From Olsenella uli (GTDB taxonomy: Bacteria; Actinomycetota; Coriobacteriia; Coriobacteriales; Atopobiaceae), in NCBI RefSeq assembly GCF_016900775.1, contig NZ_JACJKN010000003.1, forward strand, positions 62,001 through 126,000: 64,000 nt of DNA, given 5' to 3'. The notes under the pieces were generated by a model that was given only the letters and a program-made list of their open reading frames with translations, had not been told where the DNA came from and made no database searches. Both the position numbers and the translations under genes were made by a program. Within the stretch, counting starts at the first letter, position 1, and each line of letters opens with the position of its first letter. Positions 1-64,000 of the stretch are shown here, piece by piece.

Positions 1-21
1 CCCGGGGCGCGGCCGCGGGGC

Positions 22-64
22 GTCGCGAGTCCCCCGCGGGCCGGACGTGCGGGGGGCTCGCGAC
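22..64. repeat. GC-rich hairpin at window start
   Basis: Positions 22-29 (GTCGCGAG) pair with 57-64, and 31-37 pair with 49-55, giving a 15-bp interrupted stem. A second hairpin follows at 81-127. No gene is visible in bases 1-381, so these may terminate a gene lying to the left of the window. There is no T-run. Confidence 0.5.
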
Positions 65-65
65 G

Positions 66-179
66 GTCCTTCTCGCCAAAGCGTCGCCGGGGCCCCGCGC
101 ACGGGCCGTGCGGGGCTCCGGCGACGCCTCCCTCGGCCGACGGCCCAACAGGCGAGAAGGGCCACGGGGCGAGAAGAAC
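66..179. repeat. Three copies of the GGCGAGAAGRRC word
   Basis: Copies lie at 66-77 (minus orientation), 151-162 and 168-179 (plus orientation). They are the first members of the dispersed 12-mer family described in the findings. Bases 1-381 hold these copies, two hairpins and the LacI operators, and no credible gene. Confidence 0.8.
81..127. terminator. Long GC-rich hairpin, possible terminator
   Basis: GCGTCGCCGG at 81-90 is the exact reverse complement of 118-127. The next 8 bases inward (91-98 against 110-117) pair with one mismatch. The stem is about 18 bp around a short loop. It sits in a gene-free stretch and could close an upstream transcript outside the window; without a U-tract, intrinsic termination is uncertain. 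Confidence 0.45.
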
Positions 180-268
180 GGCGAGCGGCGCAAATCCGCC
201 CGCGAGCGGAAATCTCCGGTTCTTCTCCCCCGGCGGCGCAAGGTGCGCTATAGTTGCGCTCAAGCCGA

Positions 269-284
269 TTGGAAACGTTTCCAA
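269..284. promoter_or_regulatory. LacI-family operator 1
   Basis: TTGGAAACGTTTCCAA is a perfect 16-bp palindrome with the central CG typical of LacI/GalR-family operators. An identical copy lies 55 bp downstream (centre to centre), just before the LacI-family gene. Autoregulation and control of the maltodextrin genes by DNA looping is the natural inference. Confidence 0.85.
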
Positions 285-323
285 CCCATCCGCTCCCTCC
301 TCTTCCCTTCCTGCTAGAATGGT

Positions 324-339
324 TTGGAAACGTTTCCAA
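324..339. promoter_or_regulatory. LacI-family operator 2
   Basis: This second perfect copy of TTGGAAACGTTTCCAA ends 42 bp before the start codon of the LacI-family regulator. It probably overlaps the promoter or early transcript, so regulator binding would block transcription. Confidence 0.85.
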
Positions 340-381
340 TCGGCTCCGGGCACAAGGCGTCGGGGCGAAGGCAGGTGAGCC

Positions 382-1386
382 ATGGACATCAGGGACATCG
401 CGGGGCGCTCGGGCTACGGCGTCGGCACGGTCTCGCGCGTCATCAACGGACAGCCCAACGTGAGCGACCGCGCCCGCAAGCGCATCCTGGCCGTGATGGC
501 CGAGTGCGGCTACGAGCCCAACTCCAACGCGCGCTACCTCAAGATGCGCTCCCAGACGCCCGTGGCGGTCTTTGTGATGGGCGTCGGCAACCGCATGTTC
601 GACGACATCCTCGGGCCCCTGCAGGCGGCCCTCGCCCGCGAGGAGGAGGAGATCGTCGTCACCTACCTCACGGGCGAGGTCAACGAGGTCAGGGCCGCCA
701 TCGACTACCAGCACGCGCGCCACCCCAAGGGGATGGTCTTCCTCGGCGGCGAGCTCGAGAGCTTCCGCGCCTCGTTTCACGAGGTGGAGACGCCGAGCGT
801 CCTTGTGACGGCGAGCGCCGAGGGCCTTGGCTTCGCCAACCTCTCGAGCGTCACCATCGACAACGAGGCGGCCGCGCGCCGGGCCGTGGGGCACCTGCTC
901 GAGCGCGGGCACCGGCGCATCGGGATCGTCGGCGGCAACCGCCTTGGCGGCCAGATCGGCGAGCTGCGCCTGCGCGGCGCCGACGATGCCCTGCGCGCGC
1001 ACGGCATCGAGCTCGACTACGAGCGCGACTACGAGCCCTGCGACTTCATCGAGCGGGCCGGCTACGAGGCCACGCGCCGGCTCCTCGCCCGCGCGGGGGA
1101 CCTCACCGCCGTCTTCGCCCTCGGCGACGTCGTCGCCTTCGGCGCGCTGCGCGCCATCGTGGACCAGGGGCTCGGCGTCCCCGAGGACGTCTCGCTCGTG
1201 GGCTTTGACGACACCGCCTTCTCCCAGTACGCCGTCCCGCGCATCACGACGATCCGCCAGGACGCCGAGCGCCTCGCCGAGCGCGCCGCGCGCCTCCTGC
1301 TGGGCGCCATGCGCGACGGCTCCCCGGCAACCCACGAGCTCGTGGACTTCGAGCTCGTCGAGCGAGAGAGCGTCCGCTCCCTCTGA
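382..1386 (+). CDS. LacI-family transcriptional regulator of the maltodextrin genes
   Basis: A 334-residue protein of normal LacI/GalR length. Residues 1-50 form the DNA-binding helix-turn-helix and hinge (starting MDIRDIAGRSGYGVGTVSRV). The remainder is a periplasmic-binding-protein-like effector domain ending in the VSLVGFDD region usual for the family. The ATG at 382 follows an AGGTGAG ribosome site. Two perfect operators lie just upstream and the malQ, glgP and alpha-glucosidase genes lie just downstream on the same strand. It therefore most likely represses this unit until maltose or a maltodextrin is present. The effector is inferred from context only. Confidence 0.93.
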   Translation: MDIRDIAGRSGYGVGTVSRVINGQPNVSDRARKRILAVMAECGYEPNSNARYLKMRSQTPVAVFVMGVGNRMFDDILGPLQAALAREEEEIVVTYLTGEVNEVRAAIDYQHARHPKGMVFLGGELESFRASFHEVETPSVLVTASAEGLGFANLSSVTIDNEAAARRAVGHLLERGHRRIGIVGGNRLGGQIGELRLRGADDALRAHGIELDYERDYEPCDFIERAGYEATRRLLARAGDLTAVFALGDVVAFGALRAIVDQGLGVPEDVSLVGFDDTAFSQYAVPRITTIRQDAERLAERAARLLLGAMRDGSPATHELVDFELVERESVRSL

Positions 1387-1429
1387 GCGCAGCGGCCGGC
1401 GGGACCGTCCCGCCGAGAAAGGAGGACGC

Positions 1430-2965
1430 ATGAGAACCTCGGGCATCCTCATGCCCATCACGTCGCTCCCCTCCCCCTGGGGGGTGGGCACCATGGGCGG
1501 CGAGGCGCGGGCCTTCGTCGACTTCCTGGCGCGCGCCGGCGTGTCAATCTGGCAGGTGCTGCCCATCGTGCCCACGAGCTACGGGGACTCGCCCTACCAG
1601 TCCTTCTCGACCTACGCCGGCAACCCCTACCTCATCGACCTCGACGACCTCGCCGCCGAGGGCCTGCTCGAGCGCAACGAGTACGCGGGCGCGGACTGGG
1701 GGCGCGACCCGGAGCGCGTGGACTACGGCGCCCTCTACCGCGGCCGCTTCGACGTGCTGCGCCGCGCGGTGCGGCGCCTGCGCGACGCGCAGCCGGAGGC
1801 GCTCGCCCGCTTCTGCGAGCGCGAGGCCGCCTGGCTCGACGACTACGCCCTCTTCATGGCCCTCAAGGACCGCCACCACGGCGCCCCCTGGTCCACCTGG
1901 GCGGACCCCCTGCGCCTGCGCCGCACAGACGCGCTCGCCCGGGCGCGCGAGGAGCTCGCCGAGGACGTCGCGTTCTGGCAGGGCGTCCAGTGCCTGTTCT
2001 TCGAGCAGTGGGGGCGGCTGCACGACTACGCGCGCGCCGCGGGCGTGCGCATCATGGGCGACCTCCCCTTCTACGTGGCCGAGGACAGCGCGGACGTCTG
2101 GAGCCGCCCCGAGCAGTTCCAGCTCGACGCCGACCTCAGGCCCACCGAGACCGCCGGCGTGCCGCCCGACGGCTTCTCCGACATCGGCCAGCTCTGGGGC
2201 AACCCGCTCTTTGCCTGGGACCGCATGAGGGCGGACGGCTACGACTGGTGGTGCCGCCGCATCGCCTTCCAGCTCAGGCTCTACGACATCCTGCGCATCG
2301 ACCACTTCCGCGGGTTCGACTCCTACTTCGCCATCCCCGCGGGCGCCACGACGGCGGCGGGCGGGCGCTGGAGAAACGGCCCGGGGATCGACCTCTTCCG
2401 AGCGCTGGAGCAGCGGCTCGGGCGCTGCGACATCGTGGCGGAGGACCTCGGCTACCTCACCCCCTCGGTGCACCGCCTGCTCGAGGAGTCGGGCTTCCCC
2501 GGGATGAAGGTCCTCGAGTTCGCCTTCGACACGCGCGACGGCTCGGGCGCCACGTACCTGCCCTTCGCCTACCCCACCAACTGCATCGCCTACGTGGGCA
2601 CGCACGACAACGACACCGCGCTCGGCTGGCTTGAGACGGCGCCGGCCGGCGACGTGGCCCTCGCCCGCGAGTACCTGCACCTCGACCCAGCCGAGGGCGA
2701 GGGCTGGGGCATGATGCGCGCCATCTGGGCGAGCGCCGCGGACACCGCCGTGGTGCAGATGCAGGACCTGCTGGGCCTCGGCAGCGAGGCGCGGATCAAC
2801 ACCCCCTCCACCCTCGGCGGCAACTGGGTCTGGCGGGCGCGCCCGGGGTTCGCGAGCCGGGAGCTCGCCCAGCGCGTGCACCGGCAGATGGAGCTCTACC
2901 GCCGCCTGCCGCCCATCAAGGTCGTCCCCGACGAGTGCATGCGTGGGGCCGGCGGAATCTGGTGA
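1430..2965 (+). CDS. malQ: 4-alpha-glucanotransferase (amylomaltase, GH77)
   Basis: A 511-residue GH77 enzyme that transfers alpha-1,4-glucan segments between maltodextrins in the cytoplasm. The opening (GILMPITSLPSPWGVGTMG) and the DSPYQSFSTYAGNPYLIDL stretch are typical. The catalytic set is visible: Asp about 291 in LRIDHFRG, Glu about 338 in VAEDLG, and Asp about 393 in GTHDND. The reading frame stays open far upstream, but ATG 1430 has a perfect AAAGGAGG site 5 bases before it, and 43 bases separate it from the LacI gene. With glgP and the alpha-glucosidase it completes maltodextrin breakdown. Confidence 0.96.
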   Translation: MRTSGILMPITSLPSPWGVGTMGGEARAFVDFLARAGVSIWQVLPIVPTSYGDSPYQSFSTYAGNPYLIDLDDLAAEGLLERNEYAGADWGRDPERVDYGALYRGRFDVLRRAVRRLRDAQPEALARFCEREAAWLDDYALFMALKDRHHGAPWSTWADPLRLRRTDALARAREELAEDVAFWQGVQCLFFEQWGRLHDYARAAGVRIMGDLPFYVAEDSADVWSRPEQFQLDADLRPTETAGVPPDGFSDIGQLWGNPLFAWDRMRADGYDWWCRRIAFQLRLYDILRIDHFRGFDSYFAIPAGATTAAGGRWRNGPGIDLFRALEQRLGRCDIVAEDLGYLTPSVHRLLEESGFPGMKVLEFAFDTRDGSGATYLPFAYPTNCIAYVGTHDNDTALGWLETAPAGDVALAREYLHLDPAEGEGWGMMRAIWASAADTAVVQMQDLLGLGSEARINTPSTLGGNWVWRARPGFASRELAQRVHRQMELYRRLPPIKVVPDECMRGAGGIW

Positions 2966-3023
2966 CGACCGCGCAGAGGTGCCGGTCACTTTTGCACGCC
3001 CAAGAAGAACGAGGAGGACCACG

Positions 3024-5288
3024 ATGGACATCGAGAAGAACCTGGACCAGACGCTCGCCGAGCTGGGCACCACGCTCGATGAGGCAACGAACGCGCAGAT
3101 CTTCTGCGCCCTGCTGCGCCTGGTGCGCGACCTGGAGACGGGCATGCGGCCGGCGGCGGGAGACCGCAAGCTCTACTACTTCTCCGCCGAGTTTTTGGTG
3201 GGGCGGCTCCTGCGCGCCAACCTCGTGAACCTCGGCCTGGTGGACGAGGTGGAGCGGATCCTCGCGGCGCACGGCACCACGCTCGCCGCCGTGGAGGACT
3301 GCGAGCCGGAGCCCTCGCTCGGCAACGGCGGCCTGGGCAGGCTCGCCGCGTGCTTCCTCGACTCCATCGCCTCGCTCGGGCTCCCCGGCGACGGCGTGGG
3401 CCTCAACTACCACTACGGCCTCTTCCGCCAGGACCTCGCCGCCGGCGTCCAGCGCGAGGAGCCCAACCCCTGGATCGAGCCCGAGTCCTGGCTGATCGAC
3501 ACCGGGCGCAGCTTCGAGGTGCCCTTCGGCTTTGGACCCCTCGCCGCGCAGATGTACGACATCGAGGTCCCCGGCTACGAGAACGGCGTGGTCAACCGCC
3601 TGCACCTCTTCGACGTGAGCGAGCCGGCGCCCGCCCCCGAGCACGGCATCGCCTTCGACAAGGGCGACGTGCGCCACGGCCTCACGAGCTTCCTCTACCC
3701 GGACGACTCCGACGAGGCGGGCCGGCTCCTGCGCGTCTACCAGCAGTACTTCATGGTGTCCGCCGGCGCGCAGCTCATCCTGGCCGAGCTCTCCGAGCGC
3801 GGGTTTTCGCCCGAGGAGCTCGACGCCCATGTGGCGATCCACATCAACGACACCCACCCCTCGATGGTCATCCCCGAGATGGTGCGCCTGCTCATGGAGC
3901 GCGGCATCGCCTTCGCGGACGCGGCCGCCATCGTGGAGCGCACCTGCGGCTACACCAACCACACCATCCTCGCCGAGGCGCTCGAGACCTGGCCCCTGCA
4001 CTACCTCGAGCAGGTGGCGCCCGGCATCGTGCCCGTGATCCGCCAGCTGGACGCGCTCGCGCGCACCCGCACGGACGACCGTCGCCTGGCCGTGATCGAC
4101 GACGGCGACGTCGTCCACATGGCCAGCATGGACGTGCACTTCAGCCACGCGGTGAACGGGGTGGCGGCGCTCCACACGCAGATTCTCGTGGAGTCCGAGA
4201 TGCGCCCCTTCGCCGAGCTCTACCCCGAGAAGTTCTCCAACAAGACGAACGGCATCACGTTCCGCCGCTGGCTCATGGGCTGCAACCCGGCGCTGGCCGC
4301 GCTCGTGACCGACGCCATCGGCGACGCCTGGAAGCGCGACGCCGCCCGGCTCGAGGACCTTCTCGCCCTGCGCGATGACGCCGCCTTCGTGCGGAGCCTC
4401 CTCGACGTCAAGGTGGCCAACAAGAGGCGCCTGGCCGCGTGGCTCTCCGCCGAGCAGGGCATCCAGGTGGACCCGCACTCGGTCCTCGACATCCAGGTCA
4501 AGCGCATGCACCAGTACAAGCGCCAGCAGATGAACGCCCTCTACGCCATCTGGAAGTACCTCCAGATCAAGCGCGGGAACGTCCCCGCCCGCCCGGTCAC
4601 GATGGTCTTCGGCGCCAAGGCGGCGCCGGCCTACACGCTCGCCAAGGACACGATCGCGCTCCTGCTGGCGCTCGCACGCCTCATCGCGGACGACCCCGAG
4701 GTCGCGCCGTGGCTCTCGCTCGTCTTCGTGGAGAACTACAACGTCACGGCCGCCGAGCACCTCATCCCCGCGGCCGACGTGTCCGAGCAAATCTCACTCG
4801 CGTCCAAGGAGGCGAGCGGCACCTCCAACATGAAGTTCATGGCCAACGGCGCGCTCACGCTGGGCACCCTCGACGGCGCCAACGTGGAAATCGCGGAGCT
4901 CGTGGGACGCGAGAACATCTACCTCTTCGGGCGCTCCTCCGAGGACGTGATCGGCCTCTACGCGCGCGGCGACTACCGGCCCTGGGACCTCTGGCAGGCG
5001 GACGGCGAGCTTGCCGAGGTGCTTGACTTCATCTGCTCCCCGGAGCTGCTCGCCCGCGGCGACGCGGGATGCCTCACCCGCGTCTACCGGGACTTCGTCG
5101 CCAAGGACTACTTCATGGCCCTGCTCGACGCGCGCGACTACGTGGGCGTCAAGGAGCGCTGCCTCGCCGACTACGAGGACCGCGCCGCCTGGGGCGAGAG
5201 GGCCCTCGTGAACGTGGCCAAGTCCGGGTTCTTCTCGTCCGACCGCACCATCCGCGAGTACGACCGCGACATCTGGCACCTCGCATGA
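3024..5288 (+). CDS. glgP: Glycogen/maltodextrin phosphorylase (GT35)
   Basis: A 754-residue alpha-glucan phosphorylase that releases glucose-1-phosphate from glycogen or maltodextrin. The pyridoxal-phosphate lysine is about residue 604, in the conserved SGTSNMKFMANG block. EPSLGNGGLGRLAACF near residue 95 and HINDTHPSM near 275 are further family signatures. ATG 3024 is chosen because a GAGGAGG site precedes it and the family N-terminus begins there; the in-frame extension to 2943 overlaps malQ and lacks a site. It is somewhat shorter than enterobacterial MalP, as is common in other phyla. It probably forms an operon with malQ. Confidence 0.96.
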   Translation: MDIEKNLDQTLAELGTTLDEATNAQIFCALLRLVRDLETGMRPAAGDRKLYYFSAEFLVGRLLRANLVNLGLVDEVERILAAHGTTLAAVEDCEPEPSLGNGGLGRLAACFLDSIASLGLPGDGVGLNYHYGLFRQDLAAGVQREEPNPWIEPESWLIDTGRSFEVPFGFGPLAAQMYDIEVPGYENGVVNRLHLFDVSEPAPAPEHGIAFDKGDVRHGLTSFLYPDDSDEAGRLLRVYQQYFMVSAGAQLILAELSERGFSPEELDAHVAIHINDTHPSMVIPEMVRLLMERGIAFADAAAIVERTCGYTNHTILAEALETWPLHYLEQVAPGIVPVIRQLDALARTRTDDRRLAVIDDGDVVHMASMDVHFSHAVNGVAALHTQILVESEMRPFAELYPEKFSNKTNGITFRRWLMGCNPALAALVTDAIGDAWKRDAARLEDLLALRDDAAFVRSLLDVKVANKRRLAAWLSAEQGIQVDPHSVLDIQVKRMHQYKRQQMNALYAIWKYLQIKRGNVPARPVTMVFGAKAAPAYTLAKDTIALLLALARLIADDPEVAPWLSLVFVENYNVTAAEHLIPAADVSEQISLASKEASGTSNMKFMANGALTLGTLDGANVEIAELVGRENIYLFGRSSEDVIGLYARGDYRPWDLWQADGELAEVLDFICSPELLARGDAGCLTRVYRDFVAKDYFMALLDARDYVGVKERCLADYEDRAAWGERALVNVAKSGFFSSDRTIREYDRDIWHLA

Positions 5289-5290
5289 AT

Positions 5291-5321
5291 CATGACAAAC
5301 GACCCTGTCACCCTTGTCAGG
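5291..5321 (+). repeat. TGACAAACGACCC...TTGTCAGG repeat, copy 1
   Basis: The words TGACAAACGACCC and CTTGTCAGG, close together between glgP and the alpha-glucosidase gene, recur in the same order at 7487-7516 on the other side of that gene. The second copy is part of a strong terminator hairpin; this one is not obviously paired. Confidence 0.5.
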
Positions 5322-5335
5322 AAAGGAGCATGGAG

Positions 5336-7027
5336 ATGACCGTCATCAACGGGAGCGAGGAGTGGTGGAAGCAGGCCGTGGTGTACCAGGTGTACCCCCG
5401 GAGCTTCTATGACGCCAACGGCGACGGCCTCGGCGACATCCAGGGCGTCACCGCCCACATGGACTACCTGCGCGCCCTGGGAATCAACGCCATCTGGCTC
5501 TCCCCGTTCTACCCCTCCCCGCTCGCCGACGGCGGCTACGACGTGGCCGACTACCGCAACGTTGACCCGCGCCTGGGGACGCTCGAGGACTTCGACGCGA
5601 TGGCCGCCGCGGCCCACGCCGCGGGCATCAAGGTGATCGTGGACATCGTGCCCAACCACACCTCGACCGAGCACCCCTGGTTCAAGGAGGCGCTCGCCGC
5701 CGGCCCCGGCTCGCCCGAGCGCGACCGCTACGTCTTCCGCCCCGGCCGCGGCGAGCACGGCGAGCTGCCCCCCAACGGCTGGAGGTCCACCTTCGGCGGC
5801 CCCGCCTGGGAGCCCGTGGGCGACGGCGAGTGGTACCTGCACCTCTTTGCCGTGGAGCAGGCCGACCTCAACTGGAAGAACGCCGACGTCCACGAGGACT
5901 TCAAGCGGACGCTGCGCTTCTGGAGCGACCGCGGGGCGGACGGCTTCCGCGTCGACGTGGCGCACGCGCTGGCCAAGGACCTCGACAGCCGTCCGCTCGC
6001 CGACTGGCCGGACGACCCCGACCAGGGCGAGCCCGGCGACGAGAACCCGCTCTGGGACCGCCCCGAGGTCCACGAGATCTACCGCGAGTGGCGCCAGGTC
6101 TTCAACGAGTACGAGCCCGCCCGCTTTGCCGTGGCCGAGGCGTGGGTCGTCCCCGAGCACCAGTGGATGTACGCCTCCCCCGAGGAGCTGGGGCAGGTCT
6201 TCAACTTCCAGCTCTCCAACGCCGGGTGGTTTGCCGACGAGTTCCGCCGCGCCATCGAGAAGGGCCTCGCGGCGGCCGAGCAGTCCGGCTCCACCACCAC
6301 GTGGGTCCTCTCCAACCACGACATGCCGCGCCACCCCACGCGCTACGGCCTGCCGCAGGTCCGCTCCGCGGTGCACCACCAGCTCGTGAACGACTGGCTG
6401 CTCCGCGACGGCAAGACCTACTACGAGGACCGCGACCTCGGCACCCGCCGCGCCCGCGCCGCGCTTCTCATGGAGCTGGGCCTTCCCGGCTCGGTCTACC
6501 TCTACCAGGGCGAGGAGCTGGGGCTCTTTGAGGTGGCCGACATCCCCTGGGGCGCGCTTGAGGACCCCGAGGCGGCCATGACGAGCCACGGCGACGCCAT
6601 CAAGGGCCGCGACGGCTGCCGCGTGCCGCTGCCGTGGAGGGCCGTCGACGAGTCGGGCGACTTCGGCTTCTCCGCGCCGGTGGACCACGCGCCGGCGCAC
6701 CTGCCCCAGCCCGCGTGGTTCGCGCAGCACGCCGTGGACGTGGAGGAGACCGAGAAGGACTCCATGCTCAAGTTCTACCGCCGCGCGCTCGCCGCGCGCG
6801 CCGAGCTGCTCACGGCCACCGGCGACACCTCGCTCACCTGGGCCGACGGCTATGACAACCAGGTCATCGCCTACGAGCGCCCCATGGCCGACGGCCGGGT
6901 GCTCACGAGCGTGACCAACTTCGGCGCCTCCGCCGTGGCGCTGCCCGCAGGCGAGGTCCTTCTCGCCAGCGCCCCGCTCGCGGACGGCGGCCTGCCCACC
7001 GACGCCACCGCCTGGGTCGCGCGGTAG
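5336..7027 (+). CDS. Alpha-glucosidase, GH13 family (AglA-like)
   Basis: A 563-residue GH13 enzyme, most like actinobacterial alpha-1,4-glucosidases/oligo-1,6-glucosidases. The four GH13 regions are present: DIVPNHTS, GFRVDVAHA with nucleophile Asp about 207, VAEAW with acid/base Glu about 268, and LSNHDMPRH with Asp about 329. It would cleave glucose from short malto- or isomalto-oligosaccharides inside the cell, as no signal peptide is seen. ATG 5336 is preferred to ATG 5330 because AGGAG lies 7 bases from the former and only 1 from the latter. It is the last gene of the maltodextrin unit. Confidence 0.92.
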   Translation: MTVINGSEEWWKQAVVYQVYPRSFYDANGDGLGDIQGVTAHMDYLRALGINAIWLSPFYPSPLADGGYDVADYRNVDPRLGTLEDFDAMAAAAHAAGIKVIVDIVPNHTSTEHPWFKEALAAGPGSPERDRYVFRPGRGEHGELPPNGWRSTFGGPAWEPVGDGEWYLHLFAVEQADLNWKNADVHEDFKRTLRFWSDRGADGFRVDVAHALAKDLDSRPLADWPDDPDQGEPGDENPLWDRPEVHEIYREWRQVFNEYEPARFAVAEAWVVPEHQWMYASPEELGQVFNFQLSNAGWFADEFRRAIEKGLAAAEQSGSTTTWVLSNHDMPRHPTRYGLPQVRSAVHHQLVNDWLLRDGKTYYEDRDLGTRRARAALLMELGLPGSVYLYQGEELGLFEVADIPWGALEDPEAAMTSHGDAIKGRDGCRVPLPWRAVDESGDFGFSAPVDHAPAHLPQPAWFAQHAVDVEETEKDSMLKFYRRALAARAELLTATGDTSLTWADGYDNQVIAYERPMADGRVLTSVTNFGASAVALPAGEVLLASAPLADGGLPTDATAWVAR

Positions 7028-7248
7028 CGCCTCTCCCGCAAGCCCCCTGCCGGGCCCCGGACGCCCTTGCCGAGAAGGGCGCCGGGGCCCGGCCTTCCCG
7101 TGCGCGCCGCCAGGCCGAGGCGTGCCGCCACGAGACATGCTCCACCACGAAAGACCCCCGCCACGAGGCCCCTGCCACGAAAGGCCCGCCATTGGGTATA
7201 TGACAGCCCTCGCGTCGCCGCGAAGGCCTCCCCTGCGGGAAACTCCCC

Positions 7249-7393
7249 GCGACTGGGTGGCATCCTTGATGCTGGGTCGGCCCCGCAAGGCCATACGGGC
7301 CGCACGCAGGTCTTTCTCGCCACGTTCTTCATGCGACTGGGTGGCATCCTTGATGCCCGGAGGGACATTGCATCAAGGATGCCACCCAGTCGC
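7249..7393. repeat. 24-bp sequence in direct and inverted copies
   Basis: A 24-base sequence beginning GCGACTGGGTGGCATC occurs at 7249-7272 and 7333-7356 as direct repeats, and at 7370-7393 as an exact inverted copy. The last two form a perfect 24-bp stem with a 13-base loop. The gap 7028-7521 otherwise holds no gene. This looks like a small palindromic element that has duplicated locally. Confidence 0.75.
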
Positions 7394-7420
7394 GGCAGGT
7401 TTTGGCGACGCAGCGAGAGC

Positions 7421-7432
7421 GGCGAGAAGAAC
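7421..7432 (+). repeat. GGCGAGAAGRRC word, intergenic
   Basis: GGCGAGAAGAAC followed by G, an exact consensus copy of the dispersed 12-mer, between convergent genes. Confidence 0.8.
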
Positions 7433-7463
7433 GTGGGGCCGGAGGTGTGCTGACAAAGGGGCC

Positions 7464-7500
7464 GGGGTCGTTTGTCATGAAAAACATGACAAACGACCCC
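7464..7500. terminator. Bidirectional terminator hairpin
   Basis: GGGGTCGTTTGTCATG (7464-7479) pairs perfectly with 7485-7500 around an AAAAA loop. The 16-bp stem sits between the convergent alpha-glucosidase and alpha-galactosidase genes, where a shared terminator is expected. Its right arm carries the TGACAAACGACCC word also found at 5291-5305. Confidence 0.75.
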
Positions 7501-7521
7501 GGCACTCTTGTCAGGTCAGGA

Positions 7522-9714
7522 CTAGTCCACGCGCTCGAAGCGGTACATGAAGTTCTCGTACGGTGAGTTGGGCACCGTGAGCGGCAGGCCCATGTCCATG
7601 AGGGCGTCCGCGGAGAACTCGAGCCCGTTGCTCACCATACGGTACGTCGCGCCCGGCGTGAGGCCGCGCGGGACCACGTAGTTGGCCTTGGCGTAGCCGT
7701 CCACGCGCGTGACCACGGCGCAGACGAGGGCCTCGGAGCCGTCCTCGGAGACGAACTCCCACGCCGCCACGTCGGAGTACTTGGGGGCGGAAAGGCGGTA
7801 GAAGAGGCCCTTGCGGACGAGGTGCTCGATGTCGCGATAGGTCTTGACCTGCGTGCGGATGATCTCGCAGGCGCGGTCGGGCAGGTCCATGAGGTCGAGC
7901 TCGTAGCCGAAGGCGCCGCCCGCCATGGCCACGGTGCCGCGCGCGCCCAGGGGCACCGTGCGACCGGTGATCTCGTTGGGGCAGGCGGAGACGTGCGCGC
8001 CCACCGCCGAGCACGGGTAGCCGAAGGAGGTGCCGTACTGGATCTCCAGGCGGTTGCGGGCGTCGGTGTTGTCGGACGTCCAGATCTGCGGCGTGTAGTA
8101 GAGCATGCCGGCGTCAAAGCGGCCGCCGCCCGCGGAGCATCCCTCGATGAGCAGCTCCGGGTAGCGCGTGCGGACGCGCTCGAGCAGGTCGTAGAGGCCG
8201 ATCATGTAGTCGTAGAGGACCTTGCCCTGGTCGGTGGCCACGCGGGAGTGCACGTCCACGATCGAGCGGTTGTAGTCCCACTTGACGTACTCGATGCCGC
8301 CCTGGTCGAGCACGGCGCAGAGCTGCTCGAAGAGGTTGTCGCGCACGTCGGCGCGCGAGAGGTCCAAGACGAGCTGGTCGCGGCCGAGCACGGGGGCCTT
8401 GCCCGGGATGGCGAGCGCCCAGTCGGGGTGCTCGCGGAAGAGGTCGGAGTCCTCGTTCACCATCTCGGGCTCGACCCAGATGCCAAAGCCCAGGCCCACC
8501 TCGTTCACGCGGCGCGCGAGGTCCGCCACGGAGCCGCCGAGCTTCTCCATGTTGGGCTTCCAGTCGCCGAGGCCGCGGTGGTCGTCGTTGCGGGCGCCGA
8601 ACCAGCCGTCGTCCATGACGAGCATGTCGAGCCCGAGGTCGGCCGCCTTCTTGGCCAGCTCCACGAGCTTGTCGCCCGTGAAGTCGAAGTAGCAGGCCTC
8701 CCAGGAGTTGATGAGCACGGGGCGCGGGAAGTCGCGCCAGGGGCCGCGGCACACGCGCTCGCGGATGCAGCGGTGCAGGTTGTGCGAGATCTTCTCGAGG
8801 CCCGCCTCGGAGTAGGTCATGATGACCTCGGGCGCCACGAGCTGCTCGCCGGGCTCGAGCGGGTAGGAGAAGAGGTCGGAGGCCAGGCCCATCTGCATGC
8901 GGGTCTGCTCGTACTGGTCGCGCTCGACCTCGGCGAGGAAGCTGCCGCTGTAGACGAAGCTCATGGACCAGGCGCGGCCGGAGGTCTCGGTGGCGGCGTG
9001 GTCGCACAGGACCATCACCGGGTTGTACTGGTTGGAGGACATGCCGCGGCGGCTGCCCACGCTGAAGGAGCCGTTGCCCACGGCGTGGCGAGAAGGACGG
9101 CGCTCCATCGCGTGGCGGCCATCGAAGGTGATGACGTCGAAGTCGCCGGTCACGAAGTCGAGGCAGGCCGTCTGGGCCTTCTCCACCGTAAGGCGACCCT
9201 CGCCGACGTTTCTGATGACGGCGGCGCGGGTGATGACGTCGCAGGCGGGCATGACGCCGTAGAGGAGCTCGACCTCGAGGCCGATCCGCTCGTCGGCGAG
9301 GGTGATCGAGAGGGTCTGCGCACCGTCCTTCTCGCCCTCGTCGTAGACGGCGGGCAGGCCCGGCAGGCCGTACTTGCCGTCGCGCAGCTCGTGGGACTTG
9401 TAGCGCAGGTCGCACCCGAAGGTGCCGTCGGCGCCGCGCACCATGAGGAGCGGGCTTCGCATGTCGCCGGCGCCCTGGAAGGGGTACTCCTGCGGCAGGA
9501 CGTCGAGCGAGTAGGTGCGGTCCGCCACGTCGTGCGGGCAGCCGCACATGCCGCTGCGGTCAGCGTAGGTGATGAGGTAGGACGTGTTGGCGGACGTCTT
9601 GGCGCCGTAGTAGAGATGGAGCAGGTAGCCGTGTTCGTCGACCCGCATCTGGTAGGTCGTCCGCTCGGTCGAGAGCGTGAAGATGCGCTCGGGGGCATCG
9701 TACGAAAGGGGCAT
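7522..9714 (-). CDS. Alpha-galactosidase, GH36
   Basis: A 730-residue GH36 alpha-galactosidase of the RafA/AgaA type. It hydrolyses raffinose, melibiose or stachyose in the cytoplasm; no signal peptide is seen. The nucleophile is Asp about 480 in VKWDYNRS, and the acid/base is Asp about 548 in the SDNTDARNRL block after GCSAGGGRFD. The WEACYFDF and MDDGWFG substrate-site motifs are present. The start is preceded by GAGGAG. It follows the ABC-importer genes on the same strand after a 160-bp gap that contains a hairpin, so it may be partly uncoupled from them. Confidence 0.95.
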   Translation of the reverse strand: MPLSYDAPERIFTLSTERTTYQMRVDEHGYLLHLYYGAKTSANTSYLITYADRSGMCGCPHDVADRTYSLDVLPQEYPFQGAGDMRSPLLMVRGADGTFGCDLRYKSHELRDGKYGLPGLPAVYDEGEKDGAQTLSITLADERIGLEVELLYGVMPACDVITRAAVIRNVGEGRLTVEKAQTACLDFVTGDFDVITFDGRHAMERRPSRHAVGNGSFSVGSRRGMSSNQYNPVMVLCDHAATETSGRAWSMSFVYSGSFLAEVERDQYEQTRMQMGLASDLFSYPLEPGEQLVAPEVIMTYSEAGLEKISHNLHRCIRERVCRGPWRDFPRPVLINSWEACYFDFTGDKLVELAKKAADLGLDMLVMDDGWFGARNDDHRGLGDWKPNMEKLGGSVADLARRVNEVGLGFGIWVEPEMVNEDSDLFREHPDWALAIPGKAPVLGRDQLVLDLSRADVRDNLFEQLCAVLDQGGIEYVKWDYNRSIVDVHSRVATDQGKVLYDYMIGLYDLLERVRTRYPELLIEGCSAGGGRFDAGMLYYTPQIWTSDNTDARNRLEIQYGTSFGYPCSAVGAHVSACPNEITGRTVPLGARGTVAMAGGAFGYELDLMDLPDRACEIIRTQVKTYRDIEHLVRKGLFYRLSAPKYSDVAAWEFVSEDGSEALVCAVVTRVDGYAKANYVVPRGLTPGATYRMVSNGLEFSADALMDMGLPLTVPNSPYENFMYRFERVD

Positions 9715-9797
9715 GTGGCTCCTCGCTTTCTCTCATCGCATAAAAGTTCGGGCAGAGTGTAGCGCATGGCGCGAGGTCTTGGAATCGGTTCAGGGGA

Positions 9798-9835
9798 CGC
9801 CCGGAACCCATCACAAAATGCATGGATTCCGGGCG
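9798..9835. terminator. Hairpin between importer genes and alpha-galactosidase
   Basis: CGCCCGGAACCCAT (9798-9811) pairs with 9822-9835 at 13 of 14 positions around a 10-base loop. It could attenuate read-through from the importer genes into the alpha-galactosidase gene. There is no clear T-run on the minus strand. Confidence 0.5.
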
Positions 9836-9874
9836 CCAGGGGGAACGTTTCGTTACCCGCTCAGGGGAGCTGGG

Positions 9875-10732
9875 CTACTTCACGGCACCGTTGGTGACGC
9901 CGCCGATGATCTGCTTCTGCGCGATGATGTAGAAGATGATCATGGGGAGCATGGCCAGCAGGTAGGACGCGAAGGCCAGGTTGTAGTTCGTGGCGAAGGC
10001 CGTCTGGAAGTTCATCTGCGCGAGGGGCAGGGTGTTGACGCCCGAGCCGCCCATGATGACGAGCGGGGTCATGACGTCGTTCCACACGGCGAGGCCGGTG
10101 ATGACGGCGACGGTGGCGTGCATGGGCTTCATGAGCGGGAAGATGACCTTCCAGTAGGTGGTCCAGGTGGAGGCGCCGTCCACGCGGGCGGCCTCCTCGA
10201 GGGCCGTGGGGATGTTCCTCAGGTAGCCCGTGTAGAGCATCATGTTCATCGGCATGTAGAACACGACGTAGAGGACCATGACGCCGACCATGTTGTCCAG
10301 GTGCAGGATGGCGGTCTGCTTGACGAGCGGCATCATCAGGATGGCGAAGGGCACGTACATGCCGGCCACGATGAAGTAGTAGGACGCCTTGAAGAGCTTC
10401 TTGGAGTCCATGTTGCGCCCGATCGCGTAGGCGGCGAGGCTGTGGACCAGGACGGAGATCACGACGGCCGCCACGGTGATGATGAGCGAGTTGAGGAACG
10501 AGTTGAAGAAGTCGGTAACCTGGATGGCCTCGATGAAGTTGTCAAGGGACCACGTGGAGGGCAGCGACAGGATGCCCGCGATGTCGTTGGTCATCTCGGA
10601 GGGGTCCTTGAAGGCGATGACCACGGCCATGTAGAGCGGGAAGATGATGGTGATGAGGCCGATGATGAGCAGGATGGTGATGGGCCAGTTGACCCGCTCC
10701 TTGACCTTGGTAGGAACAGTGTTGTTAGCCAT
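9875..10732 (-). CDS. ABC sugar transporter permease (MalG/MsmG type)
   Basis: A 285-residue inner-membrane permease of the carbohydrate-uptake-1 family. It has about six hydrophobic segments, starting ILLIIGLITIIFPLYMAVV, and the EAARVDGASTWTTYWKVIFP segment that matches the EAA loop contacting the ATPase. Its start overlaps the stop of the partner permease by one base (ATGA), so the two are translationally coupled. It forms the translocation channel with the gene at 10732-11601. The neighbouring alpha-galactosidase suggests alpha-galactosides as cargo. Confidence 0.92.
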   Translation of the reverse strand: MANNTVPTKVKERVNWPITILLIIGLITIIFPLYMAVVIAFKDPSEMTNDIAGILSLPSTWSLDNFIEAIQVTDFFNSFLNSLIITVAAVVISVLVHSLAAYAIGRNMDSKKLFKASYYFIVAGMYVPFAILMMPLVKQTAILHLDNMVGVMVLYVVFYMPMNMMLYTGYLRNIPTALEEAARVDGASTWTTYWKVIFPLMKPMHATVAVITGLAVWNDVMTPLVIMGGSGVNTLPLAQMNFQTAFATNYNLAFASYLLAMLPMIIFYIIAQKQIIGGVTNGAVK

Positions 10733-11601
10733 TAGAGCTGCTCCTCCTTACTGTTCAGGAACTTGGTCTGGGCGATGGAGATCACGGCGATGACGATGAA
10801 GAAGATGACGGCGTTGGCGCACTGGAAGCCAAACTGGCTGTTGTTGAGGCCGTTCTGGTAGATGAGGTACGAAATGGACTCAGTGGACTGCGCCGGGCCG
10901 CCGGAGGTCATTGCCACGATCTGGTCGAAGGTCATGAGCATGTCCTTCATGACGAGGACCATGTTCGTGGTGATGGACGGCATGATGAGCGGGAAGGTCA
11001 GGTAGCGGAACTTGTCCCAGCCGGTCGCGCCGTCGAGCGCGCCCGCCTCGTAGACGTCCTCGGGAACGGAGGAGAGGCCGGTGATGTAGATGATCGTGGT
11101 CTGCGCGCAGGCCTGCCAGACGAGGACCACGACGATGGCCACCCACGCCCACTCCTTGCTCGCCAGCATCGACTCGGTGCCGGTGATGGCCGGGACGATG
11201 TAGGTGAAGAAGTAGCTGAACACGTAGCCGACGACGAGGCCGCCGAGGATGCGGGGCACGAAGTAGATGCCGCGCAGGGCGCTCTTGAACTTGATCTTGC
11301 TCGAGAGGCCGATGGCCAGCATGAGCGAGATCACGTTGACGAGGATCGTGGAGACCACGGAGATCTTGAACGTGAACAGGTACGAGTTGCCCACGCGGGC
11401 GTCCTGGAACAGGTCGATGTAGTTCTGCACGCCCACGATCTCGAAGGCGCCGTAGCCCTTGGAGTCGGTGAAGCTGTAGAAGAAGCCCGTGAGCAGCGGA
11501 ATCGTGTTGAACGCGATGAACAGGACGAGCACCGGAATCAGGATTGCGAGGAAGGTGCGGTTCCTGTCAGAGCCCGCCTTTGAAGCGGCGATACTTGCCA
11601 T
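10732..11601 (-). CDS. ABC sugar transporter permease (MalF/MsmF type)
   Basis: A 289-residue permease with about six membrane segments and an EAA loop near EAGALDGATGWDKFRYLTFP. It lacks the long periplasmic loop of enterobacterial MalF, as usual in Gram-positive MsmF-like proteins. It lies 12 bases after the binding-protein gene and overlaps the next permease by one base. Together they form the membrane part of the importer. Confidence 0.92.
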   Translation of the reverse strand: MASIAASKAGSDRNRTFLAILIPVLVLFIAFNTIPLLTGFFYSFTDSKGYGAFEIVGVQNYIDLFQDARVGNSYLFTFKISVVSTILVNVISLMLAIGLSSKIKFKSALRGIYFVPRILGGLVVGYVFSYFFTYIVPAITGTESMLASKEWAWVAIVVVLVWQACAQTTIIYITGLSSVPEDVYEAGALDGATGWDKFRYLTFPLIMPSITTNMVLVMKDMLMTFDQIVAMTSGGPAQSTESISYLIYQNGLNNSQFGFQCANAVIFFIVIAVISIAQTKFLNSKEEQL

Positions 11602-11613
11602 GTGTCTCCCTCC

Positions 11614-12903
11614 TTATCCCTGAGTCGCCATGTACTCCGCGTACTTGCGGATGACGGTCTTGTTGTAGCGCTGCCAGAGGTTGTCCCAGTTGGCGAGGAA
11701 CGCGTCGACGTCCTTGTCGAGGAGGAACGCCTGGAGCTGGGCGTCGCAGGCCATGCCCGAGGGGTACGAGTGGTCGGGGTAGTCGATGACCTTGCCCTCG
11801 TCCAGGAAGTCCTGGATGTCGTCGAACAGCGGGTCGAGCGTGAAGTCGCCCTCGATGCAGGGGATGGCCTTCTGGTCGTCGCAGTAGGTCTGGAGGTTCT
11901 GCGGCTCGTTGAGGAAGTCGATGACCTCGTAGATCTGGTCGCGGTGCTCCTCCTTGGCGGCCAGCATGTTCCAGCAGAGGTCCACGCCGGAGACGATGAT
12001 GCGGTCGTCGGGGTTGTCGCAGGCGGGCATGGCAAACAGGCCGATGTTCATCTCCGGGTTGGCGGAGAGGATCTGCGGCACGGCGAAGGAGCCGCAGGGG
12101 AACATCGCGGACTGGCCGCGCGCGAAGGCGGTGCAGGCGTCCTCGTAGCTGTAGGCCATCGGACCGTCCTCGGCGTAGTCGAGGAGCTTGAGGAGCTTCT
12201 CGGCCGGCTCGCGGTAGTAGTCCGCGAACTTGGCCTCGCCGGCGTTGACCTTGCGGATGTGGTCGGACGGGACCAGCTCGACGAGCATGGAGTTCCACGG
12301 CGAGAGGATCGTCCAGGTGTCGAGGAAACCAAGGTAGAGCGGCAGGACCTCGCCCTCGGCCTTGATCGTCTCGCAGAGGTCGATGAACTCGTCCCAGGTC
12401 TCCGGGAGGTCCCAGCCCTTCTCGGCGAACATGTCCTTGTTGTAGAGCATGCCCGCGGCGTTGGCGATGTAGGGAACGCCGTAGATGCCGTCCATCGGGA
12501 CGTAGGTGACGCTCTTCATGATCTCCTGGTAGGCCGGCTGGACCTTCTCCATCCCGGGGTAGCCGGAGACGTCGGCCAGGATGTTGGAGTCCACGAAGTC
12601 CGCGTAGGAGGCGTCGCCGCCGATGGCCACGACGTCAGGGTAGTCCTCGCGGACGAAGCGCGTCTTCATGATGGTGACGGCGTCGTTGGGGCTCGTGAAG
12701 TTGAGGTAGATGTGATCGTTGGACTCGTTGAACTTGGCCATGAGCGCCTCGAAGATGCTCACTGCCTCGCGCTTGTACGAGACGAACTCGATCTCGGTCT
12801 TTCCGTCGGAGCGCTCCCCATCGCAGCCCGTGAGCGCAAGTCCTGCGGCGACCGCGCCCGAGAGCCCGATGAACGAGCGACGTGTGAGTGCTCTTTTCTG
12901 CAT
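11614..12903 (-). CDS. Extracellular sugar-binding lipoprotein (MsmE-like)
   Basis: A 429-residue solute-binding protein (family 1). The N-terminus has twin arginines (TRRSFIG, residues 7-13), a hydrophobic stretch and a lipobox LTGC with Cys 27. It is therefore probably Tat-exported and lipid-anchored, facing the cell exterior. The rest matches sugar-binding proteins (for example the NAAGMLYNKDMFAEKGWDLP stretch). It captures substrate for the two permeases that follow. The ATPase gene lies 18 bases upstream, completing the importer. Confidence 0.92.
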   Translation of the reverse strand: MQKRALTRRSFIGLSGAVAAGLALTGCDGERSDGKTEIEFVSYKREAVSIFEALMAKFNESNDHIYLNFTSPNDAVTIMKTRFVREDYPDVVAIGGDASYADFVDSNILADVSGYPGMEKVQPAYQEIMKSVTYVPMDGIYGVPYIANAAGMLYNKDMFAEKGWDLPETWDEFIDLCETIKAEGEVLPLYLGFLDTWTILSPWNSMLVELVPSDHIRKVNAGEAKFADYYREPAEKLLKLLDYAEDGPMAYSYEDACTAFARGQSAMFPCGSFAVPQILSANPEMNIGLFAMPACDNPDDRIIVSGVDLCWNMLAAKEEHRDQIYEVIDFLNEPQNLQTYCDDQKAIPCIEGDFTLDPLFDDIQDFLDEGKVIDYPDHSYPSGMACDAQLQAFLLDKDVDAFLANWDNLWQRYNKTVIRKYAEYMATQG

Positions 12904-12921
12904 AGGTGAGGCCCTCCTTCC

Positions 12922-14037
12922 CTAGTGGGCGATGGCCAGCTCGGTCTGCTTGTCGAACAGGTGGATCTTGGCGAGGTCCACGGCGCACTTGATCTTGGAG
13001 CCCGTGCGGACGGTGCTCGCGGCGGAGAGGTGCGCGGAGATCTGGCCGCCGTCGACGTCGGCGTAGATCATGGCCTCGGAGCCCAGGAGCTCGTAGACCG
13101 TGACGTTGGCCGGGAAGGACTCGGAGAGGGTGCGGCCCTCGGCGTACTCGTGCTCCTCGACGACGTCCTCCGGGCGGATGCCCATGATGACGACCTTGCC
13201 CACGTAGCCGCCCTTCTTGAGCGCGTCGGCCTTGGGGCCGGTGAGGGTGATGGTGTTGGCGCCGAAGGTGAGGGCCACGCCCGCGCCCTTCTCGCTCACC
13301 TGGACGTCGATGAAGTTCATCTGCGGCGAGCCGATGAAGCCGGCGACGAAGAGGTTGCAGGGCTCGTTGTAGAGCTTGGTGGGGGTGTCCACCTGCTGCA
13401 TGACGCCGTCCTTCATGACGACGATGCGGGTGCCGAGCGTCATGGCCTCGGTCTGGTCGTGCGTGACGTAGATGATCGTGGCGCCGAGGCGGTCGTGGAG
13501 CTTGGAGATCTCGGCGCGCATCTGGACGCGGAGCTTGGCGTCGAGGTTGGAGAGGGGCTCGTCCATCAGGTAGACCTTGGGGGCGCGGACGATGGCGCGG
13601 CCCATGGCGACGCGCTGGCGCTGGCCGCCGGAGAGGGCGGACGGCTTGCGGTCGAGGAGCTTCTCGAGGTCGAGGATGCGGGCGGCCTCGCGGACGGCCT
13701 TGTCGATCTCGTTGGCGTCGACCTTGCGGAGCTTGAGCGGGAAGGCCATGTTCTCGTACACGGTCATGTGCGGGTAGAGGGCGTAGGTCTGGAAGACCAT
13801 GGCGATGTCGCGGTCCTTGGGCTCGACGTCGTTAACCACGCGACCGTCGATCTTGAGGGTGCCGGAGGTGATGTCCTCGAGGCCGGCGATCATGCGCAGG
13901 GTCGTGGACTTGCCGCAGCCGGACGGGCCGACGAAGATGATGAACTCCTTGTCCGCGATCTCGAGGTTGAAGTCCTTCACCCCCTCATAGCCGTTGGGGT
14001 ACTTCTTCCCAATGTGTTCAAGTGAGAGACTCGCCAT
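12922..14037 (-). CDS. msmK: ABC transporter ATPase (MsmK/UgpC type)
   Basis: A 371-residue ATPase that drives CUT1 sugar importers. It has Walker A GPSGCGKST, Q-loop MVFQTYALYPHM, signature LSGGQRQRVAMGR, Walker B VYLMDEPLSNLD and the switch His in THDQTEAM. A C-terminal TOBE-type regulatory domain follows from about residue 240. The frame extends to 14142, but ATG 14037 starts the family N-terminus (MASLSLEHIGKKYPNG) and has an AGAAAGGG site. MsmK-type ATPases often serve several importers; here the gene heads the importer operon. Confidence 0.95.
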   Translation of the reverse strand: MASLSLEHIGKKYPNGYEGVKDFNLEIADKEFIIFVGPSGCGKSTTLRMIAGLEDITSGTLKIDGRVVNDVEPKDRDIAMVFQTYALYPHMTVYENMAFPLKLRKVDANEIDKAVREAARILDLEKLLDRKPSALSGGQRQRVAMGRAIVRAPKVYLMDEPLSNLDAKLRVQMRAEISKLHDRLGATIIYVTHDQTEAMTLGTRIVVMKDGVMQQVDTPTKLYNEPCNLFVAGFIGSPQMNFIDVQVSEKGAGVALTFGANTITLTGPKADALKKGGYVGKVVIMGIRPEDVVEEHEYAEGRTLSESFPANVTVYELLGSEAMIYADVDGGQISAHLSAASTVRTGSKIKCAVDLAKIHLFDKQTELAIAH

Positions 14038-14103
14038 TGCGAACCCTTTCTCCCTGCCCGGCCGCCTGCGGGGACGACCCGGGCCCCACCTTACGATGAG
14101 CTT

Positions 14104-14109
14104 ATTGTA
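14104..14109 (-). promoter_or_regulatory. Possible -10 box of the importer operon
   Basis: On the minus strand the sequence reads TACAAT, about 65 bases before the msmK start. No good -35 box stands 17 bases upstream, which fits an activator-dependent promoter such as one driven by the divergent AraC-type regulator. Confidence 0.4.
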
Positions 14110-14306
14110 GGATGCTACTTTTGCGCTAAAATATGTTCTCAATGGTATGTTTTATCTCCTTTTGCGTGTTTTTGCAGGTAGACACTTGCTCATTTCTATT
14201 CACAATTAATTCACCGTTTCGCCGAGCGGGGGCGTTTGGCGGGCAAGCGGCAGGTGCGTTTTACAAAACCGCAGGTAAATAGGCATGCGTTCAGTTTCCC
14301 TGACCG

Positions 14307-14318
14307 GGAATCGATTCC
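14307..14318. promoter_or_regulatory. Palindrome GGAATCGATTCC in divergent region
   Basis: A perfect 12-bp palindrome in the AT-rich region between msmK and the AraC-type gene. A degenerate relative, GGAATCGGTTCA, lies at 9781-9792 before the alpha-galactosidase gene. It may be an operator for a sugar regulator; the protein that binds it is unknown. Confidence 0.5.
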
Positions 14319-14359
14319 AGTTTCGCTAATCTCCACTTATCTTAATGCGCCTTTTTGAC

Positions 14360-14388
14360 GTTTCACGTATATACAGAATGCGTGAAAC
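14360..14388. promoter_or_regulatory. Inverted repeat GTTTCACG-N13-CGTGAAAC
   Basis: Eight-base arms at 14360-14367 and 14381-14388 lie about 75 bp before the AraC-type gene and overlap a TTGACG (-35-like) word at 14355-14360. This is a good candidate site for the AraC-type regulator or for autoregulation. The 14038-14460 gap is strikingly AT-richer than its surroundings and holds no gene. Confidence 0.55.
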
Positions 14389-14460
14389 CATGCATAATAC
14401 GACATAGGTAAATCTCCGGTGCCGCGCCGAGCACGCCGGGCCAGAAGACAGGGGGCGCCC

Positions 14461-15315
14461 ATGCCCAGCCACGACCTCGAGTTCTCGACGTTCCCGAAGG
14501 CCCACTACGTCGACCTCATGCCCTACCAGTACGGGCGGGAGTCCTGCGAGCCTGGCCACGCCTTCGGCCCCGCGCGCCGCAGCCACTTCCTCTTCCACTA
14601 CATCATCTCGGGGCGCGGCCTGCTCATGTCGACGAGCGAGGCCGGGGCGAAGAGCGACCATAGGCTCGGCGAGGGCGAGGGCTTCCTGATCTTCCCCAAC
14701 CAGGTGAACACCTACGTCGCCGACCTCGACGACCCCTGGGAGTACATCTGGGTGGAGTTCGACGGCATCCACGTGCGCGACGAGCTCGAGCTCGCGGGGC
14801 TCACCGACTCCTCCCCCGTCTACCGCTCGCTCTCGAGCGAGCTGCGCGACCGCATGGTCGAGGAGATGCGCTACCTCGTCGCCAACCGCGACGCCTCGGC
14901 CCTGCACCTCATCGGGCACACCTACCTCTTCCTCGACTACCTGCTGCGCTCCGCCGACCGCGTGGCCGAGCAGCCCCCGAGCAAGATCCAGGGGTTCTAC
15001 ATCCGCGAGGCGATCGACTTCGTGAAGGAGTCCTACCAGGACGACATCACCGTCGAGGACATCGCCCGGCGCGCGGGCCTCAACCGGAGCTACTTCGGCA
15101 AGGTCTTCAAGCAGGCGACGGGCAAGTCCCCGCAGCAGTACCTCATCGGGTACCGCATGTCCAAGGCGGCCGAGCTCCTCAAGCTCACGGCCCTGCCGGT
15201 GAGCGAGGTGGGACGTGCGGTGGGCTACCCCAACCAGCTGCACTTCTCGCGCGCCTTCAAGGGCGCGTACGGCGTCTCCCCGCGCGAGTGGCGCCGCCAG
15301 AACGCGCACGTGTGA
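14461..15315 (+). CDS. AraC-family regulator (MsmR/RafR-like)
   Basis: A 284-residue AraC/XylS regulator. Residues 1-170 form a cupin-like sugar-sensing domain (ending of the arm near HYIISGRGLL). The C-terminal 100 residues hold two helix-turn-helix motifs (ITVEDIARRAGLNRSYFGKV and the VGYPNQLHFSRAFKG block). ATG 14461 is chosen over the upstream GTG at 14419 because the family N-terminus starts there. It is divergent from the alpha-galactoside importer operon, which it most likely activates. Confidence 0.9.
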   Translation: MPSHDLEFSTFPKAHYVDLMPYQYGRESCEPGHAFGPARRSHFLFHYIISGRGLLMSTSEAGAKSDHRLGEGEGFLIFPNQVNTYVADLDDPWEYIWVEFDGIHVRDELELAGLTDSSPVYRSLSSELRDRMVEEMRYLVANRDASALHLIGHTYLFLDYLLRSADRVAEQPPSKIQGFYIREAIDFVKESYQDDITVEDIARRAGLNRSYFGKVFKQATGKSPQQYLIGYRMSKAAELLKLTALPVSEVGRAVGYPNQLHFSRAFKGAYGVSPREWRRQNAHV

Positions 15316-15347
15316 CGCGGCCGCGACCGGCGCGGCCGGCGCGACTT

Positions 15348-15359
15348 GGCGAGAAGAGC
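15348..15359 (+). repeat. GGCGAGAAGRRC word, intergenic
   Basis: GGCGAGAAGAGC in the short convergent gap between the AraC-type gene and the PHP phosphatase gene. Confidence 0.75.
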
Positions 15360-15398
15360 GCAACGGCCCCGCATGGCTAACCGCACCCGCCGGCAGCC

Positions 15399-16238
15399 TC
15401 ACGCAAAGCGGCGAAGGGTCCCCTCCCCGCGCTCGAAGGTCCACACGCCCGCAAAGCCCAGCTCCTCGAGCTCGCGGTAGGCCAGGCGCAGGTAGGAGCC
15501 CAGGTGCTCCGGCCGGTGGGAGTCCGACCCCACGCTCACCACGGTGCCGCCGAGGTCGCGGTAGAGCTCGAGGACCTGGCGGGAGGGCTGGAAGCCGCCG
15601 AGGCCGTAGCGGATGCCCGAAGTGTTGACCTCGATGCCCTTGCCGTCGTCGATCACGCGGCGCAGGATGGCCGCCACGAGGTCGCGCACGCGCTCGAAGG
15701 GGTAGTCGCCAAACGGGTCGTAGCGGCGGATGAGGTCCAGATGCCCGAGGACCGTGTAGTCGCGGAAGCACTCCACCACCGCGAGCAGCTCCTCGTAGTA
15801 GGCGCGGTTGATCTCCTCCTGGGTGCGGCCGCGCTGGTAGTCCCCGTTCCAGAACTCGCGGTTGTCCACCTGGTGGATGGAGCAGATGACAAAGTCGAGC
15901 CGCTCGCCCAGGGTGCGGACGAGCGCGTGGTTCTGCTTGACCGTGGAGGACTGCACGCCAAGCTCAAGGCCCGCGCGCAGGGTTATGCGGTCCCCCAGCT
16001 CCTCCCGAACGCGGTCGAGCTCGGTGAGATAGGGCACGTACGGGCAGTTGGTGACCGGATGGCCGTCCTCGAAGCGGGCGCCGTCCGGCTGGTTCCACTC
16101 GGGCTTCACGCCGTAGTCGACGTGCTCGGTGAAGCAGACCTCGTCGAGGTTGAGGCGCACCGCGTCGAGCGCCACCTGGCGAAGCGGGTACGTCGAGTCG
16201 TCCGAGAACCCGGTGTGGACGTGGTAGTCGGCGAGCAT
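15399..16238 (-). CDS. PHP-domain phosphatase, histidinol-phosphatase-like
   Basis: A 279-residue PHP (polymerase and histidinol phosphatase) metallohydrolase. The first metal motif HVHTGFSDDS is at residues 6-15; further ligands are seen in CFTEHVDYG, CSIHQVDN and SDSHRPEHLG near the C-terminus. Length and motif order match HisJ-type histidinol-phosphatases, which dephosphorylate histidinol phosphate in histidine synthesis. No other his gene is nearby, so another phosphoester substrate is possible. Confidence 0.82.
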   Translation of the reverse strand: MLADYHVHTGFSDDSTYPLRQVALDAVRLNLDEVCFTEHVDYGVKPEWNQPDGARFEDGHPVTNCPYVPYLTELDRVREELGDRITLRAGLELGVQSSTVKQNHALVRTLGERLDFVICSIHQVDNREFWNGDYQRGRTQEEINRAYYEELLAVVECFRDYTVLGHLDLIRRYDPFGDYPFERVRDLVAAILRRVIDDGKGIEVNTSGIRYGLGGFQPSRQVLELYRDLGGTVVSVGSDSHRPEHLGSYLRLAYRELEELGFAGVWTFERGEGTLRRFA

Positions 16239-16302
16239 GCGGTCTCCTTTCTCCTGTGAGGCGAGGATACCAGCGCCCGCAGGGGACGCGCGGAGTTTGG
16301 AC

Positions 16303-16349
16303 GTTCTTCTCGCCCCCGCGCCCCTCCACCGCCTCGCGGCGAGAAGAAC
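16303..16349. repeat. Inverted pair of GGCGAGAAGAAC words
   Basis: GTTCTTCTCGCC at 16303-16314 and its exact complement GGCGAGAAGAAC at 16338-16349 form a 12-bp stem with a 23-base loop. It lies downstream of the RpiR-type gene and upstream of the PHP gene (both minus strand), where it may act as a terminator. Confidence 0.75.
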
Positions 16350-16366
16350 ATGCCACGCCGCCTCGC

Positions 16367-17239
16367 TCAGCGGCCGCCGGTGCAGCCGCCCGTGGCGACG
16401 ATGCCCTCGTAGTAGGAGAGCCTGCGCGCGAGGTTGGCGTCATAGTCCTCCACGAAGACGCATGCGAAGAGGGCGTCGAGCACGAAGAGCAGCGACATCC
16501 CCGTGGCGAAGGGCGAGACCTTGCGCACGTGGTCCTCCTGCGGCGAGAGGGCCAGCTTGACCGTGGCGAAGCGGTCGAGCGGCGTGGAGCCGGCCGAGGC
16601 CACCAAAACGACGGGGACGCCGCGACGCGAGAGCAGCTCGGCCGCCGAGGGGGCCACAAACCCGCGGCCGCCGAAGGAGACGATGATCACGACGTCTTCC
16701 TCGCTCGCCGAGGAGGCCGCGAGCCGCTGCTCGTACTCGTCCACGGGGGCGCTGACCATGCGGCCGACCTCAGCCATCTGGAAGCGGAAGTTCTGGGCGA
16801 AGGCGGCGTTGCCCGCCGTGGCGAGCACGACGACGCGCCTGGCGGAGAGCACGAGGGCCGCCGCGCGGTCGAGCTCGTCTGGGTCGAGCACGTTGGCCGT
16901 CGCGGCGAGCGTCTGGGCGAGGTCGCGCTCTATGCCCGCCACCACCTGGCGCCCGCCCTGCCCCGCGCGGACGGGGAAGTTCACGTCCACGCCCGCGTTT
17001 TCACCGCGAAACGCCGGGAGCGCGGCGGCGATCCTGACCTTGAGATCGGCGAGGCCGCCGCAGCCGAGCTTCTCGCAGAGCCGGTAGACCGTCGCCTGCG
17101 AGACGTGCGCACGGCGGGCGAGCTGCTTGGCGCTCTCCCCCAGGGCAAGCTCCGGATCGGCGAGAAGGACCTCGGCGAGCGAGCGCTCGCCCTCTGAGAG
17201 CGTCTCCTCGAGCCGCATGCGCGTGAGCACGTTCATCAT
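16367..17239 (-). CDS. RpiR-family regulator (MurR/RpiR, SIS domain)
   Basis: A 290-residue RpiR-type regulator. Residues 1-80 carry the HTH_6 domain (recognition helix near ARRAHVSQATVYRLCEKLG). Residues 120-260 hold a sugar-phosphate isomerase (SIS) fold with VVLATAGNAAF and EEDVVIIVSFGGRG stretches. Such proteins sense phosphorylated sugars. It lies 6 bases downstream of the tyrosine-phosphatase gene, so the two are probably one operon; the target genes are unknown. Confidence 0.88.
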   Translation of the reverse strand: MMNVLTRMRLEETLSEGERSLAEVLLADPELALGESAKQLARRAHVSQATVYRLCEKLGCGGLADLKVRIAAALPAFRGENAGVDVNFPVRAGQGGRQVVAGIERDLAQTLAATANVLDPDELDRAAALVLSARRVVVLATAGNAAFAQNFRFQMAEVGRMVSAPVDEYEQRLAASSASEEDVVIIVSFGGRGFVAPSAAELLSRRGVPVVLVASAGSTPLDRFATVKLALSPQEDHVRKVSPFATGMSLLFVLDALFACVFVEDYDANLARRLSYYEGIVATGGCTGGR

Positions 17240-17245
17240 CGCCCC

Positions 17246-18013
17246 CTACTCCAGATAGCGGCCGCGCAGCTCGGCGAGGTCGGCGTCGGTGAGCCCCAGC
17301 GCCTCGCGCGCGTAGCCCTCGATGCCGCCGAACTCGCGCATCACCGCGGCCACCGCCGCGCGGATGAAGCGGACGTTTGCGGCCGTGCGCTCGTCGGAGG
17401 GGACGTCGGTGTAGAGGTTGGTGGCGAGGTAGTCCTCCTCCATCGTCTCCATGGGCACGCCGAGAAGGGCCTCCACCAGCATGCTCGCCATGCCGCAGCG
17501 GTCGCGGCCCACGTGGCAGTGCCACAGGACCGCGCCGTCCGCAGCCTCGAGGACGCAGCGCAGGAAGGTGCGATAGGCCGCGATGCCGGACTCCCCCAGC
17601 AGGATGTGCGGGTAGACCAGCTCCATAAAGCGCGCCGGGTCATCCTCGTCCGCGCGGGCGGCCTCGAGCTGGGCGCGCGCCTCGGCGCTCTGCGAGATGC
17701 CGGCGATCGCGTTGCGCAGCACGTCGGCATGCACGTAGCGAACGCCCGGCATGCGCTCCATGCGGTCGGGGAACTCGACGAGCTCGTCCTCGCCGCGCAG
17801 GTCCACCACGCAGCGCAGGTGATAGTCCTCCATGAGGCGCCGGCAGTCCGCCGAGGTGGCAAAGTAGAGGGTGCCCGAGCGCAGGAGCAGCCCGGGGCGC
17901 ACGCGGCGGCCGTCCGCGGTGAGAAGGCCGCCCAGGTCGCGCGTGTTGGGCAGGCCCTCGAAGTCAATGAGGCCGTGCTGGGGTCGTGCGTCGCAGTGCG
18001 TGGCATCCATCAT
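17246..18013 (-). CDS. Tyrosine-specific protein phosphatase (Y_phosphatase3 type)
   Basis: A 255-residue phosphatase. The signature Cys-x5-Arg loop is seen in HCHVGRDRCG. The LPNTRDLGG motif near the N-terminus and GTLYFATSAD are typical of the bacterial tyrosine/serine phosphatase family PF13350. The frame runs on to 18337, but the paired ATGs at 18013/18010 follow a GGAAAGGA site and start the family homology. It is cotranscribed with the RpiR regulator. The substrate (phosphoprotein, phosphoinositide or sugar phosphate) cannot be told. Confidence 0.85.
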   Translation of the reverse strand: MMDATHCDARPQHGLIDFEGLPNTRDLGGLLTADGRRVRPGLLLRSGTLYFATSADCRRLMEDYHLRCVVDLRGEDELVEFPDRMERMPGVRYVHADVLRNAIAGISQSAEARAQLEAARADEDDPARFMELVYPHILLGESGIAAYRTFLRCVLEAADGAVLWHCHVGRDRCGMASMLVEALLGVPMETMEEDYLATNLYTDVPSDERTAANVRFIRAAVAAVMREFGGIEGYAREALGLTDADLAELRGRYLE

Positions 18014-18132
18014 GTGCGTCCTTTCCGGGTTGCCCGGCGCCACATTATACGAGTCCGCCGTCACGCTCGCGTAAGGGGCCGGGCGTGCGCCATCTGTGAC
18101 GTCAGGCGGGTCGTCGGCGGCGCGCCCTCCTT

Positions 18133-18285
18133 GGCATGTTGCGGGATTGCGGGTTGTGGCATTTTTCGGCCGGCCGGCGTCAACGAATTTGGGGTTATGG
18201 CACTGAGTGTCCTGCCATAACCCCAAATCCCGCAACATGCCGAGAAGAACAGCCGGTTGACGCCCCACCGCAGCTGCCACAACCC
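18133..18285. repeat. Nested palindromic element with TGGCA cores
   Basis: Three inverted pairs interleave here: 18133-18148 with 18226-18241 (16 bp, perfect), 18188-18202 with 18213-18227 (15 bp, perfect, 10-base loop) and 18151-18161 with 18275-18285 (11 bp, perfect). Each includes a TGGCA/TGCCA word. The stretch 18014-18421 has no credible gene. The element may be a mobile palindromic repeat or a folded RNA; nothing identifies its family. Confidence 0.75.
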
Positions 18286-18421
18286 CCAAACGACAACACC
18301 CGTAGGCCGGAAACTGCCATGGCCTCGTTTTTGACAACGCACGGGAAGGGGCGGCGGCGCGCGCCCGCGCGAAGCCGGCGAGCCTCCGCCCCCTCCTTCG
18401 AGGGCAGCTCCTCCGGCGGCG

Positions 18422-20620
<2,199 letters not shown>

Positions 20621-20720
20621 TCAATGGTAGCGCAGGGAGCAGTTGGCGCGGCGCGAATCCCGGGAGACCGGACAACCTGGGGGCTGGGGCCACCCCCTGC
20701 CCCGCAGCCCGCTTCAAGAG

Positions 20721-20871
20721 TGCCAAAAATGCCGTGAAGTGCACCGCGCCGGCAGCGTACGTGGCGGTATATCATCTATAAAATCATTCTGACCTGCGCT
20801 TTCTCTTGCGCCGGCAGCGCATCGGAAAGCACCTCGGGCAAAATCCGGTGCACTTCATGGGAAATATGGCA
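20721..20871. repeat. Imperfect palindromic element, TGCCA...TGGCA ends
   Basis: TGAAGTGCACCG (left arm end, about 20735-20746) is repeated inverted at 20846-20857, and TGCCA at 20721-20725 pairs with TGGCA at 20867-20871. Inside, GCGCCGGCAGCG appears twice as a direct repeat (near 20746-20757 and 20809-20820). The gap 20585-21109 has no credible gene. The ends resemble the 18133-18285 element, so they may be related. Confidence 0.6.
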
Positions 20872-21044
20872 GCTTCCTTTGGAACGAGAGCTCCCGACCA
20901 GGCGCCGGGCGCGCCCGGCCCCGGGCAACCGGGATCGGGCGCACGCGACCTGCCAATTGGGGACGTGTTTTTTCTTGCAAATGATTTGGAACAGGTTATG
21001 GGCCAGGGGGGCAGCCCCCTTTCCCTCACAAAGAGCGATGATGC

Positions 21045-21078
21045 GCCCCGGGCCGTCCGGAGGGCGACGGCCCGGGGC
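21045..21078 (-). terminator. Hairpin downstream of bglA
   Basis: GCCCCGGGCCGTC (21045-21057) pairs perfectly with 21066-21078 around an 8-base loop, 32 bases past the stop of the 6-phospho-beta-glucosidase gene on its strand. It lacks a clear U-tract. Confidence 0.6.
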
Positions 21079-21109
21079 GGGCGCGAGGCGGGCGTGGTCC
21101 GGCCAAGCG

Positions 21110-24498
<3,389 letters not shown>

Positions 24499-24549
24499 GG
24501 TCCCTCCTTGCAATCGTGGCGCGACCCGTGCCGCACCGTGTTGAGGGAG

Positions 24550-24578
24550 ACAATAAAAGCGCTGGTAAATGGGCTCAA
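24550..24578 (-). promoter_or_regulatory. Sigma-70-type promoter of the PTS gene
   Basis: On the minus strand TTGAGC (24573-24578) and TATTGT (24550-24555) are separated by 17 bases, ending about 50 bases before the EIIBCA start. Spacing and sequence fit a housekeeping promoter. Confidence 0.5.
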
Positions 24579-24697
24579 TAGTTTCCGGAGACGATGGAAC
24601 GAGGTTTCGCGGCGAGAAGGGCGGGCGGCCCGGAACGTGAAACGGGATGAAACTTTGCCGCTCGCCAGGACGGGACGTCGGCGAGCGGCGGGACGTC

Positions 24698-25588
24698 TCA
24701 GCGCCGCTCCGAGATCTCCTTGAGGACGGCAAGGCGCTCCTCCTCGAGCGCGTGGCCGCCGACGAGCTTGGTCTGGAGGTTCTTCTCGTACTCACGGGCA
24801 AAGTAGCAGGAGAACAGGACGTTCAGGAGATAGCTCACCGACTCTTCCGTGGAGAAGTTGGCGATCTTTGAGTACAGCCGCTCGCGCGAGGCGATGGTGA
24901 GTACGCACGGGACGGTCTTGCGCAGGTAGTTGTTGCCGCCGCTCGTGAGCACGATGAGCCGCACGCGGTTGGCAATCATTGCCCCGACCTGCGCCATGGG
25001 GTTGGCGTCGGCGTTGTTGCCCGAGTAGGAGATGATGATCGCGCAGTCGTCCGGGCCAAGGCTGCGCGCCACGATGCCCATCTCCCCGGGGCTCACCGCC
25101 GTCGCCTGCCTGCCGATGGCGAGGAGCTTGCGGCAGAAGGACTCGCCGCAGTAGTGATTGGGCGTGCGCCCGAAGACCCATACGCGCCCGGCTCGCTGGA
25201 GATGGCGCACGGCCATGGCAAGCATCCCGCGATCGAGCTGCGCGTAGGTGGCGGCCACGGACTCGGCCATGAGGTTGCCGATGTTCTCGAGGATGCGCGC
25301 GTCCGAGTCCTGCGCCGTGAACGGGAAGTTCACGTCCACGTCAGCCGCGTGCTGGCGCTCGAAGGCGTCCTCGCGCACGAACTCGCGGATGAAGTCGCGC
25401 CAGCCGTCGAAGCCGAGCGCCTTGGCAAAGCGCGTGACGGAGGCCTTTGAGGTGTAGGTCTCGCGTGCGACGTCGGCGATCGTGAGCTCGGGGAGCCGGG
25501 CATGCTCGCGCAGCGCGTACTCGGCGAGCGTCCGGCGCGAGTCGTCATAGGTGGCGGCGACTTCCTCGATACGATGGACGAGATACAT
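24698..25588 (-). CDS. RpiR-family regulator of the beta-glucoside locus
   Basis: A 296-residue RpiR-type regulator. The N-terminal HTH covers about residues 1-75 (recognition near ETYTSKASVTRFAKALGF). A SIS domain spans about 115-255, with GRVWVFGRTPNHYCGES and DDCAIIISYSGNN stretches. Start ATG 25588 matches the family; the upstream extension does not. It lies 200 bases upstream of the PTS gene on the same strand and probably controls it in response to a sugar phosphate. Confidence 0.88.
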   Translation of the reverse strand: MYLVHRIEEVAATYDDSRRTLAEYALREHARLPELTIADVARETYTSKASVTRFAKALGFDGWRDFIREFVREDAFERQHAADVDVNFPFTAQDSDARILENIGNLMAESVAATYAQLDRGMLAMAVRHLQRAGRVWVFGRTPNHYCGESFCRKLLAIGRQATAVSPGEMGIVARSLGPDDCAIIISYSGNNADANPMAQVGAMIANRVRLIVLTSGGNNYLRKTVPCVLTIASRERLYSKIANFSTEESVSYLLNVLFSCYFAREYEKNLQTKLVGGHALEEERLAVLKEISERR

Positions 25589-25607
25589 GGGGACTCGCTT
25601 TCGTGGG

Positions 25608-26579
25608 TCAGCCCATGAGCGCCATGAGCACGGGGACGATGACGAACGACGCGATGGTGGAGACGATGGTGCCCTGGGAGAGCAGCTCGCCGGGACGGCC
25701 GTACGCGGAGGCGATCGCCGCCGCCATCGAACCTGTGGGCATGGCAAGCATCACGATGAAGACCCCAAGCGAGAGCGGGTCCGGCACCATCGGGACAAGC
25801 AGCAGATAACACGCTGCAGGCACGAGCAGAAAGCGTATGGCCGAGAAGCCCCAGAGGCGCCCGTTGCCCAGAACCCGCCGCAGGTCGGCCTCGGCGATGG
25901 CGAGGCCGACGAGCATCATGGCCAGGGGTGACGTCGCGCCGCCCACCATGTCGACGGCCTGGGCCACCGGGCCGGGCAGCGACACGCCCGAGAAGAACAC
26001 GACAAGCGCAATGACGCTCGCGACCATGGGGACGTTGAGGACGTTCCTGAGCATGCCCGCCAGGCGAGAAGAGCGCGCGGAGGCCACGTTCTTCTCGCCG
26101 TTCTTCTCGACGTTCTTCTCGCCGCCTGAGGTCAGGACCCCGACGCCGATGCTGTAGAGGAAGACGTTGGAGACCGCGATGAAGATGCTCCCGAGAAACA
26201 CCGACCCGCCCCCAAAGAGCGACTCGAGCACGGCAAAGCCGATGAAGCCGGTGTTGGTGAGGACCCCCATGAAGAGGTAGAGCGGCCGCTCGTCACGTGG
26301 CACCCGCAACGCGAGGCACGCCAGCGCGGCCGCGGCGAGCATCACGAAGAAGATCGCCGCGCCAAGGACGAACGACCAGGTGATCTGCTCGGTACCCGCC
26401 GAGCTGTCGACCTCGCCCACCGACGCCAGAATCGTGCACGGCAGGGTCACGTTGAAGATGAGCGCCGAGAGCTTGGGGCGCACCTCCGAGGTGAGAAAGC
26501 CCGCTCGTGCCGCAGCGTAGCCGATGAGCGTCACGAGCACGAGCGAGCCCATGCTCCCGATGACGGCGAGGGTGTCCAT
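25608..26579 (-). CDS. AEC-family (auxin efflux carrier-like) membrane transporter
   Basis: A 323-residue protein with about ten membrane segments in two halves, typical of the AEC family, which exports or exchanges organic acids such as malate. The cytoplasmic loop between halves (near residue 157) contains three back-to-back 12-base units encoding GEKNVEKNGEKN, copies of the dispersed word, and another unit follows. These lengthen a loop where extra residues are tolerated. The gene ends 19 bases before the RpiR gene; the substrate is unknown. Confidence 0.85.
   Translation of the reverse strand: MDTLAVIGSMGSLVLVTLIGYAAARAGFLTSEVRPKLSALIFNVTLPCTILASVGEVDSSAGTEQITWSFVLGAAIFFVMLAAAALACLALRVPRDERPLYLFMGVLTNTGFIGFAVLESLFGGGSVFLGSIFIAVSNVFLYSIGVGVLTSGGEKNVEKNGEKNVASARSSRLAGMLRNVLNVPMVASVIALVVFFSGVSLPGPVAQAVDMVGGATSPLAMMLVGLAIAEADLRRVLGNGRLWGFSAIRFLLVPAACYLLLVPMVPDPLSLGVFIVMLAMPTGSMAAAIASAYGRPGELLSQGTIVSTIASFVIVPVLMALMG
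26088..26123 (-). repeat. Three tandem 12-base units of the dispersed word
   Basis: GTTCTTCTCGCC, GTTCTTCTCGAC and GTTCTTCTCGCC occupy 26088-26099, 26100-26111 and 26112-26123 without gaps. A fourth copy in the other orientation is at 26063-26074. The unit length keeps the AEC transporter frame open. Confidence 0.9.
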
Positions 26580-26590
26580 GCGCGGCCGGC

Positions 26591-27616
26591 CTACTTTGCG
26601 TTGGGGTTCGTGGTGCCCGCGAGGGGCCTCTCGCCGGGGCGGGCCGCCGGGCCCACGAGCTCGTGCGCCACGTAGGGCTCCTCGAGGTAGGCGACCTCGC
26701 CTGCCGTGAGTGTCACGTCGAGCGCGGCGACCGCGTCGTCCACGCGCCCGGGCTTGGAGCAGCCCACGATGGGCGCCTCCACGCCGCGCGCCCAGTGCCA
26801 GGCGAGCGCGATGCGCGACATGGGGACGCCGCGGCGCTCTGCCAGCTCGGCCACGCGCGCGACGATGGGCATGTCGCGCTCGCGGTCAGCGTCATACTTG
26901 TTGCGCATCGTGGCGTCGGTCGTCGAGCGCTTGGACGCGGAGTCCCACGTGGGGCGGCACAGGTGCCCGGACGCGAGTGGGCTGTAGGGCGTGAGCGCCA
27001 TGCCGAACTGGCGGCAGACGGGGATCATCTCGCGCTCGTCCTCGCGGTAGAGCAGGTTGTAGTGGCACTGCATGCTCGCGAACGGGGTCCAGCCGTTCTG
27101 GACGGCCGCGACCTGCATGTTGTGGAGCTGGTAGGCGTACATCGCGCTCGCGCCGAGGGCGCGCACCTTGCCCGCGCGCACGAGGGCGTCGAGCGCCTCC
27201 ATGGTCTCCTCGATTGGCGTCTCATAGTCGAAGCGGTGGATGATGTAGAGGTCCAGGTAGTCCGTACCCAGGTGCGCGAGCGTGCCGTCAATCTCACGGT
27301 TGATCGCCTCGCGCGAGAGCCCTCCCTCGTTGAAGAAGACCTTGCTGGCGAGAACCACCTGGTCGCGCGGCACGCCCAGCTCGCGTAGGGCGGCACCGAT
27401 GTACTCCTCGCTCGTGCCGTGCGCATAGCAGTTGGCCGTGTCGATGAAGTTCACGCCCAGCTCGAGCGCGCGGGCAATCACCGCGCGCGTCTCGTCCGGG
27501 CCGATCGTCCACTGGTGGAAGTCCGCCGAGGGCGCGCCGAAGCTCATGCCGCCGAGGCACAGCCGCGGAATCCGGATGCCGGAGTGTCCGAGCGTCGTGT
27601 AGGTCATGTCTGCCAT
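26591..27616 (-). CDS. Aldo/keto reductase
   Basis: A 341-residue NADPH-dependent aldo/keto reductase (TIM barrel). The catalytic set is visible as Asp and Tyr in FIDTANCYAHG, Lys in LASKVFF and His in IIHRFD; GCSKPGRVDDA near the C-terminus binds NADP phosphate. ATG 27616 follows AGGTGAG and lies 9 bases past the cupin stop, so translation is coupled. Members of this group reduce aldehydes or ketones, sometimes quinones. The neighbours suggest detoxification or ring-compound metabolism. Confidence 0.9.
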   Translation of the reverse strand: MADMTYTTLGHSGIRIPRLCLGGMSFGAPSADFHQWTIGPDETRAVIARALELGVNFIDTANCYAHGTSEEYIGAALRELGVPRDQVVLASKVFFNEGGLSREAINREIDGTLAHLGTDYLDLYIIHRFDYETPIEETMEALDALVRAGKVRALGASAMYAYQLHNMQVAAVQNGWTPFASMQCHYNLLYREDEREMIPVCRQFGMALTPYSPLASGHLCRPTWDSASKRSTTDATMRNKYDADRERDMPIVARVAELAERRGVPMSRIALAWHWARGVEAPIVGCSKPGRVDDAVAALDVTLTAGEVAYLEEPYVAHELVGPAARPGERPLAGTTNPNAK

Positions 27617-27625
27617 AGAGCTCAC

Positions 27626-28045
27626 CTACGCCGGGTACTGCTCGTCGGTGACGGGCTCAAGCCACTCGTTCGTGCAGTTCTCGCCCGGCGCCTCGAAGGC
27701 GATGTGGGAGAACCAGGAGTCGCGCGCGGCGCCGTGCCAGTGCTTCACGCCGGCGGGGATAACCACGACGGTGCCCGGCGTGAGCTCCTGCGGGTCCTTG
27801 CCCCACTCCTGGTACCAGCCGCGGCCGTCCGTGCAGATGAGAATCTGCCCGCCGCCCTTGTCGGCGTGGTGGATGTGCCAGTTGTTGCGGCAGCCCGGCT
27901 CGAAGGTGACGTTGGCAAGCCCCACGCCGCACTCCGCGGCATTGGTCAGAGGCTTAAGGTACGAGTTGCCGATGAAGTACTGGGCGTACGCGTCATTGGG
28001 GTTGCCCAGGCCGAACATCGGGGTGAAGTCGTTCTTCTCGCTCAT
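27626..28045 (-). CDS. Cupin-domain protein
   Basis: A 139-residue single-domain cupin. Metal-binding His residues appear in NNWHIHHADKGGGQ and the second motif in PAGVKHWHGAA. This type is commonly found beside carboxymuconolactone-decarboxylase-like genes, as here. It may be a small isomerase, dioxygenase-like enzyme or binding protein. The gene lies between the decarboxylase-like gene and the aldo/keto reductase gene in one operon. Confidence 0.85.
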   Translation of the reverse strand: MSEKNDFTPMFGLGNPNDAYAQYFIGNSYLKPLTNAAECGVGLANVTFEPGCRNNWHIHHADKGGGQILICTDGRGWYQEWGKDPQELTPGTVVVIPAGVKHWHGAARDSWFSHIAFEAPGENCTNEWLEPVTDEQYPA

Positions 28046-28063
28046 AGTTTCTCCTTTGCTGGG

Positions 28064-28092
28064 CGCGCAAAAGTGCCTGTCACTTTTGCGCG
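28064..28092. repeat. Perfect 12-bp hairpin over a gene end
   Basis: CGCGCAAAAGTG (28064-28075) pairs perfectly with 28081-28092 around CCTGT. It overlaps the stop codon of the carboxymuconolactone-decarboxylase-like gene. Similar words (GTGCCGGTCACTTTTGC near 2979-2995, GTGCAAAAGTTCCTG near 29230) suggest a small repeat family. It could act as a partial terminator or mRNA stabiliser inside the operon. Confidence 0.65.
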
Positions 28093-28835
28093 GCGTTGTC
28101 GATGCAGGTGAGGGCGTTCAGGCTGCGCGGGTAGCCGATGTAGGGCAGGATCTGCATGACCACGCGATACAGGAAGTCCTTCGCGCGCCCGAGGTTGAGG
28201 TTGGCCCCGGCGTGCGCGGTGGCCTGCGGCTCGCAGCCGCCCTGCGCCACGAGATAGCAGAACGTGACCATCTCACGGTCCAGGTCCGAAAGACCGCCGC
28301 GCGTGTAGTAGTCGCCGAAGCAGTTCTCCGCGAGCCAGCGGTTCACCGTCGCGCGCTCGGCGGGGCCGGTCTTCCAGCTCTCGCGCATGTGCCCGCCAAA
28401 GTAGTCGACCTGCTTCTGGTTGCCGGCGGCACCGCGGGTCTCCAGTGTCGTGGTGCCCTGCGCGGGCAGCGGGAGCCCCACGCCCCTCTCGGCAAAGACC
28501 TCGTTCATGGCCGAGAAGAACGGGCGGGTCCGGCCGATGCCCAGGTACGCCGTGCCCTGGTAGACGACCTCGCGGGCCTCGACGGGGGTCACGGCCTCGG
28601 CGTCGAGCGCCTCGGCCAGCGTGGCGCGGAACTGCTCTGCGCCCTGGCAGCCGAGAAGCGCCGCCAGAACCGCGAGGTAGCGCTCGCGCGCCGGAAGCTC
28701 GGCCGCGGGCTCGCCGGGGACCTCCTCGCCCGCGAAGTACGCGAGGCGCTCCGCGAACTCCGGGTCCGTCGGCGCCAGCTGCGCCATGCCGCAGGCCAGC
28801 GCGCCCGCGCCTTTCGTGCCTGCCGTGTCTGTCAT
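28080..28835 (-). CDS. Carboxymuconolactone decarboxylase-family protein (two domains)
   Basis: A 251-residue protein with two AhpD-like/CMD folds in tandem (about 40-125 and 150-245). The second carries QGGCEPQATAHAGANL, whose Cys and His sit where the family active site lies; the first has LLGCQGAEQF. CMD proteins act as decarboxylases, hydroperoxide reductases or unknown enzymes. It belongs to an operon with a cyclophilin-like protein, cupin and aldo/keto reductase, divergent from a LysR regulator. Confidence 0.85.
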   Translation of the reverse strand: MTDTAGTKGAGALACGMAQLAPTDPEFAERLAYFAGEEVPGEPAAELPARERYLAVLAALLGCQGAEQFRATLAEALDAEAVTPVEAREVVYQGTAYLGIGRTRPFFSAMNEVFAERGVGLPLPAQGTTTLETRGAAGNQKQVDYFGGHMRESWKTGPAERATVNRWLAENCFGDYYTRGGLSDLDREMVTFCYLVAQGGCEPQATAHAGANLNLGRAKDFLYRVVMQILPYIGYPRSLNALTCIDNAAQK

Positions 28836-28856
28836 GGCTGCTCCTCTCTCAGTCGC

Positions 28857-29216
28857 TTATTTGCTCGAATCAATGCGAACGTCGTGGGTTCCCGAGAGGT
28901 CGCGCAGCGCGTCGAGCGGGCCCGCCGCGCGGCCCAGCGTGACCTGGCCGCCGTAGCGCGCGGAGTTCTCCTCGTCATCGAAGAAGAGCGCGAGCCAGTC
29001 GCCCTCGGGCTTGTAGTTGAGGTCTCCGTCGCACCAGCCGGGGTGAACGTCGGTGGCGGGATGCGGCAGCGAGAAGGGCAGCTGGCCGCAGCACCCCACG
29101 CTCGAGACGCTCATGGGGAGCTCCAGCGGCAGACGGGCGACAAGCGCGCGCGAGGCGGCGGATCCGTCCAGCTCAACCGGCACGGCAACCTCGCCTATCC
29201 GCAGCTCAACCCTCAC
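28857..29216 (-). CDS. Cyclophilin-like domain protein
   Basis: A 119-residue protein of the cyclophilin-like family (small beta-barrel, no proline-isomerase function implied). Typical stretches are RLPLELPMSVSSVGCCGQLPF and GDLNYKPEGDWLALFFDD. GTG 29216 is chosen because GGGAGG lies 5 bases upstream; an in-frame ATG at 29258 has no good site. The same fold appears as the C-terminal domain of the DUF362 lipoprotein at 32394-33770. First gene of the operon divergent from the LysR regulator. Confidence 0.78.
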   Translation of the reverse strand: MRVELRIGEVAVPVELDGSAASRALVARLPLELPMSVSSVGCCGQLPFSLPHPATDVHPGWCDGDLNYKPEGDWLALFFDDEENSARYGGQVTLGRAAGPLDALRDLSGTHDVRIDSSK

Positions 29217-29291
29217 GTCCGCCTCCCGCGTGCAAAAGTTCCTGCCCCCTTTACACATTCTCCGTCGTGGGAAGTTGAGCTACAATTGCTT

Positions 29292-29310
29292 ATATCGAAT
29301 ATCGTGATAT
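29292..29310. promoter_or_regulatory. LysR-type binding site (ATATC-N9-GATAT)
   Basis: Arms ATATC (29292-29296) and GATAT (29306-29310) lie in the intergenic region between the LysR gene and the divergent operon. This matches the T-N11-A pattern of LysR boxes, so it probably controls both directions. Confidence 0.6.
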
Positions 29311-29332
29311 GCCTTTCGGTAATGGACCTGCC

Positions 29333-30214
29333 ATGGAACTCCACACCCTTCGCTACTTCCTCGCCGTGTGCGAGCACGGGACGATGTCGCGCGCCGCCGA
29401 GGCGCTGCACGTGACGCAGCCCGCGCTCTCCCGGCAGATCGCCGCGCTGGAGCGCGAGCTCGGGACCCCGCTCCTCGAGCGCCACAGCCGCAGCGTCACG
29501 CCCACCGAGAAGGGCCTCTACCTGCGTCGCCGCGCGCAGGAGATCGTGGGCCTCGCGGACCAGACCGCCTCAGACCTCACGCACGGCGAGGGAATCGTGG
29601 AGGGGGACGTCTTCATCGGCGCCGGCGAGTCCGAGGGCCTGCGCGTCATTGCCCGCCACGTGCGCGCCTTTCGCGAGAAGTACCCCGGCGTGCGCTTCCA
29701 CCTGCACAGCGGCAACGCGCCGGACCTCATCGAGCGCCTGGAGCACGGCGTCGACGACTTCTCCGTGCTCATGAGCTACCCGGACGTGGACCGCTACGCC
29801 CACCTACGCCTCTCCCCCACCGACGCCTGGGGCGTCCTCCTGCGCGAGGACGACCCGCTGGTCGCGCGCGAGGCCGTGAGCCCGGCCGACCTGCTCGACG
29901 CGCCGCTCGTCGTGCCGGAGCGTCACGCCAGGGGGGACAAGCTCACCGGGCTTCTCGCCACGTGGTTCGGCGAGCGCGCCGGCGAGGCAACCATTGCCGC
30001 AACGTACAACCTCGCCTACAACGGCGCGCTGCTCGCGCGCGAGGACGTGGGCCGCATGCTCTCCTTCGATGGGCTCACGACGGTGGGCCCGGGCACGGGG
30101 CTGGAGTTTCGCCTGCTCTTCCCGCCGCTGGTCTCGGTCATCGACCTTGCCTGGAAGCGCGACGTCCCCCTCGGCGACGCCGCACGGCGGTTCCTGGAGC
30201 GCCTCCGCCCGTAG
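29333..30214 (+). CDS. LysR-family transcriptional regulator
   Basis: A 293-residue LysR regulator. Residues 1-60 hold the winged HTH (SRAAEALHVTQPALSRQIAALE). The rest is a two-lobe effector-binding domain. ATG 29333 matches the family start MELHTLRYFL; an upstream ATG at 29309 lies inside the putative operator. It is divergent from the cyclophilin-like/CMD/cupin/AKR operon, which it most likely controls. The ligand is unknown. Confidence 0.9.
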   Translation: MELHTLRYFLAVCEHGTMSRAAEALHVTQPALSRQIAALERELGTPLLERHSRSVTPTEKGLYLRRRAQEIVGLADQTASDLTHGEGIVEGDVFIGAGESEGLRVIARHVRAFREKYPGVRFHLHSGNAPDLIERLEHGVDDFSVLMSYPDVDRYAHLRLSPTDAWGVLLREDDPLVAREAVSPADLLDAPLVVPERHARGDKLTGLLATWFGERAGEATIAATYNLAYNGALLAREDVGRMLSFDGLTTVGPGTGLEFRLLFPPLVSVIDLAWKRDVPLGDAARRFLERLRP

Positions 30215-30251
30215 CCTCGCGGCGGCGCAGGCCCGAACGCAGGGCCAAGAC

Positions 30252-31127
30252 TCACGCCGCGGCGATCGCGAGCGTGCCCGCCACCAGAAGCGCAAGACCA
30301 CCAAGCTCGCGACGCCCCACCCGCTCGTGCAGCACGAGCGCGGAGAACGCCACCGTCACGAGGATGCTCAGCTTGTCGACGGGCACGACCACGCTCACGG
30401 GGCCGTTCTGGATGGCGTAGTAGTAGCAGAGCCAGCTCGCGCCCGTGGCCACGCCGGAGAGCGCGATGAAGGCCGCCTCTCGCCGATCGATGCCCCCGAG
30501 CTGGCGCTGCTTGCCGCGCGCGAGCACGATCGCCCACGCCATCACCAGCACCACGCCGGTGCGCAGCGCCGTCGCGAGGTTGGACTCCACGCCCTCCACG
30601 CCCACCTTGGCGAGCACCGACGTCAGCGCCGCGAACACGGCCGAGAGCACGGCAAAGACGGCCCAGCGCCGGTCGCGCGGGCCGGCGTCGCGAGGCGCGC
30701 CGTCCTTCTCGCCCGCCGTCATGAGGAGCGTCCCGGCCAGAAGCAGCGCCGTGCCCGCGAGCTTGAGGGCCAGCCCCTCCATCTCGCAGAAGAGCGCGAT
30801 GGCGAGAAAGACGGTGAGCGCCGTGCTCGACTTGTCGATGGGCGCCACGCGGCTCACGTCCGCAAGCGAGAGCGCCCGGAAGTAGCAGAGCCAGCTCGCC
30901 CCGGTCGCAAGCCCCGAGAGCACGAGGAACAAAGCCGAACGCGGCGTGACCTGAGCGAGCGTGCCGGCAGAGCCCACCACAAGCACCATGAGCCAGGAGA
31001 AGGCCAGCACCACGCAGGTGCGCAGCGCCGTCACCAGGTCGGAGTCAGTCTCGCGCACACCGAGCTTGGCAAGGATCGCCGTCACGCCCGCGAAGAGCGC
31101 CGAGCCAACCGCCGCAATGAGCCACAT
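30252..31127 (-). CDS. EamA/DMT-family transporter
   Basis: A 291-residue membrane protein with two five-helix EamA repeats (similar GASWLCYFRAL and GASWLCYYYAI motifs in each half mark the duplication). The linker between the repeats contains EKDGAPRD, encoded over a copy of the dispersed 12-mer at 30702-30713. Such proteins export metabolites; the substrate is unknown. Start ATG 31127 follows GGGGGAGG. Confidence 0.88.
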   Translation of the reverse strand: MWLIAAVGSALFAGVTAILAKLGVRETDSDLVTALRTCVVLAFSWLMVLVVGSAGTLAQVTPRSALFLVLSGLATGASWLCYFRALSLADVSRVAPIDKSSTALTVFLAIALFCEMEGLALKLAGTALLLAGTLLMTAGEKDGAPRDAGPRDRRWAVFAVLSAVFAALTSVLAKVGVEGVESNLATALRTGVVLVMAWAIVLARGKQRQLGGIDRREAAFIALSGVATGASWLCYYYAIQNGPVSVVVPVDKLSILVTVAFSALVLHERVGRRELGGLALLVAGTLAIAAA

Positions 31128-31202
31128 GTCGCGCCTCCCCCAACGAGCCCACACCGTTGTAGCACACGACGTGGCGCTCGCGGGCGGCGGGACCGCACCT
31201 CC

Positions 31203-31739
31203 CTACAGCGAGCGCCCCAGCTCGAAGGCACGGCGCGGGGCGTCGGTCGCGCGCGTCATGGCCGGCGTGCCGCAGCCACGTCCGAGCACGCGCCCACAGT
31301 CGCGCATATCGAGGTAGCGCACCAGCGTTTCGTAATGCGCCTCGAGCGCGTCGAAGGTCCAGCTGTCCGCGTTCCACGCCACGGCGAGAAGGACGGAGCG
31401 CAGCCGCCGCGCCGTGATGGCCGAGTTCTCGGAGCAGAAGCGGTCGATGACGGTCTTGAGCTGGGCGGACATGCCGTAGTAGTAGAGCGGCGTCGCCAGG
31501 GCCAGCACGTCGGCCGCGAGGATCTTCTCGAGGATCGCGGCCATGCCGTCGCGCTGAACGCACGGGCGCGCGCCGTAGCCGCAGGCCACGCAGCCCGCGC
31601 ACGCGTTCACGCCCGTCCGCGCTACGTCGATGCGCTCGACCGCGTGCCCCGCCTGACGCGCCCCACGCGCGAACTCCTCGCACAGGATCGCGGTCGAGCC
31701 GTCGCGGTTGGGGCTCCCCTGCAGGATGACGATGTTCAT
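31203..31739 (-). CDS. NADPH-dependent FMN reductase / iron-sulfur flavoprotein-like
   Basis: A 178-residue flavodoxin-fold protein. The FMN phosphate loop is GSPNRDGSTAIL (residues 7-18). A Cys cluster, ACAGCVACGYGARPC, follows near residue 45-60 and resembles the compact Cys motifs of iron-sulfur flavoproteins. PLYYYGMSAQLKTVIDR is the usual FMN-binding stretch. It starts 8 bases past the stop of the Tat-lipoprotein flavodoxin gene, so they are cotranscribed. Likely an electron-transfer flavoprotein. Confidence 0.85.
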   Translation of the reverse strand: MNIVILQGSPNRDGSTAILCEEFARGARQAGHAVERIDVARTGVNACAGCVACGYGARPCVQRDGMAAILEKILAADVLALATPLYYYGMSAQLKTVIDRFCSENSAITARRLRSVLLAVAWNADSWTFDALEAHYETLVRYLDMRDCGRVLGRGCGTPAMTRATDAPRRAFELGRSL

Positions 31740-31747
31740 GTCTCCCC

Positions 31748-32368
31748 CTAGAGCCCGAGGCCGGCGGCCCACTCGGCCGCCTCGTCGCCAGCGCCGGCCG
31801 AGAAGCGCTCGCCCTCGCGCCATTCGCCGGAGCCCGCAAGCCCCGCGAGAAGCTCGGCGCTGCCCCCGATGCCCGAGGAGCCCGACGTGCAGAACGGCAC
31901 CACGGTCTTGCCGGCAAAGTCATTGCCCTCCGCAAAGGTGCGCAGCGGCCAGGCCGCCTCGCCCCACCAGATCGGGTAGCCAAGAAGGACCGTGTCGTAG
32001 TCCGCCCAGCCGTCGGGTGTGACCTGGGCGAGCTCAGGCCGGGCGTCCGCGCGCTCGACGCTCGTGCGGGAGGCGTCATCGCCGTAGTTGAGGTCGGCCT
32101 CCGTATAGGGCTCGGCCGCCTCGATGGCAAAGACGTCCACGCCCAGGCGCTCGGCGATCGCGGCGACAACGCCCTCCGTGTTGCCCGTCGCCGAGAAGTA
32201 CGCGACGAGCACGTTGCCCGCCGGCGCGGCATCCGCCGCGGGGGCGTCCTCGACCGGCTCCGTTGCCGGATTCGCCGCGGGCGCCTCGTCCTTCTCGCCA
32301 GAGCAACCGGCGAGCACCGCGGCCGCCGCGCCGGCGGCAGCTGCAAGGAAGTTCCTTCTCGTCAGCAT
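31748..32368 (-). CDS. Tat-exported flavodoxin-domain lipoprotein
   Basis: A 206-residue protein. The N-terminus has twin arginines (TRRNFLA, residues 3-9), a hydrophobic Ala-rich stretch and lipobox LAGC with Cys about 22. The mature part starts with a Glu/Ala/Pro-rich linker including EKD, then a flavodoxin domain (VAYFSATGNTEGVVAAIAE, then WWGEAAWPL and FCTSGSSGIGGS). Export by Tat suggests that the protein folds with its FMN in the cytoplasm and works outside the membrane. Unusual location for a flavodoxin; it probably shuttles electrons at the cell surface. Confidence 0.86.
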   Translation of the reverse strand: MLTRRNFLAAAAGAAAAVLAGCSGEKDEAPAANPATEPVEDAPAADAAPAGNVLVAYFSATGNTEGVVAAIAERLGVDVFAIEAAEPYTEADLNYGDDASRTSVERADARPELAQVTPDGWADYDTVLLGYPIWWGEAAWPLRTFAEGNDFAGKTVVPFCTSGSSGIGGSAELLAGLAGSGEWREGERFSAGAGDEAAEWAAGLGL

Positions 32369-32393
32369 GTTCTTCTCCCCTTCCGTCCGTGCG

Positions 32394-33770
32394 CTAGGTG
32401 CGCGTCACCTCGATGGTCCCCGCCATGCCCGCAATCGCCACCGTGCCCGCCGTGGCGTGCCCCAGCTCATAGAGGCTGCCGTTGCGGGAGAAGTCGTCGT
32501 AGAACATCACGACGTCGCCCCACGGCTCGTAGTAGGCGAGCACGCCGGCCCCGCCCGCGGCGAGCGGCGCGTCCGAGCAGTCAAGCGCCTCGGGCGGGTA
32601 GAAGGTCTGCTCGTTGCTGCCAAACGGCGTCACCTCGAGCGTCAACGGCAGCTGTCCCACGAGCCCGCGCGCCGCGACGCTGTCGTTAAGCTCGTAGGTC
32701 ACCGTCTGACCTGCGCAGGTCACGTTGATGGTCATGGTCTCCTCCTCCGGGGCCTCGTCGAGGTCCACCAGCTCGTAGGTCTGCGTGCCCAGGCCTATGG
32801 CCTCGGCGTGGTCCAGCGTGTGGGTGCCGTTCCTGCTCTCGATGCGCTCCACGAGCGCCGCACCATCCGCCGCCGCATAGACGAGGTCCACGCACGCGCG
32901 GTCGAGCGCCACCGGGTCCGTCGAGGCCAGGATGCCGATGTCGGCCATCTCGGGCTCGGCGGGGTGGGAGTCGCAGTCGCAGTCCACCGAGAGGCGGTTC
33001 ATCACGTTGACGTAGGCCATCGCGCCGCCCACGCCACCGAAGTAGTCGCTCACGGCCTTGGCCGCCTCGGCCATGGACTCGAGGAAGTCGTCCTGCGCGG
33101 GACTGCCCCAGCCCGTAGTGGAGGCGCCCGCGCTGTGGATGAGCATCTTGCCCTCGCGCGCCGCGATGCCGATGGAGCAGTTCTTGATGGCCCCGCCAAA
33201 GCCGCCCATCGCGTGCCCCTTGAAGTGCGCGAGCGAGACCACGGAGTCGTAGTTCGCCAGATGGGCGCCCACGAGGTCCTCCGTGAGGTGCGTCCCGCCC
33301 ATGACGGGCAGGCTCATCGAGCCGTCCGCGTCCATGATGTCCACGCCCGCGATGGCCGTGAAGCCGTGGTCGGCGGCCGCCCGCAGGTGACTCTCCGTGG
33401 TGCCGCGCGCCCCTCCGTAGGCGGTGTTGCACTCCACGATCGTGGCGTCGAGGCCCTGCACCAGGCCGGCGATCAGGTCCGGCGAGAGGAAGTTGTGCCC
33501 GCCCGGCTCGCCGGTCGAGAGCTTCACGGCAACGTTGCCCGCGGGCGAGAAGCCCAGGGCGTCGAAGGCCCGGCGCAGGCCGGCGGGGCTGATGTCGCGC
33601 GTGAGGTAGACCGTCGCCGGTGCCGCGGCCTCGGGGGCAGCGGCGTTGTCAGCGGGCTCGGCCTCAGCCTCGGGCGCATCCGGCGCGGATGCCTCGCACC
33701 CCGCAAGAGCGGCCGTTGCCGCAACGCCGGCAAACGCTCCCATGAACGTCCTTCTCGTCAGTCCAGACAT
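32394..33770 (-). CDS. Tat-exported DUF362 lipoprotein with cyclophilin-like C-terminus
   Basis: A 458-residue protein. Twin arginines (TRRTFMG, residues 5-11) and lipobox LAGC (Cys about 24) predict Tat export and lipid anchoring. DUF362 covers about residues 55-330, with LAHFKGHAMGGFGGAIKN and DPVALDRACVDL typical. Residues about 345-458 match the cyclophilin-like family (QLPLTLEVTPFGSNEQTF, DVVMFYDDFSRNGSLYELG), the same fold as the separate protein at 28857-29216. Function is unknown; the neighbours are flavoproteins, so a surface redox role is likely. Confidence 0.85.
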   Translation of the reverse strand: MSGLTRRTFMGAFAGVAATAALAGCEASAPDAPEAEAEPADNAAAPEAAAPATVYLTRDISPAGLRRAFDALGFSPAGNVAVKLSTGEPGGHNFLSPDLIAGLVQGLDATIVECNTAYGGARGTTESHLRAAADHGFTAIAGVDIMDADGSMSLPVMGGTHLTEDLVGAHLANYDSVVSLAHFKGHAMGGFGGAIKNCSIGIAAREGKMLIHSAGASTTGWGSPAQDDFLESMAEAAKAVSDYFGGVGGAMAYVNVMNRLSVDCDCDSHPAEPEMADIGILASTDPVALDRACVDLVYAAADGAALVERIESRNGTHTLDHAEAIGLGTQTYELVDLDEAPEEETMTINVTCAGQTVTYELNDSVAARGLVGQLPLTLEVTPFGSNEQTFYPPEALDCSDAPLAAGGAGVLAYYEPWGDVVMFYDDFSRNGSLYELGHATAGTVAIAGMAGTIEVTRT

Positions 33771-33789
33771 GTCGTCCCCCCTTCGGCGG

Positions 33790-33825
33790 GGCGAGAAGAA
33801 CCACGAACTCGAGGTCCTTCTCGCC
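33790..33825. terminator. Hairpin built from two copies of the dispersed word
   Basis: GGCGAGAAGAACC (33790-33802) pairs with GGTCCTTCTCGCC (33813-33825) at 12 of 13 positions around a 10-base loop. It lies in the 63-bp gap between the flavin reductase gene and the DUF362 gene (minus strand). Confidence 0.65.
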
Positions 33826-33833
33826 TGCTCGCG

Positions 33834-34403
33834 CTAGTCTGTGGCGGCCTCGCCCTTGCGAGCCCTGGCAAAGCTCAGGCAGTCGGCGACCTTCCCGCCC
33901 GTGCTCAGGTAGGTGTACGTGGGCATCTCAAAGAGCACGGGGCTGAGCGCCGCCACGTCCACCCTGCCGTCCTCGGTCACGATCGCGTCGTCCGCGTAGG
34001 TGCCAGCCACCGAGCAGATGAAGTTCTCAAAGTGGTCGACCTCGTAGACGTCCTCCACGCGGCACTCCATGGAGAGCCTGGCGTCGTCGATGAGCGGGGC
34101 GCCGGCCTCGCCCGCCGTCCAGGCGAAGACGTCGGCCTTGCTCTGGCGCGCACCGCTCACGCTGCCACAGAAGTCGGCCTTGGCCAGCCAGGACTCGTCC
34201 ACCACGTTCACGGAGAGCACGCCCGTCTGCTTGATGCGGCCGTTGATGAAGTGCGCGGCTGCTAGGCTCACCATGACCTTGCTGTGGCTGGGGATGCCCG
34301 TGTGCGCGACGAGCGTCCAGGTGGGCTCGTCGCCGTTCATGGCGCCGACCACCACGACGGGCATGGGGTAGAGCGCAGGCTTGGATCCGATGTTTCGCTT
34401 CAT
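33834..34403 (-). CDS. Flavin reductase-like domain protein (DIM6/NTAB family)
   Basis: A 189-residue FMN-binding split-barrel protein. It begins with the usual PALYPMPVVVVGAM stretch and has the SLAAAHFINGRIKQTGVLSVNV core. Start ATG 34403 follows AAAGGAGG; the frame runs 15 codons further upstream without support. It is a probable NAD(P)H-flavin oxidoreductase that could feed electrons to the nearby flavodoxin-like proteins. Confidence 0.85.
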   Translation of the reverse strand: MKRNIGSKPALYPMPVVVVGAMNGDEPTWTLVAHTGIPSHSKVMVSLAAAHFINGRIKQTGVLSVNVVDESWLAKADFCGSVSGARQSKADVFAWTAGEAGAPLIDDARLSMECRVEDVYEVDHFENFICSVAGTYADDAIVTEDGRVDVAALSPVLFEMPTYTYLSTGGKVADCLSFARARKGEAATD

Positions 34404-34478
34404 GGCTTCCTCCTTTACGGGGGCGACCCCAGGCGAGGCCTGTCCCAAAATCTCTGAGAGAAAAACGCGTCCCCCTAT

Positions 34479-35133
34479 TTACACTTCCCAGTTGATGTCG
34501 CCAAAGCCTCGGACGTCATCGGCGTAGACCGAGTGCTCGTGCCAGTCGACCTCGGGGTTTCCGCTCATCGTCCTAAAGATCCCGGTCTCGGAGTCGTACG
34601 AGGTCACAATCTCCGCGTGGGAGATCACCTCTCCCCCGGGAAAGCCGTCTGAGTAGTAGAAGAAGGCGATGTCGCCGGGGGCGGGCTGCCACTCGTCGCC
34701 GGGCAGCTCGTGGAAGCGGCCCTCCCACTCGAAGTACGCGGCCTGCCGCTGGGGATAGACCGTCATCTCGCCGTCGCAGAGGTACTCCGCGAGGCCCGCC
34801 TCGCGGAAGGACCACCACACGTACGTCGCGCACCAATAGCCGCGCTGGTAGCAGAGCTCCCCGCCCGCCTCGAGGAGGGCGTCCTCATAGCGCGTGCCGT
34901 CCGTGTTGCCCATCTCCCCCTCGGCGACCTCGAGGAGCCGCGCGACCTTCTCCTCGGCAGAATCGCCCGGCGCCTGCCGCGTGGCGGACTGGGGCCTACT
35001 CCTGACCTGCGGCGGAGGGGGCGCCCGCAGGGGTCGTCCCCGCGCAGCCCGAGCCAAGAAGCGCAAAGGCGAGCGCGCAGGCAAGCGGTCCCGCCGCGCG
35101 GCGCGTAGCCCCTCTCGTCCTGGTTCTTCTCAT
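34479..35133 (-). pseudogene. CHAP-type amidase lipoprotein, frameshifted near the signal peptide
   Basis: The body from about 34479 to 35010 encodes a CHAP-like domain: catalytic Cys in GYWCATYVWW, His in SHAEIVTS, followed by MSGNPEVDWHEHSV. A lipoprotein signal peptide (ALAFALLGSGCAG, starting at ATG 35133 with GGGAGG upstream) lies in a different frame and stops at TAG. Removing one base from the G5 run at 35017-35021 joins them into one normal secreted protein. This is either a real inactivating or phase-variable slip, or a sequencing error. CHAP enzymes cut peptidoglycan. Confidence 0.72.
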
Positions 35134-35200
35134 CCCATGGCCTCCCAACGCTGTGTCCCAAAGGGCCCGTCCCTTTAGTGACTTCCTGTCGCTTATAGAT

Positions 35201-35216
35201 TACGTGACGTCACGTA
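35201..35216. promoter_or_regulatory. TetR operator TACGTGACGTCACGTA
   Basis: A perfect 16-bp palindrome 85 bp before the TetR-family gene and 68 bp before the CHAP gene start on the other strand. It probably binds the TetR protein and may control both genes. Confidence 0.75.
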
Positions 35217-35300
35217 TCTTGTAAAGGGGTTAGATGAGGTCTGGGAACTTTTTCCAAGGCGGACGCTATACTAGGCAGAAGGAGACGTACGGAGGGTTCC

Positions 35301-35942
35301 ATGGCCGATTTCATACGGGCGCGCAGCGCCGAGCAGAAGGGGCAGCGCCTCGAGGAGATCAAGGGCGCCGTCCGCGCCCAGTTCCAGACGCGGCCCTACC
35401 ACGAGATAACGCTCACCACGATCGCCGACGAGCTCGGCTGGTCGCGCGCCAACCTCTACAAGTACGTGAGCACCAAGGAGGAGGTCTTCCTGCTCCTCGC
35501 CGGGGACGAGTGCGACGGCTACTTCGAGGCCCTTCTCGCCGCGCTCCCCGAGGGCTGCGGCCTCGCGCCCGACGTCGTGGCCGAGGTCTGGGCCGGGATC
35601 GCCAACGCGCACCAGGAGTACTTCCGCCTGGGCGACCTGCTCACCACGATCATCGAGACCAACGTGACGGTGGAGCGCCTCGCCTGCTTCAAGCGCGGGT
35701 ACTACGCGCACGTCGGCGCGATGGAGGAGCGGCTCCCCCGCATTCTCGACATCAGGGCCGAGAGCGTCGAGCCGCTGCTCATGGCCATCTACTACCATGC
35801 CGTCGGCCTCGTCAGCGGATGCTGGCGCAACCCGCTCGTGGCGCAGGCGCTCGAGGCGATCGGCCGCGAGCGGCGCCAGATCGACTTCCGCGCCGAGATG
35901 CGCGACTTCATCGGGATGTGCCTCGCGCACTACGCGGGGTAG
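35301..35942 (+). CDS. TetR-family regulator
   Basis: A 213-residue TetR protein. The HTH is near residues 30-55 (LTTIADELGWSRANLYKYVSTKEEVF). The C-terminal ligand domain is divergent, as usual. ATG 35301 follows GGAGGG. A perfect palindrome upstream suggests autoregulation. No transporter lies next to it on the same strand, so its other targets are unclear. Confidence 0.9.
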   Translation: MADFIRARSAEQKGQRLEEIKGAVRAQFQTRPYHEITLTTIADELGWSRANLYKYVSTKEEVFLLLAGDECDGYFEALLAALPEGCGLAPDVVAEVWAGIANAHQEYFRLGDLLTTIIETNVTVERLACFKRGYYAHVGAMEERLPRILDIRAESVEPLLMAIYYHAVGLVSGCWRNPLVAQALEAIGRERRQIDFRAEMRDFIGMCLAHYAG

Positions 35943-36141
35943 CCGCGGGGCCCCGGGGCTTGCCCCTCTCCCGCGCTTCCGCCCCCTCTGAGTGACTGAT
36001 TTCGAACAAACAGGGGCCCTCAGGGAGGCTCGTCCGTTCAAACGCTGTCACTCAAACGCCGTCACTCAGGTGCGGCGGGCAGCAGGCCCACGCGCGAGGG
36101 GACGCGGAACGTCCCCGCCCCAAAGACGACAGGGCGGGGAC

Positions 36142-36167
36142 GTTCTTCTCGCCGGGTTCTTCTCACC
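36142..36167 (-). repeat. Two adjacent copies of the dispersed word
   Basis: GTTCTTCTCGCC (36142-36153) and the variant GTTCTTCTCACC (36156-36167) in the gap after the copper ATPase stop. The same gap (35943-36186) also has inverted CTGAGTGAC/GTCACTCAG words at 35988-35996 and 36061-36069. Confidence 0.7.
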
Positions 36168-36186
36168 CAGCGCCTCCGGCTCGCGG

Positions 36187-36393
36187 CTAGGCGACGGCGG
36201 CCTCGTAGCCCGCCTCGACGACGGCGGCCACGAGGGCGTCGTCGGCCACGGAGTCGGCGGCCTCGACGGTGGCGGTGCCGGCCTCGAGGTTCACGTCCAC
36301 GGCGCTCACGCCGTCGACGCCCTCGAGCGCCTTCTTCACGTGCGCGACGCAGTGCTGGCACATCATGCCGGTGACGTTCAGGGTCTTGGTCAT
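36187..36393 (-). CDS. Possible CopZ copper chaperone from an internal start
   Basis: Inside the ATPase frame, ATG 36393 is preceded on the minus strand by AGAAGGGA about 7 bases away and opens a 68-residue protein, exactly CopZ-sized: MTKTLNVTGMMCQHC, then a complete HMA fold to the shared stop. Either the domain is only a fused tail, or the same mRNA makes a free chaperone too. The second option is inference; a former separate copZ fused by loss of a stop would explain the linker. Confidence 0.5.
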   Translation of the reverse strand: MTKTLNVTGMMCQHCVAHVKKALEGVDGVSAVDVNLEAGTATVEAADSVADDALVAAVVEAGYEAAVA

Positions 36394-38772
36394 GGTCTTA
36401 TCCCTTCTCTCGGTCGCGGGCGCGGACGCGCCGGCGACGCTCTCAACGGACACGGCCACCTCGGTGGCCGGGGTTGCCTCGGACGCCGCGCGCTCGCTCG
36501 GCCTCCAGGTGCGCAGACGCAGCGCGTTGGTCACCACAAAGACTGACGAGAAGCCCATGGCGGCCGCGCCGATCATCGGGTTGAGCGTGATTCCCCAGGG
36601 CGTGAGCGCGCCGGCCGCCACGGGGATGCAGATCGCGTTGTAGAAGAGCGCCCAGAAGAGGTTCTGCTTGATGTTTCTCATCGTGGCGCGGGAGAGCTCC
36701 ATCGCCGTGGCCACGTCGGCCGGGTCGGAGTGCATGAGGACCACGTCGGCCGAGGAGATGGCCACGTCGGTGCCCGCCCCGATGGCGATTCCCACGTCCG
36801 CGCGGGCGAGCGCCGGCGCGTCGTTGATGCCGTCGCCCACCATGGCCACGGTGCGCCCGGCCTCCTGGAGCTCGCGGACCTTGGCCTCCTTCTGCGCGGG
36901 CAGCACGCCGGCGATGACCTCGTCCACGCCCACCTGCCGCGCCACGGCGGCGGCGGTGCGCTCCTGGTCGCCGGTGAGAAGCACCGTGCGGGCCCCCATC
37001 GCGCGGAGCCGCGCGACGGCAGAGGCGCTCGTGCGCTTCACGGGGTCGGCCACGGCGACCATGCCGAGGGCGCGCCCGCCAAGCGAGAAGAACAGCGGGG
37101 TCTTGCCGTCATCCGCGAGCGTCGCCGCCGCGTTGGCGAGCGAGCCGAGCGCCACGCCACGCCCCTCCATGAGGCGGGCGTTTCCGGCGAGCGCGGGCGC
37201 GCCGTCCACCGTCGCCGCAAGGCCGCCGCCCGGGATCTGGTCGAACCCCTCGACGCGCGCGCCCCGCTCGGCGTCCGGGTCCTTCTCGTCCGCGTAGGCG
37301 CAGATGGCGGACGCAAGCGGGTGCTCGCTCCTGCGCTCGAGGGCCGCGGCCACGCGCAGCAGCTCGTCCTCGGAGACGCCCGGAGCGAGAAGGACGTCCG
37401 TCACGCGCGGCGCGCCCGCCGTCACGGTGCCCGTCTTGTCGAGCACCACGGCGTCCACGCTGCAGGCGGTCTCGAGCGCCTCGGCGGACTTGATGAGGAT
37501 CCCGTTGGCGGCGCCGCGGCCGGTGCCCACCATGATGGCCGTGGGCGTGGCCAGGCCGAGGGCGCACGGGCAGGAGATCACGAGGATCGAGATGGCGTGC
37601 GTGAGCGCCGTTGCCACGTCGCCCGCGAGCGCGAGCCAGGCCACGAACGTCACCGCGGCGATGGCGATGACCACGGGCACGAAGACGCCGGCGATCCTGT
37701 CCGCCATGCGCTCGATGGGGGCCTTGGAGCTCGTGGCCTCGTCCACGAGGCGGATGATTCCGGCGAGCGTGGTGTCGTCGCCGACGGCGCGCGCCTCCAG
37801 GGCGAGCCAGCCGCGCGTGGAGACCGTGGCGCCGGTCACGCGGTCGCCGGGGGCCACCTCGCGCGGCACGCTCTCCCCCGTGATGGCGGACTCGTCGATG
37901 GCAGCCGTGCCCTCCACCACCACGCCGTCCACCGGCACCGACTCGCCGGCGCGCACGATCACGCGCTCCCCCACGACCACGTCCTCGGTGGGGATCTCGC
38001 GCTCCTCGCCGTCGCGGACGACCGTGGCCGTCTTGGGCGCGAGGTCCATGAGGGCGGCGATGGCGTCCGTGGTGCGCCCCTTGGCGCGCGCCTCGAAAAA
38101 CTTGCCGAGCGTGATGAGGGTGAGGATCATGCCCGCGGAGTCAAAGTAGAGGTCGTGGGCGGCGGCGTGGAGCGCGGCGGCGTCGCCCGCGCCCGCGGCC
38201 CACGCCATGCGATAGAGCTGCGCCACGGACCAGGCGGCGGAGGCGGCCGACCCCAGCGCGATGAGCGAGTCCATGTTGGGCGCGCGGTGCCAGAGCGTGC
38301 GGAAGCCCGTTATGAAGTAGTGCCGGTTGACAAAGAGAATCGGCGCGCAGAGCAGAAGCTGCGTGAGGCCGAGGGCCATGAGGTTGGCCTCGCCCGCGAG
38401 CGCGGGCGGCTGCGGCCAGCCGAACATCGGGCCCATGGCCACGTAGAAGAGCGGCACCGAGAAGACCGCGGACACGATGAGCTGGTCGCGCCTCTCGCGG
38501 ATGGCCTTCTCGGCCGCCGCGCCGAGGCGCTCGGCGGCCGCGGCGCCCCTCTCGCCCGGCCGCGGGCGCCGGGTGGCCCCGTAGCCGGACTCCTCGATGG
38601 CCGCCACCACCGCGGCCGCCGTCTCGGGCAAGCCGTCGTAGTCGAGCTCCATCGAGTTCTTGAGCAGGTTCACGTTGGCGCAGGTGACGCCGGGCACCTC
38701 GCCCGCCGCCCTCTGCACCCGGCTCGAGCACGCCGCGCAGGTCATGCCCGTGATGTCAAACGTCTCTCTCAT
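36187..38772 (-). CDS. copA: Copper-exporting P-type ATPase with C-terminal CopZ-like domain
   Basis: An 861-residue P1B ATPase. N-terminal HMA domain (GMTCAACSS, about 8-14), membrane helices, CPC motif in SCPCALGLATP, phosphorylated Asp in DKTGTVT, HP motif in SEHPLASAI, hinge GDGINDAPALARAD, and MGFSS in the last helices typical of Cu(I). After a 40-residue Ala/Thr/Glu-rich linker there is a second HMA domain (GMMCQHCVAHV), which is unusual at this end. Start ATG 38772 follows GGAGG. It expels copper; CsoR upstream regulates it. Confidence 0.95.
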   Translation of the reverse strand: MRETFDITGMTCAACSSRVQRAAGEVPGVTCANVNLLKNSMELDYDGLPETAAAVVAAIEESGYGATRRPRPGERGAAAAERLGAAAEKAIRERRDQLIVSAVFSVPLFYVAMGPMFGWPQPPALAGEANLMALGLTQLLLCAPILFVNRHYFITGFRTLWHRAPNMDSLIALGSAASAAWSVAQLYRMAWAAGAGDAAALHAAAHDLYFDSAGMILTLITLGKFFEARAKGRTTDAIAALMDLAPKTATVVRDGEEREIPTEDVVVGERVIVRAGESVPVDGVVVEGTAAIDESAITGESVPREVAPGDRVTGATVSTRGWLALEARAVGDDTTLAGIIRLVDEATSSKAPIERMADRIAGVFVPVVIAIAAVTFVAWLALAGDVATALTHAISILVISCPCALGLATPTAIMVGTGRGAANGILIKSAEALETACSVDAVVLDKTGTVTAGAPRVTDVLLAPGVSEDELLRVAAALERRSEHPLASAICAYADEKDPDAERGARVEGFDQIPGGGLAATVDGAPALAGNARLMEGRGVALGSLANAAATLADDGKTPLFFSLGGRALGMVAVADPVKRTSASAVARLRAMGARTVLLTGDQERTAAAVARQVGVDEVIAGVLPAQKEAKVRELQEAGRTVAMVGDGINDAPALARADVGIAIGAGTDVAISSADVVLMHSDPADVATAMELSRATMRNIKQNLFWALFYNAICIPVAAGALTPWGITLNPMIGAAAMGFSSVFVVTNALRLRTWRPSERAASEATPATEVAVSVESVAGASAPATERRDKTMTKTLNVTGMMCQHCVAHVKKALEGVDGVSAVDVNLEAGTATVEAADSVADDALVAAVVEAGYEAAVA

Positions 38773-38793
38773 CGTTTCCTCCACGTCCCGGGG

Positions 38794-38868
38794 TGTCCCA
38801 GTGAGGGACAGGACGCTTTTGGGACATCGGGTCCATGTCCCAAAAGCGTCCTGTCCCTCACTGGGACA
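38794..38868. terminator. Perfect 34-bp inverted repeat between copA and csoR
   Basis: Bases 38794-38827 (starting TGTCCCAGTGAGGGACAGGA) are the exact reverse complement of 38835-38868, with a 7-base loop. The right end touches the csoR stop codon. Such a stem would strongly terminate or insulate csoR and copA transcription. The exact symmetry over 34 bp is more than a terminator needs and suggests a mobile palindrome. Confidence 0.75.
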
Positions 38869-39204
38869 TCACATGAACTTGCGGAAGAGGTCCATGACCT
38901 CGTCCGTGACCTCGGTGTCGCCGGCCTGGATGCGCTCGACGACGCAGGTCTCCAAGTGGTCGCGCATGACCTCGCGCGAGATGGCCTTCACGGCCGACTC
39001 CACGGCCGCGAGCTGCGTGAGGACGTCGCCGCAGTAGCGGTCCTCCTCAACCATCTGCCGGATGCCGTTCAGCTGCCCCACCGCGCGGTTGATGCGCCGC
39101 GCAACGCTCGCCTTGAGCTCCGGCGAGCGCGGGGTATGCTTGAGCGCCCCGCAGTGCGGGCAGGCGCGCTGGTCGACGTTCTTCTCGGCGCTTTCCTCGG
39201 CCAT
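38869..39204 (-). CDS. csoR: CsoR-type copper-sensing repressor
   Basis: A 111-residue protein of the CsoR/RcnR family (all-helical, no classic HTH). The Cu(I) ligands Cys-His-Cys are visible in DRYCGDVL and DHLETCVV. An N-terminal extension has CPHCGALK, a possible extra metal site, and EKN. ATG 39204 follows GGGAGGGA. Two GTATACCCC-type palindromes upstream match CsoR operators. It would repress itself and copA until copper binds. Confidence 0.92.
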   Translation of the reverse strand: MAEESAEKNVDQRACPHCGALKHTPRSPELKASVARRINRAVGQLNGIRQMVEEDRYCGDVLTQLAAVESAVKAISREVMRDHLETCVVERIQAGDTEVTDEVMDLFRKFM

Positions 39205-39222
39205 GGCCGTCCCTCCCGTCAG

Positions 39223-39241
39223 ATACCCCCCTGGGGTGTAT
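39223..39241. promoter_or_regulatory. CsoR operator 1
   Basis: ATACCCCCCTGGGGTGTAT is a near-palindrome with the C-run/G-run layout known for CsoR sites. It lies 19 bp upstream of the csoR start and 32 bp from operator 2 (centre to centre). Confidence 0.8.
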
Positions 39242-39254
39242 GTCTCGATGTACT

Positions 39255-39273
39255 GTATACCCCATAGGGGTAC
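39255..39273. promoter_or_regulatory. CsoR operator 2
   Basis: GTATACCCCATAGGGGTAC closely matches the consensus for CsoR operators in other Gram-positive bacteria. It likely overlaps the csoR promoter. Confidence 0.85.
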
Positions 39274-39386
39274 TTGTCAAACAGCGGGCCGACAGACGGC
39301 GGCAATCTGCGTGCGCCGGGCGAGCGTCCCTGCGCACGCGGGGGCGGCGGATGTGCAATGCTGTGGTGAGCCGATTGGAGGACACC

Positions 39387-40472
39387 ATGGCACAGCACCT
39401 CGAGACCACACGCCTGACCCTGCGCCCCTGGAGGGAGTCCGACGCCGCCGCGCTCTTCCGCTACGCGCGCGACCCCAGCGTGGGCCCGCGCGCCGGATGG
39501 ACCGCGCACGGGAGCGTCGAGGAGAGCCGCCAGGTGATCCGAGAGGTGCTCGCCGTGCCGGAGAGCTACGCCATCGTGCTCAAGCGGCGCGCGGGGGACC
39601 TTCCCGTGGGCGCGATTGCCCTCATGTTTGGCGCGACGTCAGAGCTCGCGCGGTCGAGCCGGGAGGCGGAGCTGGGCTACTGGGTCGGCCGGCCCCTCTG
39701 GGGGCAGGGCCTCGTGCCCGAGGCGGCCGCGGCCCTGCTCGAGCACGCCTTCTCCGACCTGCGCCTCGACGCGGTCTGGGCGAGCTACTACGAGGGCAAC
39801 GAGCAGAGCCGGCGCGTGCAGGAGAAGCTCGGCTTCGTCCCCGAGCGCATCATCGAGTCGCTGCCCCGGCCGCGCCTCGGCGACGCGGTGCGCGCCCACG
39901 TCAACGTGCTCACGCGCGAGCGCTGGACGCAGGTGCGCCACACGCACCGCGGCCTCATCGACGAGCAGCAGGCCGAGAAGCGCGACATCATAGGGAGCCG
40001 GGACCTGGTGGCGATCGTCCGCTCGGGCGGGCAGACCGGGGCCGACCGCGGCGCGCTCGACGCCGCGCGCGAGATGGGCGTCGCCCTTGGCGGCTGGTGC
40101 CCGGCGGGCGGCCTCGCGGAGGACCTCCCCGACGCGCCCGGCCTGCTCGTCCCCTACCCGGAGCTCCGGGAGACGCCGAGCGCGGGCTACATCCAGCGCA
40201 CGGCCTGGAACGTGCGCGACTCCCACGCGACGCTCATCGTGTCCCCGGGCGGGCTCGAGCCCAAGAGCGGCACCGAGGCCACGGTCGACTTCGCGCGCGC
40301 ATACGGGCGGCCCGTGCTCGTGGTCGAGGGCGCGGACGACGTGCCGCGCGCACGGGCGTGGCTCGAGGGCGTCGGCCGCGAGCTCACGCTCAACGTGGCG
40401 GGGCCGCGCGCGTCCAAGGCGCCCCAGGTCTATGACGTCACGCGCGAGGTGGTGCGCTCGCTTCTGGCGTAG
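39387..40472 (+). CDS. GNAT acetyltransferase fused to a MoCo-carrier/SLOG-type domain
   Basis: A 361-residue two-domain protein. Residues 1-185 form a RimJ-type GNAT domain (TTRLTLRPWRESDAAALF, then YWVGRPLWGQGLVPEA with the acetyl-CoA loop and NEQSRRVQEKLGF). Residues about 205-361 match the putative molybdenum-carrier/SLOG Rossmann fold (VRSGGQTGADRGALDAA, HATLIVSPGG, SGTEATVDFARAYGRPVLVV). ATG 39387 follows TTGGAGG; the upstream extension lacks homology. The fusion partners are usually separate; the joint function is unknown. Confidence 0.85.
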   Translation: MAQHLETTRLTLRPWRESDAAALFRYARDPSVGPRAGWTAHGSVEESRQVIREVLAVPESYAIVLKRRAGDLPVGAIALMFGATSELARSSREAELGYWVGRPLWGQGLVPEAAAALLEHAFSDLRLDAVWASYYEGNEQSRRVQEKLGFVPERIIESLPRPRLGDAVRAHVNVLTRERWTQVRHTHRGLIDEQQAEKRDIIGSRDLVAIVRSGGQTGADRGALDAAREMGVALGGWCPAGGLAEDLPDAPGLLVPYPELRETPSAGYIQRTAWNVRDSHATLIVSPGGLEPKSGTEATVDFARAYGRPVLVVEGADDVPRARAWLEGVGRELTLNVAGPRASKAPQVYDVTREVVRSLLA

Positions 40473-40492
40473 GGCCGCACGCCGCCTGACCT

Positions 40493-40504
40493 GGCGAGAA
40501 GAAC
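40493..40504 (+). repeat. GGCGAGAAGRRC word, intergenic
   Basis: GGCGAGAAGAAC followed by G, an exact consensus copy 20 bases past the GNAT fusion gene, between convergent genes. Confidence 0.8.
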
Positions 40505-40539
40505 GAGGCGAGGCGCGCGCCGCGCGCCCCGCGGGCCGG

Positions 40540-40740
40540 CTACGAGCGCCGCGCGAGGACCGCGCCGCCCGCGGCGAGGGCCGCGCTCAGCGCTGTGGCG
40601 GGCACGAGCGCCGCCTCGGGCGCGGCCACGGAGAGCCCGAGGCCGAGCGCCGCGGCGCACCCGCACATGAGGGCCACGAGCGCGCCGAGCCTCCGCAGGT
40701 ACGAGGCCTCGCGACCGAGCAGCCTCTCAACCATGACCAT
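40540..40740 (-). CDS. Small hypothetical membrane protein
   Basis: A 66-residue protein starting MVMVERLLGREASYLRRLG, with two hydrophobic segments (GALVALMCGCAAALGLGL and ALVPATALSAALAAGGAVL). The ATG at 40740 is preceded by GGGGAGG. It resembles no family I can name. It sits alone on the minus strand between two plus-strand genes, so expression is uncertain, but the ribosome site and two-helix layout support it. Confidence 0.55.
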   Translation of the reverse strand: MVMVERLLGREASYLRRLGALVALMCGCAAALGLGLSVAAPEAALVPATALSAALAAGGAVLARRS

Positions 40741-40889
40741 CGACCTCCCCGGACGTTCTCCGTACGTTGCCCATACGATAGGGGCGGCGCGTAACCCGCG
40801 CGTAAGCCCCGTGACAGGAAACGGCAAGCCAGACGGAGGCGCGGCGCACGCGCTAAGCTCTTCTCGGCACCCCGTTGAAAGGACCTCCC

Positions 40890-42125
40890 ATGAACGACTT
40901 CACGTTCCTCTGCCCCACCAAGTTCGTCTTTGGCCGGGGCGTCACCGACCGCGTGGGCGCGGAGCTCTCCGCCCTCGGCAGGAGGCGCGCGCTCGTGGTC
41001 TATGGCCAGGGCTCGGTCGTGCGCACCGGCACGCTCGGCCGGGTGCTCGCCGCGCTCGACGCCGAGGGGATCGCCCACGAGGAGCTCCCCGGCGTCCGGC
41101 CCAACCCCGAGGTCGGCCTCGTGCGCGCGGGCGTGGGGCGGGCGTGCGACTTCCGGGCAGACGTCATCCTCGCCGTGGGCGGCGGCTCGGTCATAGACAC
41201 CGCCAAGGCGATCGCGCTCGGCGTCCCCTACCCGGGCGACGTCTGGGACCTCTTCTCCGGCGCGGCCGCGCCCGTCGCCGAGGGCAAGCCGCCCGTCGCG
41301 TGCGTCCTCACCATCCCCGCGGCCGGCTCCGAGGCCTCGGCGAGCTGCGTCATCACCAACGACGAGCTGTGCCTCAAGCGCGGTCTCTCGAGCGAGCTCC
41401 ACCGCCCGGCCGTCTCCGTCATGGACCCGGAGCTCACCTTCACCCTCCCCGCCTACCAGACGGCGGCCGGCGTCACAGACATGATCGCGCACGTGGTCGA
41501 GCGCTACTTCTCGGCGGCGGGGCCCGTCCCCGTGACGGACGGCATCGCCTGCGCGATCGTGCGCTCGCTCGTGGAGGAGGCCCCGCGGGCCCTCGCCGAC
41601 CCAGCTGACTACGACGCCCGCGCGAACATCATGTGGGCGGGCATGCTCGCCCACAACGACATAGCGGGCCTGGGGAGAAGCGCCGCCCCCGGCGGCCGCG
41701 CGGGCGGCTGGGAGAGCCACGCCCTCGAGCACGAGCTCTCGGCGCACGACGCCCGCATCACCCACGGGGCGGGGCTCGCCGTCATCGTCCCCGCGTGGAT
41801 GCGCCACGTGTGGCCCGCGGGGCCGGAGCGCTTCCTCTCGTTCGGGCGCGACGTCTTTGGGATCGAGCCCGTCGACCCCGCCGAGGACGGGGTGGACGTC
41901 ACGCCCGAGGAGGCGCGCGCCGACGCCGTCACGGCGACGATCGACGCGCTGCAGGACTTCTTCGTCTCCCTGGGCATGCCGCGCACGCTTGCGGAGCTCG
42001 GCATCACGGAGGGACAGGTCCCCGCGCTCCTCGAGACGCTCGAGAAGAACAAGGGGGCGGCGTTCGGCGAGTTCCGGCGCCTGACGATGGAGGACGCGCG
42101 GCAGATCTACGAGTCGGCGCTGTAG
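40890..42125 (+). CDS. Iron-containing alcohol dehydrogenase (YqhD/BDH-like)
   Basis: A 411-residue group III alcohol dehydrogenase that reduces aldehydes (butyraldehyde, methylglyoxal and similar) with NAD(P)H. GGGSVIDTAKA binds the cofactor. Iron ligands are in DMIAHVVERYF, HALEHELSAH and HGAGLAVIVPAWMRH. The start ATG 40890 follows GAAAGGA. A terminator follows at once, so it is a single-gene unit. Confidence 0.93.
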   Translation: MNDFTFLCPTKFVFGRGVTDRVGAELSALGRRRALVVYGQGSVVRTGTLGRVLAALDAEGIAHEELPGVRPNPEVGLVRAGVGRACDFRADVILAVGGGSVIDTAKAIALGVPYPGDVWDLFSGAAAPVAEGKPPVACVLTIPAAGSEASASCVITNDELCLKRGLSSELHRPAVSVMDPELTFTLPAYQTAAGVTDMIAHVVERYFSAAGPVPVTDGIACAIVRSLVEEAPRALADPADYDARANIMWAGMLAHNDIAGLGRSAAPGGRAGGWESHALEHELSAHDARITHGAGLAVIVPAWMRHVWPAGPERFLSFGRDVFGIEPVDPAEDGVDVTPEEARADAVTATIDALQDFFVSLGMPRTLAELGITEGQVPALLETLEKNKGAAFGEFRRLTMEDARQIYESAL

Positions 42126-42145
42126 GCAGCCTCCCGCGACCCCCC

Positions 42146-42182
42146 GGCCCGCGGCCACTCCCGGGGACCGCAGGCCTTTTTT
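42146..42182 (+). terminator. Terminator of the alcohol dehydrogenase gene
   Basis: GGCCCGCGG (42146-42154) pairs with CCGCAGGCC (42168-42176) at 8 of 9 positions and is followed by TTTTTT (42177-42182). A classic intrinsic terminator 21 bases after the stop. Confidence 0.85.
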
Positions 42183-42263
42183 CTGCTCTTGAGCTGCGAC
42201 GATGCAAATCCTCTCAAAAACGACGGAGCCGTTTGCAGAGACCGTGGAGACGCACCGCCCACG

Positions 42264-42275
42264 GGCGAGAAGAAC
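42264..42275 (+). repeat. GGCGAGAAGRRC word upstream of the adhesin gene
   Basis: GGCGAGAAGAAC followed by GCG, in the 300-base gap between the alcohol dehydrogenase and adhesin genes. Nothing else but the terminator is visible in that gap. Confidence 0.75.
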
Positions 42276-42424
42276 GCGCCTGCCGATAGGTTCTGCAACC
42301 AACCAACACCGGCGGGCGCCCCCACCTGCCCCGTCAGCCACCCGTCAGAGAGCGGGAAGACAGCGCCGCGACGCTCCTTGGTACGCTCGCCCGGCCCAAC
42401 GGGAATCGATCGAGAGGAGCCTGC

Positions 42425-44908
42425 ATGGAGCAGTTCAGGGCAATCGGCAGACAGCGGCGCGAGGGGGTGACGGGGGCCGTGAGGGTCGTCACCCTCGTGG
42501 CGGCACTCCTCCTTCTGCTCTGCGTCGCGTGCGGGGCGGCGCCGCAGGAGGCGCTGGCGATCGGCGACGCCGTGACCGTTCGCAGCACGCAGTCGCCGGA
42601 CAACGTGGAGGGCTTTGACGCCGGCACCCACTACTTCGACGTCATGGACGGCACGGGCACCACCGTCGCCGTGGGCTACTGCATGAACCTCGGGCGGGTG
42701 AACCCCGAGGTGCTGGACTACGACGCCGGGTGGGAGTACGCCACGGGCGCGCTCGCCTACATCGCCTACCACGGCTACCCAGGCACCGGCGTCATCGCCG
42801 GGCACCAGCTGAGCGAGCTCGGCGCGCGCACCGCCACGGCGCTTGCCGTGTACATGCAGCAGGGCTACATCGAGCCCGGCGTGGAGTGCTACGTCCCGGT
42901 GGGCGCCTGGGAGGGCGGCGGGGGCTACAGCTTCGCCGACCGCGGCCCCACCAGCGTCGAGGTGCGCCAGGCCGCGCTCGACCTCTACCTCGAGGCGCAG
43001 GCGCACGCCGGCAAGGACGGCCCGTGGAACCGCGCGGTCCGCGTCTACCACGCGCCGCGTGGCGACGTGCAGAACATGCTCGTGATTGAGAGGAGCGCCT
43101 CCGCCACGCTCGTCAAGCGCGACGCCGCGAGCGGCGAGGCGCTGGCGGGGGCCGAGTTCGACGTCGTCGCACGGGAAGACGTCATCGCGCCGGACGGGGT
43201 CGTCCAGGCGAGCGCCGGCCAGGTCATGGCCCATGTGTCCACGGGCGCCGACGGCACGGCGCGCGTGAGCGGGCTGCCCCTGGGGTCGGGCTCCGCCACC
43301 TATGCCTTCATCGAGACGAAGGCCCCCGCCGGCCACGTCCTCGACGCGACGCCCCGGGAGTTCACGGTCTCCACGAACGGCCAGCAGGCCTCCGTCGTCA
43401 CGGCGACGGTCGAGGCCGAGAACGAGAAGAACTCGCTCGTGGTGTCGAAGGGGGAGCTCGGGCGCGAGGACGTGACCCTTCCCGGGACCGAGTTCGTCTG
43501 GTGGAGCGCGGCCGAGGGCGACGACCCCAGCTCAGCGCCCAGCGCCCGGAGCCTCGTCGTGGGCGAAGACGGCACGCTGAGGATCGAGGGCATCGCCCCG
43601 GGCGAGTGGCACCTCCGGGAGAGCCGTCCCCTCCCCGGCTACCTGCTCGACACGACGCTCTGGACCGTGCGCGTGGACGAGGCGGGGCTCGTGTCCGGCG
43701 ACTGGCTCGAGGGCGGCGCCCACGCCACCGCAACGCTCGCCAACGACTACACCAAGGTCGACGTCTCCAAGCGCTCCGTGACCGGGGAGGAGGAGGTTCC
43801 CGGGGCCACGCTCACCATACGCGACGAGGCGGGGGAGGTCGTCGAGACCTGGGTCTCCGGCACCGAGCCCCACCGCGTCGAGCGGCTCAAGCCGGGCACC
43901 TACACGCTGACGGAGGAGCTGACGCCCAGGGCCTACGACCAGGCGGAGACCGTCACCTTCACCGTCGAGGAGACCGGCGAGGTCCAGACCGTCGTCATGC
44001 GGGACGAGCCCATCGAGGTGAGCGGGCAAATCGACAAGCGGCAGGAGATAGCCGACCCCACGGCTCCCCGCACGGAGGCCAACGGCGACGGCGCCAACCG
44101 AGCCGGGGTCACGGTCTCCGAGGGCGGGTCGTACGAGTACGGAATCGACTTCAGGAGCACGAGCTCGACCTGGGCCGACGAGCTCACCGTGACCGACTCC
44201 CTCGCCGCGGCGGCCACGGGCCTCGCCGAGCTCACGTCGATTGTCACGCCACGCGCGGCCGGGGACTATGACGGCCTCATGAACGTCTGGTACCAGACCA
44301 ACCTCACCGACCCCGGCCTCGTGGACGAGAGCGGCGCCAACGCCACGCGATCCGACGGCCATGACAACCCCTGGCTCGAGGGGGACGGGCGGCAGCTCGA
44401 CTACGCGGGGTGGCGGCTCTGGCGCGCCGACGTCCCTGCCGACGAGGCCGTCGAGCTCCCCGTCTCCGAGCTCGCGCTCGCCGAGGGCGAGGTCGTGACC
44501 GGCGTGCGGCTCGAGTACGGGCGCGTCGAGGAGGGCTTCACCACCCGGACGGGCGATTGGGATCGGGGCGATATCAAGGACGCCCACGATGACGTCGATG
44601 ACCTCGCCCCCTCCCATGACGACGGCCTCTCCCCCGCCGTCCTGCGCATGCGCGCCACGGAGGCATACGTCGAGGGGACCGCGCTCGACAACGCCGCGCA
44701 CGTCGACCTCTACCGCAACGGAGGGGGCGAGGGCCTCGAGGCGCACGACGAGGACGCCGTGACGCAGGCGGCCGCCGCGACGCCCGATGTCCCCCAGGGC
44801 CTGCCCGGCACCGGCGAGGACGCGTTCCCCGCGCTGCTCGTCGTTCTTCTCGGCGCGTTCTGCGCGGCCGTGCCCCTGCTGCGCGGACGGCTCCTTCACC
44901 AGAGGTAG
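42425..44908 (+). CDS. LPXTG-anchored adhesin/pilin-like surface protein
   Basis: An 827-residue cell-wall protein. Signal peptide about 1-45. Residues about 50-215 resemble an N-terminal thioester-type adhesin domain (YCMN and AVYMQQGY). Three SpaA/Cna-B-like beta domains follow (ATLVKRDAASGEALAGAEFDV, LVVSKGELGREDVTLPGTEF, VDVSKRSVTGEEEVPGATL). Then comes a long acidic domain. The C-terminus has LPGTG (793-797), a hydrophobic helix and a basic tail for sortase anchoring. No sortase gene is in the window. It probably mediates host or glycan attachment. Confidence 0.9.
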   Translation: MEQFRAIGRQRREGVTGAVRVVTLVAALLLLLCVACGAAPQEALAIGDAVTVRSTQSPDNVEGFDAGTHYFDVMDGTGTTVAVGYCMNLGRVNPEVLDYDAGWEYATGALAYIAYHGYPGTGVIAGHQLSELGARTATALAVYMQQGYIEPGVECYVPVGAWEGGGGYSFADRGPTSVEVRQAALDLYLEAQAHAGKDGPWNRAVRVYHAPRGDVQNMLVIERSASATLVKRDAASGEALAGAEFDVVAREDVIAPDGVVQASAGQVMAHVSTGADGTARVSGLPLGSGSATYAFIETKAPAGHVLDATPREFTVSTNGQQASVVTATVEAENEKNSLVVSKGELGREDVTLPGTEFVWWSAAEGDDPSSAPSARSLVVGEDGTLRIEGIAPGEWHLRESRPLPGYLLDTTLWTVRVDEAGLVSGDWLEGGAHATATLANDYTKVDVSKRSVTGEEEVPGATLTIRDEAGEVVETWVSGTEPHRVERLKPGTYTLTEELTPRAYDQAETVTFTVEETGEVQTVVMRDEPIEVSGQIDKRQEIADPTAPRTEANGDGANRAGVTVSEGGSYEYGIDFRSTSSTWADELTVTDSLAAAATGLAELTSIVTPRAAGDYDGLMNVWYQTNLTDPGLVDESGANATRSDGHDNPWLEGDGRQLDYAGWRLWRADVPADEAVELPVSELALAEGEVVTGVRLEYGRVEEGFTTRTGDWDRGDIKDAHDDVDDLAPSHDDGLSPAVLRMRATEAYVEGTALDNAAHVDLYRNGGGEGLEAHDEDAVTQAAAATPDVPQGLPGTGEDAFPALLVVLLGAFCAAVPLLRGRLLHQR

Positions 44909-44913
44909 CCCCG

Positions 44914-44941
44914 GCGTCCCGGTCGCCCGCGGCCGGGACGC
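44914..44941 (+). terminator. Hairpin after the adhesin gene
   Basis: GCGTCCCGG (44914-44922) pairs perfectly with 44933-44941, six bases after the adhesin stop, without a T-run. The rest of the 250-base gap to the DedA gene is GC-rich and holds no gene. Confidence 0.6.
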
Positions 44942-45160
44942 AACAGGTCGCGGACCTCGGGCGCGGGCCTCGAGCGCGGGCTCGCCCGCGCGTGACGGGC
45001 CAGGCTCGCGGGCAGCCCGCCGGGACGGGGGCTCGCGACCGCCGACACCGGAGGGGCGGACGGCCGCGGCCCCAGTTCTGTGCAATCGTTGAGTATTCCT
45101 CCGGGCTGCCCGGGGACTGGGATAATGTCCTCGTTTGTGCCGTCGAGCAGAAGGAGCCTC

Positions 45161-45796
45161 ATGGAGGACGTCTTCACCAACCTCATCAGCCAGTTCGGCT
45201 ACATCGGCGTCTGGTTTCTCATCTTCTTCGAGAACGTGTTCCCGCCCATCCCGTCCGAGCTGATCTTGCCCCTCTCGGGCTTCTTCACCACGACGACCGA
45301 CCTCACGCTCCCCGGCGTCATCATCGCCGCCACCGTCGGCTCGATCACCGGCGCCTACATCCTCTACGGCGTCGGCCGCCTCCTCTCCCGCGAGCGCCTC
45401 ATGACGTTCTTCGGCACGCGCCCGATGCGCCTTCTGGGCTTCAAGCCCGAGGACATCTCGAGCGCCGTCGACTGGTTCGACCGCAAGGGCCAGGTGACCG
45501 TGCTCATCTGCCGCTGCATCCCCGTCGTGCGCAGCCTCATCTCCATCCCCGCCGGAACCGCCAAGATGGGCGTCGTGCGCTTCTCGCTCTATACGCTCGT
45601 CGGCTCGGCCGTCTGGAACAGCGTGCTCTGCTCGCTCGGCGCCGCGGCCGGCAGCGCCTGGGAGACGGTGGCCGCCCAGGCGGAGTGGGTCTCCGACGTC
45701 GTCAAGTACGTGATCATCGCCATCGTCGTCGTGGCCGTGATCTTTTGGGTCGTCAAGCGCATCATCCCCGCCCTGCGCGAGCAGAAGGGCGCGTGA
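45161..45796 (+). CDS. DedA-family membrane protein
   Basis: A 211-residue integral membrane protein. It has the family core FENVFPPIPSELILPLSGF, the GSITGAYILYGVGR segment and the conserved CRCIPVVRSLISIPAGTAKM re-entrant region. DedA proteins transport undecaprenyl phosphate or other lipids and support envelope stability. ATG 45161 follows AGAAGGAG; the frame extends upstream without homology. A strong terminator follows. Confidence 0.92.
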   Translation: MEDVFTNLISQFGYIGVWFLIFFENVFPPIPSELILPLSGFFTTTTDLTLPGVIIAATVGSITGAYILYGVGRLLSRERLMTFFGTRPMRLLGFKPEDISSAVDWFDRKGQVTVLICRCIPVVRSLISIPAGTAKMGVVRFSLYTLVGSAVWNSVLCSLGAAAGSAWETVAAQAEWVSDVVKYVIIAIVVVAVIFWVVKRIIPALREQKGA

Positions 45797-45840
45797 CGCA
45801 GGGACGGAGGAGTTGCCTCCGCTCCGCCCCGCGCCACTCA

Positions 45841-45890
45841 GGCGGCTCCCGGACCCCCGCAGGGGAGGCGGTCCGGGAGCCGCCTTTTTT
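45841..45890 (+). terminator. Strong terminator after the DedA gene
   Basis: GGCGGCTCCCGGACC (45841-45855) pairs perfectly with 45870-45884, followed by TTTTTT. A 15-bp stem with a 14-base loop. Confidence 0.95.
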
Positions 45891-45956
45891 CTTTGGCCCG
45901 GCACATCGCCCCGCTCGGGGAGTCGGGGGCCTGCGACGCCTCCCCCCAGCCATAAA

Positions 45957-45970
45957 ATGAACGTGTTCAT
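45957..45970. promoter_or_regulatory. TetR operator ATGAAC-GT-GTTCAT
   Basis: Six-base inverted arms 25 bp upstream of the TetR-family gene. This probably is its own binding site and overlaps its promoter. Confidence 0.65.
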
Positions 45971-45994
45971 AAGCGCCCGGCGAGAAGGGCGGCC

Positions 45995-46603
45995 ATGCCC
46001 AAGATCATCGAGAACCTGCGGGAGCGCGTCCTCAAGACCGCGCGCGAGGCCCTCGTCACCGAGGGCTACCAGGCCCTCTCCATGCGCGCGCTCGCCCAGC
46101 GCGTGGGCGTTGCCCCCGGCACCCTCTACAACCACTTCCGCGACAAGGAGGAGATCGTCGCCACGCTCGCCCTGGCCGACTGGCAGGGCGCGCTCGCGCG
46201 CATGGACGCCGCCGCGGCCCGCGCGACCGACCTCGAGCGCGGCCTCGCCGCCCTCTGCGACGAGCTCAGCTCCTTCTCGAGCGCGTACCGCCCCACCTGG
46301 GAGCAGTACGAGGGAGGGCGCGCCGCGGGCTACCTCACGCGCTATCACCGCACGCTCCGCGAGCAGGTCGCCCGGCCCGCTCGCACCGTGCTCGAGCGCT
46401 CGGGGCGCGCCGACCTCGCGCCCCTCGCGGACGTGCTCGCCGAGGTCCTTCTCGTCTGCTCGGTCAACGAGGACCTCGGCACCGCATCCGTTGGCAAGCT
46501 GGCGGCCGCCCTCGCGGCGGGCGCCCAGGACGTGACAGGGGGACGGAGCGGCGACGACTCCCCCGTCCCCCTGTCGCACGACGAAGGAGGAGAGGAATCG
46601 TGA
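45995..46603 (+). CDS. TetR-family regulator
   Basis: A 202-residue TetR protein. The HTH lies at about 28-50 (SMRALAQRVGVAPGTLYNHFRDKEEI). The last 20 residues (GGRSGDDSPVPLSHDEGG) are encoded by a hairpin repeat that also occurs downstream of the next gene, so the tail may be a late addition. Its stop overlaps the GTG of the flavoprotein gene (GTGA), so the two are translationally coupled and probably coregulated. Confidence 0.9.
   Translation: MPKIIENLRERVLKTAREALVTEGYQALSMRALAQRVGVAPGTLYNHFRDKEEIVATLALADWQGALARMDAAAARATDLERGLAALCDELSSFSSAYRPTWEQYEGGRAAGYLTRYHRTLREQVARPARTVLERSGRADLAPLADVLAEVLLVCSVNEDLGTASVGKLAAALAAGAQDVTGGRSGDDSPVPLSHDEGGEES
46534..46575. repeat. Hairpin repeat copy 1, inside the TetR gene end
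   Basis: GACAGGGGGACGG (46534-46546) pairs perfectly with 46563-46575. The segment GGGGGACGGAGCGGCGACG is repeated at 47546-47564. Here it is read as the last codons of the TetR gene. Confidence 0.75.
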
Positions 46604-47535
46604 GCAGCTTCAAGGACCTGAGAATCGTCGACAACTTCTACCAGACGTCGGCCTTCTTCCCCATGCCGACGGTGTGCATCTCCACGATGAACCCCGACGG
46701 CTCCCTCAACATCGGCTCCTACTCGCTGTGCTTCCCGTACTACATCGCCGGCAAGGACCACTACGCGATGCTGCTGGAGTGCCGCAACACGTCCAACACC
46801 TGCGCCAACCTGCTCCGCACGCACAAGTGCGCCCTCAACTTCATCCCCGACGACCGCGAGAGCTTCAAGGAGGCCGTGCGCCTGGGATTTCCCGGCCCCT
46901 CCTCAGAGAAGATGGCCGAGCTCGCCTTTGAGATGGAGCCCGGCCAGGCCGACCCCGCAGACCCGCTGCGCCCGCCCGTGATCAAGACCGCGTTCCAGGT
47001 CTTCGAGTGCACCTGGGCCGCGGAGCTCGAGGGCGCGGACAAGTTCCGCGCAGAGGACATCGACGACGGTCACCCCGGCCCCTACAACGACTTCAACGGC
47101 ATCACGTCCAGGTACGGCGCCCACTTCATCCTGCACATCGACAAGATCCTCATGAAGGAGCGCTACTACGACGCCATCGTGAACGGCGTCACCAAGACGA
47201 GCTTCCCGCCCGTGCCCGTGGACTACGGCTACCGCGACTCCACCAACTTCTGGTACACGCGCTTCCCCAAGCTCGCCAAGCCCATCGCAGAGCCCGTCCC
47301 CGCCCCCAGGGAGGTGGACATCGAGTCCATCCGCTACGCGGCCAACCGCGCGGACGACACGGTCAAGTTCACCGACGAGGCGCTCAAGAACTTCGTCAAG
47401 GTGCCGCGCCCGTTCCTCAAGACCGTCCTCAACGGCTGCGTGGCCTGGGCCAAGGAGAACGGCGTCACGCTCATCACCGACGAGCACGTCAAGATCATCA
47501 ACGACAAGCGCCGCGCCGAGAAGGGCGGGCGCTGA
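46600..47535 (+). CDS. Flavin reductase-like protein with PCP-reductase-type C-terminus
   Basis: A 311-residue protein. Residues 1-200 form a flavin reductase-like split barrel (PMPTVCISTMNPDGSLNIGSYSL, HKCALNFIPDD). The last 55 residues (PRPFLKTVLNGCVAWAKENG, then a short helix) resemble the small PCP_red domain of protochlorophyllide-reductase-like proteins. The GTG start at 46600 follows AAGGAGGAGAGG. It is coupled to the TetR gene, which likely controls it. Probable FMN-dependent oxidoreductase; substrate unknown. Confidence 0.82.
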   Translation: MSSFKDLRIVDNFYQTSAFFPMPTVCISTMNPDGSLNIGSYSLCFPYYIAGKDHYAMLLECRNTSNTCANLLRTHKCALNFIPDDRESFKEAVRLGFPGPSSEKMAELAFEMEPGQADPADPLRPPVIKTAFQVFECTWAAELEGADKFRAEDIDDGHPGPYNDFNGITSRYGAHFILHIDKILMKERYYDAIVNGVTKTSFPPVPVDYGYRDSTNFWYTRFPKLAKPIAEPVPAPREVDIESIRYAANRADDTVKFTDEALKNFVKVPRPFLKTVLNGCVAWAKENGVTLITDEHVKIINDKRRAEKGGR

Positions 47536-47537
47536 CG

Positions 47538-47587
47538 GCGTGGCGGGGGGACGGAGCGGCGACGGCTCCTCCGTCCCCCTGCCACGC
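47538..47587 (+). terminator. Hairpin repeat copy 2, terminator of the flavoprotein gene
   Basis: GCGTGGC (47538-47544) pairs with 47581-47587, and GGGGGACGGA pairs with TCCGTCCCCC inside it. The same core occurs in the end of the TetR gene at 46534-46575. It lies directly after the flavoprotein stop. Confidence 0.7.
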
Positions 47588-47674
47588 GTGCAGCTTGCGT
47601 CGCCCATCCGACCGCTTGCGACAGGTCGGCCGCCCTTCTCGCCCCGCGCGCCTACGCTGGTGGCGTGAGGGCGA

Positions 47675-47709
47675 GCGCCAATCGTGTCCGCAGACGCGCC
47701 AATCGTGTC
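47675..47709. promoter_or_regulatory. Tandem GCGCCAATCGTGTC sites
   Basis: An exact 14-base direct repeat at 47675-47688 and 47696-47709, offset by 21 bases (two helical turns). This is the layout expected for a regulator binding the same DNA face twice, upstream of the GH3 gene. Confidence 0.6.
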
Positions 47710-47733
47710 AGTGTTCCCGGCCTCGGGCTCGGC

Positions 47734-47748
47734 CTCAATATATTTGAG
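47734..47748. promoter_or_regulatory. Palindrome CTCAATATATTTGAG
   Basis: CTCAA and TTGAG flank TATAT, 30 bp before the GH3 start. A possible operator overlapping a TATATT -10-like word. Confidence 0.55.
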
Positions 47749-47778
47749 ATGATGCCGAGCCTGTCGAAGGGGAGAGAC

Positions 47779-50283
47779 ATGAAACACGAGGACATCATCA
47801 GAAAGCTCTCGCTCGCCGAGAAGTGCGCGCTGCTCCAGGGCGGCACCACCTTCGGGAGCTGGCCCAACGAGCGCGCCGGAATCCCGGCGATCGAGTTCTC
47901 GGACGGCCCCTCGGGCGTGCGCCACCAGGCCGGCGCGGCCGACCACCTCGGCCTCAACGGCTCCGAGCCCGCCACGTGCTTCCCCACCGCCGTGACGATG
48001 GCCAACTCCTGGGACGTCGAGCTCGAGGAGCGCGTGGGCGCCGCGATGGGCCAGGAGGCGGCCGTCCAGAAGGTGGGGACGCTGCTCGCCCCCGGCCTCT
48101 GCATCAAGCGCAACCCGCTCTGCGGCCGCAACTTCGAGTACTTCTCGGAGGACCCGCTCGTCTCCGGCAAGATGGCCGCCGCCTTCGTGCGGGGCGTCCA
48201 GAGAAACGGCATCGGCGCCTGCCCCAAGCACTACGCCGTCAACAGCCAGGAGGCGCGCCGCCAGGCGTCGGACTCCGTGCTCGACGAGCGCACCCTGCGC
48301 GAGATCTACCTCGCCGGCTTTGAGACCGTGGTGCGCGAGGCCGACCCCATGACCATCATGAGCTCCTACAACCTCGTGAACGGCGTCTACGCCAACGAGA
48401 ACGAGCACCTGCTCCAGGAGATCTTGCGCGACGAGTGGGGCTTCGACGGCGCCGTCGTCACCGACTGGGGCGGCTCCAACGACCACGCCGCGGGCGTGGC
48501 CGCCGGCTCGACCTTCGAGATGCCGGCGCCGGGCCTGGGCTCCACGCGCGAGCTCATCGCCGCCGTCGAGGCGGGCACCATCTCCGAGGCCGACGTCGAC
48601 GCCCGCGTGGACGAGGTCATCGAGCTCGCGCTCAGGGTGACCCCGGCCGTCGAGGCGGCGCCGGCCTCCTTCGACGCGGACGCCCACCACGCGCTCGCCC
48701 GCGAGGCCGCCGCGGCCGGCTGCGTCCTGCTCAAGAACGACGGCCCCATCCTGCCGCTGCCCGCCCACGCCAAGGTCGCGCTCATCGGCGACTTCGCCAA
48801 GACCCCGCGCTACCAGGGCGCCGGCTCCTCCGCCGTCAACTGCACCAAGGTCGACAGCCTGCTCGAGCTCATCGGCGAGACCGACCTCGACCTCGTGGGC
48901 TACGAGCCCGGCTTCGAGCGCCACGGCGGCGAGAACGCCTCCAAGCGCGCGGCGGCGCTCGACCTCGCCCGCCACGCCGACGTCATCCTGCTCTGCCTCG
49001 GCCTCGACGAGATCGCCGAGTCCGAGGGCGCCGAGCGCCTCACCATGCGCCTGAACGAGAACCAGGTCGAGCTCGCCCACGCCGTCGCCGAGGTCAACCC
49101 CAACGTCGTCGTCCTGCTCTCCGCCGGCTCCTGTGTGGAGACCGACTGGGTGGCCGACGCGCGCGCCGTCCTCTACTGCGCGCTCGGCGGCCAGGCCGGC
49201 GCGGGAGCGGCGCTCGACGTGGTCACCGGCGCCGTCTGCCCCTCGGGCAAGCTCGCCGAGACCTGGCCCGTGCGCCTCGAGGACGTGCCCTCCTCGGCCA
49301 ACTTCCCCTCCGAGGAGAAGAGCGCCGAGTACCGCGAGGGCCTCTACGTGGGCTATCGCTACTTCGACACCGCCCACGTGCCGGTGGCGTTCCCGTTTGG
49401 CTTTGGCCTCTCCTACACCTCCTTCGCCTACTCCGGCATCAAGGCCACGGCCGACGCGGTGAGCTTCACCGTCACCAACGCCGGCACGGTGGCCGGCGCC
49501 GAGGTGGCCCAGCTCTACGTGGCCAAGCCCGACCACGAGGTCTTCCGCCCGGAGCAGGAGCTCAGGGGCTTTGCCAAGGTCGAGCTCGCCCCCGGCGAGT
49601 CCAAGGTCGTCACCATCCCGCTCACCGAGCGCGCCTTCAGCTACTTCAACGTCAAGACCAACCGCTGGGAGGTCGAGGCGGGCACCTACGAGCTGCGCGT
49701 GGCCGCCGCCTCCGACGACGTCCGCCTCACCGCCGAGGTCGAGCTCGCCGGAACCGGCGCCCCCAACCCCTACGCCGGCATCGACGTGGCCCCCTACGAG
49801 ACCGCCGACGTGCTCAGCGTGGACGACGCGCACTTCGCCGCCCTTCTCGGCCACGCCATCCCGACCAACGAGGCCACGATCGAGCGCAACATGTGCTTCC
49901 GCGACCTCAACCACGGCCGCTCCCTCATCTTCTGGGTCGTGTGGCTCGTCCTGCGCGCCCTGAAGAACGCCGCGGACAGGTCCGGCCACCCCAACCTCAA
50001 CGTGCTCTTCATCTGGAACATGCCGCTGCGCGCCCTCGCCAAGATGACCAACGGCATGGTGGACATGGGCCTCGTCGACGCGCTCGTCCGCGAGGTCAAG
50101 GGCTACGGCTGGGCGGGCATCGTCCTTCTCGCCCTCTCGGTCGCGCTCGGCTGGGGCGTCGGCCTGGGCATCGCGCTCTGGCTGCTGTGGGTGCTCGCGC
50201 CCATCCTCGTTGCCTTCGTCACGAACCTCGTGCGCAACAACGCGCTCGCCAAGAAGATCGCCGACGCCTCGTGCGCCCGCTAG
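47779..50283 (+). CDS. GH3 beta-glucosidase with a C-terminal membrane tail
   Basis: An 834-residue GH3 enzyme. The GH3 barrel covers about 1-290, with nucleophile Asp in VVTDWGGSNDH. The second domain runs to about 520 and a fibronectin-III-like domain to about 680 (ELRGFAKVELAPGESKVV). Unlike typical GH3 enzymes it continues for about 130 residues with hydrophobic segments (LIFWVVWLVLRAL, AGIVLLALSVALGW, IALWLLWVLAPILVAFV). There is no signal peptide, so the catalytic part is probably on the inner face. ATG 47779 follows GGGGAGAG. It is followed by a GtrA-like gene. Confidence 0.9.
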   Translation: MKHEDIIRKLSLAEKCALLQGGTTFGSWPNERAGIPAIEFSDGPSGVRHQAGAADHLGLNGSEPATCFPTAVTMANSWDVELEERVGAAMGQEAAVQKVGTLLAPGLCIKRNPLCGRNFEYFSEDPLVSGKMAAAFVRGVQRNGIGACPKHYAVNSQEARRQASDSVLDERTLREIYLAGFETVVREADPMTIMSSYNLVNGVYANENEHLLQEILRDEWGFDGAVVTDWGGSNDHAAGVAAGSTFEMPAPGLGSTRELIAAVEAGTISEADVDARVDEVIELALRVTPAVEAAPASFDADAHHALAREAAAAGCVLLKNDGPILPLPAHAKVALIGDFAKTPRYQGAGSSAVNCTKVDSLLELIGETDLDLVGYEPGFERHGGENASKRAAALDLARHADVILLCLGLDEIAESEGAERLTMRLNENQVELAHAVAEVNPNVVVLLSAGSCVETDWVADARAVLYCALGGQAGAGAALDVVTGAVCPSGKLAETWPVRLEDVPSSANFPSEEKSAEYREGLYVGYRYFDTAHVPVAFPFGFGLSYTSFAYSGIKATADAVSFTVTNAGTVAGAEVAQLYVAKPDHEVFRPEQELRGFAKVELAPGESKVVTIPLTERAFSYFNVKTNRWEVEAGTYELRVAAASDDVRLTAEVELAGTGAPNPYAGIDVAPYETADVLSVDDAHFAALLGHAIPTNEATIERNMCFRDLNHGRSLIFWVVWLVLRALKNAADRSGHPNLNVLFIWNMPLRALAKMTNGMVDMGLVDALVREVKGYGWAGIVLLALSVALGWGVGLGIALWLLWVLAPILVAFVTNLVRNNALAKKIADASCAR

Positions 50284-50316
50284 GCGGGGCCCGAGTATCA
50301 GAAAGGAACCTGCATC

Positions 50317-50877
50317 ATGAGCTTTTGGTCCAACTTCGCCGAGAAGCACCCCTCCGCCGCGACCTGGATCCGCGAGGGCGGCCTCTTCGTCATCGTCTCC
50401 AACGTGATCACGGTCTTCAAGTACCTCATGCTCACGTTCCTGCCGGCCGCCTTCGCCTTTCTCGGCGACGCGTCCTTCGGCTGGCCCGGCATCCCGGTGA
50501 CGCTGTTCGGCGAGACCTTCCAGTGGAACATCCTGGGCTATGACCAGGCGCACGGCGGCCTCGCCTACTTCTGCGCCTACATGGTCGCCATGGTGATCGG
50601 CGAGTGCATCAACTTCCCCATCCAGCGCAGCTTCGTCTTCCGCTCCAAGGGCAAGGTCGGCCCGCAGATCGCCTGGTACCTGGTGGCGTTCATCATCATC
50701 ACGTGCATCGTGAACTCCATCAACTGCGTGTGGGTCGCCGTAGCCGGCATGTTCGTGCCCGACTGGATCTACAACATCGGCACCACGGTGCTCAACGGCG
50801 GCATCTCGATGGTGGTCTTCTTCTTCGTCAACAAGAAGATCTTCCCCGAGGGCGAGGCAAAGCCCAAGGAGAAGTAG
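50317..50877 (+). CDS. GtrA-like membrane protein
   Basis: A 186-residue protein with four hydrophobic segments (LFVIVSNVITVFKYLMLTF, a segment near 95, IAWYLVAFIIITCIV, and GISMVVFFFVNKKIF) and the NFPIQRSFVFRSKG motif typical of GtrA family proteins. These help flip polyprenyl-linked sugars or otherwise support glycan assembly. It begins 33 bases after the GH3 gene with an AAAGGA site, so they form an operon. The link to the membrane-anchored glucosidase is notable. Confidence 0.8.
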   Translation: MSFWSNFAEKHPSAATWIREGGLFVIVSNVITVFKYLMLTFLPAAFAFLGDASFGWPGIPVTLFGETFQWNILGYDQAHGGLAYFCAYMVAMVIGECINFPIQRSFVFRSKGKVGPQIAWYLVAFIIITCIVNSINCVWVAVAGMFVPDWIYNIGTTVLNGGISMVVFFFVNKKIFPEGEAKPKEK

Positions 50878-50910
50878 GCTCCGCGCCCGCATCCCGGCTC
50901 CTTCCTCCTG

Positions 50911-50939
50911 GCGCCCCGACCACCCCGAGGTCGGGGCGC
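50911..50939 (+). terminator. Terminator after the GtrA-like gene
   Basis: GCGCCCCGACC (50911-50921) pairs perfectly with 50929-50939 around a 7-base loop, followed by a short CCCTTCT tract. Confidence 0.8.
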
Positions 50940-51155
50940 CCTTCTGTGCGCGGCGACGTCGCGCCCGGAGGCGCCGCCCGCCGCAGGGGCGTGCCGAGAA
51001 GTGCCTGTCATCTGCCGCGGTTATGTGTTTTGCTGGCGGTAAGCCTCAACTAACTTTTCTCAGCTCCATCAACTTCTCATATCTGGTAGTTTGAAGAGTG
51101 CCGTTATCCCGCGGTGGGCGCAACGTGCCCAACGTCAAAAAAAGGAGCGTGAGCA

Positions 51156-53246
51156 GTGAGTCAGCAGGAGGCCTGGGCCGGCTTTGTCGGCGGCAACTGG
51201 GAGCACGAGATCGACGTTCGTGACTTCATCCAGAAGAACTACACCCCCTACGACGGCGACGAGTCCTTCCTCGCCGAACCCACCGAGAACACCACCAAGC
51301 TCTGGGACGAGGTCATGGGCCTCTTTGCCAAGGAGCGCGAGGCGGGCGGCGTCCTTGACATGGACACCGACCTCGTCTCCACGATCATCTCCCACCCCGC
51401 CGGCTACATCGACCAGCCGCTCGAGAAGATTGTGGGCCTGCAGACCGAGAAGCCGCTCAAGCGCGCCCTCATGGTCAACGGCGGCATCCGCATGGCCGTG
51501 GCCGCCTGCAAGCAGAACGGCTACGAGGTCGACCCGGAGATCGTGAACATCTACACGAACTACCGCAAGACCCACAACGCCGGCGTCTTTGACGTCTACA
51601 CGCCCGAGATGCGCGCGTGCCGCCACAGCCACATCATCACGGGCCTCCCCGACGCCTACGGCCGCGGCCGCATCATCGGCGACTACCGCCGCGTGGCCCT
51701 CTACGGCGTCGACCGCCTCATCGAGGAGAAGAAGGCCGAGCACGCCGGCACCCAGAAGACCATGAACGAGGCCACCATCCGCCACCGCGAGGAGCTCGCG
51801 GAGCAGATCCGCGCCCTCCAGGAGCTCAACCAGCTCGGCAAGATCTACGGCTTCGACATCTCCCAGCCCGCCAAGAACTTCCAGGAGGCCGTCCAGTGGC
51901 TCTACTTCGGCTACCTCGCCGCGGTCAAGGAGCAGAACGGCGCCGCCATGTCCATCGGCCGCAACTCCACGTTCCTGGACATCTACGCCGAGCGTGACCT
52001 CAAGGCCGGCGTCATCACCGAGGCCGAGGCCCAGGAGATCATCGACCACCTCGTCATGAAGCTCCGCATGGTCAAGTTCGCCCGCACCCCCGAGTACAAC
52101 GAGCTCTTCTCCGGCGACCCGCAGTGGGTCACCGAGTCGATCGGCGGCATGGGCGTTGACGGCCGCTCCATGGTCACCAAGACCGCCTTCCGCTACCTGC
52201 ACACCCTCGAGAACATGGGCACCAGCCCCGAGCCCAACCTCACGGTGCTCTGGTCCACCCGCCTGCCCGAGGCCTTCAAGCGCTACTGCGCCAAGATCTC
52301 CATCACCACGAGCTCCATCCAGTACGAGAACGACGACCTCATGCGCGTCTACCACGGCGACGACTACGCGATCGCCTGCTGCGTGTCCTCCATGCGCATC
52401 GGCAAGGAGATGCAGTTCTTCGGCGCCCGCGCCAACCTCGCCAAGTGCCTCCTCTACGCCATCAACGGCGGCCGCGACGAGAAGACCGGCGAGCAGGTGG
52501 GCCCGAGGTTCCGTCCGGTGGAGGGCGACTACCTCGACTACGACGACGTCATCGTCAAGTACCGCGACATGATGCAGTGGCTGGCCGAGGTCTACGTCAA
52601 CTCCCTCAACATCATCCACTACATGCACGACAAGTACTGCTACGAGCGCCTGCAGATGGCCCTGCACGACGAGCACGTGCACCGCTGGTTCGCCACCGGC
52701 ATCGCGGGCCTGTCCGTCGTGGCCGACTCGCTCTCCGCGATCAAGTACGCCAAGGTCAAGGTCATCCGCGACGAGACCGGCCTGGTCACCGACTACGAGG
52801 TCGAGGGCGACTTCCCCAAGTACGGCAACGACGACGACCGCGTGGACCGGATCGCCCACGACGTGGTCGAGGTCTTCATGAAGTACGTCCGCGAGACCGA
52901 CACCTACCGCAACTCCGTCCCCACCACCTCGATCCTCACGATCACCTCGAACGTGGTCTACGGCAACGCCACCGGCAACACGCCCGACGGCCGCCGCGCC
53001 GGCGAGCCCTTCGCCCCGGGCGCCAACCCCATGCACCGTCGTGACACCCACGGCGCCGTGGCGTCGCTCGCCTCCGTCGCCAAGCTCCCGTTCAAGGACG
53101 CGCAGGACGGCATCTCCAACACGTTCTCCATCGTCCCGAACGCGCTCGGCAAGGAGGGCGCCGTGATGTTCGACGAGCTCGACCTCGACGCCCTCGGCGT
53201 TGACATCCAGATCGAGAACCCCGCCCCCGACTGCGGCTGCTGCTAG
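51156..53246 (+). CDS. pflB: Pyruvate formate-lyase, catalytic core without glycyl-radical domain
   Basis: A 696-residue formate acetyltransferase core. Active-site Cys408-Cys409 are in [15 protein letters not shown], and [15 protein letters not shown] marks the end of the conserved barrel. The family normally continues for about 80 residues with the radical glycine (RVSGYAV); here the protein instead ends with a different tail, closing in DCGCC. That missing domain is encoded at 53360-53602 in another frame. GTG 51156 follows AAAAGGAG. The activase gene is downstream. It converts pyruvate plus CoA to acetyl-CoA and formate under anaerobic conditions. Confidence 0.95.
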
Positions 53247-53269
53247 CCTTTTCGGGCGGATTCGGTAAA

Positions 53270-53288
53270 TGTCACTGCTTTGGTGACA
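53270..53288 (+). promoter_or_regulatory. Inverted repeat TGTCAC-N7-GTGACA in the pfl spacer
   Basis: Six-base arms at 53270-53275 and 53283-53288 between the pfl core and the radical-domain gene. It may be a small hairpin or a protein site; its function is unclear. Confidence 0.45.
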
Positions 53289-53316
53289 CTTATCGGATAC
53301 ACTGTGGTTACAGGAG

Positions 53317-53339
53317 GGTCGCCCCGTCCCGGGGCGACC
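53317..53339 (+). promoter_or_regulatory. Hairpin before the glycyl-radical gene
   Basis: GGTCGCCCCG (53317-53326) pairs perfectly with 53330-53339 around three bases, ending 20 bp before the start codon. There is no T-run, so it more likely tunes mRNA decay or translation of the small gene relative to the core gene than terminates transcription. Confidence 0.6.
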
Positions 53340-53359
53340 ACGCGAGAAAGGACCCCATC

Positions 53360-53602
53360 ATGAGCGCTTCTGCCGAGCAGGTCGACAACCTCGTCAGCAT
53401 GATCGACGGCTATGTCGAGGAGGGCGGCCACCACCTCAACGTCAACGTCTTCACCAAGGAGACCCTGCTTGACGCCCAGGCCCACCCCGAGAAGTACCCG
53501 CAGCTGACCATCCGCGTCTCCGGCTACGCGGTGAAGTTCAACTCCCTCACCAAGAAGCAGCAGGACGACGTCATCTCCCGCACCTTCCACGAGGCGATGT
53601 AA
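53360..53602 (+). CDS. grcA: Separate glycyl-radical domain of pyruvate formate-lyase (GrcA-like)
   Basis: An 80-residue protein equal to the C-terminal domain of pyruvate formate-lyase. [11 protein letters not shown], then [19 protein letters not shown] with radical Gly about 55, then [19 protein letters not shown]. It resembles E. coli GrcA (YfiD), which replaces the damaged domain of PFL. Here the core at 51156-53246 has no radical domain of its own, so this protein should be required, not a spare part. ATG 53360 follows AGAAAGGA. A frame change and 113 bases separate the two genes. Confidence 0.93.
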
Positions 53603-53625
53603 GGTCAACCTGACCTGTCCTTGAG

Positions 53626-53704
53626 GCGGGCCGGGAGGTTGCTCCGCAGAGTGCTTCGCGCCTTTCGGCGCTCAGGAACTCTGCTTCGCAATCTCCCGGC
53701 CCGC
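53626..53704 (+). terminator. Large branched hairpin after grcA
   Basis: Bases 53626-53642 pair with 53688-53704 at 16 of 17 positions; GCAGAGT (53646-53652) pairs with ACTCTGC (53678-53684); an inner GCGCC/GGCGC stem tops it. It probably ends the pfl-grcA transcript and lowers read-through into the activase gene. Confidence 0.75.
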
Positions 53705-53751
53705 TTCTGTCTATCATGGTTTCGTAACGTGTCTGGGTGGAAGGTGCGGAT

Positions 53752-54594
53752 GTGAGCGATCGAACCGGCGAGAAGAGCGGCGAGAAGAACCTTGCGGTCG
53801 TGGGGAGGGCGCACTCCATCGAGTCGTTCGGGACGGTGGACGGCCCCGGGACGCGCCTGGTGGTCTTCTGCCAGGGCTGCCCGATGCGCTGCCAGTACTG
53901 CCACAACCCTGACACCTGGGAGTTCGGCCGCGCCGACGGCACCGGCCCCGGCACCGACGTCACCGTGGCGGAGGTGCTCGAACGCTTCGAGCGCAACCGC
54001 CCCTTCTACAGGTCGGGCGGCATCACCGTCACGGGCGGCGAGCCCATGGCCCAGCCGAACTTCGTGGCCGCCCTCTTCGAGGAGGCGCACGAGGCGCCTG
54101 CGGGGCGCATCCACACCTGTCTGGACACCTCTGCCGCCACCTTCTCTGCAGCGCACGCAGAGCGCTTCTCGCGGCTTCTCGACGCCACCGACATGGTTCT
54201 TCTGGACATCAAGACCTCGGACCCCGTCCTGCACGAGCGGCTCTGTGGCATGCCCGCGAGCCACGCGCTCGAGCTCGGCGACGAGCTGGCGCGCCGCGGC
54301 ATACCCACGCTCGTCCGCCACGTCATCGTCCCCGGCCTCACGGACTCCGAGGAGGAGTGCGCCGCCGTGGGCCGCATCATCGGCGAGTGGGACAACGTCG
54401 TGGGGCTCGACTTCCTCCCCTACCACACGCTCGGCAAGTCCAAGTACGAGAAGCTCGGCATCCCCTACCCGCTCGAGGGCGTGAAGGCCATGGAGGCCGC
54501 GCGTGCAAAGGAGCTGCGCGAGGTTGCGCTGCGCGCCTTCGCGCGGCGCCGCTCGGAGCGCCGGGGAGGGCGACGCCCCGAACGGCGGGGCTAG
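53752..54594 (+). CDS. pflA: Pyruvate formate-lyase activating enzyme (radical SAM)
   Basis: A 280-residue radical-SAM activase. The 4Fe-4S motif Cys-x3-Cys-x2-Cys is visible in FCQGCPMRCQYCHNPDTW, and TGGEPMAQPNF is the SAM-binding GGE motif. It installs the radical on the glycine of the small subunit. GTG 53752 follows GGAAGG. Near the start two tandem dispersed-word units (53767-53790) encode GEKSGEKN, lengthening the N-terminus before the conserved core. Confidence 0.93.
   Translation: MSDRTGEKSGEKNLAVVGRAHSIESFGTVDGPGTRLVVFCQGCPMRCQYCHNPDTWEFGRADGTGPGTDVTVAEVLERFERNRPFYRSGGITVTGGEPMAQPNFVAALFEEAHEAPAGRIHTCLDTSAATFSAAHAERFSRLLDATDMVLLDIKTSDPVLHERLCGMPASHALELGDELARRGIPTLVRHVIVPGLTDSEEECAAVGRIIGEWDNVVGLDFLPYHTLGKSKYEKLGIPYPLEGVKAMEAARAKELREVALRAFARRRSERRGGRRPERRG
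53767..53790 (+). repeat. Two tandem 12-base units in pflA
   Basis: GGCGAGAAGAGC and GGCGAGAAGAAC abut exactly at 53767-53778 and 53779-53790. They are read in frame as GEKS and GEKN. Confidence 0.9.
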
Positions 54595-54603
54595 GCCCGG
54601 AAG

Positions 54604-55710
54604 CTACGCGGCAGGCACGAGCGTGGCCGCGTGGGTCTCCTCCCCGCTGAGCGGGTCGCCCACGGCCCCCGAGATCTCGACGCTCACGACGTCGGAGACG
54701 TTGACCAGACGTGTGAACGTGTACTTTACGGTCCTATCCTCAAGTAGGTTGGCGGTGTAGTAGTTCATGTCTGCGGACTCATCGCCGTCGGACACGACCA
54801 CATACGTGCTGCCGTCTGCCAGGTGCAGCACGACCTTGTCCGTGCCAGACTCCCCTCCCGCCTTCCACGCGGCGTCAACGTGAATGCTGAAGGGGCTCAC
54901 CGTGGCAACGCTTCCGTCTTCTCCGGCGAACTCGCGCGCACCCACGACCTTGCTAGGGACGAAGGCATCCGAGCACTCCTCCAGGTTGGCGTAGTCGGGA
55001 GGCACGGCTCCGTTTTCGTCAACCTCACCCGTGTGCCACGAGAGCGACCAGAAGACGCCAGAGAGCACGCTGTCGAGCGATCCAAAGGTCGAGAAGTACA
55101 CGGTTCCTCGGGCGGCGGTATCCGTGGAGAGCTCCTGGTCATAGACCCACCTCGCGTCAATGAGCCCGGAGACGCCCTCGCCGGTCGAAAACATGCCGAG
55201 AGAGTCGAGGGGGGCGTCATCGGCGGGCACAAACTCCACTGGCAGGCCGTACTCCGGGTTGTTCTGGAGCCCGTCCGGGTTCTCCAGCGTGAAGCTTGCC
55301 ACACCACAGCCGTTCTCGTCGACGAGCATGTCCTCTATGGTGAGCGTGTAGCCGTTGCCCGTGACGGAGAGCCCCACGGCCTCCACGGAGGAGGCAAGGT
55401 CATCGGAAACGGCCGCGGGGTCGAGCGAGCCATACTCCTGGGAGTAGTTGTTGCCCATGTAGCTCCACTCGACCCTCCCGTCGGTGCCGTGATCGCCCCA
55501 CACCCTGTCGAAGAAGTCTCCGCCGGCCACGGCATAGGCGACGCCCCCGGTGGCGAGCACCCCCGCCACCGCCACGCCGATCACCGCAGCCGCGGGCAAC
55601 GGCCCCCTGCCTCGCCGACATCCCGCCGACGCTCGCTCCATCACGCGCTCGTAGGTGTCCTCGGCGGCGTGCATGCGCTCCATCGCCTCATGCAGCTCAT
55701 TCTTCCTCAT
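54604..55710 (-). CDS. Transmembrane anti-sigma-like protein
   Basis: A 368-residue protein with a short cytoplasmic N-terminus (about 1-38), one membrane helix (PAAAVIGVAVAGVLATGGVAYAV) and a long external part. The external part resembles DUF4179-type sensor domains. Its start overlaps the stop of the ECF sigma gene (ATGA), the usual layout of sigma/anti-sigma pairs. It would hold the sigma factor at the membrane until an outside signal releases it. Confidence 0.85.
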   Translation of the reverse strand: MRKNELHEAMERMHAAEDTYERVMERASAGCRRGRGPLPAAAVIGVAVAGVLATGGVAYAVAGGDFFDRVWGDHGTDGRVEWSYMGNNYSQEYGSLDPAAVSDDLASSVEAVGLSVTGNGYTLTIEDMLVDENGCGVASFTLENPDGLQNNPEYGLPVEFVPADDAPLDSLGMFSTGEGVSGLIDARWVYDQELSTDTAARGTVYFSTFGSLDSVLSGVFWSLSWHTGEVDENGAVPPDYANLEECSDAFVPSKVVGAREFAGEDGSVATVSPFSIHVDAAWKAGGESGTDKVVLHLADGSTYVVVSDGDESADMNYYTANLLEDRTVKYTFTRLVNVSDVVSVEISGAVGDPLSGEETHAATLVPAA

Positions 55711-56207
55711 TGCACGACCTCCATCTCCCTATGGGGAATACCGTCGGCTTCCAGCATCTTCCGCAGGCGAGCCCGCGCCCGCGCGAGCCTCGTGCGCACC
55801 GTCGCGGCAGGCACGCGTAGCATGCTCGCAACTTCGCCGGTCGAGAATCCCGCGTAGTAGTGCAGCACCAGCGGGACGCGGTACTTCTCGGGCAGACGCA
55901 TCACGCTCGTGAGCAGCTCGACGTGCCCGCGGCTCGGCATCTGAAGCGAGTTTGCGTACCGCTCGATGTCCTCGACGCGACGCCACGGCCGCCGGAAGAG
56001 CGACCGGCACTCGTTCACGCACACCCGCACGAGCCAGTTGCGCCGATGCGCCTCGCTCGCAAAGTCACCCTCATGCCGCAGGAGCTTGATAAAGACGTCC
56101 TGCGTCACGTCATCCGCGTCGGCCGCGTCGCGCAGATAGGTGTACGCGATGCGGAACACGAGGTCGCGGTTCTTCTCGACCGCTTGTCGAAACTCGTCGT
56201 CCTGCAC
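55707..56207 (-). CDS. ECF-type RNA polymerase sigma factor
   Basis: A 166-residue sigma-70 ECF protein. Region 2 is near residues 12-80 (RIAYTYLRDAADADDVTQDV). Region 4 is near 105-155 (LPEKYRVPLVLHYYAGFSTG, then the HTH MLRVPAATVRTRLARARARL). It is coupled by a 4-base overlap to the anti-sigma gene. Target promoters are unknown; an envelope signal is likely. Confidence 0.92.
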   Translation of the reverse strand: MQDDEFRQAVEKNRDLVFRIAYTYLRDAADADDVTQDVFIKLLRHEGDFASEAHRRNWLVRVCVNECRSLFRRPWRRVEDIERYANSLQMPSRGHVELLTSVMRLPEKYRVPLVLHYYAGFSTGEVASMLRVPAATVRTRLARARARLRKMLEADGIPHREMEVVQ

Positions 56208-56319
56208 GCATCCCCCTCTCTCGTGTCTTCCACCTTGGTCCCTCGCACGAGATACGCCTGGAGAGGGCGGATTGTTTCAGGCTGCCTCAAGTTTCCGGGG
56301 CAAGCGAAGCCAGACAGAT

Positions 56320-56353
56320 GGGGCGCGGCCGGCCACAAGACCGACCGCGCCCC
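56320..56353 (-). terminator. Hairpin downstream of DAHP synthase
   Basis: GGGGCGCGG (56320-56328) pairs perfectly with CCGCGCCCC (56345-56353). It lies 27 bases after the DAHP synthase stop on its strand and before the sigma-factor gene. Confidence 0.6.
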
Positions 56354-56379
56354 CTTCGGGCATATTCGGGCACGAGGCG

Positions 56380-57408
56380 CTACGCGCGCTCCGCGATCTC
56401 CTTCACCAGGCGCTCGGTCTTCTCCCAGCCGAGGCAGGCGTCGGTGATGGACTTGCCGTAGACGCTCCCGCCCACGGGCTGGTTGCCGTCCTCGAGGTAG
56501 GACTCGACCATGAAGCCGCGCACGAGGCCGCGAATCTGGGCGTTGCGCGCGCAGGAGTCGAGCACCTCGTGGCAGATGCGAATCTGCTCGAGGGGCCGCT
56601 TGCCGGAGTTGTCGTGGTTGCAGTCGATGATGGCCGCCGGGTTGGAGAACTTGTCGGCAGTGTACTTCTCCGCCAGGCGCTCGAGGTACTCGTAGTGGTA
56701 GTTGGGGTAGTTGATGCCGTCAAGCCCCACGTAGCCGCGCAGCACGGCGTGGGCGAGCGGGTTGCCCGTGGTGTTGACCTCCCAGTTGCGGAAGATGAAG
56801 GTCTGGCGCTGCTGGGCGGCGTAGATGGAGTTGAGCATGACGTCGGTGGAGCCGCCGGTGGGGTTCTTCATGCCCACGGGCATGGGGACGCCCGAGGCCA
56901 CGAGGCGGTGCTCCTGGTTCTCCACGGAGCGCGCGCCCACCGCGATGTAGGCAAGAAGGTCGATGAGGTACTGGTAGTTGGTGGGATAGAGCATCTCGTC
57001 GGCGGTGAAGAGGCCCGTCTCCTCGACCACGCGCACGTGCATGCGGCGGATGGCCTTGACCCCCTCGAGCAGGTCGTCGCCGGACTCGGGGTCGGGGTTG
57101 TGGAGCAGGCCCTTGTAGCCGACGCCCTTGGTGCGCGGCTTGTTGGTGTAGACGCGCGGGATGACGAGGATGCGGTCCTTCACCGTCTCGGCGAGCTTGG
57201 CCAGGCGGCAGGCGTAGTCGAGCACGGAATCCTCGCGGTCCGCGGAGCACGGGCCGATGATGAGCAGCAGGCGCTCGTCCTCGCCGCGCAGGATTGCGGA
57301 GACCGCCGCGTCAAAGCCCGCCTTGCGCTCCGCCATCTCGGCGGAGAGGGGCATCTCGGCGCGGATGTCCTTGGGGATGGGCAGAAGGCGCTTGAACTTC
57401 ATAGACAT
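56380..57408 (-). CDS. 3-deoxy-7-phosphoheptulonate synthase (DAHP synthase, class I)
   Basis: A 342-residue AroF/G/H-type synthase that joins phosphoenolpyruvate and erythrose-4-phosphate, the first step of the shikimate pathway. LLLIIGPCSADRED, the PRTKGVGYKG motif, PVGMKNPTGG and the metal-site IIDCNHDNSGK are visible. ATG 57408 follows GGAGG; the longer frame starts in an unlikely place. It stands alone, not in an aromatic operon. Confidence 0.93.
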   Translation of the reverse strand: MSMKFKRLLPIPKDIRAEMPLSAEMAERKAGFDAAVSAILRGEDERLLLIIGPCSADREDSVLDYACRLAKLAETVKDRILVIPRVYTNKPRTKGVGYKGLLHNPDPESGDDLLEGVKAIRRMHVRVVEETGLFTADEMLYPTNYQYLIDLLAYIAVGARSVENQEHRLVASGVPMPVGMKNPTGGSTDVMLNSIYAAQQRQTFIFRNWEVNTTGNPLAHAVLRGYVGLDGINYPNYHYEYLERLAEKYTADKFSNPAAIIDCNHDNSGKRPLEQIRICHEVLDSCARNAQIRGLVRGFMVESYLEDGNQPVGGSVYGKSITDACLGWEKTERLVKEIAERA

Positions 57409-57532
57409 GCGAGTTTCCTCCATGGGGTCGGCTGCGTGCCCGTGCATTATCGCGCGCGGGGTCCTCGGGGCGCGGCGGCCCGGCGAGCTTGTCTTGAAAA
57501 CGTAACCCCGGGCTCGTGAGGCACGTCCCGTC

Positions 57533-57765
57533 TGTGCAATCAGGCCCTTGGTGCGAAGGCCGGCCGCCGCGGTGCGCAGTCGGGCCCTTGGTGCGAAGGT
57601 CTTTTCCCGACCTGTCAGGTATGGCTACCTCTTCTACGAGCTAATTTAAAAGCTAGAGATTAACCATGCTCCCAAAACTCGCCAAAACCCGAAAAGAGGC
57701 TTCGCACCAAGGGCCCGACTGCGCACCGCGGCGGCCGGGCTTCGCACCAAGGGCCTGATTGCACA
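57533..57765. repeat. Inverted repeat with 66-bp arms
   Basis: Bases 57533-57598 and 57700-57765 are reverse complements at 65 of 66 positions, around a 101-base, AT-richer loop. Each arm holds two similar units of about 26 bases ending GGCCCTTGGTGCGAAG, so the element has four copies. No gene is credible in it. It may be a miniature transposable element, a folded RNA or a palindromic repeat; it fills most of the 57409-57844 gap. Confidence 0.85.
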
Positions 57766-57844
57766 CCCACGGTCCCGGACATCGCCGTCGCTGCCCCAAA
57801 CCGCTACCATGGACGCGAAGCGGACCCGTCCCCGAGGAGGCACC

Positions 57845-59293
57845 ATGCCCTGCACCACCATCCTTGTTGGAAAGCGCGCCAGCTACGATGGGTCGACCAT
57901 CGTCGCCCGCAACGAGGACTCGTCGAACGGCGAGTTCTGCCCCAAGCGCCTTGTCTCGCGCCCGGCCCCCAGGGCCAAGGACGTCTATCGAAGCGTCATC
58001 TCCCACCTTGAGATAGAGCTCCCCGCAGGGGGTGTCCGCTACACCGCCCTGCCCAACGCCGACCTCAAGGAGGGGCTCTGGGAGGAGGCCGGCTTCAGCG
58101 CCCGCAACGTGGGCATGAGCGCCACCGAGACCCTCACCACCAACGAGCGCGTGCTCGCGGCCGACCCGCTCGTGCGCTACGACGAGAAGGCCGGGACGCC
58201 CGGCGGCATCGGCGAGGAGGACATGCTCACGCTCGTCCTCCCCTACATGACGAGCGCCCGCGACGGCGTCCTGCGGATGGGGGCGCTGCTCGAGGCCCAC
58301 GGCACCTACGAGATGAACGGCATCGCCTTCTCCGACGCCGACGAGATATGGTGGATGGAGACCGTGGGCGGCCACCACTGGATCGCCCGCCGCGTGCCGG
58401 ACGACTGCTACGTCACGATGCCCAACCAGCTCGGCATCGACGACTTTGACCTCGACGACGCCTATGGCGCGCAGGAGGAGCACCTGTGCTCCGCCGACCT
58501 GCGCGAGTGGATGGCCGCGAACCACCTTGACCTCACGATCGGCGTCTCGTCCGGGCACTTCAACCCGCGCGACGCCTTCGGCAGCCACTCGGACTCCGAC
58601 CACGTCTACAACACGCCGCGCGCCTGGGCCATCCAGCGCGCCCTCAACCCGCACGCCGGCCCCTGGGACACCGCCGCGCCGGCCGCCGACTTCGGTCCCG
58701 AGAGCGACTCGATCCCCTGGTGCCGCGAGCCGGAGCGCAAGCTCACCGTCGAGGACGTGAAGTACGTCCTCTCCCTCCACTACCAGGGCACGCCGTACGA
58801 CCCGTACGCCGGCGGGGAGGGGGCCGGCCGCTACCGCCCCATCGGTATCAACCGCAACAGCCAGCTCGCCGTCCTGCAGCTGCGCCCCTACGTGGCGCCC
58901 GAGCGCGCGGCGCTGCAGTGGGTCGCCTACGGCAGCAACGCCTTCAACGCGCTCGTGCCGCTCTACGCCAACGTCGACGAGACCCCGGCCTACCTCGAGG
59001 ACACCACCACGCGCGTGACGAGCGAGAACTTCTACTGGGCAAACCGCCTCGTCGGCGCGCTCGCGGACGCCGCCTACGGCGCGTGCCTGCCGCATGTGGA
59101 GCGCTACCAGGAGGCCCTCACGTCCCGCTGCGCCGCGCTCGTCCGGGCCTGCGACGCCGAGGGCGGAGACCTCGTCGCCTGCAACCAGGCCATCGCCGAC
59201 GAGTGCCGCCGACAGACGGAGGACCTGCTCGACAAGGTCCTCTACGAGGCGAGCATGCGCATGAGAAACGGATTCTCCCGCAGCGACAACTAG
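57845..59293 (+). CDS. pepD: C69-family dipeptidase (PepD-like)
   Basis: A 482-residue N-terminal-nucleophile peptidase. MPCTTILVGKRAS gives Cys3 as the likely catalytic residue after removal of Met-Pro. GSTIVARNEDSS and the AWAIQRALNP segment are typical of the family. It cleaves dipeptides from proteins or peptidoglycan. ATG 57845 follows CGAGGAGG; the upstream ATG has no site. No signal peptide is seen, so it is cytosolic. Confidence 0.93.
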   Translation: MPCTTILVGKRASYDGSTIVARNEDSSNGEFCPKRLVSRPAPRAKDVYRSVISHLEIELPAGGVRYTALPNADLKEGLWEEAGFSARNVGMSATETLTTNERVLAADPLVRYDEKAGTPGGIGEEDMLTLVLPYMTSARDGVLRMGALLEAHGTYEMNGIAFSDADEIWWMETVGGHHWIARRVPDDCYVTMPNQLGIDDFDLDDAYGAQEEHLCSADLREWMAANHLDLTIGVSSGHFNPRDAFGSHSDSDHVYNTPRAWAIQRALNPHAGPWDTAAPAADFGPESDSIPWCREPERKLTVEDVKYVLSLHYQGTPYDPYAGGEGAGRYRPIGINRNSQLAVLQLRPYVAPERAALQWVAYGSNAFNALVPLYANVDETPAYLEDTTTRVTSENFYWANRLVGALADAAYGACLPHVERYQEALTSRCAALVRACDAEGGDLVACNQAIADECRRQTEDLLDKVLYEASMRMRNGFSRSDN

Positions 59294-59319
59294 CCATCGG
59301 GCCGTCCCGGGAAAGCAGC

Positions 59320-59356
59320 GGGGCGAGAAGGACCGCCATCAGGTCCTTCTCGCCCC
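59320..59356. terminator. Perfect terminator hairpin made of two dispersed words
   Basis: GGGGCGAGAAGGACC (59320-59334) pairs perfectly with GGTCCTTCTCGCCCC (59342-59356) around a 7-base loop. It lies between the convergent C69 dipeptidase and old-yellow-enzyme genes and can stop transcription from both sides. Confidence 0.9.
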
Positions 59357-59387
59357 GTCTCTTGCCGCGTCGGGAGGCGCCCCGGGC

Positions 59388-61316
59388 CTACGCCATCACG
59401 CGGATGGCATGGTAGCCCTCGTGGACCGCGGTGAGAATCTTGCGCGGCGCCACGGCGTCGCCCACCACGGTAAGGTCGTCGACGAGGCCCTCGAGCTGGT
59501 CCTCGAGCTCGTTGTTGGAGCGATAGCCCGCTGCGATGATCACGGTGTCGGCCAGGACGCTCACGGTCTGCCCGTCCTTCTCGTAGACGACGGCGTCGTC
59601 GGTCACCTGCGTCACCTTGGCGCCGCACGCCTTGTTGACGCCGCGCTCCTCGAGCATCGCCTTGAGTGCCTGGTCGTTGTTCAGGCAGTGGCCGGCCGTG
59701 AGCAGGACGTCATCGAGCATCTCGACGATGGTCACGTTCTCGGCCTTCTCGGCCATGAACGCCGCGGTCTCGCAGCCCACGAGGCCGCCGCCGATGACCA
59801 CGACGTCGCGGCCGGGCTCGCGCGTCCCCAGCAGGTAGCCGTCGGAGACCTCGGCGCGCTCGATGCCCGGGATGGGCGGCACGACGGAGCGGGAGCCGCA
59901 CGCCAGGACGACCTTGTCGGCGCCGTAGGCCGCGATCTCGGCCGCGCTGGCGTCCTTGTTGTAGACCACGCGCACGCCGAGCTTGTTGACCTGCGTCTTC
60001 ATGTAGTCGATGAGGCGCAGCACGTCGTGCTTGAACGTGGGCGAGCCGGCGGCCCAGAGGTTGCCGCCGAGCCGCGAGCTCCTCTCCCAGAGCTCCACGT
60101 CGTAGCCGCGCTCGGCCGCGGTGATGGCGGCCTCCATGCCGCCGGGGCCGCCGCCGATGACGAGGACGCTGCGCATGTCGTCGAGGTCCTCGACGGGCGC
60201 GGGCAGCGCGTAGTCGCGCTCGGCGTAGCACTGCGGGTTCACGGCGCAGTAGTAGTGCTTGCCGGAGAAGCCCGCGAGCAGGCACTCGTTGCAGCCGATG
60301 CAGGGGCGGATGTCGTCGGTGCGGCCCTCGCGGACCTTGTTGGCCCAGGCCGGGTCGGCGAGCGTCTGGTGCGCCAGCACCACGTAGTCGAGGGTGCCGT
60401 CCTCCACGGCGGCCTCGGCGCGCGCCGGGTCGAAGAGCTTGCCCTGCCCGAAGACCGGCACGCTCACGGCGTCCTTGATGGCGCGCACCACGCGCAGCTG
60501 GTGGCCCTCGGGCGCGTAGACCGTGGAGATGGCCTTGTACCACGCCTCGTAGCAGCCCACGTCAACGTGCAGCGCGTCCACGCCGGCACCCTCGAGGATC
60601 TTGGCCATCTCGATGCCCTCTTCGAGCTCGCGGCCGCCGGGCACGCCGTGGTACGGCGTGAACTTCACCTGGACGGGGAAGCCCGCCGGCACGTTCCTCT
60701 TGATCGCCTCGATGCACTCGAGCGTGAAGCGCATGCGGTTCTCGAGCGAGCCGCCGTACTCGTCGGTGCGGTCGTTCCACATCGTGGACTGGAACTGGTC
60801 GAGCAGGTAGCCGCCGTAGGCGTGCAGCTCGAGCGCGTCGGCGCCGGCCGCCACGGCCAGCGAGGCGGAGTAGCCCACGCGCTCCACCAGGTAGGCGATG
60901 TCCTCCTTGGCGAAGGGCTTGCAGATGAGGCTCGGGAACCAGAACGAGGGGCACGCGCCGGCGGAGTACGGCGGCGTGAAGGGGTCGGTGAACTGCTGGC
61001 GGCCGAGGCCCGGCGAGAGCTGCACGCACACCTTGGCGCCCCAGTGGTGGCAGCGGTCGACGAGCATGTTGAGGCGCTCCACGTGGTGGAAGTTGCTGAG
61101 CTCGGTGCAGGGGCGCGGCTCGTACTTGGTGGAGACCACGTTGGCGCCGGTGATGATGAGGCCGCAGCCGCCCTTGGCACGCTCCTCGAAGTAGTAGACG
61201 CCGTCCATGGTGTAGGCGCCGTCGGCCTCGCCGGTGGTGCCCATCGGGCCCATGACGATGCGGTTCTTGAGCCGCATGCTCCCGATCCGGGTCTTCTCGA
61301 ACAGCCTGTTTGCCAT
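59388..61316 (-). CDS. NADH:flavin oxidoreductase, 2,4-dienoyl-CoA reductase-like
   Basis: A 642-residue enzyme of the old-yellow-enzyme/BaiH group. Residues 1-360 form the FMN barrel with the proton donor region around LELHAYGGYLLDQF. The 4Fe-4S cysteines are in CIGCNECLLAGFSGKHYYC...NPQC. The FAD/NAD domains begin at VLVIGGGPGGMEAA. These reduce enoates, dienoyl-CoA or bile-acid-type enones under anaerobic conditions. A TetR gene is divergent and probably controls it. Confidence 0.92.
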   Translation of the reverse strand: MANRLFEKTRIGSMRLKNRIVMGPMGTTGEADGAYTMDGVYYFEERAKGGCGLIITGANVVSTKYEPRPCTELSNFHHVERLNMLVDRCHHWGAKVCVQLSPGLGRQQFTDPFTPPYSAGACPSFWFPSLICKPFAKEDIAYLVERVGYSASLAVAAGADALELHAYGGYLLDQFQSTMWNDRTDEYGGSLENRMRFTLECIEAIKRNVPAGFPVQVKFTPYHGVPGGRELEEGIEMAKILEGAGVDALHVDVGCYEAWYKAISTVYAPEGHQLRVVRAIKDAVSVPVFGQGKLFDPARAEAAVEDGTLDYVVLAHQTLADPAWANKVREGRTDDIRPCIGCNECLLAGFSGKHYYCAVNPQCYAERDYALPAPVEDLDDMRSVLVIGGGPGGMEAAITAAERGYDVELWERSSRLGGNLWAAGSPTFKHDVLRLIDYMKTQVNKLGVRVVYNKDASAAEIAAYGADKVVLACGSRSVVPPIPGIERAEVSDGYLLGTREPGRDVVVIGGGLVGCETAAFMAEKAENVTIVEMLDDVLLTAGHCLNNDQALKAMLEERGVNKACGAKVTQVTDDAVVYEKDGQTVSVLADTVIIAAGYRSNNELEDQLEGLVDDLTVVGDAVAPRKILTAVHEGYHAIRVMA

Positions 61317-61344
61317 GCTCGCCCCTTCTCTCGCTATTACTACA

Positions 61345-61361
61345 GTAACGCCATTCGTTAC
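61345..61361. promoter_or_regulatory. TetR operator GTAACG-N5-CGTTAC
   Basis: Six-base inverted arms 29 bp upstream of the oxidoreductase start, in the gap shared with the divergent TetR gene. It is the likely binding site of that repressor. Confidence 0.75.
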
Positions 61362-61385
61362 CTTGGTTAAGGGTACGACCCGCAG

Positions 61386-61397
61386 GGCGAGAAGAAC
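61386..61397 (+). repeat. GGCGAGAAGRRC word in the divergent region
   Basis: GGCGAGAAGAAC followed by GCG, 25 bp from the TetR operator. Confidence 0.75.
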
Positions 61398-61529
61398 GCG
61401 GCAGCGGGCACTTTTCGGCGGACGTCGCGTTCCGCGCCGCAGCCGTCATCTGGGGCGCACGCGGCAGGCGACGGTGTAAAGTGGGTCGGATAGCCCGCCG
61501 CACGACCGGCCCATCATGCGAGGAAGCAC

Positions 61530-62096
61530 ATGAACCGCACCATCATCTCCGCCCAGGCGCTCCGCCTCTTCCAGGAGCGCGGCTACGAGAACGTGACCGT
61601 CCAGGACATCTGCGACGCGTGCGAGATAACCAAGCCCACCTTCTACCGCTACGTGCCCTCCAAGGAGGAGCTCGTGGTGGAGGTCTACGACGACATCACG
61701 ATCCGCCTCTCGCAGCGGCTGCTCGCCGTAGCGGGCTCGGGCAACTACTGGGAGCAGCTCGTCACCTGCTTTGACACCCTCTACCAGGAGAGCTCCAAGC
61801 TGGGGGCGGGCCTTTTCAGCCAGGCCATGATCGCCAACCTGCAGGAGGACCGCCACACCTTTGACATGCGCCCCTATCTCACCGAGGTCGCGGTGGACAT
61901 CATCCGCCGCGCGCAGGCGGCGGGCCAGGTGCAAAACGCCGCACCGGCCGAGCGGCTCTACGAGGCGGCCTCGCACATGTTCAGCGGCTACGAGCTCCTC
62001 TGGTGCATCCGGCGCGGCGCCACCAACTGGCGCGACGACCTTCTCGCCAGCCTCGAGGCGATCTTCGAGGTGCCCGAGGAGTGGCGCGTGAGGTAG
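61530..62096 (+). CDS. TetR-family regulator of the oxidoreductase gene
   Basis: A 188-residue TetR protein. The HTH is near 22-46 (TVQDICDACEITKPTFYRYVPSKEEL). The ligand domain is divergent. ATG 61530 follows CGAGGAAG. Divergent from the old-yellow-enzyme gene with a palindrome between, it most likely represses it until a substrate such as an enone is present. Confidence 0.9.
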   Translation: MNRTIISAQALRLFQERGYENVTVQDICDACEITKPTFYRYVPSKEELVVEVYDDITIRLSQRLLAVAGSGNYWEQLVTCFDTLYQESSKLGAGLFSQAMIANLQEDRHTFDMRPYLTEVAVDIIRRAQAAGQVQNAAPAERLYEAASHMFSGYELLWCIRRGATNWRDDLLASLEAIFEVPEEWRVR

Positions 62097-62106
62097 GCCC
62101 CGGCGC

Positions 62107-62157
62107 ACCCTTCTCGCCTGCGTGACGCCCGCGCCTTCTCGCCCGCGCCTTCTCGCC
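62107..62157 (-). repeat. Three copies of the dispersed word in one orientation
   Basis: CTTCTCGCC cores end copies at 62107-62118, 62132-62143 and 62146-62157, right after the TetR stop. A hairpin (CGACAAAAA with TTTTTGTCG, about 62172-62208) follows and probably terminates this gene. Confidence 0.8.
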
Positions 62158-62171
62158 GAAACAGAGCGAGC

Positions 62172-62208
62172 CGACAAAAACGTGTGCTCGGGGACGTCTT
62201 TTTGTCGA
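62172..62208. terminator. Hairpin with CGACAAAAA/TTTTTGTCG arms
   Basis: CGACAAAAA and TTTTTGTCG flank a GC-rich centre that includes CTCGGGGACG. Located between convergent TetR and HAD genes, this probably ends transcription both ways. Confidence 0.6.
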
Positions 62209-62240
62209 TTGGCCCTGTCTGGGTGCCGGGGCATAGTCGG

Positions 62241-62927
62241 CTACGACCGGCCGAAGAACCGCCTCAGCAGCTCGGGGTAGTCCCGCGCCATCAGGCCCTC
62301 GTCCACGGCCGCGCCGAGCCGGACGCGCTTGCGCTCCGTCGGGACCATGCCGATAAACGCGCAGCCCGCCCGCAGCGAGGTCTCAAAGTCCCGCCGCGTG
62401 TCGCCCACGAAGACGGTCGTCTCCGGGCGGCCGCCCATCAGCTCGAGGACGCGGTCGACGCTCCACGTGTTGGGCTTCAGGCGCTCCGGGTGCGCGCCGT
62501 CTCGCCCCACCACCGGAAGCGGCCCGATGGACGTGCGCTCGAGGAAGGCGCCGACCGCGCGGGCGGAGTTGTTGGTCGCCACGCCGACCCGATACCCCGC
62601 GCCCCTCCAGAAGTCGACGGCCTCGGCCACGCCCGCGACCGCGGGGCCCGTCCCGGCGGCCGCCACCTCGGCGTCGGAGAGAATCTCGTCTGCCCTGAGC
62701 AGGGCCTCCGCGCGCTCCTTGGGACGGTCCGCGGTCTGCGCCAGCACGGCGTCGAAGGCGTCGAACGCGTCCAGCGCCTCGTCGAAGTCAATCGAGAGCC
62801 GCCCGAGCTCCTCACGCATCCTGTGCCTCGTTGCGGCGAGGTCATGGTTCTGGAAGAGCAGGCACATCGTCCCGTCGAAGTCCAGGATCACGCTTTCGCA
62901 GCCCCCGTGGCCAGCCCTGCGACCCAC
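62241..62927 (-). CDS. HAD-superfamily hydrolase (phosphatase)
   Basis: A 228-residue HAD protein. Motif I is VILDFDGTMC (nucleophile Asp near residue 16), motif II ATNNSARAV, motif III Lys in RLKPNTW, and motif IV VGDTRRDFE. It is a probable small-molecule phosphatase. Start GTG 62927 follows GGGGAGG and lies 3 bases past the stop of the acetyltransferase gene, so the two are coupled. Substrate unknown. Confidence 0.85.
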   Translation of the reverse strand: MGRRAGHGGCESVILDFDGTMCLLFQNHDLAATRHRMREELGRLSIDFDEALDAFDAFDAVLAQTADRPKERAEALLRADEILSDAEVAAAGTGPAVAGVAEAVDFWRGAGYRVGVATNNSARAVGAFLERTSIGPLPVVGRDGAHPERLKPNTWSVDRVLELMGGRPETTVFVGDTRRDFETSLRAGCAFIGMVPTERKRVRLGAAVDEGLMARDYPELLRRFFGRS

Positions 62928-62930
62928 GGC

Positions 62931-63542
62931 CTACCTCCCCTCCCCCTCGGCGCCAGCCGGCAAGACCGGCTCCACGAGGTCGCGCTCCGACACCTCGCGA
63001 ATCACGCGGCAGGGCACGCCGGCCGCGATCACGCCGGTGGGCACGTCCCGCGTGACCACGCTTCCCGCCCCGATCACGCTGCCGTCGCCGATGGTGACGC
63101 CGCCGCAGACGGTCACGTTGGCGCCCAGCCAGACGTTGTCGCCCAGCGTGATGGGGGCCGAGGTCTGGATGCCCGCCGCGCGCTGGGCGGGGTGCACCGC
63201 GTGGCCGGCGCAGGCGAGCACGCAGCCGGGCGCGATGAACGTGCCCTCGCCGATGCTGATGGGCGAGGTGTCCAGGAACGCGCAGTTGTAGTTCACGAGC
63301 GCAAAGCCATGGAAGTGGATGTTGAAGCCGTAGTCGCAGCGAAACGTGGGCTTGACCGTCGCGCGCGGGTGCCACGTGCCGAAGAGCTCGGCCAGGATCT
63401 CCGAGCGCGCCTCCGCGTCCGCGGGGTCCAGCTGGTTGAAGCGCCAGCAGAGACGCTGGGCGCGCGGCTGCAGGTCGTTGGGCATGTCGAGGTAGCTCAC
63501 GGCATAGGGCGCGTCAGAGCGCATGAGGTCGAGCGCGGTCAT
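62931..63542 (-). CDS. Maltose O-acetyltransferase-type hexapeptide transferase
   Basis: A 203-residue left-handed beta-helix acetyltransferase. The N-terminal Mac domain (residues about 1-60) and LbH repeats (ISIGEGTFIAPGCVL, APITLGDNVWLGANVTV, VTIGDGSVIGAGSVV) match the maltose/galactoside acetyltransferase group. The catalytic His is probably in CAGHAVHP. It transfers acetyl from acetyl-CoA to a sugar, maybe as detoxification. Start ATG 63542 fits the family; the frame extends upstream. Confidence 0.9.
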   Translation of the reverse strand: MTALDLMRSDAPYAVSYLDMPNDLQPRAQRLCWRFNQLDPADAEARSEILAELFGTWHPRATVKPTFRCDYGFNIHFHGFALVNYNCAFLDTSPISIGEGTFIAPGCVLACAGHAVHPAQRAAGIQTSAPITLGDNVWLGANVTVCGGVTIGDGSVIGAGSVVTRDVPTGVIAAGVPCRVIREVSERDLVEPVLPAGAEGEGR

Positions 63543-63666
63543 GGGGGTCCGTTCTTCTTGGCGTTTCCGGCGCGGCCATTGTACAGCCCGGGGCGGGCGA
63601 CGTGACGGCAGGCGTATCATTGGCGCAGGAGAACAGGTGGACCGCAACCGAGAGGGAGTGACCGAG

Positions 63667-64000
63667 ATGGAGTTCACGGACGTCATCGCCAGGCGCTACT
63701 CATGCAAGAAGTATGATGAGGCCCGTCAGGTGGAGCCCGAGGCGCTCGAGAAGATCCTCGAGGCGGGCCGGCTTGCCCCTACCGCCAAGAACCTGCAGGA
63801 GCAGCGCGTCTACGTGCTGCAGAGCGCCGAGTCGCTCGCCGCCGTGGACGAGCTCACGCCCTGCCGCTACGGCGCGCCCACGGTCCTGGCCGTCGCCTTT
63901 GACACCACGAACGTCTACACCTATCCCGGCGACGCGCGCGACTCCGGCATCGAGGACGCGGCGATCGTGGCCACGCACATGGTCCTGGCCGCCTGCGACG
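63667..64000 (+). CDS. Nitroreductase-family protein, cut by window end
   Basis: The visible 111 residues start MEFTDVIARRYSCKKYDEAR, typical of nitroreductases (FMN site near RRYSCKKYD), with EALEKILEAGRLAPTAKNLQ and the EDAAIVATHMVLAACD helix. The family reduces nitro groups, quinones or other acceptors with NAD(P)H and FMN. ATG 63667 follows GAGGGAG. The C-terminal half is outside the window. Confidence 0.85.
   Translation, partial: MEFTDVIARRYSCKKYDEARQVEPEALEKILEAGRLAPTAKNLQEQRVYVLQSAESLAAVDELTPCRYGAPTVLAVAFDTTNVYTYPGDARDSGIEDAAIVATHMVLAACD

Follow-up and report, generated by a model that had tools for sequence, protein, structure and literature searches.

The window, the whole stretch of 64,000 nucleotides of Olsenella uli that was analysed, contains a near-perfect inverted repeat in the gap between two genes that both read away from it. 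Its arms (57533-57598 and 57700-57765) are 66 nt long, complementary at 65 of 66 positions (98%) and separated by 101 nt, which confirms the coordinates and the match given in an earlier note on this DNA. The internal duplication of the arms that the note had described is also real: the duplicated unit is a 26-bp repeat, present in four copies in a 40-bp register. The 16-mer GGCCCTTGGTGCGAAG occurs exactly at 57543 and 57583 on the forward strand and at 57700 and 57740 on the reverse strand. Allowing up to three mismatches, it has 7 matches in the window, compared to a mean of 1.14 and a largest value of 5 in shuffled sequences, of which 0 out of 100 reached 7. The features of the locus, whose element is L036 in our series, are as follows.

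56380..57447, − strand: flanking gene that we take, from recognition of its sequence, to be of the DAHP-synthase type (aroG-like); reads away from the element; outside the system
57533..57558, + strand: outer left repeat L1, TGTGCAATCAGGCCCTTGGTGCGAAG
57573..57598, + strand: inner left repeat L2, starting 40 bp after L1
57599..57699, no strand: central segment of 101 bp, mostly unique to the window locus
57700..57725, − strand: inner right repeat R1, from the weight-matrix layout of the element
57740..57765, − strand: outer right repeat R2, 40 bp from R1
57809..59293, + strand: flanking gene presumably of the C69-dipeptidase type, likewise recognised from its sequence; start maybe near 57846; reads away from the element; outside the system

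The DAHP-synthase-type gene has a DNA match in all 31 genomes of the genus. No Rfam family reached its gathering score in the window and a tRNA scan of the window returned nothing. A second element lies in the window at 18138-18339; it belongs to family B2 (see below) and consists of five repeats of the GTTG..GGGTTATGGCA type, of which two run forward and three are inverted.

The inverted repeat belongs to a family of phased intergenic elements

At least 23 elements of the same kind, the inverted repeat of the window among them, were found in this genome and are referred to as family A. They share a layout in which two 26-bp direct repeats are followed by a mostly unique centre of about 100 bp and then by both repeats in inverted orientation. 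The consensus repeat is TGCGCAATCAGsCCCTTGGTGCGAAG and the register is 40 bp, or 41 in three loci. Twenty-two of the elements were found with a weight matrix after a search of the own genome and fetching of the loci. All but one of these have four repeats; L020, which has three and a score of 85, was omitted from the four-repeat statistics. The 23rd element, L120 (contig C7, about 67538-67772), has the variant repeat GGGATAGTGYGAAG, which is the repeat type of two other genomes of the genus, G012 and G022. L029 has an intermediate repeat type. Both L120 and L029 are possible relics of a specificity switch.

Spacers and centres vary between the copies and, by eye, only the window element and L009 have near-perfect arms that include the spacer. 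Although spacers and centres have diverged, the layout itself persists at the 23 own loci and at their orthologous sites in other species, in line with the maintenance that had been proposed to explain the long identity of the arms. For the analysis of phasing and within-locus similarity, 24 centre distances were used, 22 from the own genome and two from the related genome G027. The distance between the inner repeats of the 22 own elements was 107 bp (one element), 117-118 bp (six), 125 bp (one), 127-129 bp (13) or 139 bp (one), with steps that are mostly about one helical turn. Such helical steps point to a protein on double-stranded DNA. They speak against the long double-stranded RNA that the earlier note had envisaged, as does the finding, by eye, that among the own elements only the window's and L009 have spacers that agree between the arms. 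Within a locus, the variable middle bases of L1 resemble those of R2, and those of L2 resemble those of R1, beyond what is seen in permuted loci (0 of 2000 each). The tandem pairs are likewise alike (L1-L2, 0 of 2000; R1-R2, 2 of 2000) and the crossed pairs are less alike (64 and 7 of 2000).

Within the centre, a fitted core motif (RCAAAAnSCCWGTTGG) tends toward discrete distances. This motif is only a hint, since it was fitted without a control to the very set of 74 elements that it describes, in which some elements were fetched twice, and scores below 10 in 18 of the 74; in the centre of the window element it scores −0.1 and is not recognisable. A likeness of the core motif to sigma-54 was dropped by eye, as the spacing is wrong.

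All 22 elements are extragenic, overlapping no gene predicted by a simple codon-usage caller. The adjacent genes are arranged in tandem in 12 cases, divergently in 7 and convergently in 3. This mixed orientation speaks against a promoter switch, and a promoter in the loop, as had been suggested for the window element, is therefore not favoured. Just outside element L018 (about 1850-1900) lies a perfect long hairpin, AGGTGACGGGGGCGTTTGTCATG...CATGACAAACGCCCCCGTCACCT, perhaps a terminator.

A DUF559-type gene adjoins the element at the corC locus

One family A element is found at the corC locus, together with the gene of a protein that we call the A protein.

C54:104336-105355 of the own genome: A-protein gene, corC locus, directly beyond the element

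The A protein has about 340 residues and matches DUF559 with an E-value of 1.5e-5 and 25.2 bits, against a Pfam cut-off of 20.6; its orthologue in G027 also lies above the cut-off, with 21.4 bits. According to a passage on this domain in PMC12907096, DUF559 occurs in Vsr-like PD-(D/E)XK endonucleases, and a DUF559 protein of Caulobacter is described as Vsr-like and responsible for an SOS response. In an alignment of 19 sequences, some of them partial, D230, E241, H248, D257 and E258 are invariant, as are the PDF, W, EY, S, H and DE..RR residues. Judged by the family, the five invariant residues are putatively catalytic. No sequence in the PDB matched at E≤1, and a single-sequence fold model was useless (pLDDT 34).

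The A protein is present once in 26 of the 31 genomes of the genus. At E≤1e-30 it was not found in G001, G008, G011, G020 and G026, of which the assemblies of G011 and G020 are 76% and 81% complete. An element with a period of 40-41 (score 96-142) is located 3′ of the gene in all 26 genomes, at −2 to 59 bp from the matched gene end. When 22 genomes were compared at the corC locus, gene and element were found together in 19 and were both absent in three (G001, G008 and G026). The 26 cases represent one inherited arrangement and not 26 independent events, and the weight of the linkage therefore lies in the co-variation of motif and protein. G020 harbours an A-like element at the aroG locus and no A protein at E≤1e-30 in its 81% complete assembly. 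The DUF559 protein encoded by this single-copy gene at corC is the best candidate for the recogniser of the A repeats.

Two further element families have their own DUF559-type genes

When 340 kb of the own contig C1 were scanned without a preset motif, 17 elements scored at least 100, whereas 60 shuffled windows reached at most 86. Six of them belong to family A, six to a family named B2 and five to a family named C2; no other family was found. The B2 repeat is GTTGCGnnAATnGGGGTTATGGCA and the C2 repeat is TTAGAAAATsGCGGTCGTTGCGG, both with a period of 41. Five further hits on C1, with scores of 95-97, fall into none of the families and resemble coding DNA of low complexity.

The own genome contains 14 DUF559-type loci. 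The B2 gene (C1:113142; C1:112989-114100) lies between two B2 elements (scores 120 and 109), and the C2 gene (C66:77745-78857) between two C2 elements (102 and 98), so that each of the three families is accompanied by a DUF559-type gene of its own, which lies next to or between members of that family. Compared with the A protein, the B2 and C2 proteins give matches with E-values of 7.1e-11 and 2.2e-9, and neither reaches a Pfam cut-off. The B2 gene carries a frameshift in the own genome; its G022 counterpart (L203:7478-8596) is intact. Clear elements are present at only three of the 14 loci; four others score 90-92 and seven score lower, and random windows of G022 reach 90 in 9 of 119 cases.

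The distribution of the two additional families in relatives was determined by pattern searches. In the own genome the C2 pattern has 34 matches, spread over about 21 places; it has two matches (one element) in G022 and none in eight other genomes, and G012 lacks C2 elements. For the C2 protein no close orthologue was found in G022 or G012, where the best match is the B2 orthologue (57 and 56%); G022 thus keeps its single C2 element although no close C2 gene accompanies it. Matches to the B2 pattern number 50 in G000 (the own genome), 61 in G012 and 40 in G022, and 1-10 in seven others, with 1-4 matches for a control pattern read backward.

Among 30 loci of the B2/C2 clade in the genus, an element scoring at least 90 flanks the left side in 21 cases, the right side in 14 and both sides in 13, compared to 0 of 60 shuffled flanks. 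In most of the 13, one locus-specific motif is present on both sides (by eye). A paralogue in G001 (L267) is bracketed by elements with yet another motif (135 and 121), and a second one (L283) is next to a clear element (112) and a weak one (91). L283, as well as the paralogue L262 of G027, adjoins period-38 elements with the motif TGCGCAA...CGGTTRTGCGC. In a draw at the level of the order, DUF559-type homologues were found in 49 of 80 genomes, five from the own genus included. At 25 paralogue loci from outside the genus no element scored 94 or higher; the best reached 91 and shuffled sequences at most 88. DUF559-type paralogues are numerous over the order, with 10 matches in G092.

Orthologous sites carry different repeat sequences

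Of 59 other relatives, G027 alone has the exact family A repeat; its three elements occupy sites orthologous to own elements. In genome contigs of 84,980 species, a scan that may leave out records of the own genome, the repeat pair was found on two contigs, both from an uncultured Olsenella; it was found on none of the viral contigs searched. Relatives were compared with a motif-free four-repeat detector, for which 12 shuffled controls gave at most 76 of 156. At the corC locus it found four-repeat elements in 17 of 20 other genomes of the genus (scores 96-140), most with their own repeat sequence, and none in G001, G008 and G026. At the aroG locus, 17 of 30 rows, the own genome included, scored at least 90; G011 gave no row. 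In two of the 17, G001 and G027, the gap between the aroG and C69 genes is only 93 bp, and their element therefore lies elsewhere. By eye, the same motif type is present at corC and aroG in 11 of the 13 other genomes with both elements, the exceptions being G013 and G017. The repeat motif of G012, for instance, is GGATAGTGYGAAG. The sites are often orthologous across the genus and the repeat sequence is species-specific.

Repeat motif and DUF559 protein co-vary

We compared motif similarity with protein identity over 325 pairs of 26 genomes by partial Mantel tests. Motif and protein were correlated when AroG was accounted for (r=0.252; 6 of 5000 permutations), whereas motif and AroG were not when the protein was accounted for (r=−0.015; 2785 of 5000). 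With 19 genomes, and with corC instead of AroG for the background, an earlier calculation gave a weaker result (r 0.21; 83 of 5000). The correlation is modest. Individual genomes show the same tendency. Between the own genome and G012 the corC protein is 99% identical and the A protein 69%, and the motifs differ; between the own genome and G027 the corC protein is 87% identical and the A protein 74%, and the motif is the same. The A protein of G022 is 66% identical to the own one, whereas its B2 protein is 86% identical with an unchanged motif, and two other DUF559-type paralogues are 83% and 97% identical. These values come from the four of 13 own paralogues that have a likely orthologue in the G022 sequence compared; nine have none there. 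The A protein is not the sole fast one, as for C6, one of these nine paralogues, the best match in the G012 sequence compared, orthologue or not, is 62% identical. The evidence from these comparisons suggests that the repeat sequence tracks the DUF559 protein and not the species background.

Centres are inverted in some pairs and some elements appear to have been lost

Among 34 orthologous pairs of elements, the centre was inverted in 11 and forward in 11, while 12 were undecided. In the clearest inversion the scores were 79 versus 13, with shuffles reaching at most 19. Two of the 11 inversion calls use L136 (contig C18 of G009). L136 is 96% like G022, whereas G009 elsewhere is about 82% like it, and it may be a contaminant or a recent transfer. 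Inspection by eye of the group L012/L131/L127/L136 shows outer repeats and spacers in unchanged orientation, which places the exchange at the inner repeats.

Nineteen elements of C1 were then sought in the syntenic sequence of G022, where seven lacked a mapping on both sides. Two A elements (133794, 240583), one B2 element (140424) and three C2 elements (181670, 219431, 291644) are missing in G022, and the gaps at these empty sites are 155-310 bp shorter. Present are the A elements at 124785 and 175474 and the B2 elements at 112768, 114301, 163124 and 261730. Elements are thus present or absent between species as whole or nearly whole units. G012 has an element (L134) at C1:240583 and G022 keeps an outer-repeat remnant at C1:140424, and for these reasons the two polarisable absences look like losses. 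No clear gain of an element was seen among the species compared. Although the other copies that the earlier note had considered do exist, no clear case of the target-site duplication it had paired with them was found at five aligned sites, which have flanks that are 80-95% identical and are in part remnants. In G022, a gene that we take to encode an IS110-type transposase lies inside the centre of L119 (about 1215-2922), the element orthologous to the own L029. We rejected this gene as an autonomous form of the elements, because an ordinary element has here been interrupted by the inserted gene.

Discussion

We propose, with a probability of about 0.65, that the inverted repeat of the window is a member of a set of dispersed intergenic elements that are helically phased sites for a fast-evolving DUF559/Vsr-like protein. 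The probability is kept at this level because both polarisable absences look like losses and the species compared offered no clear gain. Each element would offer four predicted binding sites, perhaps with a weak fifth in the centre. The A protein is predicted to bind the paired sites on each side and to join the arms over the short centre. Occasional cuts at the inner repeats, repaired with the other arm as template, could flip the centre and homogenise the arms, and might rarely remove, or perhaps copy, the whole unit. Such rare cutting and repair between arms would also account for arms copied as a whole, like those of the window element. The gene would stay linked to an element, and the element sequence would change with the protein.

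The regulatory or architectural alternatives differ in what they ask of the protein. If a DUF559-type or other protein looped or organised the chromosome and its nuclease activity were irrelevant, the helical steps of the centre, the discrete positions of the core motif (fitted without a control) and the maintenance of sites at orthologous loci across the genus would be understandable. We nevertheless regard this as unlikely, because the elements are either there or missing as whole or nearly whole units, the catalytic-type residues are invariant and motif turnover between close species is unusual for a host regulator; the 12 tandem, 7 divergent and 3 convergent settings make promoter control unlikely in particular. 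It is improbable that the elements are phase-variable invertible switches served by a dedicated site-specific recombinase. The centre is indeed inverted between close species and bounded by the inner repeats, but the elements lie beside housekeeping-type genes in any orientation, convergent included, and a search for recombinases of the tyrosine type (serine recombinases fall outside it) gave only three matches in the own genome and only two in G025, which yet carries the corC element. A dedicated tyrosine recombinase is thus not needed. Inverted repeats with short loops can also flip without a dedicated enzyme.

A role in self-recognition or defence, with a nuclease that attacks DNA and chromosomal elements that act as sink, antidote or self mark, would suit a nuclease-like family with several diverging paralogues per genome and rapid motif change. 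It has little probability in our judgement, as single elements are missing in relatives and the PADLOC defence models gave a best match with an E-value of 0.013 for one of three proteins and no match for the other two. Multiple copies, inverted ends, presence or absence at syntenic sites and the near absence of C2 from close relatives would all be expected of MITE copies of a conventional DNA transposon. However, the interiors, both centres and spacers, differ between own copies, copies remain at orthologous sites even as their repeat sequence is replaced, and five alignments gave no clear target-site duplication, so that we consider ordinary MITEs quite improbable; to our knowledge, four phased sites are not typical of them. 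Least of all do we expect a long hairpin RNA or single-stranded DNA structure to be the functional form. The nested similarity of L1 to R2 and of L2 to R1 (0 of 2000 each) would agree with pairing; tandem pairs are alike too. However, spacers are unpaired in most copies (by eye), the window holds no Rfam family at gathering score, centre lengths follow helical steps, and one motif is common to the repeats of a genome, which pairing alone does not require.

The preferred reading, phased sites for a DUF559/Vsr-like protein, has its closest counterpart in the REPIN/RAYT systems. The relevant passages of PMC3116915 and PMC8049555 describe dispersed extragenic inverted repeats served by an enzyme gene that is dedicated to them and present once, several classes per genome that each lie close to their own gene, and vertical persistence; for the GI class, the two 16-mers are given as starting 71 bp apart (PMC3116915). 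The elements described here are likewise extragenic, fall into several families with an adjoining enzyme gene for each, persist for long and change together with the enzyme. In contrast to the RAYTs, which are IS200-like HUH (Y1) tyrosine transposases, the linked proteins match DUF559/REase_MTES_1575 or nothing and no transposase family, and the elements have four 26-bp repeats, two plus two inverted in a register of 40-41 bp, versus two REPs in one hairpin. Since both enzyme and element architecture are unrelated, the elements are not members of REPIN/RAYT. By analogy, we propose that the system may work by REPIN/RAYT logic with an unrelated enzyme. The likeness of the A protein to Vsr-like DUF559 proteins consists of its score above the Pfam cut-off and the conserved PDF, EY, H and RDE residues.

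Two other known arrangements are similar in part. Lambda-type attachment sites have paired direct-repeat arm sites flanking a short centre, with a length of about 230 bp. Here, however, there are many copies per genome with symmetric inverted repeats, and G025 has an element and no extra tyrosine integrase. Invertons share with our elements the short segment between inverted repeats that occurs in both orientations in relatives, but the gene context is unfit for promoter control and there is no dedicated tyrosine recombinase. A DUF559 protein linked to a dispersed repeat family was not found in text searches of an open-access library, which suggests that the pairing of four-repeat elements with a DUF559-type protein is new as far as that library shows; most subscription journals lie outside it.

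A further step can be put forward tentatively: a Vsr-fold nuclease and its roughly 90 chromosomal sites might change specificity together, with the enzyme's own cutting and repair rewriting the repeats in place. We think this possible, though doubtful. Recognition that switches fast, as in PRDM9 hotspots, is a comparable case. If it is true, repeats would be rewritten at all loci while spacers and centres stay, and several such systems would exist in one genome.

DUF559-type proteins are widespread and apparently of largely unsettled role. REP/RAYT are the best-known enzyme-linked dispersed repeats of bacteria; if another, unrelated enzyme family is coupled to extragenic repeats as well, it would follow that partnerships of this kind have arisen repeatedly. 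The genus offers a natural series of some 20 protein-motif pairs, which makes it testable how a nuclease-like protein comes to recognise other DNA and how its sites, some 90 in number, keep pace.
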